A stretch of 38,533 nt of DNA from a virus (IMGVR_UViG_3300045284_000169:1-38533), one strand, 5' to 3'; positions 1-38,533 are shown, counted from the stretch's first letter. Numbers and translations are program-made. Notes: generated by a model from the sequence alone, not told the origin.

Positions 1-127
1 CACGTCTACCGTTAGCCGCATCCAAACCCGCAAGAACTGGGAGCACGTCGACTAGCTTGCCCCGTTCAAAAGGACGCCCCAGGTGTCGCGCATCTCCTGG
101 TGGCCGTAGATGACCTCAACCGCGAGC
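1..127. repeat. Terminal direct repeat, left copy
   Basis: These 127 bases are identical to 38407-38533. An exact overlap at the two ends means the contig closes into a circle of 38,406 bp; the odd length of 127 is a common maximum k-mer in assemblers, so it is more likely an assembly overlap than a biological terminal repeat. Bases 1-55 (+) are the 3' end of the HNH endonuclease gene whose full copy lies at 37886-38461. Confidence 0.97.
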
Positions 128-906
128 TTCCACGTGAACGTGTCGATGTCGTAGAAGATGTGCGTTTTCGGCGTTCGCTGGACCACCAGCGCGAGCGCGT
201 CACGGTGGAACACGGCGTTGTTCGCCTGACCGCCCGCTGGCTTGACCAGGTTGGTGGTGACGGCCAGGTTCAGCCCGTACATATCGCCGAGCATGCCCGA
301 CTTGGTCGGATACTGGCTCGTGCCGATATACAGCGCGTTGCTCCAGCGATCGAGCGCGAGCTTGGCGACCTTCTCGGCCGGGCTCATGATGAAGAACCGA
401 TCGTCCTGCGGCACGTCGGCGTCGTCGAGCAGTTTCACGGCCGCGAGCACGTTGGCGTCCGTGGCCGCGGTCCCCAGCGTACCGACCACTTGCGAAAAGC
501 CCGCGAAGTCGGTGGCGAGCTTGGTGTCGATGTCCTTGGCGACCGCGTAGCCGAGCTTGCGCTGGTACTCATTCTGGGTGTCGACGATCGACTGGACCTT
601 GACAATGTCCTCGATGCCGACTGCGGCGTAGGACCAGATGTTTAACGTGATCGTGGTCGCGGTCTCAGCTACCGTCTCGTACGTGATGACGGCATTTTCC
701 GCTTTGGCACGTGCGGCCAGGTTGCCAATGCTGGCGACCTTGACGGTCTTGCCTACGCTGGCGTCGTCCTCGAACCCGCGATTGACAGACTTGGCGATCA
801 CCAGGTTCGCCTCGGCCGCGCGCAGGACCTGGCGCGACCAGATATCGGGCGAGAAGACACCATCCGCGATCGTCTTGTCGACGAACTCCGTTGCCCCGAC
901 GGCCAT
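52..906 (-). CDS. Major capsid protein
   Basis: A 284-residue protein that should build the icosahedral shell. It has the look of an HK97-fold coat protein of podovirus/P22-like type: an N-terminal arm (AVGATEFVDKTIADGVFSPD), a helix with ASVGKTVKVASIG, a spine-helix segment ending in DIDTKLATDF, and a C-terminal strand with TWGVLLNG. The start ATG at 906 has a good Shine-Dalgarno AAAGGA 8-9 nt upstream, one of the better sites in the window, which suits a highly expressed gene. It follows the scaffold-like gene and precedes, across the circle junction, head-tail genes. Its stop is a CTAG palindrome (52-55) shared with the convergent HNH gene. A partial second copy of its 3' end is at 38458-38533. 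Family identity is by pattern recognition; a search would settle the exact subfamily. Confidence 0.85.
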   Translation of the reverse strand: MAVGATEFVDKTIADGVFSPDIWSRQVLRAAEANLVIAKSVNRGFEDDASVGKTVKVASIGNLAARAKAENAVITYETVAETATTITLNIWSYAAVGIEDIVKVQSIVDTQNEYQRKLGYAVAKDIDTKLATDFAGFSQVVGTLGTAATDANVLAAVKLLDDADVPQDDRFFIMSPAEKVAKLALDRWSNALYIGTSQYPTKSGMLGDMYGLNLAVTTNLVKPAGGQANNAVFHRDALALVVQRTPKTHIFYDIDTFTWKLAVEVIYGHQEMRDTWGVLLNGAS

Positions 907-924
907 TGGCTATTCCTTTCAGCG

Positions 925-944
925 CTCACCCCTGTTGGGGTGAG
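925..944 (-). promoter_or_regulatory. Hairpin in the capsid gene leader
   Basis: A perfect 8-bp stem, CTCACCCC / GGGGTGAG, with a 4-nt loop, lies between the scaffold stop and the Shine-Dalgarno of the capsid gene. There is no T-run after it, so it is not an intrinsic terminator. A 5' stabilising or processing hairpin for capsid mRNA is the likeliest role (inference). Confidence 0.6.
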
Positions 945-947
945 AGA

Positions 948-1895
948 TCAGCGCTGGCGAACCGGAATGTCGCGCTCCGTCACCCGATAGCGCACGCCCG
1001 GTTTCGGGCGCCCGTTCGAATCAAAGTAGGTGTCGTACTCGGCATCACTCATGCGTTGAACCTGCTCACCCGTGATCTCGCGGGTGGAGGAGGCTCGACC
1101 GCCTTCTAGCTCGGGCACGGGCTGATCGCCGTTGCTTTCGCTGAGCCACGCCTTTTTGAGCGCGGGCTCCCGACGTTTCAGCTCTTGTTCGACGGCCTCG
1201 TTCAGTCGGTGGCTGACCGTGGCCTGGTTGACGGCTTCAAGATACTCTGAAACTCCCTCGGCGTAAGACTTGCCGGCACCGAAGGTCTTGCCCTGGATCT
1301 CACGCTGCACGTCCTCTGGCAGCGTCTTCTGGAACGCGACCACGCCATCCATGAACGGCGCGGCCTGCTCAGCGGTGGCTGACTGCTGCGCGCGCTGCTG
1401 GATTTCGGTCGCGGTGAGCTGGCCGAGCCCGTAGTAATCCCCCGACGCCGCGGCCTCGCGCTTCTGTTTCTCGATCGCTTCCTGCTGCTGCCGCTCGACC
1501 AGGGCGCGCGCACGTTTGGCACCCATGTCGCCCACCCAGCCCTGGATGACCGGGTGCTTTTCGAGCTCCTCGAGCGGCACGTTCTTGAGCAGCGTGGCGA
1601 GCGCGTCCTTGGGGTCGCTCGAGTTCTTGACCTGGTCCCACCATTCGGGCTGTTGTTCGGGCGTCGCTGGCGCCTCACCCTTTTCAGGTGACTCGGTCTC
1701 GGTGGGTGGTGCTGCCTCAGACTCTCGAGCCGTCGGTGGCGGCTCTGGAGCAGGCGCAGGTGGCTCCGCGGCTCGAGCGCGTCCGTTGCGTCGCGCCGGG
1801 GCGGGCGGTGGCTGTGGGGCTTCCTGGGCAGTCTCCTGCGCGGCCGTTTCTTCCTCGAGCAGGTCGGGGTGGATGCCCCTGTCGCTGATGGTCAC
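948..1895 (-). CDS. Putative scaffolding protein
   Basis: A 315-residue, highly charged protein placed directly before the capsid gene, the usual place of a scaffold. Residues about 10-85 are low-complexity Pro/Glu/Ala-rich; the rest is helical and rich in Glu, Gln and Lys, with probable coiled coil, and the C-terminus is basic (residues RVTERDIPVRQR), as expected for a capsid-binding tail. The start is a GTG at 1895 that overlaps the TGA of the 45-residue gene upstream (GTGA). Role is assigned from position and composition only; I see no catalytic motif, so a prohead protease function is not supported. Confidence 0.65.
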   Translation of the reverse strand: MTISDRGIHPDLLEEETAAQETAQEAPQPPPAPARRNGRARAAEPPAPAPEPPPTARESEAAPPTETESPEKGEAPATPEQQPEWWDQVKNSSDPKDALATLLKNVPLEELEKHPVIQGWVGDMGAKRARALVERQQQEAIEKQKREAAASGDYYGLGQLTATEIQQRAQQSATAEQAAPFMDGVVAFQKTLPEDVQREIQGKTFGAGKSYAEGVSEYLEAVNQATVSHRLNEAVEQELKRREPALKKAWLSESNGDQPVPELEGGRASSTREITGEQVQRMSDAEYDTYFDSNGRPKPGVRYRVTERDIPVRQR

Positions 1896-2029
1896 TTCTT
1901 CTTAGCCGCGGCCTTCCGTTGGGTGCTGTAGGCAATGGCCACGGCCTGCTTGACCGGGCGGCCCGCCTTGACCTCAGCCCGGATGTTGGACTTGAACGCC
2001 GCCTTGCTCGCCGACTTCTTGAGTGGCAT
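1892..2029 (-). CDS. Small basic protein, DUF6496-like
   Basis: A 45-residue lysine-rich protein starting MPLKKSASKAAFKSNI and containing GRPVKQAVAIAYS, ending in a run of lysines. This pattern (MPLKKG..K..I..EM..GKP.KQA.AIA) is common to a family of small phage and bacterial proteins of unknown function often found near capsid or portal genes. Its TGA overlaps the GTG start of the scaffold gene. The net positive charge would suit DNA or nucleoprotein binding, but no function is known to me. Confidence 0.75.
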   Translation of the reverse strand: MPLKKSASKAAFKSNIRAEVKAGRPVKQAVAIAYSTQRKAAAKKK

Positions 2030-2091
2030 CCCTTAGCCCCGCGTTATCCCCGCCCTAACCACTGGCGACTATACTCCCGCGCAACACGAAA

Positions 2092-2154
2092 ATGCCCCGC
2101 ACCGCATAGGAACGGCCGGGGCCTGGCACCGAAGGGAATTGGTTGGTTTCGATG
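2092..2154 (+). promoter_or_regulatory. Structured leader element, copy 1
   Basis: Close relative of 23384-23446. Conserved blocks in order: ATGCCCC, GGAACGGCCGGGG, CACCGAAGG, and CGATGCA containing the start codon of the next gene. It can fold as GCCCC/GGGGC closing an inner CCG/CGG stem with GGAA in the loop; the stem lengths differ between copies but pairing is kept. AAGGGA would be the Shine-Dalgarno. A TATACT at 2070-2075 is a possible -10. It starts 60 bp upstream of a rightward gene inside the leftward operon. Confidence 0.65.
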
Positions 2155-2391
2155 CAGATTCAGTTTATCAAGCCTGCGCTGGTCGCCCTGTATTGGGCAA
2201 TCGAGTACCTGATGGCTCTGTTGACCATCATTGCCGTGCCCGCTATGGCAGTCGCCTCTGTCGCCAAATTGGTCCGCGAGCCGAGTATCGGCGAAGTGCT
2301 CTGGCTCGTGCTCTGGCTGGCGCTCAGTATCCCGGTGATCAAGGCCGGCCGTTACCGCTGGCGCGTACTCGATGCGCGGCGAGGCAAGTAG
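2152..2391 (+). CDS. Two-helix membrane protein, moron-like
   Basis: A 79-residue protein (MQIQFIKPALVALYWAIEYL...) with two hydrophobic segments, about residues 9-32 and 46-62, and a basic C-terminus. It reads against the leftward structural operon, between the 340-residue gene and the 45-residue gene, and has its own structured leader. The start at 2152 is preferred because the conserved leader ends exactly at this ATG; an in-frame TTG at 2143 is the alternative. Such lone reversed genes with their own control are typical of morons expressed from the prophage. A holin or superinfection-exclusion role is possible but not shown. Confidence 0.65.
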   Translation: MQIQFIKPALVALYWAIEYLMALLTIIAVPAMAVASVAKLVREPSIGEVLWLVLWLALSIPVIKAGRYRWRVLDARRGK

Positions 2392-2393
2392 GG

Positions 2394-3416
2394 TCAACGC
2401 TTCAGCGTCCCCGTCGTCGTCGGTGCCTGGAACTGGGGCAGCGTGTTCTTGATCTGAGCCAGCGCGTCTTGAGGGTCGAGCCCGTACTTCTCTTGCATCC
2501 CTTGAAGGACCATGCTCTGCGTGCTCGGCGCCGAGCGCAGGAACTCGTTGCTGTTGAGCTTGTTGGGGGTCGGGATCGCGTCCAGCACGCTGTTGATGCC
2601 CGCGGTGTTGGAGCCGGGGTCGCGGATGTCGTCGATGAGCGTCTGCAAGTAGCCCATACCGCCGCGCGTGTTGCCGCCCGCGGTCCCGACGCCGGCTACC
2701 GTGTTCGGCGCCGAGAAGCCAGCGACGCCCTGGCCGCCGAGTAGCCCGCCAAGCTGGCCGATGACCTGCTGCTGGCGGAACGGGTTCGCCTGAAGCGCCG
2801 CAGCCGCGTTGATCGCGCCGAGCTGCTGCGCGTACGCCTGCTGCTGGGCAGCGAGGGTCTGTTGACCACCAGGTACCGCGCCGAAGTTGCTGTAGCCCTG
2901 GCCGTACATCTCGGCCAGCGCTTGCTGTTGGGCGAAGCCTTGCTGCTGCGAGGCGAGGGTCTGCGCGCCGGTCTGCGGGACGCCCCACTGGCCGAACTGG
3001 GTGGCGTAGCTCGTCAGCGCCGGCAGGGTCGGCGCACCCTGGTACGTGCCGGTCTGGGCCGCGGCTGAGAGCGCGAGGCTTTCGTTGAACTCGCGCAACG
3101 TTTCCGAAAGCTTGTCCTTGTCGAGCCCAAACGACAGGTCGAACTGACGAACCGCCTCGGTGAACGCCTGGGCATTGCCGGCCTTCATCGCATCCATCAT
3201 CTGCTGCAGGGCCGGCCCGTAATCCCCAGCCCCAGGCGTACCTGGCGCGCCGGGCACACCCACGGTTGGGCTAGTGCTAGGGGTCCAGTTCAGGTTCTCG
3301 CCGCCCTGCTTTGATGCTGGCCCAGCCGCCTTGTTGTAGTCCGAGACGCTGGAGTAAGTACCTTCACCAGGATCGGCCAGTTCTTCGTGCCGTACGCCAG
3401 CAATCGTGACGCCCAT
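2394..3416 (-). CDS. Gln/Gly/Ala-rich virion-associated protein, unknown
   Basis: A 340-residue protein with a short conserved-looking N-terminus (MGVTIAGVRHEELADPGEGT), a helical section around residues 60-125 (EAVRQFDLSFGLDKDKL), then a long Gln/Ala/Gly-rich part with repeated QQ(A/Q)xAQQ blocks and a C-terminal DPQDALAQI motif. Its ATG overlaps the stop of the 508-residue gene by one base (TGATG). Position between the internal virion proteins and the scaffold suggests a minor structural or ejected protein. No domain recognised. Confidence 0.6.
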   Translation of the reverse strand: MGVTIAGVRHEELADPGEGTYSSVSDYNKAAGPASKQGGENLNWTPSTSPTVGVPGAPGTPGAGDYGPALQQMMDAMKAGNAQAFTEAVRQFDLSFGLDKDKLSETLREFNESLALSAAAQTGTYQGAPTLPALTSYATQFGQWGVPQTGAQTLASQQQGFAQQQALAEMYGQGYSNFGAVPGGQQTLAAQQQAYAQQLGAINAAAALQANPFRQQQVIGQLGGLLGGQGVAGFSAPNTVAGVGTAGGNTRGGMGYLQTLIDDIRDPGSNTAGINSVLDAIPTPNKLNSNEFLRSAPSTQSMVLQGMQEKYGLDPQDALAQIKNTLPQFQAPTTTGTLKR

Positions 3417-4942
3417 CAGTAGATCGCCCCCCGTAGCCGCGGATCGAGGTTGCCCAGGTTGTTGACCGCCAAGGGCGGCGGCACCGCGATCGTCATCGGC
3501 GACGCGAACGTCTGGCCACCCGTCCCTGGTGTGCCTCCTATTGACCCGAGCGTGTTGAAGTTCTGGACCGGCGCCACGTTGCGCGACTGGTCGAGCGGCG
3601 CGATCGTGACGGGTGCAGGCATGCCGCCGGTCTGTTGGGCCGTATTGGCCGCGGCCTGGGCGGCCACCGGTGCAGCCGGCACCCCGGACTGGCCCATGCG
3701 GTCGAACACCTGGTGCAGCACGCCAATGGCGACCTGGCCCATCGGCGACATCTCGGCACCCGGCGCGGCGCCGCGAATCATGCGCGCGGCGGCGTCGAGC
3801 GTGTTCTGGCCGCCGAACTGTTGGGTGATCGTGTTCTGCACCCCGGAGGCAAGGGCTTGGCCAAGCCCTGCGATGTTGCTGCTGGCCTGTAAGCCACCGC
3901 CCAGCATGCCGTAGCGACCAGCGGACCCCTGCGACATCCCGCCGGCACCAGTCAGGATGTTGTTCAGCAGTGAGTTCGCCGCGGTGGCCCGGCTCGAGAG
4001 CAGGTTGCCGCCAATCGTGCCCGCCGCGGTCTGGGCCTGCCGTTCAGTACCGAAGACGTTCGCCGCGGCATTGGTGCCGGCGGTCTGGAGCTGCGTCTCA
4101 GCGGTCTGTCCGGCCTCGACCTTGCGTTGCTCGAGCGTGGCAGCGTCGCTCGCGGCCCGCTGCTCGAGCTCCTGACCGCGAATAGCATTCTGCTGGACCT
4201 GGACGGCGTTCTGCTGCTGCTGCGTCAGATCCTTGAGTGTCTGGTCGCGCTGGTCGTTCGCCTGTTTGATCTCGTCCTGAGCCTTGAGGTACTCGAACTT
4301 CGCGGCCGTATCGGCGTCGCCCAGTTCGATGTGCTTGATCTGGGCCTCGGTCGCGCGCGACTGGGAGGCCGCGTTGGCCGCCGCCGTCGACGCGTTCTGG
4401 GCCGCGATCTGGTTCGAGACGATGGTGTTGAGGTTGTTGTTCTCCATCGCCGACTTCTGCACCGCGATCTGGTCGGCGTTGAGTCCCTGGGCCGCGGCGT
4501 CCTGCTGCTGCTTCCGCAGTTGCTCGTGGGTCAGGTAGCCGTTGCCCTGGCTCTGGTTGTAGGCCGCCTCGCGCGCGTCCTGATTCTTCTTTTCGAGATC
4601 GACCGCGGCTTCCTTGGCCCGCGTTTCAGCCGTGACCCGATCGGCGGTCGCTCGCGCGATGTTCTCGTTCTGTTCCTGCGGTGTTCGCGTGTCGGGAACA
4701 TCTGCGGGTCCCTTGACCGGGTCATAAAACACCGCGTTGGGGTCTTCGTTCGGCCCGAGGCCCTTGCGTTGCTTGATCGTGACGCTTCGGTTGTGGCCTT
4801 CAGGGTCGACCAGGATGACCGTGTACTGGTCGGGAACGGGGTTGTTGAGCTCGTTGACAACTTGCTGCGGGTCGCCGACCACCTTCCAGTCAGGGTGACC
4901 GAAGAGAGTCGGGATCTGCTGGATGTCCGTGACGCCCGCCAT
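3416..4942 (-). CDS. Coiled-coil internal virion protein, putative
   Basis: A 508-residue protein. Residues 1-60 are compact (FGHPDWKVVGDPQQVVNELN), the centre (about 85-290) is a long Glu/Gln/Ala/Lys-rich coiled coil, and the C-terminal third is Gly/Ala/Gln-rich with GGMSQGSAGRYGMLGGGLQ. This composition is typical of DNA-ejection proteins of short-tailed phages (P22 gp7/gp20 class, by analogy only). It begins immediately after the stop of the polyvalent protein (TAA then ATG), so the two are probably made and packaged together. Confidence 0.6.
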   Translation of the reverse strand: MAGVTDIQQIPTLFGHPDWKVVGDPQQVVNELNNPVPDQYTVILVDPEGHNRSVTIKQRKGLGPNEDPNAVFYDPVKGPADVPDTRTPQEQNENIARATADRVTAETRAKEAAVDLEKKNQDAREAAYNQSQGNGYLTHEQLRKQQQDAAAQGLNADQIAVQKSAMENNNLNTIVSNQIAAQNASTAAANAASQSRATEAQIKHIELGDADTAAKFEYLKAQDEIKQANDQRDQTLKDLTQQQQNAVQVQQNAIRGQELEQRAASDAATLEQRKVEAGQTAETQLQTAGTNAAANVFGTERQAQTAAGTIGGNLLSSRATAANSLLNNILTGAGGMSQGSAGRYGMLGGGLQASSNIAGLGQALASGVQNTITQQFGGQNTLDAAARMIRGAAPGAEMSPMGQVAIGVLHQVFDRMGQSGVPAAPVAAQAAANTAQQTGGMPAPVTIAPLDQSRNVAPVQNFNTLGSIGGTPGTGGQTFASPMTIAVPPPLAVNNLGNLDPRLRGAIY

Positions 4943-7900
4943 TTACGCCCTCGCCATCTCGCGCTGTTGTCGACGAATCAGATTCGTCTGCGCAACTTGC
5001 TGATTGATTTGCTCCGTCTCGTCCATATCTTGCAGTCGGCCCGCGATCGGTCGCCCGCGGCCCAGAATACGTCCCGCGGTCAGCGGGTCCACGCTTTGCA
5101 GCCACGCGCCGGCCTGATACTTGGCGGTGCGGTCGATCATGCTCGACCACATCTGCGCCTTCTGGTCATCGGTCATGCGCGCATAGCTCGGTTGCTTCAT
5201 TTGCTGGCTAATCTGCGCCAGCAGTTCGCCGCGTGCCTTGACCATCGCGCGCTGCTCGGGTGAACCGTCCTTGACCGGCACCGGGACACCGTTGATCGTG
5301 ACCGAACTCGGCTTATCATCGGGTGGGCTGACCTGGTAGCCCTTCCGCTCCAGCCGCGCGAGCTCCGCCGTCAGCTCACTACTCGGCTTGGTGGCCCCGC
5401 CCAGGATCGAGACGCCGCGTCCCCTCGGCTCGCCAGTCGTCGGGTCCAACTTAGGCGGCAGGAAGTGTGCGAGCGCGACATTGCGCGCGAAAGTCGGTTC
5501 CCAGATTTGCTGCGGCCCGCGCGTAGCAATGTCACGCACGAACGGGTCGACCATATTCTCGGCGCGAGCTAGGATCGATGGACTGAAGCGTCCGACGATG
5601 TCGGATGCGGTATCGGTCACCCCGCGCGTGAGCCCACCCTGACCCAGGCTCGCGAGCGTCTTCACCAACTGGAACCCAGGAACGCCCTCGACGATCGGCT
5701 TCATGCTAGCGTTGAGCGCCGCGCCGACGCGGTCGGTCACCTCGGGGTCGGGCTGTCGCCCAGTCTTCTCCCAGCTCTCGGCGAACGCAGCCATAACGCC
5801 CATCGGCACACCGTAGACCCCGAAGGTTTTGATCGGAATCCACTGGCCGGCGACCTGCACCGAGCTCGGGTGCTCGGGATCGTCCGGACCCGTGATGTTG
5901 CCTTCGCGGATTCCCTGCGCGACCTGGGCCTGGATCATCGACTCGAGCGCCATCTCGCCAAAGGCTTTCTGGGCCGCGAACGCATCGCCCTTCTCGAGCG
6001 CCTTGGCGATCCTGGCCACGCCCGACACCTGGGTGATGCCAGGAACACGCTGGAGCGCCGTCTGCCACACGCGCGACGGCGTCCCTGAAAACGGTATTTC
6101 GAAGTCGAGCAACGTCCCAAGCGCCTTGTCGCGCAGGCTCGAGCTATTGAGCAAATGCTCCTTCGTGTTGCTGAAGCCGGCCATGAGTTTGTCGAGTTGC
6201 GACGACTGCTGGCCTGCCTGCTTGGATTGGCCAAACACGCTCGTCGACCCACTCCGCGCGCCTTCGCGGTACAGCTCGTCGGCGTGCTGCGCCAGGTACT
6301 GATCCGCTTGTGGGGTGCCTGGTTTGATGTTGGCCTCGTCGAGCATCTGGAACGCCTTGGCGGCCATGCCCTGGTACTCGCCCAGCGTGCGCGTGAACAT
6401 ATCGGCCGCACCCATCACGCGGAAGACCGCGCCACTGCGACCGGTCCAGCCCGCCCCCTGGCCAAGTGTTGGCACCTGCAAGCCCTGTAGCGCGAGCTTC
6501 GAGTTCTGGAGCGCCTCGGGGATCGCGCGACCGAGCGCGGCCAGTCCCGCGGCAGCTTCGGGGCCACGGCCAGCCATCGCGAGCGCCGCCGGCTGACGCA
6601 CCAGTTCGATGGTGTTGCTGACCATGTCCATGATCCGCCCGACGGGGTCGAGCAGGATGCCTTGCTTGGTCATATCCATGACCGTGCCGACGTTGCGGCC
6701 AACCACGCGCCCTGACGGAGCCGGCGGCCCAGCGGTCACGCCACCGCGACGCAAGCTCTCGAGAATGGTCTGGTCGATCTGTGGTCGGGTGATCGCCGCC
6801 TTGGCCAGACCTGGTGCCGCGAGTCCCAGACCCACGCCACCGAGTGTGCGGCCAGCGCGCTCAAGCGGCCCGGCGTCTTCGGGCGTGCTCTGGTAGCCGG
6901 CATAGCCGCCAATGGCCGCACTACCGAGCCGGATAGCGTGCTCCGGGTCGATCTGGCCACCCTGGCGACCGCTGATGGCGTTACGGAGCGTGTTGAGCTT
7001 TGAACCAAAGATCACGGTCCCCTCGTCGCCGCCCCGAATGCCGTCATAGCCCGCTCGCTCGATGAGACGATTGGCTTCAGTAACACTCAACGCGTCGCGA
7101 CCGGTGGTCAGAAACCGCCAGAGGGCATCCGGCGAGGCAAGGTCCGTAGCTTCGCCCCCCGCGTCCGCAACGGTCTGTTTGACGTATTGCAGCGTGGCCG
7201 CCCGCTCAGGATCACGAGTCCGAAGCACCTGGCTCAGACGCTCGATCTCACCAGGGGTCACATCATCAGCCGTTTGCAGGTCGAACAACTTCGCGTTCGA
7301 CGGCATGTCAATGGCGCGGACATTTGCGCCGACGTATGACGGCTCGTCATAGTGCCCACGCTGGTCGCGAGCGTACATACTCGCGTAGTCAGGATTCGGG
7401 GTGACGTAGTACCCCGGTCCTAACGTGTTTTCGCCTTCGACCGCGGGTAAGTCTGTGCGAACCCTGTCGAAATCGGAGGTTGTGCCGTGGTACACGCGCG
7501 TGGTCGGCACTTCGGGTTCCACACTCGGACGGCGCGGCATGCCGGCGGCGAACCCGGCCTCGGCCTGCGCCGGCTGACGCGCACGCAGTGCAGCCTGCGC
7601 GGTCGGTGTGCCCAACCCAGCGCGCACACCGCGAAGGGCCGCCGGCCCGGCAATCGGCAGCGCCAGTGCACCGACCAACGGCGCGATCGGCGAATCGGGG
7701 AACAGTTCGCTCCCCGCCACGCCACCCACGCCAGACAGGCCCAGGAACATCGCGCCCTCAGCCAATGCCTTCATCGTCAACTGCTCGGGTCCGGTGACCA
7801 ACAGGCTCATCACGTTGAGCGGCGTGAGTGCGCTGAGCACCCCGGTCGCGAGTCGCTCCTGGCGCTCGTCCGGTTCCCAGCCCATGTCTTTGGCCTTCTG

Positions 7901-9895
7901 GACAATCAGCGTGGCACTGTCGGCGCCGACCTTTTCGTCCGCGCGGCCCATGAGCAGCGCGGCGCGTACGTCCGGCGCGAGCCCGCCTGTGCCGATGTCG
8001 GTGGTCTGCTCGAGTTGCTGCTGGCGCTCCTCGGGCGAGCGCTGAGCTTCGAACTGGGACCGATAGTCGGGCGGCGTCTGGGTCATCAGCGAGCCGAAGT
8101 CCGACAACCCCTGCCCGATGCGTTCAGCCGGACCACCCGGTGCCGTAAAACCCTCGAGCGGTGGGCGATTGAGCGGCTCGGCGTTCGCCTGGAACTGACG
8201 CATACGGTCCTGCAGTGACTGGGTGAACTCCTGGCCCTGCTGTAGCCGGTCCTGAACGTCGCCCTGCACGCGCGAGCGCTGCTCGTCGAACCAGCGCTGG
8301 TTGTCGGCCTGCCTTTGAGATTGCGCGTTGTCGAACTGCGACCACGCGTCGCGCGCGCCCTGCGCGCCCTGCTGCACGAGCTGCTGGCCCTGGCCAATCA
8401 GGTCCGCGGCGCGTGTACTCACCTGTCGGCCGGCCTCGAGCGCACCTTCCACCGCGGTCCCGGCAGCGCGCACCACATCCTGTCCCTGGCCGAACAGGTT
8501 GCGGTAGTTGTCGCCGGCGCGCTCGGGGCTCTCCGACACCTGGCCCGTGCGCTGGGCATACGTCGCCAAGTCTGGCCCGCTCAGGTTGCGCTGCAAGCCC
8601 GACACGATCGCCGCACCCAGATAGCCAGGGTTGCTCGGCACACCAATCGCCCAACGAATGGCCTCGAGCGGGTGCTGCTCAACGTACGTCTTGGCTTGCT
8701 CGAGCGACATCTGGAAGGCTCGCGCGAAATTGCCAAGCTGGCCGCCTTCGAAAAACTGGAGCGGGCCCGCGCTTCGGCCCGAATCGCCACGCGCGCCGGC
8801 CAGGCCGCCCTCGGTGACCAGGATCGACTGGAGCGCTTTCTGACCGTCGTTGCCCAGCCACGATGCGGCGTCCGCGGCGCCACTCAGGATCTGCTGGCCC
8901 TGGTCGCCGAGTTGGCCCGCGCGCGCACCGCCGCCGCTCATGCCGGCCGTGGACTGGCCCATCGGATTGAAGCGTGACGGTGGCAAGCCGGCCGCAGTCT
9001 GGCCGCCGCCGTTGGGATCGAGTGTTGAACGGAGCAGACTCGTTGCGTCGAAGTCCCCGCCGGTGCCGCCATACTTGTCCGCGCCGAGCCTGATATCGGG
9101 TCCGATGCCGATATGCAGGTGCGTCCCGCGACCCTTGGCGTCGCCGGTATCACCCACCGGGCCCAGGTAGGTGCCGGCGCCGACCTGCTCGCCGACCTTG
9201 ACCGACGGTGCGCTGTCGAGGTGGGCGTAGTAGTACTGCAGCCCGTCGTTGCCGCGGATCAGCACGGCATTGCCCCCGACACTGTTCTCGCCGGACTCGA
9301 GCACCTGGCCGCCTTGCATCGCCACGACCGGCGTGCCGCGCGGCGCGAACAGGTCCGAACCACCATGCACGTCGCCCCAGTGCAAGTCGACCTGGCCCTG
9401 ATAGCCCTGCACGGGGAACACCCGACCAGCGCTGCGGTCAACGGGCGTCGCGTCTGTAGCGTTCGGGGCTGGCGTTGCAGGCGACTGAGCCAGCTCACTC
9501 GGCGCCGGCGCGGCGAACGGTGCTGGCGCTTGGTTCTGCTGCGCAACCCAGTCCTGGAACTTGCTCGCGCGGTCCTGCGCTTCGGGTGTCGAAGGCTGCG
9601 TGAGCGGCCCCACAGCGGGCGGAGGTGCCGAGACGACCTGCGGCTCAACCGCCGGTGCTGTGGGCTGTTGTGGCGCCGCGGGTGCAGTCGGTGAAACTGC
9701 CTGCTGGCCCACCCAGTCCTGGAATTGCTGAGCGCGTGCCGCGACATCCGACGCGTGCTGCTGTGCCGCGGCCTGCGCTGCCTGCGCGGCTTGTTGCGCG
9801 GCCTGCTCAGCGTTGCGTTTCTGCTCGCCGATCCAGTCGTCGAAAACCTGTTTGCGCGCGCCGATGGCGTCGTCGGCCAGCAGGAAACCGGGCAC
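4943..9895 (-). CDS. Large polyvalent internal virion protein (M23, lysozyme-like, ART)
   Basis: A 1650-residue multidomain protein. Residues 1-150: Gln/Ala-rich helices with FDDWIGEQ, FQDWVGQQ and FQDWVAQQ repeats. Residues about 158-266: M23 zinc peptidase with H177/D181 (HGGSD), H225 (YAHLD) and H259/H261 (THLHIG), a complete site that would cut peptide cross-links in peptidoglycan. Residues about 350-470: lysozyme/transglycosylase-like domain with candidate Glu362 (VTEGG) and GPLQFF. Residues about 797-975: ADP-ribosyltransferase fold of the ART-PolyVal type, with VYHGT, LGPGYYVTPNPDYASMYA and YDGIRGGDEGTVIFG (H803, Y829/Y830, E958 as H-Y-E candidates). Hydrophobic stretches near 715-760 and 985-1030. 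The last 600 residues are helical, with GAADMFTRTLGEYQGMAAKA, as in large polyvalent proteins. Start is GTG right after the upstream stop. Polyvalent proteins are known to be packaged and injected; wall breach plus host-protein modification is the inferred job. Confidence 0.85.
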   Translation of the reverse strand: MPGFLLADDAIGARKQVFDDWIGEQKRNAEQAAQQAAQAAQAAAQQHASDVAARAQQFQDWVGQQAVSPTAPAAPQQPTAPAVEPQVVSAPPPAVGPLTQPSTPEAQDRASKFQDWVAQQNQAPAPFAAPAPSELAQSPATPAPNATDATPVDRSAGRVFPVQGYQGQVDLHWGDVHGGSDLFAPRGTPVVAMQGGQVLESGENSVGGNAVLIRGNDGLQYYYAHLDSAPSVKVGEQVGAGTYLGPVGDTGDAKGRGTHLHIGIGPDIRLGADKYGGTGGDFDATSLLRSTLDPNGGGQTAAGLPPSRFNPMGQSTAGMSGGGARAGQLGDQGQQILSGAADAASWLGNDGQKALQSILVTEGGLAGARGDSGRSAGPLQFFEGGQLGNFARAFQMSLEQAKTYVEQHPLEAIRWAIGVPSNPGYLGAAIVSGLQRNLSGPDLATYAQRTGQVSESPERAGDNYRNLFGQGQDVVRAAGTAVEGALEAGRQVSTRAADLIGQGQQLVQQGAQGARDAWSQFDNAQSQRQADNQRWFDEQRSRVQGDVQDRLQQGQEFTQSLQDRMRQFQANAEPLNRPPLEGFTAPGGPAERIGQGLSDFGSLMTQTPPDYRSQFEAQRSPEERQQQLEQTTDIGTGGLAPDVRAALLMGRADEKVGADSATLIVQKAKDMGWEPDERQERLATGVLSALTPLNVMSLLVTGPEQLTMKALAEGAMFLGLSGVGGVAGSELFPDSPIAPLVGALALPIAGPAALRGVRAGLGTPTAQAALRARQPAQAEAGFAAGMPRRPSVEPEVPTTRVYHGTTSDFDRVRTDLPAVEGENTLGPGYYVTPNPDYASMYARDQRGHYDEPSYVGANVRAIDMPSNAKLFDLQTADDVTPGEIERLSQVLRTRDPERAATLQYVKQTVADAGGEATDLASPDALWRFLTTGRDALSVTEANRLIERAGYDGIRGGDEGTVIFGSKLNTLRNAISGRQGGQIDPEHAIRLGSAAIGGYAGYQSTPEDAGPLERAGRTLGGVGLGLAAPGLAKAAITRPQIDQTILESLRRGGVTAGPPAPSGRVVGRNVGTVMDMTKQGILLDPVGRIMDMVSNTIELVRQPAALAMAGRGPEAAAGLAALGRAIPEALQNSKLALQGLQVPTLGQGAGWTGRSGAVFRVMGAADMFTRTLGEYQGMAAKAFQMLDEANIKPGTPQADQYLAQHADELYREGARSGSTSVFGQSKQAGQQSSQLDKLMAGFSNTKEHLLNSSSLRDKALGTLLDFEIPFSGTPSRVWQTALQRVPGITQVSGVARIAKALEKGDAFAAQKAFGEMALESMIQAQVAQGIREGNITGPDDPEHPSSVQVAGQWIPIKTFGVYGVPMGVMAAFAESWEKTGRQPDPEVTDRVGAALNASMKPIVEGVPGFQLVKTLASLGQGGLTRGVTDTASDIVGRFSPSILARAENMVDPFVRDIATRGPQQIWEPTFARNVALAHFLPPKLDPTTGEPRGRGVSILGGATKPSSELTAELARLERKGYQVSPPDDKPSSVTINGVPVPVKDGSPEQRAMVKARGELLAQISQQMKQPSYARMTDDQKAQMWSSMIDRTAKYQAGAWLQSVDPLTAGRILGRGRPIAGRLQDMDETEQINQQVAQTNLIRRQQREMARA

Positions 9896-10447
9896 TCAGA
9901 CTCCCGCCGCTGACGGCACGAGTGGCTGGCCGTTCGGGCCCAGGATGACCGGTGCTGGCTGCATCGGCTGGCCTGGCACGAGTGGTGCGCTAAGGGCGGG
10001 CGCGGTTGGGGGTACCTGGACTACCGGCGCCGGTGCAGCCAATGCCGGAGCCGCCACCGGAGGTGTGAGCGGTAGACCCGGCAAGGCGATGGTCGGCGCC
10101 GGTAGGACAGGAGCCGGCGGTGGAGTTGGCGGCGGCAGGGACACCCCCAATCGCTCCACCACCTTCAGGAACTGCTGCGGGTCGCGCCGTGCCTCGGCCT
10201 GCAGGAACGGGCGATCATCGTTCTGATAGGCCGCGCGGTAGAGCGAGTCGATCTGCTCGTTCTGCATGCGCTCCATGTCCGGGTGGTCGCCCTGGTTGCC
10301 GAACACGGCCGTCGCGAGGTGCTCAGCGTCGGTGTTCACCTCGTGCGTGATCTCGTCGCGCAGCTGGACGAGCTCGTTCTGGTTGGTTTTGCGAGCGTAA
10401 GCCACTACGCGTACCGCCAGGTCGGGTGGTGATCGAACTGGAGGCAC
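9896..10447 (-). CDS. Pro-rich protein downstream of portal, unknown
   Basis: A 183-residue protein. Residues 1-105 are helical and charged (NELVQLRDEITHEVNTDAEH, EARRDPQQFLKVVERLGV); residues 106-183 are a Pro/Ala/Val-rich low-complexity tail. Likely GTG start at 10447. It lies between portal and the polyvalent protein and its stop abuts the GTG of the latter. The helical part could be a small assembly chaperone or linker to the portal; no family recognised. Confidence 0.6.
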   Translation of the reverse strand: MPPVRSPPDLAVRVVAYARKTNQNELVQLRDEITHEVNTDAEHLATAVFGNQGDHPDMERMQNEQIDSLYRAAYQNDDRPFLQAEARRDPQQFLKVVERLGVSLPPPTPPPAPVLPAPTIALPGLPLTPPVAAPALAAPAPVVQVPPTAPALSAPLVPGQPMQPAPVILGPNGQPLVPSAAGV

Positions 10448-10510
10448 CCGCGGAACGTCATCCAGTGGACCAGGACCGTCCGGCTGCGATACCAGCGCAT
10501 CCGAAACCGG

Positions 10511-12484
10511 CTACCCCTGCTGGGCACCCTGCACGACCTGTTGGTATGGCGGTGGTCCGACGCCGGCGCCGTTCGGTGCCGCGGCGAGCGCACCCAGGTC
10601 TGGCACCCCACCCATGCCGGGCCCGCCACCTTCGAACACACCCGGCTGCGGTTGCATGCCGCCAGGACCAGGCAACCCTGGTTGACCAGGAAGCTGCCCC
10701 TGCATCGCCATCTGCTCGGCACTCTGCGCCTTCTGGAGCAGGTCGCCCCGCCCGGCGAGCATAAAGACCTGGGAATCGAGCCACTTCTCGTATGCGGGGC
10801 TCGCCCGAATTCTGTCCCGTGCGATTGAACGCCTGACCTCGTCGGGGTTGTCGCCCAGGTACTCGACCGCTTCGTCCTTGCCCCACGTGCCCGCGGCGAG
10901 CCGCTCGTGGGCATACCGCGCGGCAATCATTTCGTCGGTCGGGAGGGATGCCTGAACCTCCCATTTGACTTGCATGGGCTTGGCAAAATCGTCGGGACTG
11001 AGCCCGAGATAGCCCGACGAGTTGTTGTCGTCGCCCGAGTAAAACACCCACACCTTCTCGTTGATGTGCTGCGAACGGACCAGTGCCCACAGCTTCTCGG
11101 TCTGGCCGAGGAGTAGCCGCTCGAGGCCGTGGCGCACCGGGCCGACCCGCGTTCGGGTGTAGCTCAGGACCTGCGAGATGGCGAAGCCGGCGCCCTCCAT
11201 GCCGCTGAGCGTGGTCACGCGCGGGCTCTCCAGGTCGCGGATCGCCTGGTCGACCAGACTCATGTGCTTTTCGAGCGTCTCGGGACCCATGTACTGGATG
11301 CGCTGGAGCTGGCGGCCCGCGGGCAGGTTCAGGATCTCGCCGGGCTTGATGGCAATGTCGCCCTCGCGCGGAAGGCCGTCGTTGCCGATGACCGTGCTCG
11401 CCGGCGTGTCGCCGTACGTGACCAGTGGTGACAACAGGTCCCGTGCCACGTATTGGGCATGCATGGCGCGCAAGAACTGGCGGTAGCGCACCAGTTCCAA
11501 TTTGGTCCGGCCAATGCCCCAGCCGATCTTGCGGTTCTTCCAGTGGCTCATGGTCAGCCCTGGCGCGTAGTCGTACGGGACGCCAAACGGGTAGCCGTGG
11601 CGGAACTGCTTGACGATCATGCCGCTCGGGGTGCCGTTGTAGTTGGCACTCGACACGACGTACGTCACCCACTGGTCGTCCCAGTGCTCGACGAAGTCGA
11701 CCGTCGCGATAACCGAGCGATTGCCCTCGATCTCGTTGTAGCCCTGCCCAAGCTCTTCCGGGACCACGTTGCCCTGACTGTCTCGACCGAGCCGATAGCG
11801 TCGGAACGTCGAGCGCTGCGGCTTCTGCGTGACCTCCAGGACCTCGCACAGTCGGCCGCCCGACCATTGCGGATAGATGGTCCGCGGATCGACGTACACC
11901 CACGCGAACGGTGGCCCCGCGGTCTTCTTGGCTTCCTCGGTCGCGCGGTCGTAGTTGCGGTACACGTCATACGGCTCGTCCGGCTTGGGCTTCGGGATCG
12001 AGTAGCGCCCGTCCCACAAGTCGCGCTGCCAGAGCAGCTTGGTCCAGCCGCCGCCGTCGTTCAGACACGCGTCAGTGACCTGGGTCATGGTGTCGCTGCC
12101 TGGTTCGCGCGTGCCGCAGCGCCAGAGCACCTCTTCGGTCCAGTGCTCGCGGTCGGTGGCGAGCGTCTGCGCCGTGTCGCCCTCGCCGCCCTTGATGCTG
12201 ATCTTGGGTCGCTCGAGCGTCAGGATGGCGGACTGCTGAAACGCTTCCTCGGTGATGTCGGGGTCGCGCGGGTCGACGTGGACGAGGATGTAGTCCTTGT
12301 CCGCTTCGGCGAGTGCCGGCATACGCATCTCGCGCTGCATGCGCATGTGGTCGAGGTCGTCGTCCTGGTCCTTGTACAGGTCGCTGAGTTCGGTCCGCAG
12401 CGCCTGCACGTACGACGCCGTGGGCGGCTTGAGCGACTTGGCTTCGCGATCGACCGATTCGGCTTCAGCCATCGGCGGGTCCAC
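10511..12484 (-). CDS. Portal protein
   Basis: A 657-residue protein that should form the dodecameric DNA channel at the capsid vertex. Typical portal features are an N-terminal helical region (VQALRTELSDLYKDQDDDLD), an early FQQSAILTLERPKISIKG strand region, a wing with WVYVDPRTIYPQWSGG, the stem-side segment PSGMIVKQFRHGYPFGVPYD, and a helical crown (EGAGFAISQVLSYTRTRVGP). The C-terminal 90 residues are Gly/Pro/Gln-rich. The ATG at 12484 overlaps the zinc-finger gene by 20 bp; an internal ATG five codons on is an equally possible start. It follows terminase in the usual head-gene order, although three small genes intervene. Confidence 0.9.
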   Translation of the reverse strand: MDPPMAEAESVDREAKSLKPPTASYVQALRTELSDLYKDQDDDLDHMRMQREMRMPALAEADKDYILVHVDPRDPDITEEAFQQSAILTLERPKISIKGGEGDTAQTLATDREHWTEEVLWRCGTREPGSDTMTQVTDACLNDGGGWTKLLWQRDLWDGRYSIPKPKPDEPYDVYRNYDRATEEAKKTAGPPFAWVYVDPRTIYPQWSGGRLCEVLEVTQKPQRSTFRRYRLGRDSQGNVVPEELGQGYNEIEGNRSVIATVDFVEHWDDQWVTYVVSSANYNGTPSGMIVKQFRHGYPFGVPYDYAPGLTMSHWKNRKIGWGIGRTKLELVRYRQFLRAMHAQYVARDLLSPLVTYGDTPASTVIGNDGLPREGDIAIKPGEILNLPAGRQLQRIQYMGPETLEKHMSLVDQAIRDLESPRVTTLSGMEGAGFAISQVLSYTRTRVGPVRHGLERLLLGQTEKLWALVRSQHINEKVWVFYSGDDNNSSGYLGLSPDDFAKPMQVKWEVQASLPTDEMIAARYAHERLAAGTWGKDEAVEYLGDNPDEVRRSIARDRIRASPAYEKWLDSQVFMLAGRGDLLQKAQSAEQMAMQGQLPGQPGLPGPGGMQPQPGVFEGGGPGMGGVPDLGALAAAPNGAGVGPPPYQQVVQGAQQG

Positions 12485-12632
12485 CGATGCAGTCGTGGCG
12501 GCGGTCCGGGATCAGTTCATCGTGCTCAGCGCACAGGAACGCTTCACACAGCGGGCAATAGGTTTCGACGGGTCGCTGGCAGTTGGCGTGCGAGCACGTC
12601 TCGGGAATGACCGCCGCCTGCGTGTCGGTCAT
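12465..12632 (-). CDS. Mini zinc-finger protein (AN1/B-box-like)
   Basis: A 55-residue protein consisting almost wholly of one Cys/His cluster: C13, C18, C26, C29, C34, H37, H46, C48 (CSHANC, YCPLCEAFLCAEH, RRHDC). The spacing resembles AN1 or B-box type two-zinc fingers, which bind proteins rather than DNA. ATG at 12632; its 3' end overlaps the portal start by 20 bp, so it is translated in the same operon. No clear Shine-Dalgarno. Function unknown; a transcription or host-takeover adaptor is a guess. Confidence 0.65.
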   Translation of the reverse strand: MTDTQAAVIPETCSHANCQRPVETYCPLCEAFLCAEHDELIPDRRHDCIGGPADG

Positions 12633-12675
12633 CGTCACGCGCGAGTGTAGCGCTTGCGCATCGATGGCGTATCGA

Positions 12676-13311
12676 TCACGTGCGCATGCTGCGTTTGATC
12701 GACTCGGCATCGGCGCCCAGGTACTGCCAGAACACCCGCTCGAGCCCGCGGGCGTTCGCATTGATCGTCTTCGGCGTGCCGTCCAGATGCTGGCCCGTGA
12801 CCGTGAGAAAGCGGCGCGTGACGTACGCCTCGACCCAGTCCCGACGCCGGCGCCCAAGCGGTAGCGAGCCCTTGACGAAGATGCGCAGCCCATCCCCGCC
12901 CGGACTGCGTTCGGTGTAGCTGTTCAATGCTCGCACGATCTGGTCGGCCTCGCGTCCGTGCTCGCTCACGTGGTCCAGGTCGATGCCGACCAACCCCCAG
13001 CGCGGGCTGAGCGCGAAGCTGACTCCATCCCAGCCACCGTGACGGTAGGTCTCGTACGCATCGTCGAACGTGGCCCACGTCTCAGGCTCAGACGCTTCGG
13101 CCTTGGCGCCGTCGGGCTGGTAGGGCGGCTTGCTGATGCGGCCCTGACTGTCGGCGCTGTACTTCCAGACGGCCCAACTGTCGTGGGTGCGCAGTTCGAA
13201 CGGGATGTTCCAGCGTTCGACGCTGAGCGTGTGGCCTGGTCGCGTTTTCTGACGCGGTTCGCTGAGTGCTGCGATCCAGCGCGGCAGGGGCGCAAATGGC
13301 GAGTTACTCAT
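12676..13311 (-). CDS. Stand-alone archaeo-eukaryotic primase-polymerase domain
   Basis: A 211-residue protein matching the N-terminal prim-pol domain of NrS-1-type phage polymerases and P4-like primases. Visible order: SWAVWKYSADSQGRISKPPY (about 45-64), SEPETWATFDDAYETY (74-89), VSFAL and GLVGIDLDHV (D111, D113, the metal-binding DxD), ALNSYTERSPGGDGLRIFVK (129-148) and VEAYVTRRFLTVTGQHLDGT (160-179). In relatives the second motif is usually GLH; here it is GLR (R143), so catalysis may be altered. No helicase domain follows. The ATG overlaps the upstream 53-residue gene by 8 bp. It would be expected to make primers or copy DNA, but its place between terminase and portal is unusual. Confidence 0.8.
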   Translation of the reverse strand: MSNSPFAPLPRWIAALSEPRQKTRPGHTLSVERWNIPFELRTHDSWAVWKYSADSQGRISKPPYQPDGAKAEASEPETWATFDDAYETYRHGGWDGVSFALSPRWGLVGIDLDHVSEHGREADQIVRALNSYTERSPGGDGLRIFVKGSLPLGRRRRDWVEAYVTRRFLTVTGQHLDGTPKTINANARGLERVFWQYLGADAESIKRSMRT

Positions 13312-13465
13312 CGGCCGACTTGTTCTGCGGAGTCACCAGCAGAAAGTCGGAAAGAATGAACCCGACTTGTGCAAGCGCTCGTTCGACGTTCCTGGTCCGA
13401 ATCTCAAGAGATTCGACGCGTGCAGCCAGTTCGGCGATGACCAGTCGCGGATCACGGTCAATCAT
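13304..13465 (-). CDS. Small coiled-coil protein between terminase and prim-pol
   Basis: A 53-residue protein (MIDRDPRLVIAELAARVESL...) with a heptad-like helix at residues 8-35, suggesting a dimeric coiled coil. The ATG overlaps the TGA of the large terminase (ATGA) and the stop region overlaps the prim-pol start by 8 bp, so both junctions support translation-coupled expression. Function unknown. It may be an accessory subunit of terminase or of the prim-pol. Confidence 0.75.
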   Translation of the reverse strand: MIDRDPRLVIAELAARVESLEIRTRNVERALAQVGFILSDFLLVTPQNKSADE

Positions 13466-14697
13466 CGGCCGAACGCGTACCGCGAGCGGCTCACCTCGGG
13501 CGACGACTTCGCCCCAGCGTACGCCAGTGCCAATGCCGACACCGTGTCGTCGTGCGCACCCTGCGGCGCCGCGTACCTGAGCAATCCTGACGGCAACACC
13601 GTCGACTCGTACGCCAGCAGCTCACCCGTCTGCACGGGGTCATCGAGCAACGTGAGCGCACCGTCCTCGATCGCCACGCTCAGGTCGATGACTGCCGCCG
13701 CTTTCGTTGCATTCGTCGTCGTGAACGACCAGATCGGCAGTGGTGGCCGCTTCGTGCCGTCCAGGAGCATGTAGCCACGCTGCAATCGCTCGATGATCGG
13801 CGTGCCCATCGCATTACTCTCGGCCACGATGGTGCGCGGCTTGTACGCCGCGGCAATGCGGTGCAAGCGTTCGGTCTGGAACTCGTACTCGATCTGCGAG
13901 AAGCGATCCATGAACACCTGCTCCTGGGTACTCGCGTCGATCACGCTGATCACCGTGAAGTCGGACGTGCGGCCCCAGTCCACGCCGAACACGTAGGTGT
14001 GATGCTGCTCTGGTGCGCGCGGCTGTAAGCGAGCCACGGCATGCACGCCGCGGAACACGCCGGCGCCGTCGAGCTGTAAGAACTGCGCCAGGTACTCCTG
14101 GCTGAAGATGCGTTCGGGCAACTCGTGCCGCGCGGCTTCGATCTCACTGGCCGAGATGTACGGCGACGCGCTCGAGGGCATCTGCCACGACTGCCAGTCA
14201 GTCTGGAACGGGTCCTGGCCGAGCTGATACAGCGAGTGGAACGTGTCGAGTCCCTTGGGTGTGGACAGGAACCACGCGTCGCCACCGAGCACGCTGAGCG
14301 TCGGCCGCAAGCTGGCTTGCCAGACCGTTTCGAGGTCACGCACCAACGCAGCCTCGTCGACCACGATGCGGTGGTATTTTCGGCCGCGCGCGGCGTCGGG
14401 GTCGTCGAGCGACCAGCACTCAAGCGAGCCGCCGTTCGACGTGGCGATACGGTGCTGCTGCTCGCTCTTGTCCGCAGTGATGGGCTCGAGCACGATGCGC
14501 AACTGACGCCAGACTTCGTCCAGGTACTTGTACGTCGGCGCCATCCACGCGCACGTCTTGCCGTTCTGCACGCCCTCGGCCACGAGTCGAATGCCAAGCG
14601 TGGTCTTGCCCATCTGCCGGCCGCACGCGGCGACGTTGAAGCGGTGCTGCTCAGAGAGCATCGTCTGCTGCGCCTGGTGCAGCGGTGGCAACTCCAA
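13462..14697 (-). CDS. terL: Terminase large subunit
   Basis: Packaging motor ATPase and nuclease. Seen in order: adenine-binding LPPLHQAQQ, Walker A ACGRQMGKTT, Walker B RIVVDEAAL, coupling STPKGLDTF, and the RNase H-like nuclease triad in FGVDWGRTSDFTV (Asp), IVAESNAMGTP (Glu) and GAHDDTVSALALAY (Asp). The start is uncertain. The frame stays open to an ATG at 14871, but that would overlap the small terminase by 220 bp. ATG 14661 gives the neat 11-bp overlap but loses the LHQAQQ motif, which belongs to the fold. I therefore place the start at TTG 14697, which keeps the motif with a 47-bp overlap. Function is certain, start is not. Confidence 0.92.
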   Translation of the reverse strand: MELPPLHQAQQTMLSEQHRFNVAACGRQMGKTTLGIRLVAEGVQNGKTCAWMAPTYKYLDEVWRQLRIVLEPITADKSEQQHRIATSNGGSLECWSLDDPDAARGRKYHRIVVDEAALVRDLETVWQASLRPTLSVLGGDAWFLSTPKGLDTFHSLYQLGQDPFQTDWQSWQMPSSASPYISASEIEAARHELPERIFSQEYLAQFLQLDGAGVFRGVHAVARLQPRAPEQHHTYVFGVDWGRTSDFTVISVIDASTQEQVFMDRFSQIEYEFQTERLHRIAAAYKPRTIVAESNAMGTPIIERLQRGYMLLDGTKRPPLPIWSFTTTNATKAAAVIDLSVAIEDGALTLLDDPVQTGELLAYESTVLPSGLLRYAAPQGAHDDTVSALALAYAGAKSSPEVSRSRYAFGR

Positions 14698-15058
14698 GCT
14701 CTGGTGGACGTTCGACGGGCCGGAGCCCGGCGAGAAGTCGAAGGGTGGTGTCGCGCTCAACGGCAACCAACTGGGCAAGCTCGGCGGCGGATTGTTTTTC
14801 AAGCCACTCAGGGCGAGCTGCTGCCTGTAGTTGAGCCTGAATCGTGGAGACATGGGCACCGATGAGGTCAAAGATCAGGTCTCCGAGCGTCTCGGGATCG
14901 CGCGCGCGGTGTTCGTGTGCAACCTGTGCAACCCAGCGCGAAACCAGGCTGTGATCGACGTTGAACTTGGCCGCGGCCTGCACGACAGTCATGCCTGCCA
15001 GAACGGCAGCTACGGCTTCGGCGCGCAGCTCGGGCGAGTGGGCGACACCACGCGTCAT
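14651..15058 (-). CDS. terS: Terminase small subunit-like HTH protein
   Basis: A 135-residue protein with an N-terminal helix-turn-helix of the small-terminase/transposase type (ELRAEAVAAVLAGMTVVQAA, KFNVDHSLVSRWVAQ, residues about 10-45), a helical middle (TLGDLIFDLIGAHVSTIQAQ) and a flexible Pro/Ala tail. Small terminases recognise the pac or cos site and recruit the large subunit; the position directly upstream of terL fits. Its ATG overlaps the TGA of the preceding zinc-ribbon gene. The last 47-220 bp overlap terL, depending on the terL start. Confidence 0.75.
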   Translation of the reverse strand: MTRGVAHSPELRAEAVAAVLAGMTVVQAAAKFNVDHSLVSRWVAQVAHEHRARDPETLGDLIFDLIGAHVSTIQAQLQAAARPEWLEKQSAAELAQLVAVERDTTLRLLAGLRPVERPPELGVATAAPGAADDAL

Positions 15059-15225
15059 GGACGCTCATTGTGGGCTTTCGGTGGTCGGCCCATCCTGACA
15101 TCTGGCGCCCGACCCTCGAGTTGGCATTTGATGCAGTACCTGTCCCTGGATTCGGCCCGGTTTGGACAATCCGGCGTGCGGCAGATGCTTCGGCCGTTGC
15201 GAACTTCCGTGGATCGTTCGGTCAT
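15055..15225 (-). CDS. Small zinc-ribbon protein
   Basis: A 56-residue basic protein (MTERSTEVRNGRSICRTPDC...) with four cysteines in CRTPDC and CIKC spacing, probably one zinc, followed by the basic tail MGRPPKAHNERP that resembles an AT-hook (GRPPK). ATG at 15225 overlaps the stop of the upstream gene (ATGA) and its own TGA overlaps terS the same way. DNA binding is likely from composition; the role is unknown. Confidence 0.7.
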   Translation of the reverse strand: MTERSTEVRNGRSICRTPDCPNRAESRDRYCIKCQLEGRAPDVRMGRPPKAHNERP

Positions 15226-15560
15226 CGGCTGCACCGCGGGCAGGGTAGAGCTTTGCCAAAGTCGGGGTGGGCGATGTCCAGGTCGCGCCGCACATAGCGC
15301 CGGCCGAGACAGACCGAGCACTCGGATTCGTCACCGAGCGTGTAGCGGCTGCGGGTCGGGTAGAGCGGTTCTTTGACGATGCCGGCGTGCTTGACCTGAT
15401 CCTTGGCAAGATCCTTGGATAGCCAGGCTTCGAGACGACCCAGGTCGGGCACGGTGGCCGTCTCGAAGTAGCGTGCCCACGATTCCTCGAAGGCGGCTTC
15501 GTCGACGAATTGCTCGCGCCACGCCGCGGCGAGTGAGCGCGCATCGTCAACGCTGAGCAT
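15222..15560 (-). CDS. Zinc-ribbon protein related to helicase-loader N-termini
   Basis: A 112-residue protein: a helical first part (VDDARSLAAAWREQFVDEAA, LGRLEAWLSKDL) and a C-terminal ribbon CSVCLGRRYVRRDLDIAHPD followed by FGKALPCPRCSR. The CxxC...HPxFGK..PCP.C signature is the same as the zinc ribbon that precedes the AAA+ domain in DnaC/IstB-like loaders, yet the protein stops right after it and no ATPase follows. It directly follows the replisome-organiser-like gene (14-bp overlap), so a helicase-loading or adaptor role acting on a host ATPase is plausible. Start ATG 15560. Confidence 0.65.
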   Translation of the reverse strand: MLSVDDARSLAAAWREQFVDEAAFEESWARYFETATVPDLGRLEAWLSKDLAKDQVKHAGIVKEPLYPTRSRYTLGDESECSVCLGRRYVRRDLDIAHPDFGKALPCPRCSR

Positions 15561-16173
15561 CGTCTTTCGTCTCTCCGTTCTCTGAAGATTTTGAATCCGG
15601 CTGGCTTGGCAGGCCCCGGCTGGCGCGGTCCCTGGCGATGAGCTTGAGGTGTTCGGCGAGCAGTTGCGGGTCGGTGTCCTCGCGTACGCGCGCACGCCCG
15701 GGTAGACGGGCCGCCGGAGACGAGCCGGAGCCGGCCGGATTAACTACGTTAGTACCGGGTACGGGGTGGAGCGAACTTTCCCCGGAATCCGGCTGAACTC
15801 CGGGTGAACTCCCGCCGGATTCCGGGGTGTCATACGTGCCGTTGGACTTGCGCTTGCGGACGCGCGCAGCCTCGCGTTCTTTGAGCACGGCCAATCTCGA
15901 CGGCTGATAGCGCAGGTAGTCGTGGATGACGTAGTTGCCGTCCGTGGAGTGCAGCCAGCGACCCACCAAGCACAGCTCGTCAACCGCAGGTTTCCAACGT
16001 GATACGTGCACCAGAGTGGCGACCGTTCGCACGTCGATCTCTGTCAGAATTCCGTCGCGAAGCTCGCGCGCCGAGTAGATGATGCCGGCCACGTCCAGCA
16101 GTCGCGCGTGGGGGCCCAGTGGCGCGATCTTTCCGTTCGACAAGTAATCATCCGCGAATCTGACCCATGGCAT
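15547..16173 (-). CDS. Replisome organiser-like replication initiator
   Basis: A 208-residue protein. Residues 1-105 resemble the winged-helix N-terminal domain of phage replisome organisers: MPWVRFADDYLSNGKIAPLG, LRDGILTEIDVRTVATLVHV, then VIHDYLRYQPSR and a basic stretch REAARVRKRKSN. Residues 110-208 are a low-complexity Ser/Gly/Pro linker and a short charged tail. Such proteins bind the phage origin and recruit the helicase loader. It overlaps VRR-NUC upstream and the zinc ribbon downstream. Exact family is inferred from pattern; an origin could lie inside the Ser/Pro-coding linker, but I see no iterons. Confidence 0.65.
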   Translation of the reverse strand: MPWVRFADDYLSNGKIAPLGPHARLLDVAGIIYSARELRDGILTEIDVRTVATLVHVSRWKPAVDELCLVGRWLHSTDGNYVIHDYLRYQPSRLAVLKEREAARVRKRKSNGTYDTPESGGSSPGVQPDSGESSLHPVPGTNVVNPAGSGSSPAARLPGRARVREDTDPQLLAEHLKLIARDRASRGLPSQPDSKSSENGETKDDAQR

Positions 16174-16546
16174 CCTCTCCGGCCTTCCTACGGAATGTGT
16201 TCACAATCAACTCCTCGTCGGTCGGTCGCCACACCTGCGCTCGCACGACACGCCCATCCACGAGTCCCAACTCACGTTTCTGATCGGGCGTGAGCCGGCC
16301 CGATGCCGTCTTGAGTTCGACTCGAAGCAGTGGGGCGCTCGGGTCGTCATGACAAAACTCCCAATCCAACGCGCCATGCGCATCCGAATGGCCGTCGACT
16401 CGAATCGTGTGGACGCCTTCGACGACGCCGAGCGAGTAGCGCACGTGTCGACCGTGCCAGCCGTAGCGGCGCGCGAGATGCTTGATATGGCGCGCGAATT
16501 CCTCTTCACCGAGTGACGCCAGCAGCATCGCGCGCGCGGTGGTCAC
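16148..16546 (-). CDS. VRR-NUC domain nuclease
   Basis: A 132-residue PD-(D/E)XK nuclease of the VRR-NUC type. Motifs: helix FARHIKHLARRYGWHGRHVR, DGHSDAHGALDWEF (acidic residues 51-63), LLRVELKTASGRLTPDQK with E77-x-K79 and Q89, and LVDGRVVRAQVWRPTDEE at the end. Phage VRR-NUC proteins cut branched DNA (Holliday-junction resolvase-like). The GTG start at 16546 overlaps the upstream TGA (GTGA), making it better than the ATG at 16528. It sits in the recombination/replication group. Confidence 0.8.
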   Translation of the reverse strand: MTTARAMLLASLGEEEFARHIKHLARRYGWHGRHVRYSLGVVEGVHTIRVDGHSDAHGALDWEFCHDDPSAPLLRVELKTASGRLTPDQKRELGLVDGRVVRAQVWRPTDEELIVNTFRRKAGEDAMGQIRG

Positions 16547-16743
16547 GCCTCGCGCGCCTCCAGCCGGCGCGCTTCCCACTGGCGGCGCATGAGATCCGAG
16601 CGGCGCTCCAAGATCAGCAGCCGCGTGTGCTCCAAGTCGTGCGCCTGGAGAAAGTCCCGCTCCTTGACCGCGGCCAGAATCAACCGGTCCAGCGTGACCA
16701 TCTCGCGCGCCAGTTCATGCGTCGGCGAATCGACCGTTTTCAC
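16543..16743 (-). CDS. Small helical charged protein
   Basis: A 66-residue, strongly charged helical protein (THELAREMVTLDRLILAAVK..., ending LMRRQWEARRLEAREA). GTG start at 16743 overlaps the TGA of the annealing-protein gene, and its own TGA overlaps the GTG of VRR-NUC. The perfect GTGA junctions on both sides support it strongly although no family is recognised. Wedged between annealase and nuclease, it may be a recombination accessory factor. Confidence 0.75.
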   Translation of the reverse strand: MKTVDSPTHELAREMVTLDRLILAAVKERDFLQAHDLEHTRLLILERRSDLMRRQWEARRLEAREA

Positions 16744-17690
16744 GCCGGCAGCTCCGCTTGACCCGCCGCGGCGCGCAAGTCGGCCTCGTCCATGCGCTCC
16801 TGCATCAACTCCCGCAGTTGTGCGTTCGCCTGCTCGGTCCACTCGAGCGACCACGACCGATCCGCCCGGTACTTGCCGAGCCCAGGCACACGTAGACCCA
16901 TGGCATCCGCAAGCAGCTTCTGGTTCTCGGTCAATGCTGCATCGAGATCTGGGTTCGGCTCGGGCTGGAGTTCGGCCTTGCGTTCGTCGATCGCCTGCAC
17001 TAGCCGCTGGCCTTCGTCGATCAGGACCTGGCGCCCGAGCGGTAGCCGCATTGGCTTGACGCGAATGCCGAGCCCCTGCGCCACGCCCAGCACCTCCACG
17101 TAGCGCTGCCACACGCGCTCGTCGGCACTGCGCACCAGCACGTCACCCACCACGCTGGCCGCAGGCTGCGGCTCGTCCAGGACCTCGCCCGTGACGTGGT
17201 CGACCGCGACCCGCCGCGCGTCAGCTACCGTCTCGACTTCGCTCACGTCCATGAACCCCAGGCCGCACATCGAAAGGGTCAGCCTTCGCTTCGCCTTCGT
17301 CTCGGCCTTCATGATCGCGTTGGCCAGGTAGTCGCCCTGCAGGTTCTTGACGTAGACGGCACCCTGCGCACTGTCGATGCGGCCTTGACTGTCCTTGCCA
17401 TAGGCCGTCACGACGTACACGCCTTGCACGTCGGACACCTCGAGTTTGGTCACCGAGATGCCATGGATTCGGCGCAACTGATCGGTGGCGTTCTTCGTCG
17501 CGTAGAGCGTCAGTTTGTCGCTCAAACGCAGGTAATCGAATGGCTTCGTATACGGATTCAGGCCGAGCGATTCGCACACCGCGTTGTAATAATTGATGCG
17601 CTCGAAGTCCTTCAGACGCGACAGGTCGCCTTCAATGATCACCCGCTCGAGGACCGTCGCGGGGTCGGGTCTGGCGAGTTCCGTGGTCAT
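16740..17690 (-). CDS. Putative single-strand annealing protein (RecT/Bet-like)
   Basis: A 316-residue protein. The first half has LSRLKDFERINYYNAVCESL, GLNPYTKPFDYLRL, KLTLYATKNATDQLRR, and the diagnostic-looking GDYLANAIMKAETKAKRRLT followed by LSMCGLGFMDVSEV, which are seen in phage proteins assigned to the RecT/Redbeta superfamily. The second half (residues 180-316) is helical and less conserved. It would pair complementary strands during phage recombination and replication, alongside the VRR-NUC nuclease. Upstream AGGAGG, 12 nt before the ATG, is a good Shine-Dalgarno. A Sak/ERF relation is the main alternative. Confidence 0.65.
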   Translation of the reverse strand: MTTELARPDPATVLERVIIEGDLSRLKDFERINYYNAVCESLGLNPYTKPFDYLRLSDKLTLYATKNATDQLRRIHGISVTKLEVSDVQGVYVVTAYGKDSQGRIDSAQGAVYVKNLQGDYLANAIMKAETKAKRRLTLSMCGLGFMDVSEVETVADARRVAVDHVTGEVLDEPQPAASVVGDVLVRSADERVWQRYVEVLGVAQGLGIRVKPMRLPLGRQVLIDEGQRLVQAIDERKAELQPEPNPDLDAALTENQKLLADAMGLRVPGLGKYRADRSWSLEWTEQANAQLRELMQERMDEADLRAAAGQAELPA

Positions 17691-17827
17691 GCCTTGGTTG
17701 CCTCCTGTTGTTGTCGGATCTTGGCCATAATCTCATTGGCTTTGATCACGCACGGCCACGGCGTCTTGCATACCGCACATACCATCTTGTGCCGCACAAC
17801 ATCCTTGAACATCACGTGTTCAGTCAC
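17687..17827 (-). CDS. Mini zinc protein upstream of the annealing gene
   Basis: A 46-residue protein (GTG start at 17827) with CAVCKTPWPC, three cysteines plus His13 as a possible zinc site, and a helical tail ANEIMAKIRQQQEATKA. The GTG overlaps the TGA of the winged-helix gene and the final TGA overlaps the ATG of the annealing protein. The C-terminal codons contain that gene's Shine-Dalgarno, so translation of this small gene is coupled to it. Function unknown. Confidence 0.75.
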   Translation of the reverse strand: MTEHVMFKDVVRHKMVCAVCKTPWPCVIKANEIMAKIRQQQEATKA

Positions 17828-18159
17828 GCATGACTCCATGCATGCGCAATCCAGACCGTTGCCTTGCGACCATTGCGCGTCGGACGCCGCAGACCCGAGT
17901 CAATGACCAGGCCGGCCTCAAGTAGCTCGCAGCGACGCGGACGCTGCGTGTTGCCGTTCATCCCCAGCGCGAGCTGCATCTCCTCGTCCGTCGCGCCGTC
18001 ATGCGCCACCAAGTAGCGCAGCACCGCAGCGCGCAGCGTGGCTCGCCTGCTTTCCGAGAGCGTGAGCGCGGCGCCCATCGACGTGTCGGAGTGCTTCTGG
18101 TGCGGTGGCAACCCGCCATAGATCACGTCGAATAGGCCCGGTTGCACCGTCGCGGTCAT
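17824..18159 (-). CDS. Winged-helix DNA-binding protein
   Basis: A 111-residue protein. Residues about 40-100 form a typical MarR-like winged helix: RRATLRAAVLRYLVAHDGAT, DEEMQLALGMNGNTQRPRR, ELLEAGLVIDSGLRRPTRN, GRKATVWI. Small proteins of this kind are frequent in actinobacterial and related phages, and act as DNA-binding regulators or replication accessory factors. Start ATG at 18159 overlaps the upstream TGA (ATGA); earlier in-frame codons would run into the membrane-peptide gene. Confidence 0.75.
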   Translation of the reverse strand: MTATVQPGLFDVIYGGLPPHQKHSDTSMGAALTLSESRRATLRAAVLRYLVAHDGATDEEMQLALGMNGNTQRPRRCELLEAGLVIDSGLRRPTRNGRKATVWIAHAWSHA

Positions 18160-18323
18160 GCGCCACCTCGCAGAAATCGGTAGATGGCCACGGCAGCGAA
18201 AATGAGCACGAGCCACATGAACATCCCGCCCAGAATGGCGACCGCGTGCCAGACCTTGAACCCGAAATGGGGGGCGCAGTCGTCCAGGTACAGCCCGTTA
18301 CGCGGCCGGGTGACGAGCGGCAT
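18156..18323 (-). CDS. Single-pass membrane peptide next to lysozyme
   Basis: A 55-residue protein with one strong transmembrane helix (AVAILGGMFMWLVLIFAAVA, residues about 29-48) and a basic C-terminus RFLRGGA. Its ATG shares one base with the stop of the lysozyme gene, and its stop overlaps the next start. Position and size fit a pinholin or spanin-like helper, but no signal-anchor-release features are evident. Confidence 0.7.
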   Translation of the reverse strand: MPLVTRPRNGLYLDDCAPHFGFKVWHAVAILGGMFMWLVLIFAAVAIYRFLRGGA

Positions 18324-18808
18324 CAGCAGCCCCCGATGGTCGCGAACTCGCGGCCGCGGCCCACGCTCAGCATCCAGATCACCATGTTGCGATTCGCCAC
18401 GGGGTCGAACACGCTGACGCCCGCGCGGCCGGCGGGTGTCGTGGGCCACGTGCTGGGCAAGAACTGGCCTAACCCCGAAGCACCGCTGCGCGGATTGACG
18501 GCGCCGGCAAAGCCGCGGCTCTCGCGGAAAATGATGCAGTCGGCGAGTCGGGCGAGCGCCGTCGGCGGCTCGGGCGCGGGTACCGGTGGCGGGACGAGCT
18601 CGCCCACACTAATCAGGTACGCGCGCGCACTGACCTTTGACGTGGCCATCGCTCCAAGCAGGTCGACCACGTCGACGTGCGCCTCGTTGGCCGCCGCGAT
18701 CGTGTCGGGGTGTATCCCATCCAGGTCCTCGGCATGGAGACCCGCTGCGGCCGCACCGACCACACCCACGACCAGTCCAAAGACTGCGCCGGCCACGAAC
18801 CTAGCCAC
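18323..18808 (-). CDS. Exported lytic transglycosylase (SLT/Rpf-like)
   Basis: A 161-residue protein with an N-terminal export signal or anchor (residues 4-23, VVGVVGAAAAG), a spacer with a Pro-rich stretch, and a lysozyme-like domain at 84-161. Signature: LADCIIFRESRGF with catalytic Glu96, NPRSGASGLGQFLPSTW, VFDPVANRNMVIWML. C91 and the C-terminal C161 could form a disulphide outside the membrane. It would cleave glycan strands. GTG start at 18808 overlaps the 34-residue gene. It sits in the early part of the operon, not in the late lysis position, so it may act in host lysis or as an exported autolysin. Confidence 0.8.
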   Translation of the reverse strand: MARFVAGAVFGLVVGVVGAAAAGLHAEDLDGIHPDTIAAANEAHVDVVDLLGAMATSKVSARAYLISVGELVPPPVPAPEPPTALARLADCIIFRESRGFAGAVNPRSGASGLGQFLPSTWPTTPAGRAGVSVFDPVANRNMVIWMLSVGRGREFATIGGC

Positions 18809-18905
18809 GGGGCGCCGCCACGTAGATCAACGCAAAGGCGCACAGCACAGCGCAGGCGACGAACGCGAGCGCCCACCACTCGCGCGGATTCAAGGGGCTC
18901 GTCAC
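18801..18905 (-). CDS. 34-residue single-pass membrane peptide
   Basis: MTSPLNPREWWALAFVACAV and 14 more residues, with one hydrophobic helix at about residues 11-30. GTG start at 18905 overlaps the TGA of the upstream gene (GTGA) and the TAG overlaps the GTG of the lysozyme gene. The matching junctions on both sides make it real despite its size. With the 55-residue peptide it brackets the lysozyme, which suggests a small lysis cassette. Confidence 0.7.
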   Translation of the reverse strand: MTSPLNPREWWALAFVACAVLCAFALIYVAAPRG

Positions 18906-19171
18906 GCGCGGTCCTCGGCCATCATCTCCAGTGCCTCGCGCTCGACACGCCCGCACTCGAGCAGCTCGACCAGGCGCTGCACGTCGGCCTGCAGCCCGGC
19001 GAAGATGGTGGTGTCAGCGAGCGCGTCGCGGTAGCCGCGCTGGTAGGCAGTGATATAGCTCAGCCGCGGGTCTTCGGATGTCCGCGGATTGAAGTGGCGG
19101 AAGCCCCACCAACTTTTATCGGCGACCTCGGCCACGTTGGGCACGGCTACGCCAGGTTGTGTCTGGGGCAT
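18902..19171 (-). CDS. Unknown 89-residue protein
   Basis: Residues MPQTQPGVAVPNVAEVADKS are followed by WWGFRHFNPRTSEDP and a helical C-terminus (LQADVQRLVELLECGRVERE). Soluble and acidic. ATG at 19171 lies three bases below the stop of the 80-residue gene; the stop overlaps the membrane peptide start. No family recognised. Confidence 0.65.
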   Translation of the reverse strand: MPQTQPGVAVPNVAEVADKSWWGFRHFNPRTSEDPRLSYITAYQRGYRDALADTTIFAGLQADVQRLVELLECGRVEREALEMMAEDRA

Positions 19172-19174
19172 CGG

Positions 19175-19417
19175 CTACGCGACCGACTCGACGAATGACG
19201 GCGGCGCGCTGAACAACGCCGCCGTTTCGGCTTCGTTTAGCTCAACGTTGTCGCCACGGACAAGGTGGCAATAGAGTGCGTAGCGGAGCAGCGCGACAAC
19301 CTCGGCCTGGCGATGCTTGCGCTGGTGCAGACGCACACGCGCATGGATCGCTTCCCAGCCGGCCGGACCTAGGTCGTCCGCAACCAGGACCGCGCGTATG
19401 GGTTTCCACTCGGGCAT
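19175..19417 (-). CDS. Unknown 80-residue protein, first gene after promoter-like element
   Basis: MPEWKPIRAVLVADDLGPAG is followed by a His/Arg-rich helix (HARVRLHQRKHRQAEVVALL) and an acidic helix NEAETAALFSAPPSF. No family recognised. Its ATG lies exactly 22 nt downstream of a 31-bp element also found before the 57-residue gene at 20237, and 9 nt below a 10-bp inverted repeat, so it is probably the first gene of a transcript running into the replication and structural operon. Confidence 0.6.
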   Translation of the reverse strand: MPEWKPIRAVLVADDLGPAGWEAIHARVRLHQRKHRQAEVVALLRYALYCHLVRGDNVELNEAETAALFSAPPSFVESVA

Positions 19418-19426
19418 GCACCTAGT

Positions 19427-19449
19427 GTTGGCAGGCCGGGCCTGCCAAC
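19427..19449 (-). promoter_or_regulatory. Perfect 10-bp inverted repeat before the 80-residue gene
   Basis: GTTGGCAGGC, 3-nt loop, GCCTGCCAAC. It lies 9 nt before the ATG at 19417 and overlaps the 3' end of the 31-bp element. No T-run follows, so it is unlikely to be an intrinsic terminator. It could be an operator, or an mRNA hairpin that limits initiation. Confidence 0.6.
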
Positions 19450-19470
19450 GGATTGCCAGTTTCTAGACAC
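19440..19470 (-). promoter_or_regulatory. 31-bp promoter-like element, copy A
   Basis: Reading leftward it starts GTGTCTAGAAA, then TGGCAA and TGGCAG 11 bp apart; 26 of 31 positions match copy B (20184-20214, opposite strand). Exactly 22 nt separate it from the ATG at 19417. The GG-N10-GC arrangement is sigma54-like, but tandem TGGCA half-sites for a repressor/activator would also explain it. It overlaps the last codons of the upstream gene. Confidence 0.6.
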
Positions 19471-20026
19471 GCTTAACCAGTGCGCCGAGCAGATGGCAGA
19501 CCTGGATCACGCCATCGATACGCCCGTCGATCAGTAGGTCAAGTGCGCCGAATGCGACCACTAGGCCGGCGGCGATAACCCCATGCAGATCGATGTAACT
19601 GTGAATGACACGGCCATCGGTCGTGTCGTATTCGTCGACGCGGATCGCGGGTCGACCAGATTCGTCGACGACGGCCGTGCGGGCTCGCGCGAGGTGATGG
19701 ATCTCGCCGGCGACGACATTGAACGGCTCGTCCTGGACGGGGACGAGCGGCATCTGCTCCCACGGTGGCCGCTCGTCATGCTTCGGCGGCCAGGACCCTA
19801 ACCACCGCTTGCACAGTTTGCGACCACGATCGAACGTGCGCAGAGCGATCTGCTCCGCTGCTGGCACGCCGCGGTTGTAGACGCGATGCAGCTCCTCGCG
19901 GACCGGCGGCCGGCGGGTGGTCTCAAACCACCGTCGGTGCGCGGCCCAGTATCGAATCGCGAACTCAGGAACATCGTCGGGGAACAGGTTCGGCTGTTGT
20001 GCTGATGCTGTCTCCACGGCGGCAAG
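19463..20026 (-). CDS. Unknown protein, early region
   Basis: About 187 residues from a TTG at 20026 that has GGGAGG 6 nt upstream; the frame is open to a TTG at 20083 (206 residues) and a GTG at 20017 is also possible. The first half is basic and helical (FAIRYWAAHRRWFETTRRPP, VREELHRVYNRG, FDRGRKLCKRWLGSWPP). The middle holds FNVVAGEIHHLARARTAVVD, and the end has a hydrophobic stretch (HGVIAAGLVVAFGALDLLID) that may be membrane-associated. Not recognised. It is the first leftward gene after the integration module, so an early regulator or host-takeover protein is possible. Confidence 0.55.
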   Translation of the reverse strand, partial: LAAVETASAQQPNLFPDDVPEFAIRYWAAHRRWFETTRRPPVREELHRVYNRGVPAAEQIALRTFDRGRKLCKRWLGSWPPKHDERPPWEQMPLVPVQDEPFNVVAGEIHHLARARTAVVDESGRPAIRVDEYDTTDGRVIHSYIDLHGVIAAGLVVAFGALDLLIDGRIDGVIQVCHLLGALVKRV

Positions 20027-20183
20027 GCTTTCCTCCCTAGAACAAAGTTTCCACTCCCCATTGTCTACGCCCCCCCTCGCCAAGGGTTCGCCATTTATTT
20101 GCCAGGCCTTCCCACAGCAAGGTAACGCGCCGGCACGGTTGCGTAAAGGTTGAACTTGTCACTCGGGAGGGGAGTAACGAGCG

Positions 20184-20214
20184 GTGTCTAGAAAGTGGCA
20201 ACCCCATGGCAGTC
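20184..20214 (+). promoter_or_regulatory. 31-bp promoter-like element, copy B
   Basis: Begins GTGTCTAGAAAG, then TGGCAA and TGGCAG 11 bp apart, matching copy A at 26 of 31 positions. It reads rightward and is exactly 22 nt before the ATG at 20237. The same element at the same distance before two otherwise unrelated genes is strong evidence of a promoter or activator site. The rest of the 20027-20183 interval shows no gene on either strand. Confidence 0.6.
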
Positions 20215-20236
20215 GGGATCGCGCATGCTTGCCGGC

Positions 20237-20410
20237 ATGGCCCAGCCCCAGGACGAGGCGCAGCCGATTCGACAAAGCGGCGAGTCGCCACTACCACGCG
20301 TCGTCCACAAGCCTGACATGCGGCGCATGGTCGCCGCGCTGATGCTCATCCTCGAGCAGGGCCGTCAGCAGGCGCGCGAGCGCGAGAAGAACGAGAAGTC
20401 AGCCAGCTAG
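20237..20410 (+). CDS. 57-residue protein convergent with integrase
   Basis: MAQPQDEAQPIRQSGESPLP, then a predicted helix MRRMVAALMLILEQGRQQAR and a charged tail EREKNEKSAS. Start ATG 20237 is chosen because of its spacing from the 31-bp element; ATG 20225 in frame is possible. Its TAG is the complement of the integrase TAG in a single CTAG (20407-20410). Small proteins beside large serine integrases can be recombination directionality factors; that is a hypothesis here, as no family is recognised. Confidence 0.6.
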   Translation: MAQPQDEAQPIRQSGESPLPRVVHKPDMRRMVAALMLILEQGRQQAREREKNEKSAS

Positions 20411-22068
20411 GCCGCGCCGCGGCGTAGACGTAACAAATCTATCTGTGCCGCGTGGTCGTGTGACTGCGCTTCAGACTGAGATCCAGCGAACGTGTATTCC
20501 CGATATGGTTCGGCCTTCGGGTACAGGCGCACCTTGATCACCAGTTGCTGGACCACGCCCTGCAATCGAGCCTGGTCCTTGGCCGCTCGCCATTCAGCCC
20601 AGTACGTGCCAATCTCGCGCAACAGCCGCGCGCTATCGACCAGTTGTGCCTCGAGCGCCTCGCTCAGGGCGGACTGACTGTCCAGCGCGTCCATGTCATG
20701 GCGCACGAGCGCCGCGTCATCATCGATGTGCGCGAGCTGGGTCGCCGCCTCGTCACGGCTGATGGCGCGCTGGCGGATCAGGTCGAGGATGTCCTGTTTG
20801 GCGTCACGCGTGGCCCGCAAGCGTGCGTTGAGTCGCCGATACTCGGCGTCCCTGTCCACGCTGATCCCCTGTCGCTCGCGCAACTGAGCGCGTAGCGCAT
20901 CGAGCCAGATGTCGGGTTGCGCGATGAATTCGTCGACCTCACGCAGCACCAGGTCTTCGATTGGCTCGCCGCGGATGTAACCAAGTCGGCAGGGATTGGC
21001 GGGATCGGCGTCAGACCGACCTTTGGCACGCAGGCACGCGTAGTAGAGGCGCCCCGTTTTCTTCTGATAGTTGCCGACCACACTGCCACCACACAGGCCG
21101 CACTCGAGCCGCCCGCGCAACAAGTACGAGTAGAGCGCAGTGTTCATCGGATGCTCGGCGTTCTGAGCGAGTTGCTTGGTCGCCCGCTGCCACAGCAGGT
21201 CGTCAACGAGCGCAGTGACGTGCTGTTCGATGGTGCCGGCGGCGTGGTTCAACTCCCGCTGACCGCGGTACATCGGTGAGTTGATCATGCGTTGGATACG
21301 CCACGCGCCCCAGTGTTTGTTGACTGACTCACGCTCGAGCCCGGTCTTGTTCGAGCGATAGCGCGTCGTTGAGGGCACGTCCCGCGCCGTCAGCCAGCGC
21401 GCGACCTGGCGGGTGCTGTCGCCATCCGCGACGCGCTGGAAGATCTGCCGAGCGATGTCGGCTTCGGTCATGCCGAGCGCGTCAATGAACTTGTCGCTCG
21501 GCACCAGTCCACCCGTTGATCCGACCGCGAAGCCGTAGGGCACCGGGCCATTCAAGAATTTGTCGTCACGAGCGCGACGATCGCGACCGAGCGTCATGCG
21601 CTCTCGGATCGTCTCACGCTCGAGCTCGGCGATCGAACCGAGAAGTTGGAACACGAATCGCCCGATATGGGTACGCGTGTCGAATGGCTCGGTGGCGCTG
21701 ACGATGGCAACGCCGCACCTGTCGAGTTCGTCATGCGCTTCTAGCAGGACCCTGGCCGAGCGCCCCAGCCGATCCAGCCGATACATGATGACAGCATCAA
21801 CCTCATGCAGTTGGGCGAGCTCAAGCAAGCGTCTTCCGTCTGGCCGTTCGTTTAGACGCAGCGTGCCGCTGTAGCCGTCATCAACGAACAGCCCGACCAA
21901 TTGCATGGGGTTCGGTGAGTCGTCGGTAAGGTCCGCGGCATAGCGTCGCTGCAGATAGTCGATCTGGTTTTTCGCCGTCTCGCGGTCGGTTTGTTCCTCG
22001 CTACTAACGCGGACGTAGAAAGCGATCCGGGTGAGACTCGGAACTGGTGCCAACACCCGCGCCTTCAC
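20407..22068 (-). CDS. int: Large serine recombinase (integrase)
   Basis: A 553-residue site-specific recombinase expected to integrate the phage through attP x attB. Resolvase domain (about 13-165): AFYVRVSSEEQ with catalytic Ser22, VDDGYSGTLRLNERPDGRRL, and IMYRLDRLGRS with the conserved arginines. Recombinase domain (about 175-300): PVPYGF, TRQVARWLTARDVPSTTRY, WGAWRIQRMINSPMYRG. Zinc ribbon: C323, C326, C345, C360 (ECGLCGGS, YYACL). Then a coiled coil (about 395-490) and a C-terminal RLQGVVQQLVIKVRLYPKA. All catalytic and zinc residues are present, so it should be active. It follows the ribbon-helix-helix gene by 22 nt in one leftward unit. Confidence 0.95.
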   Translation of the reverse strand: MKARVLAPVPSLTRIAFYVRVSSEEQTDRETAKNQIDYLQRRYAADLTDDSPNPMQLVGLFVDDGYSGTLRLNERPDGRRLLELAQLHEVDAVIMYRLDRLGRSARVLLEAHDELDRCGVAIVSATEPFDTRTHIGRFVFQLLGSIAELERETIRERMTLGRDRRARDDKFLNGPVPYGFAVGSTGGLVPSDKFIDALGMTEADIARQIFQRVADGDSTRQVARWLTARDVPSTTRYRSNKTGLERESVNKHWGAWRIQRMINSPMYRGQRELNHAAGTIEQHVTALVDDLLWQRATKQLAQNAEHPMNTALYSYLLRGRLECGLCGGSVVGNYQKKTGRLYYACLRAKGRSDADPANPCRLGYIRGEPIEDLVLREVDEFIAQPDIWLDALRAQLRERQGISVDRDAEYRRLNARLRATRDAKQDILDLIRQRAISRDEAATQLAHIDDDAALVRHDMDALDSQSALSEALEAQLVDSARLLREIGTYWAEWRAAKDQARLQGVVQQLVIKVRLYPKAEPYREYTFAGSQSEAQSHDHAAQIDLLRLRRGAA

Positions 22069-22090
22069 GCCAGCGCTGCTCGCGTGATAG

Positions 22091-22309
22091 TCACTTGCCG
22101 CTGTCCGTCCGAATTTCGCGTTCCTGCTCGGTGACGTAGCGACGCAGAGCGTAGATCACTAACGACGCGAAGGTGCGATCTTCCGCTTCCGCGACCGCGA
22201 TTGCCCGTTTCCGCAGATCGGCCGGAAACCGAACAGTAATCGATACGGCTGGTTCTGACGGCTCGGCAGCATCTTTACGCCGACGGGGCATGGTGTGGAC
22301 TTGATTCAT
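22091..22309 (-). CDS. Ribbon-helix-helix regulator upstream of integrase
   Basis: A 72-residue protein. The core has SITVRFPADLRKRAIAVAEA, EDRTFASLVIYALRRYVTEQ: a beta strand followed by two helices, as in CopG/Arc dimers. The N-terminus is basic (MPRRRKDAAE). The ATG at 22309 lies 7 nt from a good -10 box, so the message looks leaderless; longer in-frame starts would fall inside the promoter. It likely represses its own promoter and the divergent accessory promoter by binding the dyad at 22342-22358, and sets integrase level. Confidence 0.8.
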   Translation of the reverse strand: MNQVHTMPRRRKDAAEPSEPAVSITVRFPADLRKRAIAVAEAEDRTFASLVIYALRRYVTEQEREIRTDSGK

Positions 22310-22316
22310 AGTAACC

Positions 22317-22345
22317 AGTCTACAGCACACCTGGCCCATTCGCAA
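22317..22345 (-). promoter_or_regulatory. Leftward promoter for regulator-integrase unit
   Basis: -35 TTGCGA (22340-22345), 17-bp spacer, -10 TAGACT (22317-22322). Only 7 nt lie between the -10 and the ATG at 22309, so transcription should begin at or within a base or two of the start codon. This implies leaderless translation. Confidence 0.7.
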
Positions 22346-22358
22346 CCTTCATGGTTGC
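22342..22358. promoter_or_regulatory. Operator-like dyad over both -35 boxes
   Basis: GCAACC-TTCAT-GGTTGC, 6-bp arms and a 5-bp centre. The left arm lies on the leftward -35 and the right arm on the rightward -35, so one bound protein could close both promoters. Confidence 0.6.
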
Positions 22359-22384
22359 ACTTACCGCCACCACAGCGCTATAAT
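22355..22384 (+). promoter_or_regulatory. Rightward promoter for the accessory operon
   Basis: -35 TTGCAC (22355-22360), 18-bp spacer, -10 TATAAT (22379-22384, consensus). The ATG at 22391 starts 6 nt after the -10, so the first gene appears leaderless, the mirror image of the divergent promoter. Confidence 0.75.
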
Positions 22385-22390
22385 GCACCC

Positions 22391-22660
22391 ATGCAAAGCG
22401 AAGCCGCCCACCGCAGCAACGGTGAACGGCCTCTTGAGCAGTCCATCAACCTGGAGATGAACCGCCCCGTGAACAGCCTACCGACTACCAGCAAGCCCGA
22501 CTGCATCTTCTGTGGCAAGCATGACCATTGGTCGGCGAGTTGCAAGAACATCGCCCGCACCATCTGCGGCCTGATCGACTACCGCGGTCGCATCTGTGGC
22601 AACTGGTCTGGCCACACCGACCCGCACTCGTTTGTGCCGCGCACAGTGCGGGAGGACTGA
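22391..22660 (+). CDS. Zinc-knuckle protein, first gene of accessory operon
   Basis: An 89-residue protein from ATG 22391. Residues 38-51 are an exact CX2CX4HX4C zinc knuckle (CIFCGKHDHWSASC), the type that binds single-stranded nucleic acid. A second cluster follows: C59, C69, H75 and H79 (ICGLIDYRGRICGNWSGHTD). The start is supported by the consensus promoter 6 nt away; ATG 22457 would also retain both zinc sites. It is separated from the SWIM gene by two bases. Confidence 0.7.
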   Translation: MQSEAAHRSNGERPLEQSINLEMNRPVNSLPTTSKPDCIFCGKHDHWSASCKNIARTICGLIDYRGRICGNWSGHTDPHSFVPRTVRED

Positions 22661-22662
22661 CG

Positions 22663-23022
22663 ATGTCGGCTTCCGTCATCGACCCGCGCACTCAGCGCGC
22701 CATCGAGATCGCCTCAGACGCCGGCCAGTTCGTGCGTTGCCGCACCTACCACGGCGAGGTCGTCTGGGGCGTCCCATCCCAGTCCCAGGAGCACCTGCGC
22801 TACCTGGTCACCGAACGAAGTTGCGATTGCGAAGACTTTCGGCGGAACGGCTTGCGCTACGGTCGCATTGGTTTCCACGGCGCGCATTTTTCATGCAAGC
22901 ACCAACGTGCTCTCAAAATCTTGATTTCAGCGTGGAACGCGCAACAGACCGAGCACGACGACGAGCTCATCCTGGAACAGCTCCCGAACGGGGAATTCGC
23001 GTGGCTCAGGAGGGCCGAGTGA
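22663..23022 (+). CDS. SWIM zinc-finger protein
   Basis: A 119-residue protein with a compact N-terminus (MSASVIDPRTQRAIEIASDA) and a SWIM motif CxC...CxH: C54, C56 (SCDCEDF), C78 and H80 (FSCKHQRALKI). SWIM fingers occur in recombination and transposase-associated proteins and mediate DNA or protein binding. The C-terminus is acidic. It is coupled to the next gene by TGATG. This pairing with an OB-fold protein suggests DNA transactions rather than virion assembly. Confidence 0.75.
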   Translation: MSASVIDPRTQRAIEIASDAGQFVRCRTYHGEVVWGVPSQSQEHLRYLVTERSCDCEDFRRNGLRYGRIGFHGAHFSCKHQRALKILISAWNAQQTEHDDELILEQLPNGEFAWLRRAE

Positions 23023-23378
23023 TGACTGCCAATCCGCGCCAACCGCTCGAGCTCGTCGAGGGCCTCGTCGAGCAGACCAACAGCAACGGCGTCCGAATCA
23101 ACGGAACGTGGTTCAGCCGCTCGCAATACAAGCCCATCGATCTGCCAGGCGTGGGCGCGCGCGTGTGTCTACGGGTGGACGCCAAACGCTTCATCAGTTC
23201 GGTCGAAGTCCTGGAGCACGGCGCCGCGACAGCTAGCCTGTCACGCAACGAGACCATCACGCGGCTCGCGGTCCTGAAAGCCGCGGCGCAGTTCGGCGCC
23301 AGGCGGCCCGACTGCAAGAGCTCCGATGTGCTGGTGCTCGCCGAGAAGTGGCTCGAGTGGGTCGAGCGAGCGCCATAG
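23022..23378 (+). CDS. OB-fold, probable ssDNA-binding protein
   Basis: A 118-residue protein. Residues 9-65 look like a minimal OB barrel (LVEGLVEQTNSNGVRINGTW, FSRSQYKPIDLPGVGARVCL, DAKRFISSVEVL), the pattern of small phage single-stranded DNA-binding proteins. The C-terminal half (RNETITRLAVLKAAAQFGAR, SSDVLVLAEKWLEWVE) matches the helical region found in such proteins that counts on a motif like KS.DVL.LAE. It should protect ssDNA in replication or recombination. Confidence 0.7.
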   Translation: MTANPRQPLELVEGLVEQTNSNGVRINGTWFSRSQYKPIDLPGVGARVCLRVDAKRFISSVEVLEHGAATASLSRNETITRLAVLKAAAQFGARRPDCKSSDVLVLAEKWLEWVERAP

Positions 23379-23383
23379 AATGG

Positions 23384-23446
23384 ATGCCCCCGCGCCGCGA
23401 GGAACGGCCGGGGGCGCGACACCGAAGGAGGATTGCCCTCGATGCA
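23384..23446 (+). promoter_or_regulatory. Structured leader element, copy 2
   Basis: Same blocks in the same order as 2092-2154: ATGCCCC, GGAACGGCCGGGG, CACCGAAGG, CGATGCA. GCCCCC/GGGGGC closes an inner GCCG/CGGC stem, loop CGAGGAA. Downstream GAGG-AUUGC-CCUC can pair over the Shine-Dalgarno AAGGAGG. A TAGAAT at 23376-23381 is a likely -10, which would put the RNA 5' end at the first stem. Confidence 0.65.
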
Positions 23447-23474
23447 TTCGAACGATAACCCATGCCGCGGCTGA
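23442..23474 (+). CDS. Possible 10-codon leader peptide
   Basis: ATG at the end of the conserved leader opens a frame MHSNDNPCRG and stops at 23474, overlapping the TcmP-like start (23462) in another frame. AAGGAGG lies 10 nt upstream. In copy 1 of the leader, the corresponding ATG is the start of the real gene, so this one may be translated too and couple or attenuate expression of the next gene. Confidence 0.4.
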   Translation: MHSNDNPCRG

Positions 23475-24310
23475 GCAATGGCATGGGCGTCGGTGCCCAA
23501 TCAGCCGAGAAGTTCCACGACTTCGAAGGTATCGTCGACATCGTCGCGAAACGCGCTATGGGAGCGCTCGAACGGTGTCCGACCTGGCGACGGCCGTATG
23601 TCTGGGCCGACCTCACCAGTGGCAGCGGCTATGACGATTTGCCAGAAGGCTCGACCGTCAAAGGCACGCCCCTGACCGCGATGGACCGACTCCACGAGCG
23701 ATACGCGAAAAAGGGCATTCCATCTGCTGCTGTGTTCTTTGAACGCGAGCCCGATCGTGCTGTCGAACTCAGAGCTGCGCTCCTGCACGAGTATGGGCCG
23801 TCAAGCAAAGATGTGTCGTACAAGGTCCACGCGCGTGATTCGCACGAGTTCCTGGAGGCGTTCTGCGATCCGAAAGCGATACCCGGTGAGATGGGCGCCT
23901 TCGTCTACGACCCGACCGAAGCGGTCGATCTGGACTTCATGGCAGACATCGCGAACGCCCCACACCTCAAACGCTACGACTTGCTGGTCTACGTGTCTGC
24001 CACCTCGATCAAGCGACCACGAAGCCTGCCGGCACACTATCAAACCGACCGACGCACACTCGTCGAACGGCTTACCGCTATCAACAAGCGCAAGATCATC
24101 GTTCGCAAGCCGTCCGGCCCGTCTGAGTGGTCGTGGTTCATTATGACCAACGACCGGCACTTCCCGGTCTGGCACAAAGCGGCAGGCCGATCCAACAACC
24201 TCGATTTCTTCGACATCGTCACGCCAGAAGGGCGCGCCGTGCTTGAGCATCTGAACTGGACTCGAGCGGAACGCCTGCACCAGACGTACGGGGGAGGCTT
24301 GTTCAAGTGA
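23462..24310 (+). CDS. tcmP: TcmP-like protein (three-Cys-motif partner)
   Basis: A 282-residue protein with a Rossmann/methyltransferase-like start: RPYVWADLTSGSGYDDLPEG (about 44-63), AVFFEREPDRAVELRAALL (90-108), GAFVYDPTEAVDLDFMADIA, KRYDLLVYVSATSIKR, then SGPSEWSWFIMTNDRHFPVW and a C-terminal DIVTPEGRAVLEHLNWT. TcmP proteins are defined by co-occurrence with a three-cysteine radical-SAM-like partner, and that partner follows here with a GTGA overlap. Biochemistry of the pair is not established to my knowledge. It has its own leader element and is likely expressed apart from the genes upstream. Confidence 0.75.
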   Translation: MPRLSNGMGVGAQSAEKFHDFEGIVDIVAKRAMGALERCPTWRRPYVWADLTSGSGYDDLPEGSTVKGTPLTAMDRLHERYAKKGIPSAAVFFEREPDRAVELRAALLHEYGPSSKDVSYKVHARDSHEFLEAFCDPKAIPGEMGAFVYDPTEAVDLDFMADIANAPHLKRYDLLVYVSATSIKRPRSLPAHYQTDRRTLVERLTAINKRKIIVRKPSGPSEWSWFIMTNDRHFPVWHKAAGRSNNLDFFDIVTPEGRAVLEHLNWTRAERLHQTYGGGLFK

Positions 24311-25638
24311 CACAGACCGAATTGCGTTTACCAGAAGGGCCCGCTGATGTCGCGCGTGAGCAGCTCGAGCGCATCAAGCGATCATGGGTCGAGTTCGCTC
24401 TGGACCTGAAAAACTTTCACGATCACGAACGCTGGCGGGATCTCGGCTATAGCGGTTTCAAAGACTGCGTTGAGGTCGAGCTTGGTTGGCGGAAAACCAA
24501 TGTGTATCAGGTGCTGACTGCGGCTGAAACGATCATCGCATTGCAACAGTCCGCCATGGCGGAACCGTTGCCAGTAAACGAACGGCAACTTCGCGAGCTC
24601 GCGCCGCTTAAGAACGATCCTGACCAACTAGCGGCAACCTGGCGACAGGCCGTCGAGACAGCGCCGCGCGACCGAAACGGCGAGCCGCAGGTCACCGCCA
24701 AGCACATCGCCGACGTGATCGCCGCCGATGCCGTGGTCATCACCGAGGACACCACGCCGGCCGACCCCGTCGACCTGCTGATGACGTTGCCGATGTGGCG
24801 TAGCCTCGACGCAGAGCAGCAGCAGCGTGTACTGACTCGGCCACGGACGAAGGCCACGTTCAACGAGCAGCAGACCACGAACATCGAATGGGCGCGCTGG
24901 TCGTGGAACCCTGTCACCGGCTGTCGCCACAATTGCAGCTTCTGCTACGCCCGCGACATCGCCGCACGCTTCTACCCCCAGGGCTTCGTGCCGACCTTCC
25001 TGCCGGAACGCCTCGACGCGCCGCGGAGCACGCGCGTGCCAGCGATCGCAGCGAGCGACATCGGCTACAAGAATGTCTTCACCTGCTCGATGGCTGATCT
25101 GTTCGGCAAATGGGTGCCCCGTGAGTGGATCGAGGCCGTGCTCGACAGCGTGGCCGCCAACCCACAATGGAACTTCCTGTTCTTGACGAAGTTCCCGCAA
25201 CGTCTCGCCGAGTTCGAGTTTCCTGCCAATGCCTGGCCAGGAACCACGGTCGACGCTCAGGCGCGCGTCAAGAATGCCGAGGCCGCGTTCGCCAAGGTCC
25301 GCGCGCCGGTCAAATGGCTGAGCCTCGAACCACTACTCGAGCCGTTGCGCTTCGAGCACCTCGACCTCTTCAACTGGCTCGTGATCGGCGGCGCATCGGC
25401 TTCGACCGAGACGCCTGAGTGGCATCCACCACTGTCCTGGGTGGCCGACATCGAGCACCAGGCCGCTGCGGCCGGCGCGCGTGTGTACCACAAGACCAAC
25501 CTCTACCAGCGGCGGCGCGAATATCCAGGCGTGCCACTCCAGCCGGTGCTCGACATACCCGAAGCATTCCACATGCAGTATCTGCAGCGCGACGTACTCG
25601 AGCCGCGGGCCTATGCGGCTGAGATGAAATCGATCTAA
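24307..25638 (+). CDS. Radical-SAM-like Gp37/Gp68 (DUF5131) three-Cys protein
   Basis: A 443-residue protein. Residues 1-180 are a helical DNA-binding-like extension (ERWRDLGYSGFKDCVEVELG, WRKTNVYQVLTAAETI, VNERQLRELAPLKND), recalling ParB-type or plasmid-partition helices. Residues about 190-440 are the Gp37/Gp68 core: IEWARWSWNPVTGCRHNCSF, with C206, C210, C213 in CX3CX2C, the 4Fe-4S motif of radical SAM enzymes, then FTCSMADLFGKWVPREWIEA, WNFLFLTKFPQRL, WLSLEPLLEPL and WLVIGGASAS. GTG start overlaps the tcmP stop. Its stop TAA is the end of the first 20-bp boundary dyad. A radical-SAM chemistry on nucleic acid is likely; the substrate is unknown. Confidence 0.85.
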   Translation: MTQTELRLPEGPADVAREQLERIKRSWVEFALDLKNFHDHERWRDLGYSGFKDCVEVELGWRKTNVYQVLTAAETIIALQQSAMAEPLPVNERQLRELAPLKNDPDQLAATWRQAVETAPRDRNGEPQVTAKHIADVIAADAVVITEDTTPADPVDLLMTLPMWRSLDAEQQQRVLTRPRTKATFNEQQTTNIEWARWSWNPVTGCRHNCSFCYARDIAARFYPQGFVPTFLPERLDAPRSTRVPAIAASDIGYKNVFTCSMADLFGKWVPREWIEAVLDSVAANPQWNFLFLTKFPQRLAEFEFPANAWPGTTVDAQARVKNAEAAFAKVRAPVKWLSLEPLLEPLRFEHLDLFNWLVIGGASASTETPEWHPPLSWVADIEHQAAAAGARVYHKTNLYQRRREYPGVPLQPVLDIPEAFHMQYLQRDVLEPRAYAAEMKSI

Positions 25639-25651
25639 TGGTGCTTAGATC
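25632..25651. repeat. Boundary dyad 1 (perfect)
   Basis: GATCTAA-TGGTGC-TTAGATC, perfect 7-bp arms and 6-bp centre. It contains the stop of the radical-SAM-like gene and the ATG of the next gene. Confidence 0.75.
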
Positions 25652-26000
25652 AAGCAAACAACAGGTCGCTGAATACGAGCGTTTCATGCGCTGGTGGTTG
25701 ACGCAGGACTGGGACGGCTCGTACTCAGACGTGGCCTGGGATAGCTGGTGGGAAGCCAGCCATGAGATGCGCACCGAGAACGAGCGGCTGACGCTGGCCG
25801 ACAAGCAGTGGGCCGACCACGTCAAGCGACTCGTCGACGAAAGTGACGCCCTGCGCGCCGAGGTCGAGCGGCAGGAGCGACGATTCCGAGAGGCTGAGAC
25901 CGAGTGGGTCGAACGGTTCGAGCAACTGGAAGCCGAGAGCCAGCGGCTACAGGCGCAAGTCGCCGCGCACCACACACCCGGCTTCGTTTGTCAAAGCTAA
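25638..26000 (+). CDS. Coiled-coil protein, unknown
   Basis: A 120-residue protein: a Trp-rich start (YERFMRWWLTQDWDGSYSDV, WDSWWEASHEM) and a long charged coiled coil from about residue 45 to 110 (ALRAEVERQERRFREAETEW). ATG at 25638 lies inside dyad 1. The first codons (ATGGTGCTTAGATCAAGC) resemble those of the transporter gene at 26397, and the last codons (VCQS stop) resemble the end of the methyltransferase frame (VCQI stop). Function not recognised. Confidence 0.65.
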   Translation: MVLRSSKQQVAEYERFMRWWLTQDWDGSYSDVAWDSWWEASHEMRTENERLTLADKQWADHVKRLVDESDALRAEVERQERRFREAETEWVERFEQLEAESQRLQAQVAAHHTPGFVCQS

Positions 26001-26013
26001 TTGTTGATATGAC
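25994..26013. repeat. Boundary dyad 2 (degenerate)
   Basis: AAGCTAA-TTGTTG-ATATGAC. The left arm keeps CTAA at the stop codon; the right arm is poorly conserved. Included because TTTGTCA-CTAA-TG around it matches the end of the module (28834-28850) at 14 of 17 positions. Confidence 0.4.
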
Positions 26014-26404
26014 TGACAAGTGGCTGATCGCCGGTAGCCGCGCCAAGTGGTGGCCCGACCCTAACGCGGTGGCTGAATTCGTGGATGACATGCTCGACGG
26101 TTGCGACGCTGGCCTCGTGCTGATCAATGGCTGCGCCGATGGCGTCGATGCCTGGGCCAAGGAAGCCGCTGAGCGACGCGGCATCACGGTCGATCCGCAC
26201 CCCGCCGAATGGCGGAGACCAGACGGCAGCTTCGACAAGAGCGCGGGGTATCGGCGCAACGCCGAAATGGTCGCCCTGGCGGATCACGTCTACGTGGTTT
26301 GGGATGGGCAGTCGCCGGGCACCAAGCACACCATCGACCTCGCGTTGAAAGCCAGGAAGCACCTCGAAGTGCTGTTTCCCCTTGGCAGACCTAAAGATGG
26401 TTAG
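26009..26404 (+). CDS. SLOG-family (DUF2493-like) nucleotide-binding protein
   Basis: A 131-residue Rossmann-like protein: KWLIAGSRAKWWPD (strand and glycine loop), LVLINGCADGVDAWAKEAAE (GCADGVD motif), GITVDPHPAEWRRPDG, GYRRNAEMVALADHVYVVWD and SPGTKHTIDLALKA. This is the YspA/DUF2493 branch of SLOG proteins, which bind nucleotides or nucleotide-derived ligands and often accompany conflict or modification systems. ATG 26009 is 8 nt after the upstream stop. Next to a deazaguanine transporter and transglycosylase, it could sense or handle a nucleobase-derived ligand (inference). Confidence 0.75.
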   Translation: MTDKWLIAGSRAKWWPDPNAVAEFVDDMLDGCDAGLVLINGCADGVDAWAKEAAERRGITVDPHPAEWRRPDGSFDKSAGYRRNAEMVALADHVYVVWDGQSPGTKHTIDLALKARKHLEVLFPLGRPKDG

Positions 26405-26407
26405 ATC
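26388..26407. repeat. Boundary dyad 3
   Basis: GACCTAA-AGATGG-TTAGATC, one mismatch to the perfect dyad. It covers the ATG of the transporter gene and the TAG of the SLOG gene. TTAGATCAAGC (26401-26411) is identical to 25645-25655. Confidence 0.65.
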
Positions 26408-26939
26408 AAGCTCGTTGCGGTACTGGCCACTGGTCGCCTACATCGCCACGATCTTCCTCGCGAACTGGGCTATCACCACCTTCGGCCTGGTCCCTGTTGG
26501 GTTTGGCCTGCTCGCACCAGCCGGCGTCTACTTCGCTGGCTTGGCATTCACCTTCCGCGACCTCACCCAGGACGCGCTCGGTCGACGCTGGACGTACTTC
26601 GCCATCGTCGTCGGCGCCGCACTGTCGGGCCTGATCAGCGGCCCGCTGGCGCTCGCATCAGGCACGGCGTTCCTGGTCAGCGAGACAGCCGACCTGCTCG
26701 TTTACACACCTTTGCGAGAACGTCGCTGGCTGACGGCGGTAACCGCTTCCAACGTCGCCGGCCTCATAGTAGATTCAGCTCTATTCCTATGGCTTGCCTT
26801 CGGCTCACTCGAATTCCTGTACGGCCAGATCGTCGGGAAGATGTGGGTCACCGGGCTCGCCGTCATTGTCTTGTGGGGCTGGCGTGCTCTATCTGAGCGG
26901 CGTCATGACGCAGACGCTGCTCGCCAACCCGCGGCCTGA
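26397..26939 (+). CDS. VUT/YhhQ-type queuosine precursor transporter
   Basis: A 180-residue integral membrane protein with about five hydrophobic helices. Family marks: WAITTFGLVPVGFGLLAPAG, VYFAGLAFTFRDLTQDALGR (the FRD..QD..G signature), ALASGTAFLVSETADLLVYT, NVAGLIVDSALFLWLAFGS, WVTGLAVIVLWGW. VUT/YhhQ proteins import queuine-pathway precursors (preQ0/preQ1). Phages that modify DNA with 7-deazaguanines sometimes carry them. It overlaps the next gene, a DpdA-like transglycosylase, by 35 bp, so supply and use of the base are coupled. ATG 26397 is chosen; ATG 26382 would lie inside the SLOG gene. Confidence 0.85.
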   Translation: MVRSSSLRYWPLVAYIATIFLANWAITTFGLVPVGFGLLAPAGVYFAGLAFTFRDLTQDALGRRWTYFAIVVGAALSGLISGPLALASGTAFLVSETADLLVYTPLRERRWLTAVTASNVAGLIVDSALFLWLAFGSLEFLYGQIVGKMWVTGLAVIVLWGWRALSERRHDADAARQPAA

Positions 26940-27513
26940 ACTCGGCCTGATGTACCAGCCCGGTATGGGCAATGACACGCGCGCGTTTCAGTTCTGGCGA
27001 TTCGCCTGCGACAACGGTCGGTTCGCCAAACCCGACGAGTGGAACGCCGGCGATTGGCTCGAGTGGCTCGCGAGCCTACGTCGCTACCGCCAGAATTGCC
27101 TCTTTGCCGTAGCGCCCGACGTGGTCGGCGATGCGCTCGCGACACTCAACCTGTCGCGGCCCTATCTTGAGACAATCCGCCAGTTGGGCTACCGCGCGGC
27201 CTACGTCGCCCAGGACGGGTTTCACGATGCCTTCCCCGACCCCGACACCTTCGACGTGTTGTTCATCGGTGGCCGCGACGAATGGAAGTTTGCAGAGGAT
27301 GGTGGCTACGCAGCTGCACGCTGGGCGCGAGCACACGGCAAGCCAACCCACCAGGGCAGAGTCAACAGCGAGCGGCGAACCGTCACGATGATGGTGTCGA
27401 TGTTCGATTCGGTCGACGGCACGTACTTGAAGCACGGGCCGGATGTGAACTGGTCGAAGTTGAACCGCTGGCTCGACCGGGTGCGCGACCAATCGTTCAT
27501 GCAGGCCGCTTGA
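26905..27513 (+). CDS. dpdA: DpdA-like DNA 7-deazaguanine transglycosylase
   Basis: A 202-residue TGT-superfamily protein of the short phage DpdA type. Motifs: FACDNGRFAKPDEW (33-46), CLFAVAPDVVGDALATL (65-81, candidate catalytic Asp), IRQLGYRAAYVAQDG (91-105), FDVLFIGGRDEWKF (116-129), ARAHGKPTHQGRVNSERR (141-158) and FDSVDGTYLKHGPDVN. DpdA swaps guanine in DNA for a 7-deazaguanine such as preQ0, which blocks many restriction enzymes. No preQ0 synthesis genes (folE, queD, queE, queC) are present, so precursor must come from host or medium through the adjacent transporter. The ATG at 26905 overlaps the transporter end; MYQPGMGND further in is an alternative start. Confidence 0.8.
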   Translation: MTQTLLANPRPELGLMYQPGMGNDTRAFQFWRFACDNGRFAKPDEWNAGDWLEWLASLRRYRQNCLFAVAPDVVGDALATLNLSRPYLETIRQLGYRAAYVAQDGFHDAFPDPDTFDVLFIGGRDEWKFAEDGGYAAARWARAHGKPTHQGRVNSERRTVTMMVSMFDSVDGTYLKHGPDVNWSKLNRWLDRVRDQSFMQAA

Positions 27514-27515
27514 TA

Positions 27516-27535
27516 GATCTAAGTGCCGTTCTATC
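27516..27535. repeat. Boundary dyad 4
   Basis: GATCTAA-GTGCCG-TTCTATC, right arm two mismatches off. It lies at the start of the 95-nt gap between dpdA and the methyltransferase; TTCTATCTGACAAG just after it is the reverse complement of the TTGTCAGAT found at the module end. The rest of the gap shows no gene. Confidence 0.55.
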
Positions 27536-27608
27536 TGACAAGATTTCCATCCCAAACTGCCCGGCTTGACGGCTCGACATCACGCAAGCCACCTGTTTAA
27601 ATTTGTAA

Positions 27609-28331
27609 GTGCGTGGTATGGCTCTTTGTGCCGGGGCTGGCGGACTCGAACTCGCGCTCCGCATCGCCCTCGGCGATGACTACCACTGTGTGGTGTACGT
27701 CGAGCGGGAAGCCTACGCCGCGGCCGCCCTCGTGGCGCGGATGGCAGACGAGGCCCTGGATGCAGCTCCTGTCTGGGACGACCTCACCACCTTCGACGGT
27801 AAGCCGTGGTGTGGCCTCGTGGATATCGTCTCTGCCGGCTTCTCCTGCCAGCCCTGGTCGCAAGCAGGCAAGCAGCTCGGCATCGAAGACGAGCGCTGGA
27901 TCTGGCCAGACATTGCGCGTGTCGTTCGCGACGTTGACCCCGAATGGGTGTTCCTGGAAAACGTCGCTGGGCTTGTTCGAGGAGGACTGGAGCACGTACT
28001 GCGGGATCTGGCCGCGTCGGGGTTCGATGCGGAGTGGGACAGTCTTTCGGCGGCCGAAGTCGGTGCGCCGCACCTTCGCGAACGCCTCTTCATCCTGGCC
28101 CACCGCGCGCGCCAACGATCCGGAGAAGCGTGGGGACTTCAATCCAAACCATCGCAGCGGCTTGACGGTCGCGGCACGCTTGTGGCCGACGGCGAATGCG
28201 GAACTAGGGACGGGGTACATGAGCGGATCGAATCGGGATACGTGGCGCCCGACTCTAGAAGGCGCAGCGATGGGATACGAGCCCATTCTCCATCAGGGTC
28301 GGCCGAAACACTGGCCGACGCCACGCGCTGA
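27609..28331 (+). CDS. C5-cytosine DNA methyltransferase, catalytic part
   Basis: A 240-codon frame (GTG 27609, or ATG 27618) with methyltransferase motifs in order: MALCAGAGGLELALRIALGD (I), FSCQPWSQAGKQ (IV, with the catalytic Cys), VFLENVAGLV (VI, ENV) and APHLRERLFILAH (VIII). It stops at TGA 28329-28331 after the typical LADATR of the variable region, before target recognition and motif X. The same frame reopens at 28341. Without the distal part the enzyme would be inactive. It would methylate cytosine in phage DNA, complementing the deazaguanine system. Confidence 0.7.
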   Translation: MRGMALCAGAGGLELALRIALGDDYHCVVYVEREAYAAAALVARMADEALDAAPVWDDLTTFDGKPWCGLVDIVSAGFSCQPWSQAGKQLGIEDERWIWPDIARVVRDVDPEWVFLENVAGLVRGGLEHVLRDLAASGFDAEWDSLSAAEVGAPHLRERLFILAHRARQRSGEAWGLQSKPSQRLDGRGTLVADGECGTRDGVHERIESGYVAPDSRRRSDGIRAHSPSGSAETLADATR

Positions 28332-28824
28332 GGACGCCGAGTGGGCAGGCAATCACCCCAACGCAACGGACAGCTTGGTCGGGACGACCAGGCTGTGGCC
28401 GACGGCGACCGCCAAGGATGCGGCGAGCAGCGGTACACGCAAGGATGCTTCCAATTTCACTTTGACGGACAGAGCAGTACGCCAGCCGCTCTGGACGACG
28501 CCGACGCAGGACGACGCTGGGGGCAGGACGACGAGATACGCCCAGGGCGGTCCCGCCCTGGGCGTACAGACTGGCCACTGGGCGAGCCCAGTGGCCAGGG
28601 ACTATCGCTCAGCACACGAGAACGACAGGAACGGGTCGCTGCCGATACAGGCTACTGGCCACCCGACCGAAGCTATGAAGGCGAATGGCCGAGTGAGCTT
28701 GAACCCGCTGTTCGTCGAGTGGCTGATGGGATGGCCCCGTGGGTGGACCGACTCAGGCTCACCGGTAACGGGGTGGTCCCGCTGGCTGCGGCAGTCGCGT
28801 TCCTACGCCTTCGCGATCGCCTGA
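27613..28824 (+). other. Overlapping +1 frame, 403 codons, methyltransferase C-terminus
   Basis: This frame is open across the whole gene. Upstream of about 28100 it is a shadow of the catalytic frame, but downstream it reads as the WPTP-type C-terminus of phage C5 methyltransferases: SWPTARANDPEKRGDF, RLWPTANAELGTG, HWPTPRAEDAEW, WASPVARDYRSAHENDRNGS, and LNPLFVEWLMGWPRGWTDSG. A +1 shift near 28095-28105 would join catalytic and C-terminal parts into one protein. Codons for LADA and WPTP are the same DNA one base apart, so both frames keep family-like sequence. Confidence 0.45.
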
Positions 28825-28847
28825 TCGACGACGTTTGTCAGATCTAA
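28341..28847 (+). pseudogene. Distal frame-0 part of the methyltransferase
   Basis: Continues the catalytic frame after the TGA. Its end, RRVADGMAPWVDRLRLTGNG followed by VVPLAAAVAFLRLRDR, carries motif X (GNxVVP), which is part of the SAM pocket in C5 enzymes. With 27609-28331 it would make one full-length enzyme but for the single TGA. The stop TAA (28845-28847) is in boundary dyad 5. It is either a relic, a sequencing error at one base, or a stop suppressed in some transcripts. Confidence 0.45.
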
Positions 28848-28860
28848 CTGTCCTTAGAAA
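28841..28860. repeat. Boundary dyad 5
   Basis: GATCTAA-CTGTCC-TTAGAAA; the right arm matches TTAGA then diverges. It closes the accessory module, 33 bp from the convergent end of the leftward operon. No intrinsic terminator is visible between the two. Confidence 0.55.
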
Positions 28861-28892
28861 ACGTAAACCGACTAATAAAGGCATAACTGCCC

Positions 28893-29549
28893 TCAGGGTG
28901 AGTCGAACGGCAATTGCACGGGTACGTGCGGCTCTTCGACCGACGAGCGTTCAAGGAATGGCTCGCGCTCAGGCTCAAGCATCGGTGTCGGCGTCGCTGG
29001 TTCAGCGGGCTGAACTATGACGATGACCACCACCACCGGCTGAGGCGGGTCCGTAGCTGGCGGTACGGGGTCTGGTGGTAACGGCCGCTCCACCGCCACG
29101 TACTGCGTTGCGAGCACCTCTGGCGTGCCGCCACACCGCTCCGCTGGCGTCCAGACCTGGTCGCGGATACCCGGCACGTCAGGCACGGGTGGCGGCGCGG
29201 CCAGACACTCTGGCAAACGAGCGCGCTCCGGACCAGGCATGCGCGTCGGGCGAGTGGGTCGCTCCGGCAACGGTGGCAGCTCGAACTCTGGTCGCGGCGT
29301 TGGCGTCGCACGCGGAGCGGGCGTCTCGGTCGGGACAGGCGTCGGGCGAGGCGTTGCCGTCGGCTCGGTCGTGGGTGTCTCAGTCGGTTCGAGCGTTGGC
29401 TCGGGTGTTGGTGTCTCGGTCGGTTCGGGCGTGACTATCTCGGTTGGCGTGGCCGTTGGGCACTCACCACCCGCGATGCGTGGACTGGCGCACTCCTCCT
29501 GAGCCTGGACGCGCAGCAACAGCAGCAAGCCCAAGGCGATGCCAAGCAT
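28893..29549 (-). CDS. Secreted Thr/Pro-rich stalk protein
   Basis: A 218-residue protein with a signal peptide (MLGIALGLLLLLRVQAQ, cleavage after VQA or QAQ), then a Cys-containing start (EECASPRIAGGEC), a stalk of PTEP/TPEP/TPRP repeats (about 31-90), and a Pro/Glu-rich C-terminal part with cysteines at LPECL and AERCGG and a Val-rich VVVVIVIV stretch near 170. Such PT-rich stalks are common in exported Chloroflexota proteins. It is the last gene of the leftward operon, beyond the lysis-like genes, so it may alter the cell surface late in infection or in lysogeny. No enzymatic domain seen. Confidence 0.6.
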   Translation of the reverse strand: MLGIALGLLLLLRVQAQEECASPRIAGGECPTATPTEIVTPEPTETPTPEPTLEPTETPTTEPTATPRPTPVPTETPAPRATPTPRPEFELPPLPERPTRPTRMPGPERARLPECLAAPPPVPDVPGIRDQVWTPAERCGGTPEVLATQYVAVERPLPPDPVPPATDPPQPVVVVIVIVQPAEPATPTPMLEPEREPFLERSSVEEPHVPVQLPFDSP

Positions 29550-29684
29550 TCAGTCCTCGTGTTTCCTGCGCGAAATGGTCCACCGCCAGGTGACGAAGTT
29601 GACCACGATCGCGCCGAGCACACCCCCCAGGAACCCCGGCCCAAAGGTAGGGTTATCCCTGAAGAACGACAGCACCATTTCCAC
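29550..29684 (-). CDS. 44-residue membrane protein
   Basis: MEMVLSFFRDNPTFGPGFLG, then a transmembrane helix (GGVLGAIVVNFVTW) and a basic tail RWTISRRKHED. GTG 29684 directly follows the upstream TAA; ATG two codons later is equally possible. The TGA abuts the ATG of the stalk protein. Holin or holin-partner is possible from position. Confidence 0.65.
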   Translation of the reverse strand: MEMVLSFFRDNPTFGPGFLGGVLGAIVVNFVTWRWTISRRKHED

Positions 29685-29891
29685 TTAGCGGAACTCCTCG
29701 ACCAGCAACCGCTCGGCCATCTGGTGCGCAAACATCAGCCCGTCGAGGAAGCGTTGGTCCAGCAGTGCGCGGTGGGCGGGACACTTGCCGTTGCCGACCT
29801 CAGGATCGGCGCACGAGCAGTTCCGTTCGATGGCACCCAGCAGGGCGATCAACTGCGCGGGGTCGCCGTGGAACACCGCCGCCAGCACCAT
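29685..29891 (-). CDS. Unknown 68-residue protein
   Basis: A helical protein (MVLAAVFHGDPAQLIALLGA) with CSC, C37 and H40 spacing (NCSCADPEVGNGKCPAH), possibly one zinc, and LLDQRFLDGLMFAHQMAERL at the end. It lies among holin-like peptides. No family recognised. Confidence 0.6.
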   Translation of the reverse strand: MVLAAVFHGDPAQLIALLGAIERNCSCADPEVGNGKCPAHRALLDQRFLDGLMFAHQMAERLLVEEFR

Positions 29892-29900
29892 GCATACGCC

Positions 29901-29978
29901 TTAGACGACCCCGAGGATCTTGAGCAGGATGATGATCACCAACACGGTGATGATCAGTCCGCCCACGCCATACCCCAT
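29901..29978 (-). CDS. 25-residue transmembrane peptide
   Basis: MGYGVGGLIITVLVIIILLK plus ILGVV, essentially a single membrane helix. The ATG shares one base with the TAA of the 53-residue holin-like gene (TAATG), a strong sign of translation. It resembles very small membrane peptides annotated as DUF3309-type in bacteria, and may modulate the holin. Confidence 0.7.
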   Translation of the reverse strand: MGYGVGGLIITVLVIIILLKILGVV

Positions 29979-30139
29979 TACGTCAGACGGGCAACAGCTA
30001 GCGCGGCCAGCAAGCCGAACACCACCGTCGCCGACAGCGGCAACACGCCGACCAGGCCCAGGATGCACAGCAACAGAACCACAATTGCGATCAACGAGCC
30101 GATAGTCACCGGGTACGTTCCAAAGGTAGTGATCTGCAT
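29978..30139 (-). CDS. Two-helix holin-like protein
   Basis: A 53-residue protein with two transmembrane helices separated by a short turn (about 11-32 and 34-50): SLIAIVVLLLCILGLVGVLP and ATVVFGLLAALAVARL. The ATG 30139 has GGGAGG 7 nt upstream. It directly follows the cysteine peptidase gene, the place of a holin in an endolysin-holin cassette. Holins permeabilise the membrane and release the endolysin. Confidence 0.75.
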   Translation of the reverse strand: MQITTFGTYPVTIGSLIAIVVLLLCILGLVGVLPLSATVVFGLLAALAVARLT

Positions 30140-30151
30140 GTCATGCCTCCC

Positions 30152-30724
30152 TCACTGTTGACCCACGACCATACAAGCGTTCCAGCCGCCCCACGTATCC
30201 CACTCGTACGCGTCCAGCACCTGGCCGACGCCCTTCCAGTTTGGGCTGGGGTTCGCCAGGTTGAAGTTCGCACCATCGCTTCCGCGCAGGCCACTCCAGT
30301 GGTACCAGCGCGCGCCGCCGATCTGGCCAATGGCGCGCTCGGTCACGTACGCCAGCGTCCACCAGTCGGGGAACGCCAGCCGCTCCACGGCATAGCCATA
30401 CTCGTTGTAGACCCGCTCGAGGTCGATCCCCGACGCGTACGCCAGCCCGTAGTCAGGGCTGACCGCAGAGTAGCCGGCGATGCGCCGCAGCTCCTCGACG
30501 CCGGCCCACTCGTCCCACTTGCCGCCGCTCGGTGACTCGACGCCTAGCGCGTTCATCACCCAGGCCAGACTGGCGCACGAGCAGGTCCACGACGCTGCCT
30601 GATAGACCGTTGGCTCGTTGCGATCGAACTGAAGCTCGGTCGGTTCGTCAGGCCGCGGTACAGGCCACGGCTTGGGATACCACTCCTTCGGCGGCGAGTA
30701 GAGCGCGGCAACGTTTGCACTCAC
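30152..30724 (-). CDS. C39-like cysteine peptidase, probable endolysin
   Basis: A 190-residue protein with a papain-like arrangement: ASWTCSCASLAWVMNALG (C48 or C50 at the head of a helix), ARWYHWSGLRGSDGANF (H142) and NLANPSPNWKGVGQVL (N158, the third polar residue). The pattern fits C39-like/amidase-type peptidases in phage and bacterial wall hydrolases. No signal peptide, so it would need the holin encoded next. GTG 30724 overlaps the upstream TGA. Alternative: a tail-associated hydrolase. Confidence 0.7.
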   Translation of the reverse strand: MSANVAALYSPPKEWYPKPWPVPRPDEPTELQFDRNEPTVYQAASWTCSCASLAWVMNALGVESPSGGKWDEWAGVEELRRIAGYSAVSPDYGLAYASGIDLERVYNEYGYAVERLAFPDWWTLAYVTERAIGQIGGARWYHWSGLRGSDGANFNLANPSPNWKGVGQVLDAYEWDTWGGWNACMVVGQQ

Positions 30725-30945
30725 ACCAGGCGCGCCCCGTCGACCGGGTTCCAGGCAATACAGGCGCCGCTCGAGAAAATCTGCTGGACCTCAGTATCGG
30801 ACACGGCAATTTCCGCCGATAGCGGCACGCCCAGGTACTGACCTTCGTCGCGGTATCCACGCCATAACTGATAGATGGCGGCCGCAGGATTGAGCACCAG
30901 ATCAGGAACAACGGACGACCACAGAACGTGGTCAATTTGACTCAT
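30721..30945 (-). CDS. Unknown 74-residue protein
   Basis: MSQIDHVLWSSVVPDLVLNP, then AAAIYQLWRGYRDEGQYLGV and EIAVSDTEVQQIFSSGACIA. Acidic and soluble with a Trp/Tyr-rich centre. ATG overlaps the upstream stop (ATGA); its TGA overlaps the peptidase start (GTGA). No family recognised. Likely minor tail or lysis-adjacent protein. Confidence 0.6.
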   Translation of the reverse strand: MSQIDHVLWSSVVPDLVLNPAAAIYQLWRGYRDEGQYLGVPLSAEIAVSDTEVQQIFSSGACIAWNPVDGARLV

Positions 30946-31343
30946 CCAGTCGCCCTCGCCTCCATAGCCGCCATCGCGGCCTCATCCAAAACCCAGCGCT
31001 CGAGGCCGTCCATGGCGATAACACGCTCCTTGACGATCTGCGCCGCATCGTTCAGACCCGCTGGTGCCGCGCGGCCTTGGACGCCGGCCGTCATCTCCTG
31101 GTGTTCTTTCAGGACGAACATCTGCTGCACTTCGAGCGGGGCCGCGCCGCCACCAACCGGGTGCGTCGAGGTCGCGCCGCAACCGTCAGGGCACTGCAAG
31201 ACGATGAAGTTGTGGTCGTCCTCGCCCGCAATGTTCTTCGACCAGAGCACCTCGGCGGCGGGGATGGTGCCGCTGTGGCCACCTTCATCGAACACAACGT
31301 CAATCGAGCCGTCTGCATTGAAAACAACCGGTCGGATACTCAT
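30942..31343 (-). CDS. Unknown 133-residue protein after tail fibre
   Basis: The N-terminal half is beta-rich (SIRPVVFNADGSIDVVFDEG, HNFIVLQCPDGCGATSTHPV, with CxxxC and His as a possible zinc site), and the C-terminal half is helical (LNDAAQIVKERVIAMDGLER, EAAMAAMEARATG). ATG overlaps the fibre stop (ATGA). A fibre chaperone or minor tail protein is plausible from position. Confidence 0.6.
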   Translation of the reverse strand: MSIRPVVFNADGSIDVVFDEGGHSGTIPAAEVLWSKNIAGEDDHNFIVLQCPDGCGATSTHPVGGGAAPLEVQQMFVLKEHQEMTAGVQGRAAPAGLNDAAQIVKERVIAMDGLERWVLDEAAMAAMEARATG

Positions 31344-32521
31344 GGGTTGAACTCAACCTTTACTGCTCCTGCCGCACCGGTAAGAGTCATTCCGGCTCCA
31401 TTCGTAAGGCCAGACGCGATGCTAGGCGCGAGCAGTACCGTGCCCGTGCCGGGGAAGAAGGAACTGATCGCCGTACAGGCGACAGGAGACCCGAGCACGC
31501 GCATCGAATAAGTCGCCGGTGCATTGAGCGTGATCGTCGGCGTCCCACCCTTCAGGGCAAGGTATTTGTAGGGAGTATCCGCTCCAGTTGCGCTGACAGC
31601 GTAACCAGACCCCAGGACGGTGTCAGCCGACGACTCGTAATACCGGAGGCAGCGCGCGAGGTCGTCGGCCGGGTGCAGCGGCGCGTAGTCGGCCGCCACA
31701 CTGCCCACCACCAGCATGGCGTTGTCGATGTACGCCGTGCAGGTCTGGTCGAACTGAAAAGCGGGCGCAAGTGCTGTTGCATTGGTGGCTACCGCATAGG
31801 TGATCGTCAGCGTTTCATAAGTACCACTGCCCGAGTGGTAGGCACCGTTTTGCGGACCGCCTATCCCGTCGCCATTCCGCAGTCGCACCGCATTGGCCGT
31901 ACTGGTTTTCACCCGCGCCGAGAACGTGACCGTCTTCCCTCTCAGAGAAATGGCGAGATCATTGCTGGTCCCCTCTGGCTGGCTAATGAGAGTCGCCCCA
32001 ACAGCGCGTACGTACGTTGCTACCGCGCAATACTGGCTCGCCACGTCAACGTTGGCCGTGTCCCGGCTCAGACTCAACGTATCAGCGCCAGCGACAGCAA
32101 GAGCCCAGCGGTCAGCCGTCCAGGCGCCGTTCAACGTAAACGGGCCAACTCCGCGCTGCCAGACTTCGAACCCGCCGTTCGTCAGCAGGTTGGCACGCGC
32201 GGTATCGGTGGCGAGCTTGGCGTTGGTGACCGACGCATTGGCCAGGTCGGCCGTGGCGATGGTCCCGTCGACGATCTTGCTCGAGTCGACCGAGTCGGCC
32301 GCGAGTTTTCCCAATGTGACCGAGCCATTGGTCAGCGCACTGCCAGGGATCGTGGCCGCCCCAGGTGCCACACTGAGCCCCTTGCCCGCGCCATCGTGGA
32401 CATGCGTCGACACCGCCGCGGCGAGTGCTTGCACGTCCTCTTTTTTGAACAGGTCGGTGCTCGCGGTCGCCCGACTAAAGGTCGGCGAGCTGAAGTTTGG
32501 GTCGATCTCGATACGCGCCAT
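31340..32521 (-). CDS. Tail fibre / receptor-binding protein
   Basis: A 393-residue protein. Residues 1-50 bind the virion side by analogy. Residues 60-105 contain tandem short repeats ALTNGSVTLGKLAADSVDSS, KIVDGTIATADLANASVTNA, KLATDT, the trimeric stalk repeat common in phage fibres. From 110 a jelly-roll carbohydrate-binding module follows: ANLLTNGGFEVWQRGVGPFT and WTADRWALAVAGADTLSLSR, AYIDNAMLVVGSVAADYAPL, ARCLRYYESSADTVLGSG. It probably recognises surface glycans of the host. No lyase motif seen. Confidence 0.8.
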   Translation of the reverse strand: MARIEIDPNFSSPTFSRATASTDLFKKEDVQALAAAVSTHVHDGAGKGLSVAPGAATIPGSALTNGSVTLGKLAADSVDSSKIVDGTIATADLANASVTNAKLATDTARANLLTNGGFEVWQRGVGPFTLNGAWTADRWALAVAGADTLSLSRDTANVDVASQYCAVATYVRAVGATLISQPEGTSNDLAISLRGKTVTFSARVKTSTANAVRLRNGDGIGGPQNGAYHSGSGTYETLTITYAVATNATALAPAFQFDQTCTAYIDNAMLVVGSVAADYAPLHPADDLARCLRYYESSADTVLGSGYAVSATGADTPYKYLALKGGTPTITLNAPATYSMRVLGSPVACTAISSFFPGTGTVLLAPSIASGLTNGAGMTLTGAAGAVKVEFNP

Positions 32522-32538
32522 AACGCCTTACCTCCCTG

Positions 32539-34464
32539 TCACACCGGTACCGTGGACCATTCCACAGCTTTCACGACTAAACTTCCTCGCCACTGGCGTC
32601 CGACCTCGTCGAAGCTCTGCGCGACGGAGTAATCCGTGAACGAGAGCTCGCGCACCGTCTCGTCGGGCAGCGTGCAGGTCACCGCACCAGGCGTATCGAC
32701 CGCCTCCTCGACCACGCGCTGAATCTGGCGCCGGCCGATCCTGAGCGGCACGCCGTCGCGCCGTACCAGCCCATCGGCACACAGAATCGTCAGCTCAACC
32801 TGCATGTAGCGCTTCGGCCGCAGCGCGTGCCCGATCGTGAACGCCGACACCAGCGGCGATGCCGTGTTCGCCGTATTCGTCAGGTGGACCCTGAATGCAG
32901 CCAGGACAGCGGTGGTGGTGGTCGGGAACGGAGCCGTCTCGTACGTCGTGGTATCGAACACGTTGCCGAGCGCTGTCCAGCTCACCTGAGTAGGGTCGGT
33001 CCTGTACTCGACGGTGACGTAGTTGGTCGCGTTCAGGACCTCGCCCGTGACCACGACGTGGCGCAAGCTCTTGAGCGACGCGTGGTAGCCGCCGTGCCAC
33101 AGCGGCAGGTCGACCCAGGAGTCGCCAACGTGGAAGCGGTACTGCGCGCAGGCCGCGGGATTCGGCACGCACGGGTTGACCATCCACCCAACCGAGCCAT
33201 CGGAGAATCCCAGGTACGTGCGCGTGTGGCCTGTTGGCGCCGCCACCGTTGACACGTACAGGGACTGGATCGCGCGCGAAACAAACGGGTCGCTGAGTGA
33301 ACCGTGCCAGGCGTCGATGTGCTTCGGCGTCGTGTCGTCCTGGCCCTGTCCCTGCGACACCCAGCCACCGAACTTCATCAGGTAGCCCGTCAGCGTGTCG
33401 GGGTTGAACAATGCCGCGTAGGCAAACATCGTCCCGACCGCGGCGAACGCCGTGACCCTGCCGCGCACCGGCGAGTCGTTGTTGACGAGCTTTTCCGGGC
33501 CGACATCGTTGCCCGTCAGCGCCGCGTCGATCTGCAGCAGGTTGCGACCGTAGCTCGCGTACAGGTTGTTTTCGAACTGGCCCCACGCCTTGCCGTTGTT
33601 CGCCTCGGGCGCAAATTTCAGGAATGGAAAGAGCTGGTGGTCATCGCCGGCCTGGTCCAACGTATACAACCCGTCCGTTTTGGCGATGAGCAGGGTGCCG
33701 GCCGCGGTGACCATGAGCGAGGTGATCACCGAGCTCTTGTCCCCCGCGCGGAAGATGAGCGAGGTGTAGTTGGCCTCGACGGTCGGGTTCGCGTTCGTAT
33801 CGCACTTGCGGAGACGATTCGTATCGTCTGCCCACCAGAACTCGCGACCGATCGTGGCGAACGCGAGCGCTGCAAACGTCGCCATCGCCGTCCACACGGT
33901 GCCGTTGCTCGAATACTGCGCGACCCCGCTCGAGAGCGCCGCGAACGCCCGCTGCACGCCGTCGAAATTGGACGTAAACACGGTGACGTTCAGCACCGCG
34001 ACGCCCGCGCCAAAATCCTTGGCCACGGTCCAGGACGTATCGTTCACCCGCTGCAGGATGTAGCGGCCCTGCGCGCAGTACACCGTGCTGCCTAACTCGA
34101 AGAAGGTCCGCACGCCCGTCGTCGCGTCGACCGTAGCCGGCGTAAACAGGTTGATCTGTGGCCCCTTGCACCACGGCCACACACTCAGGTCCACGCTCTG
34201 CGCGGACGCGTAGCGAAAATCCTGCCACTTCTCCTGGATGCGCTGGCCATAGCCCAGCACGAGCGACTCGTACGGCTCCCCGCGCTCGTTGATCGGCGAG
34301 ATGCCGCCGTAGCTGAAGTCGGGCGGCGCCACCTGGGCGATGTCCTGGGTCTTGCTCGACGCTAACAGCGGCTTGTTCGGACCAGGCGCACCGAGCAACA
34401 GGCCTGTCGTGCCGATTTTCACGTGGTACGGGTACGGACTGGACCTTGCCGAAAAGACGCCCAT
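32539..34464 (-). CDS. Large beta-rich tail protein
   Basis: A 641-residue protein, ATG 34464 sharing one base with the upstream TAA (TAATG). Beta-strand repeats such as TVYCAQGRYILQRVNDTSWT, GREFWWADDTNRLRKCDTNA, GTLLIAKTDGLYTLDQAGDD and YLGFSDGSVGWMVNPCVPNP suggest a beta-propeller-like domain over about 60-470, followed by a beta-sandwich (RTDPTQVSWTALGNVFDTTT) and a C-terminal domain with DETVRELSFTDYSVAQSFDE. It may be the tail hub or nozzle that carries the fibre encoded next. Family not recognised with certainty. Confidence 0.65.
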   Translation of the reverse strand: MGVFSARSSPYPYHVKIGTTGLLLGAPGPNKPLLASSKTQDIAQVAPPDFSYGGISPINERGEPYESLVLGYGQRIQEKWQDFRYASAQSVDLSVWPWCKGPQINLFTPATVDATTGVRTFFELGSTVYCAQGRYILQRVNDTSWTVAKDFGAGVAVLNVTVFTSNFDGVQRAFAALSSGVAQYSSNGTVWTAMATFAALAFATIGREFWWADDTNRLRKCDTNANPTVEANYTSLIFRAGDKSSVITSLMVTAAGTLLIAKTDGLYTLDQAGDDHQLFPFLKFAPEANNGKAWGQFENNLYASYGRNLLQIDAALTGNDVGPEKLVNNDSPVRGRVTAFAAVGTMFAYAALFNPDTLTGYLMKFGGWVSQGQGQDDTTPKHIDAWHGSLSDPFVSRAIQSLYVSTVAAPTGHTRTYLGFSDGSVGWMVNPCVPNPAACAQYRFHVGDSWVDLPLWHGGYHASLKSLRHVVVTGEVLNATNYVTVEYRTDPTQVSWTALGNVFDTTTYETAPFPTTTTAVLAAFRVHLTNTANTASPLVSAFTIGHALRPKRYMQVELTILCADGLVRRDGVPLRIGRRQIQRVVEEAVDTPGAVTCTLPDETVRELSFTDYSVAQSFDEVGRQWRGSLVVKAVEWSTVPV

Positions 34465-35480
34465 TAGTGGAACACCGGACCGAAGGTCCGGGCGCGGCGC
34501 AGGGTGAGCTGCGGCGCCACCGCGGTGAAGTGCTGCCGACTCCGATCGGAAAACCACGCCGCGGCCGCGGCCTGGTCGCGCACCAGACGCGCATTGGCGA
34601 GTGGGTCGAGGATATGGCCGAACCTGCGCCAGCCCACCGTCAGCGCGCTCGACGCCAGCCAGTCGCGCTCGATAGGCGCCTCGTCCGTCTCGAGCGCCAG
34701 CCCGACCTGGTCGCCGTACACCCCGCCAGACGCGCGGCAGTGGTCGTACGCACGCTTGTAGCAGCGCAGGTACAGCAGGTCGCCCTCAGCGAACGTCCTC
34801 GAGCCCGTATTGAAGTAAAAGTCGCCGCCGTCGCGATCGACCTCGCCATAGACGATGCGCTCGAAGGGATCGACCTGATTGCGGTCCTCGCCCGCGGCCA
34901 GCAGCCCAGCCTGTCGGATGTGGTTCGGGTCCTGCAGCCACGGCGCCACGACCTCGAGCGAATGGCGCGACGCCTCGGGTGTCGGGACGCACGCCACCTC
35001 AACGACCATCCAGCACTGCTTGAGCCCGTCGTTCACGAGCTGGTGCAGGGTTGGCACGTCGAACGGGCCCAGGATCTCGAACCGCTCGCCAATACCCGTC
35101 AGGCCCAGGTTCTCGAGGTCCTCGTACAGCATGAGCTCCAGCTCGCCGTACGTGAACGCCTCAAGGAACCCGTAGGTCGAGCCGCCCAGCGGCGCGAGCG
35201 GCGGACGTGTCCAGGGCAGATCGGGTGTGATCGTGCCCGTGGCGGGGTCGTAACTCTGGACGTAGCGGTGACGGTCGTGCAGGTCGGTCGCCTGCGGACG
35301 GTAGAGCGGTCGCTCGACGAGCAGGTCGAACTGCGGGATGCCCGACTTGATCGGGTACACGCTGCACACGATCTTGTTGACATCGCTGCCGCTGGTCGCG
35401 CGCACGTCGTACGTTTCGGGGCCGATGAACGGGCCCGATTCAACCGCAACCGACCAGCGATACTGGGCTAGAGTCGCCAC
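34464..35480 (-). CDS. Putative head-tail or tail adaptor protein
   Basis: A 338-residue protein from GTG 35480 (shares a base with the upstream TAG). It contains YRWSVAVESGPFIGPETYDV, DVNKIVCSVYPIKSGIPQFD, FTYGELELMLYEDLENLGLT, TLHQLVNDGLKQCWMVVEVA and LLYLRCYKRAYDHCRASGGV. Length, position and the pattern of an N-terminal beta part and helical middle resemble tail-tubular or gatekeeper proteins of short-tailed phages. That is an inference from context. Confidence 0.55.
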   Translation of the reverse strand: MATLAQYRWSVAVESGPFIGPETYDVRATSGSDVNKIVCSVYPIKSGIPQFDLLVERPLYRPQATDLHDRHRYVQSYDPATGTITPDLPWTRPPLAPLGGSTYGFLEAFTYGELELMLYEDLENLGLTGIGERFEILGPFDVPTLHQLVNDGLKQCWMVVEVACVPTPEASRHSLEVVAPWLQDPNHIRQAGLLAAGEDRNQVDPFERIVYGEVDRDGGDFYFNTGSRTFAEGDLLYLRCYKRAYDHCRASGGVYGDQVGLALETDEAPIERDWLASSALTVGWRRFGHILDPLANARLVRDQAAAAAWFSDRSRQHFTAVAPQLTLRRARTFGPVFH

Positions 35481-35623
35481 TAGCGCGGCCCCCGTTCAAA
35501 GGCTGGTGCGACGGCCGCAGCGGACGGTTGCAGCGACGGACTCACAACCAGCGGCCCAGGTGTCAACGATTCAGCCGGCGGCGAGTCGCTCGGTGTCAGG
35601 ACCGGCGCGACGCTAGCCGCCAT
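35480..35623 (-). CDS. Short Pro/Ser-rich protein
   Basis: A 47-residue low-complexity protein, MAASVAPVLTPSDSPPAESL and on, ending FERGPR. ATG 35623 overlaps the last codons of the 73-residue gene, and the TAG overlaps the GTG of the next gene by one base. The junctions are the main evidence; the peptide itself is probably disordered and may be a linker or decoration component. Confidence 0.55.
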   Translation of the reverse strand: MAASVAPVLTPSDSPPAESLTPGPLVVSPSLQPSAAAVAPAFERGPR

Positions 35624-35834
35624 ACGTCAGGTCCTCGATCGAATTGGGCACGCTCGCTGGCATGGCCGCCTCGAGTGCCGCTACCCGCGCGAGCAGCGTC
35701 TGCCAGTCGTCGGGCAATACCAGCGTCACCAGTGTGCCGTTCGCGAGCTTGCAACTCACTCGCATGCGCCCCGTGTGCGCCACGTACCCGTTCGTCTTTC
35801 GGCTATCCGCAGCAACGGACGAATCGACCAGCAT
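35613..35834 (-). CDS. 73-residue minor structural protein, unknown
   Basis: The first part is beta (SRKTNGYVAHTGRMRVSCKL, ANGTLVTLVLPDDW) and the end is a short coiled coil (WQTLLARVAALEAAMPASVP). This small strand-plus-helix layout is seen in virion decoration or fibre-joint proteins. ATG 35834 shares a base with the upstream TGA. No family recognised. Confidence 0.6.
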   Translation of the reverse strand: MLVDSSVAADSRKTNGYVAHTGRMRVSCKLANGTLVTLVLPDDWQTLLARVAALEAAMPASVPNSIEDLTYGG

Positions 35835-36262
35835 CAGGCGTCCACCACCCGCGCGCCGCGGCGTTTGATGACGATCGACGCGTGCACCCCACCGTGCGAT
35901 TCGGCGCGGTCGCGCTCGAGTACCGCATCCTCGATCATGCGGTACGCGCGGATGTAGTCGCCTTCCGACTTCAGCCCGAGCTCGCGCATGCCGTCCACTT
36001 GCGGTAGCGCGAGCCAGCGCGCGGCGTCGACCACGTCGGGCGTACGCGCGTCGGTCAGCGGCTCGTCGTCCAGGCAGTAGCCGTCGCGCTGAACGTGGCG
36101 CACGTAGGCGTGTGGCAGCAGGCCCATCACGAACTCCACCTCGCCCTGCGACTGGCAGAAACGGCGTGTGCCATCGCTGAGCAGGACGCGGTAGTAGCCC
36201 GAGCCGAACCTGCACCCATCACGGTGTTCGGTGCGCGGCGGCGAAACGACAACCAGGGTCAC
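35834..36262 (-). CDS. Unknown 142-residue protein, head-tail region
   Basis: The start is MTLVVVSPPRTEHRDGCRFG with a beta-rich first part (SGYYRVLLSDGTRRFCQSQG), then EVEFVMGLLPHAYVRHVQRD and a helical part (AARWLALPQVDGMRELGLKS). GTG 36262 overlaps the TGA of the 34-residue gene (GTGA). Possibly a connector or head-completion protein from location only. Confidence 0.6.
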   Translation of the reverse strand: MTLVVVSPPRTEHRDGCRFGSGYYRVLLSDGTRRFCQSQGEVEFVMGLLPHAYVRHVQRDGYCLDDEPLTDARTPDVVDAARWLALPQVDGMRELGLKSEGDYIRAYRMIEDAVLERDRAESHGGVHASIVIKRRGARVVDA

Positions 36263-36363
36263 GCGCTCTCGGGTGTTTCCTCGGGTTCCGGTTCAGGTTC
36301 CGGTTGCGGCTCGGGTCCCGGCTCAGGCTCAGGTGGCGGGGTGGGGTCGGGAGTCTCGTGCAT
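36259..36363 (-). CDS. 34-residue Pro-Glu repeat peptide
   Basis: MHETPDPTPPPEPEPGPEPQ then PEPEPEPEETPESA: almost only Pro and Glu. It has one of the best Shine-Dalgarno sites here (TAGGAGG, 9 nt before the ATG), and its TGA overlaps the next GTG. A rigid acidic rod; role unknown. Confidence 0.65.
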   Translation of the reverse strand: MHETPDPTPPPEPEPGPEPQPEPEPEPEETPESA

Positions 36364-36375
36364 GAGCGCGTCCTC

Positions 36376-36840
36376 CTAGGACGTGGTGAACGTTCGGTCG
36401 CTCGTATAGGTCGTCTGGTTGTTGGCCGTCGCGCGGACCTGGTAGTGGTAGAGCGTGCCCGTGGTCAGACCCGTGAGCGGCTTGACCTGCGGCCCCGTAC
36501 CTGAGCCCTCAACGTTGCTGGTGCCGTACGCCGTGGTCAGACCGTAGGACACCTGATTGGTCGATGACGGCGACAGGGTGTAGTTGATCGTCGCGCCGGT
36601 CGTCGTGATCGCCGTCACCGAGATGGCGCTGATGGTCGGCGCCGGCGCTCCTCCACCAGCCGCCAAACCAGTGTTGCTACCCGCTGGCGGTGTGGCCAAA
36701 CTCGCGCTCGTCGGCCAGCCCGCCGGCCCCGGCGGTGCCTGGCCCGTCTCGTTACCGCGGTAGTCGACCGGCGTGTGTGTCCACAGCCCTCCCGCGGCGC
36801 CAGTCTGCGCCGCGATCATGCCGCTCATGTCGCCGGGCAT
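36376..36840 (-). CDS. Fibronectin-III-like decoration protein
   Basis: A 154-residue protein. Residues 1-65 are Gly/Ala/Pro-rich; residues about 68-154 form an FN3-like beta sandwich: TISAISVTAITTTGATINYT, SSTNQVSYGLTTAYGTSN, and LTGLTTGTLYHYQVRATAN, ending DRTFTTS. Phages use such Ig-like domains as capsid or tail decorations that bind cell-surface sugars. It is in the head-tail segment after two unknown genes. Confidence 0.7.
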   Translation of the reverse strand: MPGDMSGMIAAQTGAAGGLWTHTPVDYRGNETGQAPPGPAGWPTSASLATPPAGSNTGLAAGGGAPAPTISAISVTAITTTGATINYTLSPSSTNQVSYGLTTAYGTSNVEGSGTGPQVKPLTGLTTGTLYHYQVRATANNQTTYTSDRTFTTS

Positions 36841-37175
36841 CAGACTTTCGCTTTCGCCTCGGGCTTCGGCGCGGGCTTGGGTTCTGGCTCTGGCGCGTCG
36901 GGCACGTCTGCCCAGTACGCCACGAGATCGTCGATCTGCTCGGCCGAGCCCGACTTGTAGCCCTTGGCCTCGTAGTGCTCGACGTTGCTCAGCGGCGCCA
37001 GGAAGTCGCTCCCGTCGGGCTTCTTCATGTGCACGTACGTGTTCGGGTCGACCTGCTCGTGCGGCCCTTCGGTGGCGTCCTCGTACGAGTTGGGCTTGAG
37101 CTCGAGCACCTCCTTGGGCGATGCCGCCGCGGGATGCTCCTTCAACGCCTCTTCGACCGTCTGTGCTTCGCTCAT
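36840..37175 (-). CDS. Unknown 111-residue acidic protein
   Basis: The start is MSEAQTVEEALKEHPAAASP; the middle is compact (YVHMKKPDGSDFLAPLSNVE, HYEAKGYKSGSAEQIDDLVA) and the end is a Pro/Glu/Lys-rich tail. The YxHMKKPDG...NVExYxAKGYK layout is like small proteins of unknown function near phage capsid genes. ATG overlaps the upstream stop (ATGA). Confidence 0.6.
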   Translation of the reverse strand: MSEAQTVEEALKEHPAAASPKEVLELKPNSYEDATEGPHEQVDPNTYVHMKKPDGSDFLAPLSNVEHYEAKGYKSGSAEQIDDLVAYWADVPDAPEPEPKPAPKPEAKAKV

Positions 37176-37801
37176 GTGTTGCCTCCTCGCCGCTGGGGCG
37201 CGCGGCGTGCCTGGTCGAGCGGGTCGTAGCCAGTCCCCTGCAGTTCGCCAGTGCCGCGCTCGAGCTTGGAACGCAGCCCCTCCAGGGATTCTGTGGCGCT
37301 CGTCTCCACGCCCGTCAGCAGGGCAGCATCGCGGGCGTCCTCGCGCGCCTGGGCACGCTTCGGCAGAACCACGCGGATATCCTTGCCCGTCTCGGTCTTG
37401 ATGTCCTTCAGGTAGTCGCGCAGCTCCTCGACCGTGTACTCGTCGAACGTGTCTTCGAGGTTCAGATCGCGGTAGCGCTCGCCCGCGCGACGAATTGCGT
37501 TGACAATGGCTGCCTTCTCGCGTTGCTCCTTCAGGATCTTCGGGTACTCGATCTCAAGGTACTGGCGCACCTCGCTCGTGCCGTCGCGACTCGGTGCCTC
37601 GCTGAGCATCCGGAAACCCTTGTCAGAATAATAAGCGCGATTTTGTGGGTCACCTTGCAGCGAAACGACCGTGCCGTCTGGCTTCAAGTAGAGTTTCTGA
37701 GCGTAATTATAGTTTTGTCCCCGCCTTGGTTGTGATGCCGCAGCAGGGGTTTGTTCCAAGAGTTTGTCGAGGAATCCATTACCGGTGATTGTTTCTGGCA
37801 T
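37172..37801 (-). CDS. Unknown helical protein, first gene after the capsid
   Basis: A 209-residue protein: a short start (MPETITGNGFLDKLLEQTPA), then NYAQKLYLKPDGTVVSLQGD, RAYYSDKGFRMLSEAPS and a long charged helical region (EYPKILKEQREKAAIVNAIR, EDTFDEYTVEELRDYLKDIK). On the circle it follows the capsid gene, with the reversed HNH gene in between. Its upstream AGGGGG is a weak Shine-Dalgarno that overlaps the HNH promoter region. Head-completion or assembly role is possible. Confidence 0.6.
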   Translation of the reverse strand: MPETITGNGFLDKLLEQTPAAASQPRRGQNYNYAQKLYLKPDGTVVSLQGDPQNRAYYSDKGFRMLSEAPSRDGTSEVRQYLEIEYPKILKEQREKAAIVNAIRRAGERYRDLNLEDTFDEYTVEELRDYLKDIKTETGKDIRVVLPKRAQAREDARDAALLTGVETSATESLEGLRSKLERGTGELQGTGYDPLDQARRAPQRRGGNT

Positions 37802-37816
37802 CTAGGCACGACCCCC

Positions 37817-37885
37817 TACAATGCGGTGAGCCTGCGCTGTTGAAGCAGCGACAGGCCCACCTACACCGCCCCGGAGGGTTATTCC
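37817..37885 (+). promoter_or_regulatory. Promoter and leader of the HNH gene
   Basis: TACAAT (37817-37822) is a likely -10. A 9-bp hairpin follows at 37831-37855 (CCTG-CGCTG / CAGCG-A-CAGG, loop TTGAAG), then ACACCG, GGAGGG (Shine-Dalgarno) and CGATGC. The order hairpin, CACCG, GGAGG, CGATGC recalls the leaders at 2092 and 23384, but the hairpin sequence is different. Confidence 0.5.
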
Positions 37886-38461
37886 GTGACGATGCTCCCT
37901 GACGATACTGAAGAATGGCGCCCGGTCACGCGTGCGCCGGAACACTACGAAGTGTCGAACTTCGGACGCGTGCGTCGCGCGACGTATGCGCCGACCTCGC
38001 CATACATGACGATGACCAGTCCAGGCCGCTTGCGAAAGCTGACTCGCGGGCACCATGACTACCAATTCGTGATTCTGAGCGTCCGCAACAAGATCATTCC
38101 GTGCATCGTCCATCAACTCGTCGCCGAAGCGTTTCTGGACCCGAAGCCCACGCCACAGCACACGGTCAATCACATTGACGGCGACCCGACGAACAATCAC
38201 GTCCGCAATCTTGAGTGGGCCACGCGACTCGAACAGACTCAGCATGCGATTCGTCTTGGTTTGATGGACCCGAACGGGATCAAGCAATACCAGACTCGCG
38301 GCGAGCAACACTACGCCGCCAAGTTGACCGAAGAGATCGTGCGCGTTATCCGCAATGCACCACCCCGATTCAGCAGCCTGGACTTGGCCGAGTTGTTTGG
38401 GTGCAGCACGTCTACCGTTAGCCGCATCCAAACCCGCAAGAACTGGGAGCACGTCGACTAG
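37886..38461 (+). CDS. NUMOD4-HNH homing endonuclease
   Basis: A 191-residue free-standing homing nuclease. NUMOD4 domain (about 8-55): EEWRPVTRAPEHYEVSNFGR, VRR. HNH nuclease (about 70-112): CIVHQLVAEAFLDPKPTPQH, TVNHIDGDPTNNHVRNLEWA, with H76, H96, D98, D100 and N104 in place. C-terminal DNA-binding helix-turn-helix (145-190): LDLAELFGCSTSTVSRIQTR. All motifs are intact, so it should nick or cut intronless capsid-region alleles. It reads against the structural operon between the capsid and the next head gene. GTG 37886 has GGAGG 8 nt upstream; ATG 37892 is the alternative. Its stop is the CTAG shared with the capsid gene. Confidence 0.9.
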   Translation: MTMLPDDTEEWRPVTRAPEHYEVSNFGRVRRATYAPTSPYMTMTSPGRLRKLTRGHHDYQFVILSVRNKIIPCIVHQLVAEAFLDPKPTPQHTVNHIDGDPTNNHVRNLEWATRLEQTQHAIRLGLMDPNGIKQYQTRGEQHYAAKLTEEIVRVIRNAPPRFSSLDLAELFGCSTSTVSRIQTRKNWEHVD

Positions 38462-38533
38462 CTTGCCCCGTTCAAAAGGACGCCCCAGGTGTCGCGCATC
38501 TCCTGGTGGCCGTAGATGACCTCAACCGCGAGC
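38407..38533. repeat. Terminal direct repeat, right copy
   Basis: Identical to bases 1-127. It includes the 3' end of the HNH gene and, on the minus strand from 38458, the last 76 bases of the capsid gene. It marks the circle junction and should be counted once. Confidence 0.97.

Follow-up and report, generated by a model that had tools for sequence, protein, structure and literature searches.

What does a DpdA-type transglycosylase do in a phage that carries no genes for the synthesis of its precursor base? The question has stood since 2019, and the conserved gene pair described here, a predicted importer overlapping a short putative transglycosylase, offers a concrete and testable answer to it. 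DpdA-only phages, the idea of uptake and the occurrence of YhhQ in phages are previously published: Hutinet et al. reported 76 phages that have DpdA but lack synthesis genes, for which host supply or uptake was proposed, and noted phage homologues of YhhQ that were uncorrelated with any phage group (PMC6884629). In the same work the DNA of Orion, a DpdA-only phage, was unmodified and that of phage 7-11 held traces of dADG (PMC6884629), while MED16 carries dpdA only, yet its DNA contains dADG (PMC8306585). For EC151, a phage preQ0 transporter has been proposed to raise preQ0 (PMC8310023). New, as far as the tools used here show, are the tight physical coupling of phage Vut genes to transglycosylase genes of several families and the argument that phrog_15826 is a candidate family of this kind.

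Organization of the locus

The window, that is, the whole stretch of DNA analysed, is the IMG/VR virus record IMGVR_UViG_3300045284_000169 of 38,533 bases, a linear record which may be incomplete, so that gene absences are valid for this record only. Phage genes were found on its minus strand: 52-906 codes for a major head protein, 4943-9895 for a very long protein of tail type that contains an endopeptidase domain, 13462-14871 for a terminase and 20407-22068 for a serine integrase. The plus strand carries a block of accessory genes between about 22.5 and 28.8 kb. In this block, a YspA/DprA-like SLOG protein (26010..26404, plus strand; Pfam YAcAr PF10686, 32.2 bits, above the cut-off) is encoded in an open frame that begins at 25904 and has its ATG at 26010, and the 3' end of the gene overlaps by 8 bp the next one of the same run. 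The latter (26397..26939, plus strand) specifies a Vut_1/COG1738-type membrane protein, a predicted importer of 7-deazaguanines of the queuosine-precursor type, and is itself overlapped by the gene for a short DpdA/TGT-like putative transglycosylase of phrog_15826 (26884..27513, plus strand; 202-209 aa), with GTG 26884 as the probable start and ATG 26905 as the alternative.

An overlap of 35 bp had been noted between the two genes in the first-pass annotation, and this is the correct figure when counting from ATG 26905. The N-termini of relatives, however, point to the GTG: LYLSG or YLSG, with which the proteins of L018, L020 and L021 begin, is also the start of the window product read from GTG 26884, and L017 and L019 align from the same point with the spacing seen in the window, so that the overlap is likely to be 56 bp (26884..26939). 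The ratio dN/dS was 0.07-0.08 for the enzyme (window against relatives at 85-89% protein identity) and 0.11 for the transporter (window against L017), values which exclude chance reading frames and indicate strong constraint on both genes. PADLOC did not match the Vut and phrog_15826 genes to any defence system.

The transporter

The gene was initially described as a transporter of VUT/YhhQ type, and the match to Pfam Vut_1 (PF02592), at 37.4 bits against a gathering cut-off of 27.2, confirms this. The domain is common to the window protein and the YhhQ/COG1738 transporter of preQ0 and preQ1; however, the models of true equivalogs are not reached, the scores being 29.3 bits for TIGR00697 (queuosine precursor transporter; equivalog cut-off 50.95) and 24.8 bits for NF008406 (YhhQ equivalog; cut-off 252), and the protein therefore represents a divergent phage branch, phrog_4899, to which the putative preQ0 transporter of CAjan also belongs. 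E. coli needs YhhQ (COG1738) for salvage of preQ0 and preQ1, and COG1738 is not homogeneous and may include carriers of other purines (PMC5372724). The structural model (pLDDT 94.8) shows six long helices; fold searching linked it only weakly, at E 0.12, to an ECF S component, and the Vut profile matched no PDB sequence.

A short relative of guanine transglycosylases

Standard family models did not recognise the product of the second gene. In an hmmscan of the enzyme against Pfam, DpdA (PF23859) stayed unmatched even at E 1 and TGT and the other models gave no hit, the TGT model PF01702 had no match anywhere in the window, searches against NCBIfam and PDB sequences gave no useful match, and pairwise BLAST detected no similarity to CAjan DpdA. 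The enzyme matches phrog_15826 (4e-48), a PHROG without assigned function; no member of it with measured activity is known. Its relatives in named phages, which are 39-48% identical and occur in Arthrobacter phages Aoka and Sonali, Rhodococcus phage ReqiPine5 and the Fishburnevirus mycobacteriophages, are often annotated as 'DpdA-like tRNA-guanine transglycosylase'. The DpdA-like transglycosylase of the first-pass annotation, for which a DpdA-family hit was expected, thus has literally no hit among the Pfam and NCBIfam models of DpdA and TGT, and the link was rescued by profile comparison and fold search, with the gene neighbourhood in agreement.

When profiles were compared, the phrog_15826 family matched phage DpdAs, including the proven enzymes of CAjan and 9g, at 82% probability and E 1e-5, and the motifs were paired in order (DNG/DSG, PDVVGD/LDVIGD, QDG/HxGE and GG). 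A relative of the phrog_887 type from RHph_N3_2, which scores weakly against phrog_15826, is 26% identical over 140 columns, and this alignment runs through the final DGT/DST motif. Numbering from ATG 26905, residues D36, P71-D72, Q103, F120, G123, H149, N154, D171 and G172 are invariant in about 95 lineages of less than 80% mutual identity, and a second alignment concurs. We take D36, D72, Q103, G123 and D171 to be the equivalents of TGT D102, D156, Q203, G230 and D280, respectively. The catalytic Asp pair and the base-recognition Asp, Gln and Gly stand in the right order in the window enzyme, matching the DpdA families. The protein contains only two cysteines, far apart, and is therefore unable to form the zinc site (CxCxxC...H) of tRNA TGT.

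The model of the enzyme (pLDDT 92.2) adopts the TGT-like beta/alpha barrel of the TGT/DpdA superfamily. The 23 best Foldseek matches are without exception entries for TGT or DpdA, with TGT in the lead and the bacterial DpdA 7ui4 at rank 18. VIA structural Z scores tie at 14.3 for TGT and 14.4 for pyruvate kinase, so the barrel alone is unspecific and it is the order of the motifs that bears the argument. Motifs and predicted fold together place the second gene among guanine transglycosylase kin (TGT/DpdA) that lack the zinc site, with a predicted activity of this type. The DpdA of CAjan and 9g (phrog_887), which is presumably DpdA1, has the same motif order in the active site and a TGT-type fold, and CAjan has a Vut protein in its genome as the window does. 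These enzymes are, however, about 300 aa long against about 205 aa for the window family, from which they are too distant for BLAST, and unlike the window both phages encode preQ0 synthesis genes.

Precursor-synthesis genes and the likely host

Models for QueC (PF06508), PTPS/QueD (PF01242) and FolE (PF01227) had no match in the window record, and the absence of queC, queD and folE, as first noted, therefore holds within this record. The one radical-SAM protein seen, which is encoded in the accessory block, belongs to DUF5131 and matched no QueE model in Pfam or NCBIfam. As regards FolE, QueD and QueC, the gene content is that of a Group-3 type phage of Hutinet 2019 (DpdA without preQ0 genes), in a record that is perhaps incomplete. 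QueC was likewise not found in 35 of the 38 virus records with a phrog_15826 enzyme, Sonali, phiG7 and G029 being those that have it, and in another set of 49, which carry Vut and/or the phrog_887 type, it was missing or under the cut-off in 46 and passed in three. In Sonali and phiG7 the phrog_15826 enzyme occurs alongside a canonical DpdA and the full set of synthesis genes, and the short enzyme may therefore have a distinct job.

Relatives of the terminase (TerL) were detected in eight of 301 Chloroflexota genomes (E 1e-10; best 49% identity) and, at the stricter E 1e-20, in one of 396 Actinomycetota genomes. This weakly suggests a Chloroflexota host, although the host is not established. 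Six Chloroflexota genomes, which may be incomplete, were examined: TGT is present in all of them and full-length QueC is lacking in four, and a TGT without QueC would fit a salvage lifestyle.

Pairing of Vut and transglycosylase genes across phages

A Vut gene adjoins the enzyme on the same strand, nearly always directly upstream, in 44 of its 80 best phage relatives, and in 27 of 46 after dereplication (less than 70% identity). Seen from the transporter, a TGT/DpdA-like gene lies at most 1.2 kb from Vut in 73 of 80 phage Vut loci (33 of 39 dereplicated), a figure that is biased since most seeds of the scan were Vut proteins known as paired, partners from the other three families being mostly unselected; broad Vut alignments were too variable for use in scanning. 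Four partner families were found beside Vut, namely phrog_15826, the phrog_887 type (the PHROG of the proven CAjan DpdA), Pfam DpdA (PF23859) and a type represented by a singleton (L183).

An exchange of partners is seen in two IMG/VR phages, L175 and L176, where a Vut protein 77-80% identical to that of the window is paired with an enzyme of the PF23859 group (267.6 bits for the L175 partner), the type of mycobacteriophages Orwigg, Gyarad and Oscar, whose model the window enzyme does not match. Vut also adjoins or lies near a transglycosylase gene in RHph_N3_2, Pam5 and Streptococcus phage MS1. In the last of these the Vut_1 and transglycosylase genes share 4 bp and follow each other in the same order as in the window, but the enzyme, at 311 aa, belongs to the longer type of DpdA. 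RHph_N3_2 and Pam5 carry short relatives of the MED16-type DpdA (phrog_887-like), which sit beside Vut as the window enzyme does, and of which that of RHph_N3_2 shows the low identity to the window family given above. MED16 itself resembles the window in having no synthesis genes, whereas it is not known to carry a Vut gene. The pair of Vut and phrog_15826 is present in the isolated phages GreaseLightnin, Aoka and ReqiPine5. In the close relatives L018, L020 and L021 Vut is missing although the enzyme is present, which indicates that the importer is dispensable.

Proposed salvage of a 7-deazaguanine and competing explanations

On balance, we consider it probable, with some reserve, that the window pair is a precursor-salvage cassette, by which a 7-deazaguanine is imported and then exchanged for guanine, most likely in phage DNA. 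The Vut protein would be placed in the host membrane and would import preQ0, preQ1 or a related 7-deazaguanine, a base which the phage is apparently unable to synthesise. The overlapping gene would supply a minimal TIM-barrel transglycosylase that, like DpdA, replaces guanine, most likely of the phage DNA, with the imported base, and the swapped base may shield this DNA against restriction. The proposed import is read from family membership, and the proposed base exchange from fold, motifs and the swapping of partners with DpdA; the transport substrate, the base used, DNA as the target and the protective role are what we infer. Gene anatomy, fold, conserved residues, selection and the reciprocal association agree with the salvage reading first put forward, a transporter and a transglycosylase without synthesis genes, whereas the cytosine modification that had been stacked upon it fell away.

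Several observations are counterpoints to salvage: the lack of a Pfam DpdA or TGT match, the Z score tie with pyruvate kinase, the Vut-less relatives, the coexistence with canonical DpdA in Sonali and phiG7, the unmodified DNA of Orion and the seeding bias of the Vut scan.

It is possible, though we think it unlikely, that the target is RNA, a minimal tRNA transglycosylase putting the salvaged queuosine precursor into host or phage tRNA and thereby aiding translation or supplying the lysogen. TGT is the top fold match, but the enzyme has no zinc site and is too short for the TGT C-terminal region, and its profile link goes to the phage DpdA families. Salvage by the YhhQ family is established for tRNA queuosine (PMC5372724), and yet the pair is kept in mycobacteriophages though Mycobacteria are without the Q pathway (PMC6884629), and in other phages Vut partners the Pfam DpdA ('DeoxyPurine in DNA'). 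A use in tRNA would also accord with the TGT of the six Chloroflexota genomes, four of them without full-length QueC, and with the serine integrase, owing to which the phage may reside in the cell as a prophage.

Also improbable in our estimate is an exchanger of TGT fold with some other job, such as acting on a different motif or with a different base, or removing or proofreading deazaguanine, accompanied by a Vut protein carrying another purine. Such a division of labour would suit Sonali and phiG7, where canonical DpdA and full synthesis are present besides the phrog_15826 enzyme; however, with 35 of 38 records lacking QueC, this enzyme is the sole candidate inserter seen in most genomes. 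It forms a separate PHROG with no Pfam match, but the same residues are kept throughout its relatives, and while the heterogeneous COG1738 may carry other purines (PMC5372724), Vut proteins closely related to that of the window partner Pfam-type DpdA elsewhere. That the pair is a relic, passed down in an inactive or conditionally silent state like that of the unmodified Orion (PMC6884629), would agree with the missing Vut of the three close relatives and the broken frame of the adjoining methyltransferase, but is very improbable given that the low dN/dS of both genes and the invariant residues of active-site type point to current function.

A broader form of the salvage proposal, to which we give slightly less than an even chance, is that a modular salvage cassette is widespread among phages and joins the phrog_4899 transporter lineage to interchangeable transglycosylases of at least four families, phrog_15826 being a DpdA subfamily of about 200 aa, and that hypermodification of the phage DNA is driven by uptake and dependent on free environmental deazaguanine. 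Phage DNA modification may then depend on a scavenged base, and if this is true, the degree to which pair-bearing phages resist restriction would change with their chemical environment. The three isolates with the pair make a base-feeding test feasible.

The adjoining methyltransferase

The pair was first described as followed by a C5-methyltransferase. A C5-cytosine methyltransferase homologue is indeed present (27609..28847, plus strand), though not as a single intact frame, since an in-frame TGA lies at 28329-28331: Pfam DNA_methylase matches the frame 27609-28331, which ends at this TGA, with 107 bits, and the C-terminal PHROG match is confined to 28341-28847, past the stop. The gene 3' of the enzyme differs among close relatives, and the methyltransferase is not kept beside the pair. 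With a broken gene that stands outside the conserved unit, the suggestion of a cytosine modification stacked on the first is unsupported and was rejected, and the methyltransferase homologue probably lies outside the salvage cassette.

Predicted transglycosylases and neighbouring genes in other phages

The short transglycosylase occurs together with canonical DpdA and a full preQ0 pathway in Arthrobacter phage Sonali (5938-6555 and 8925-9815) as well as in Escherichia phage phiG7 (around 8000), where the gene for the short enzyme is apparently split between two frames. A fourth transglycosylase-like type, a singleton containing IIDSGAFQELD ... STDSSAPE, is encoded at 1279-2139 of the phage locus L183, immediately upstream of a Vut gene. 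PAPS-reductase-like (N-type ATP pyrophosphatase) genes lie near the short transglycosylase at 3535-4467 of another phage locus, L018, and at 6652-7569 of ReqiPine5, and a link between these genes and base modification is possible.

Other genes around the pair in the window

Downstream of the pair, the methyltransferase region (27609-28847) contains two long open frames, of which frame 3 remains open until a TGA at 28329, and the frame 1 product (27613-28824; LWPTATAKDA...LNPLFVEWLMGWPRGWT) resembles portions of C5-methylases from other phages. The +1 relation between the frames is also present in phage locus L196, and the two-frame layout in the window may reflect a frameshift, dual coding or decay.

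Upstream, a gene for a SLOG (YspA/DprA-like) nucleotide-binding protein (26010-26404) overlaps the predicted base-importer gene by 8 bp. Further upstream, a three-Cys-motif-partner-like gene (23462-24310) overlaps a DUF5131 radical-SAM gene (24307-25638) by 4 bp. In PADLOC, this pair hits two models for candidate defence genes, PDC-M30A (1.6e-4) and PDC-M30B (7e-36).
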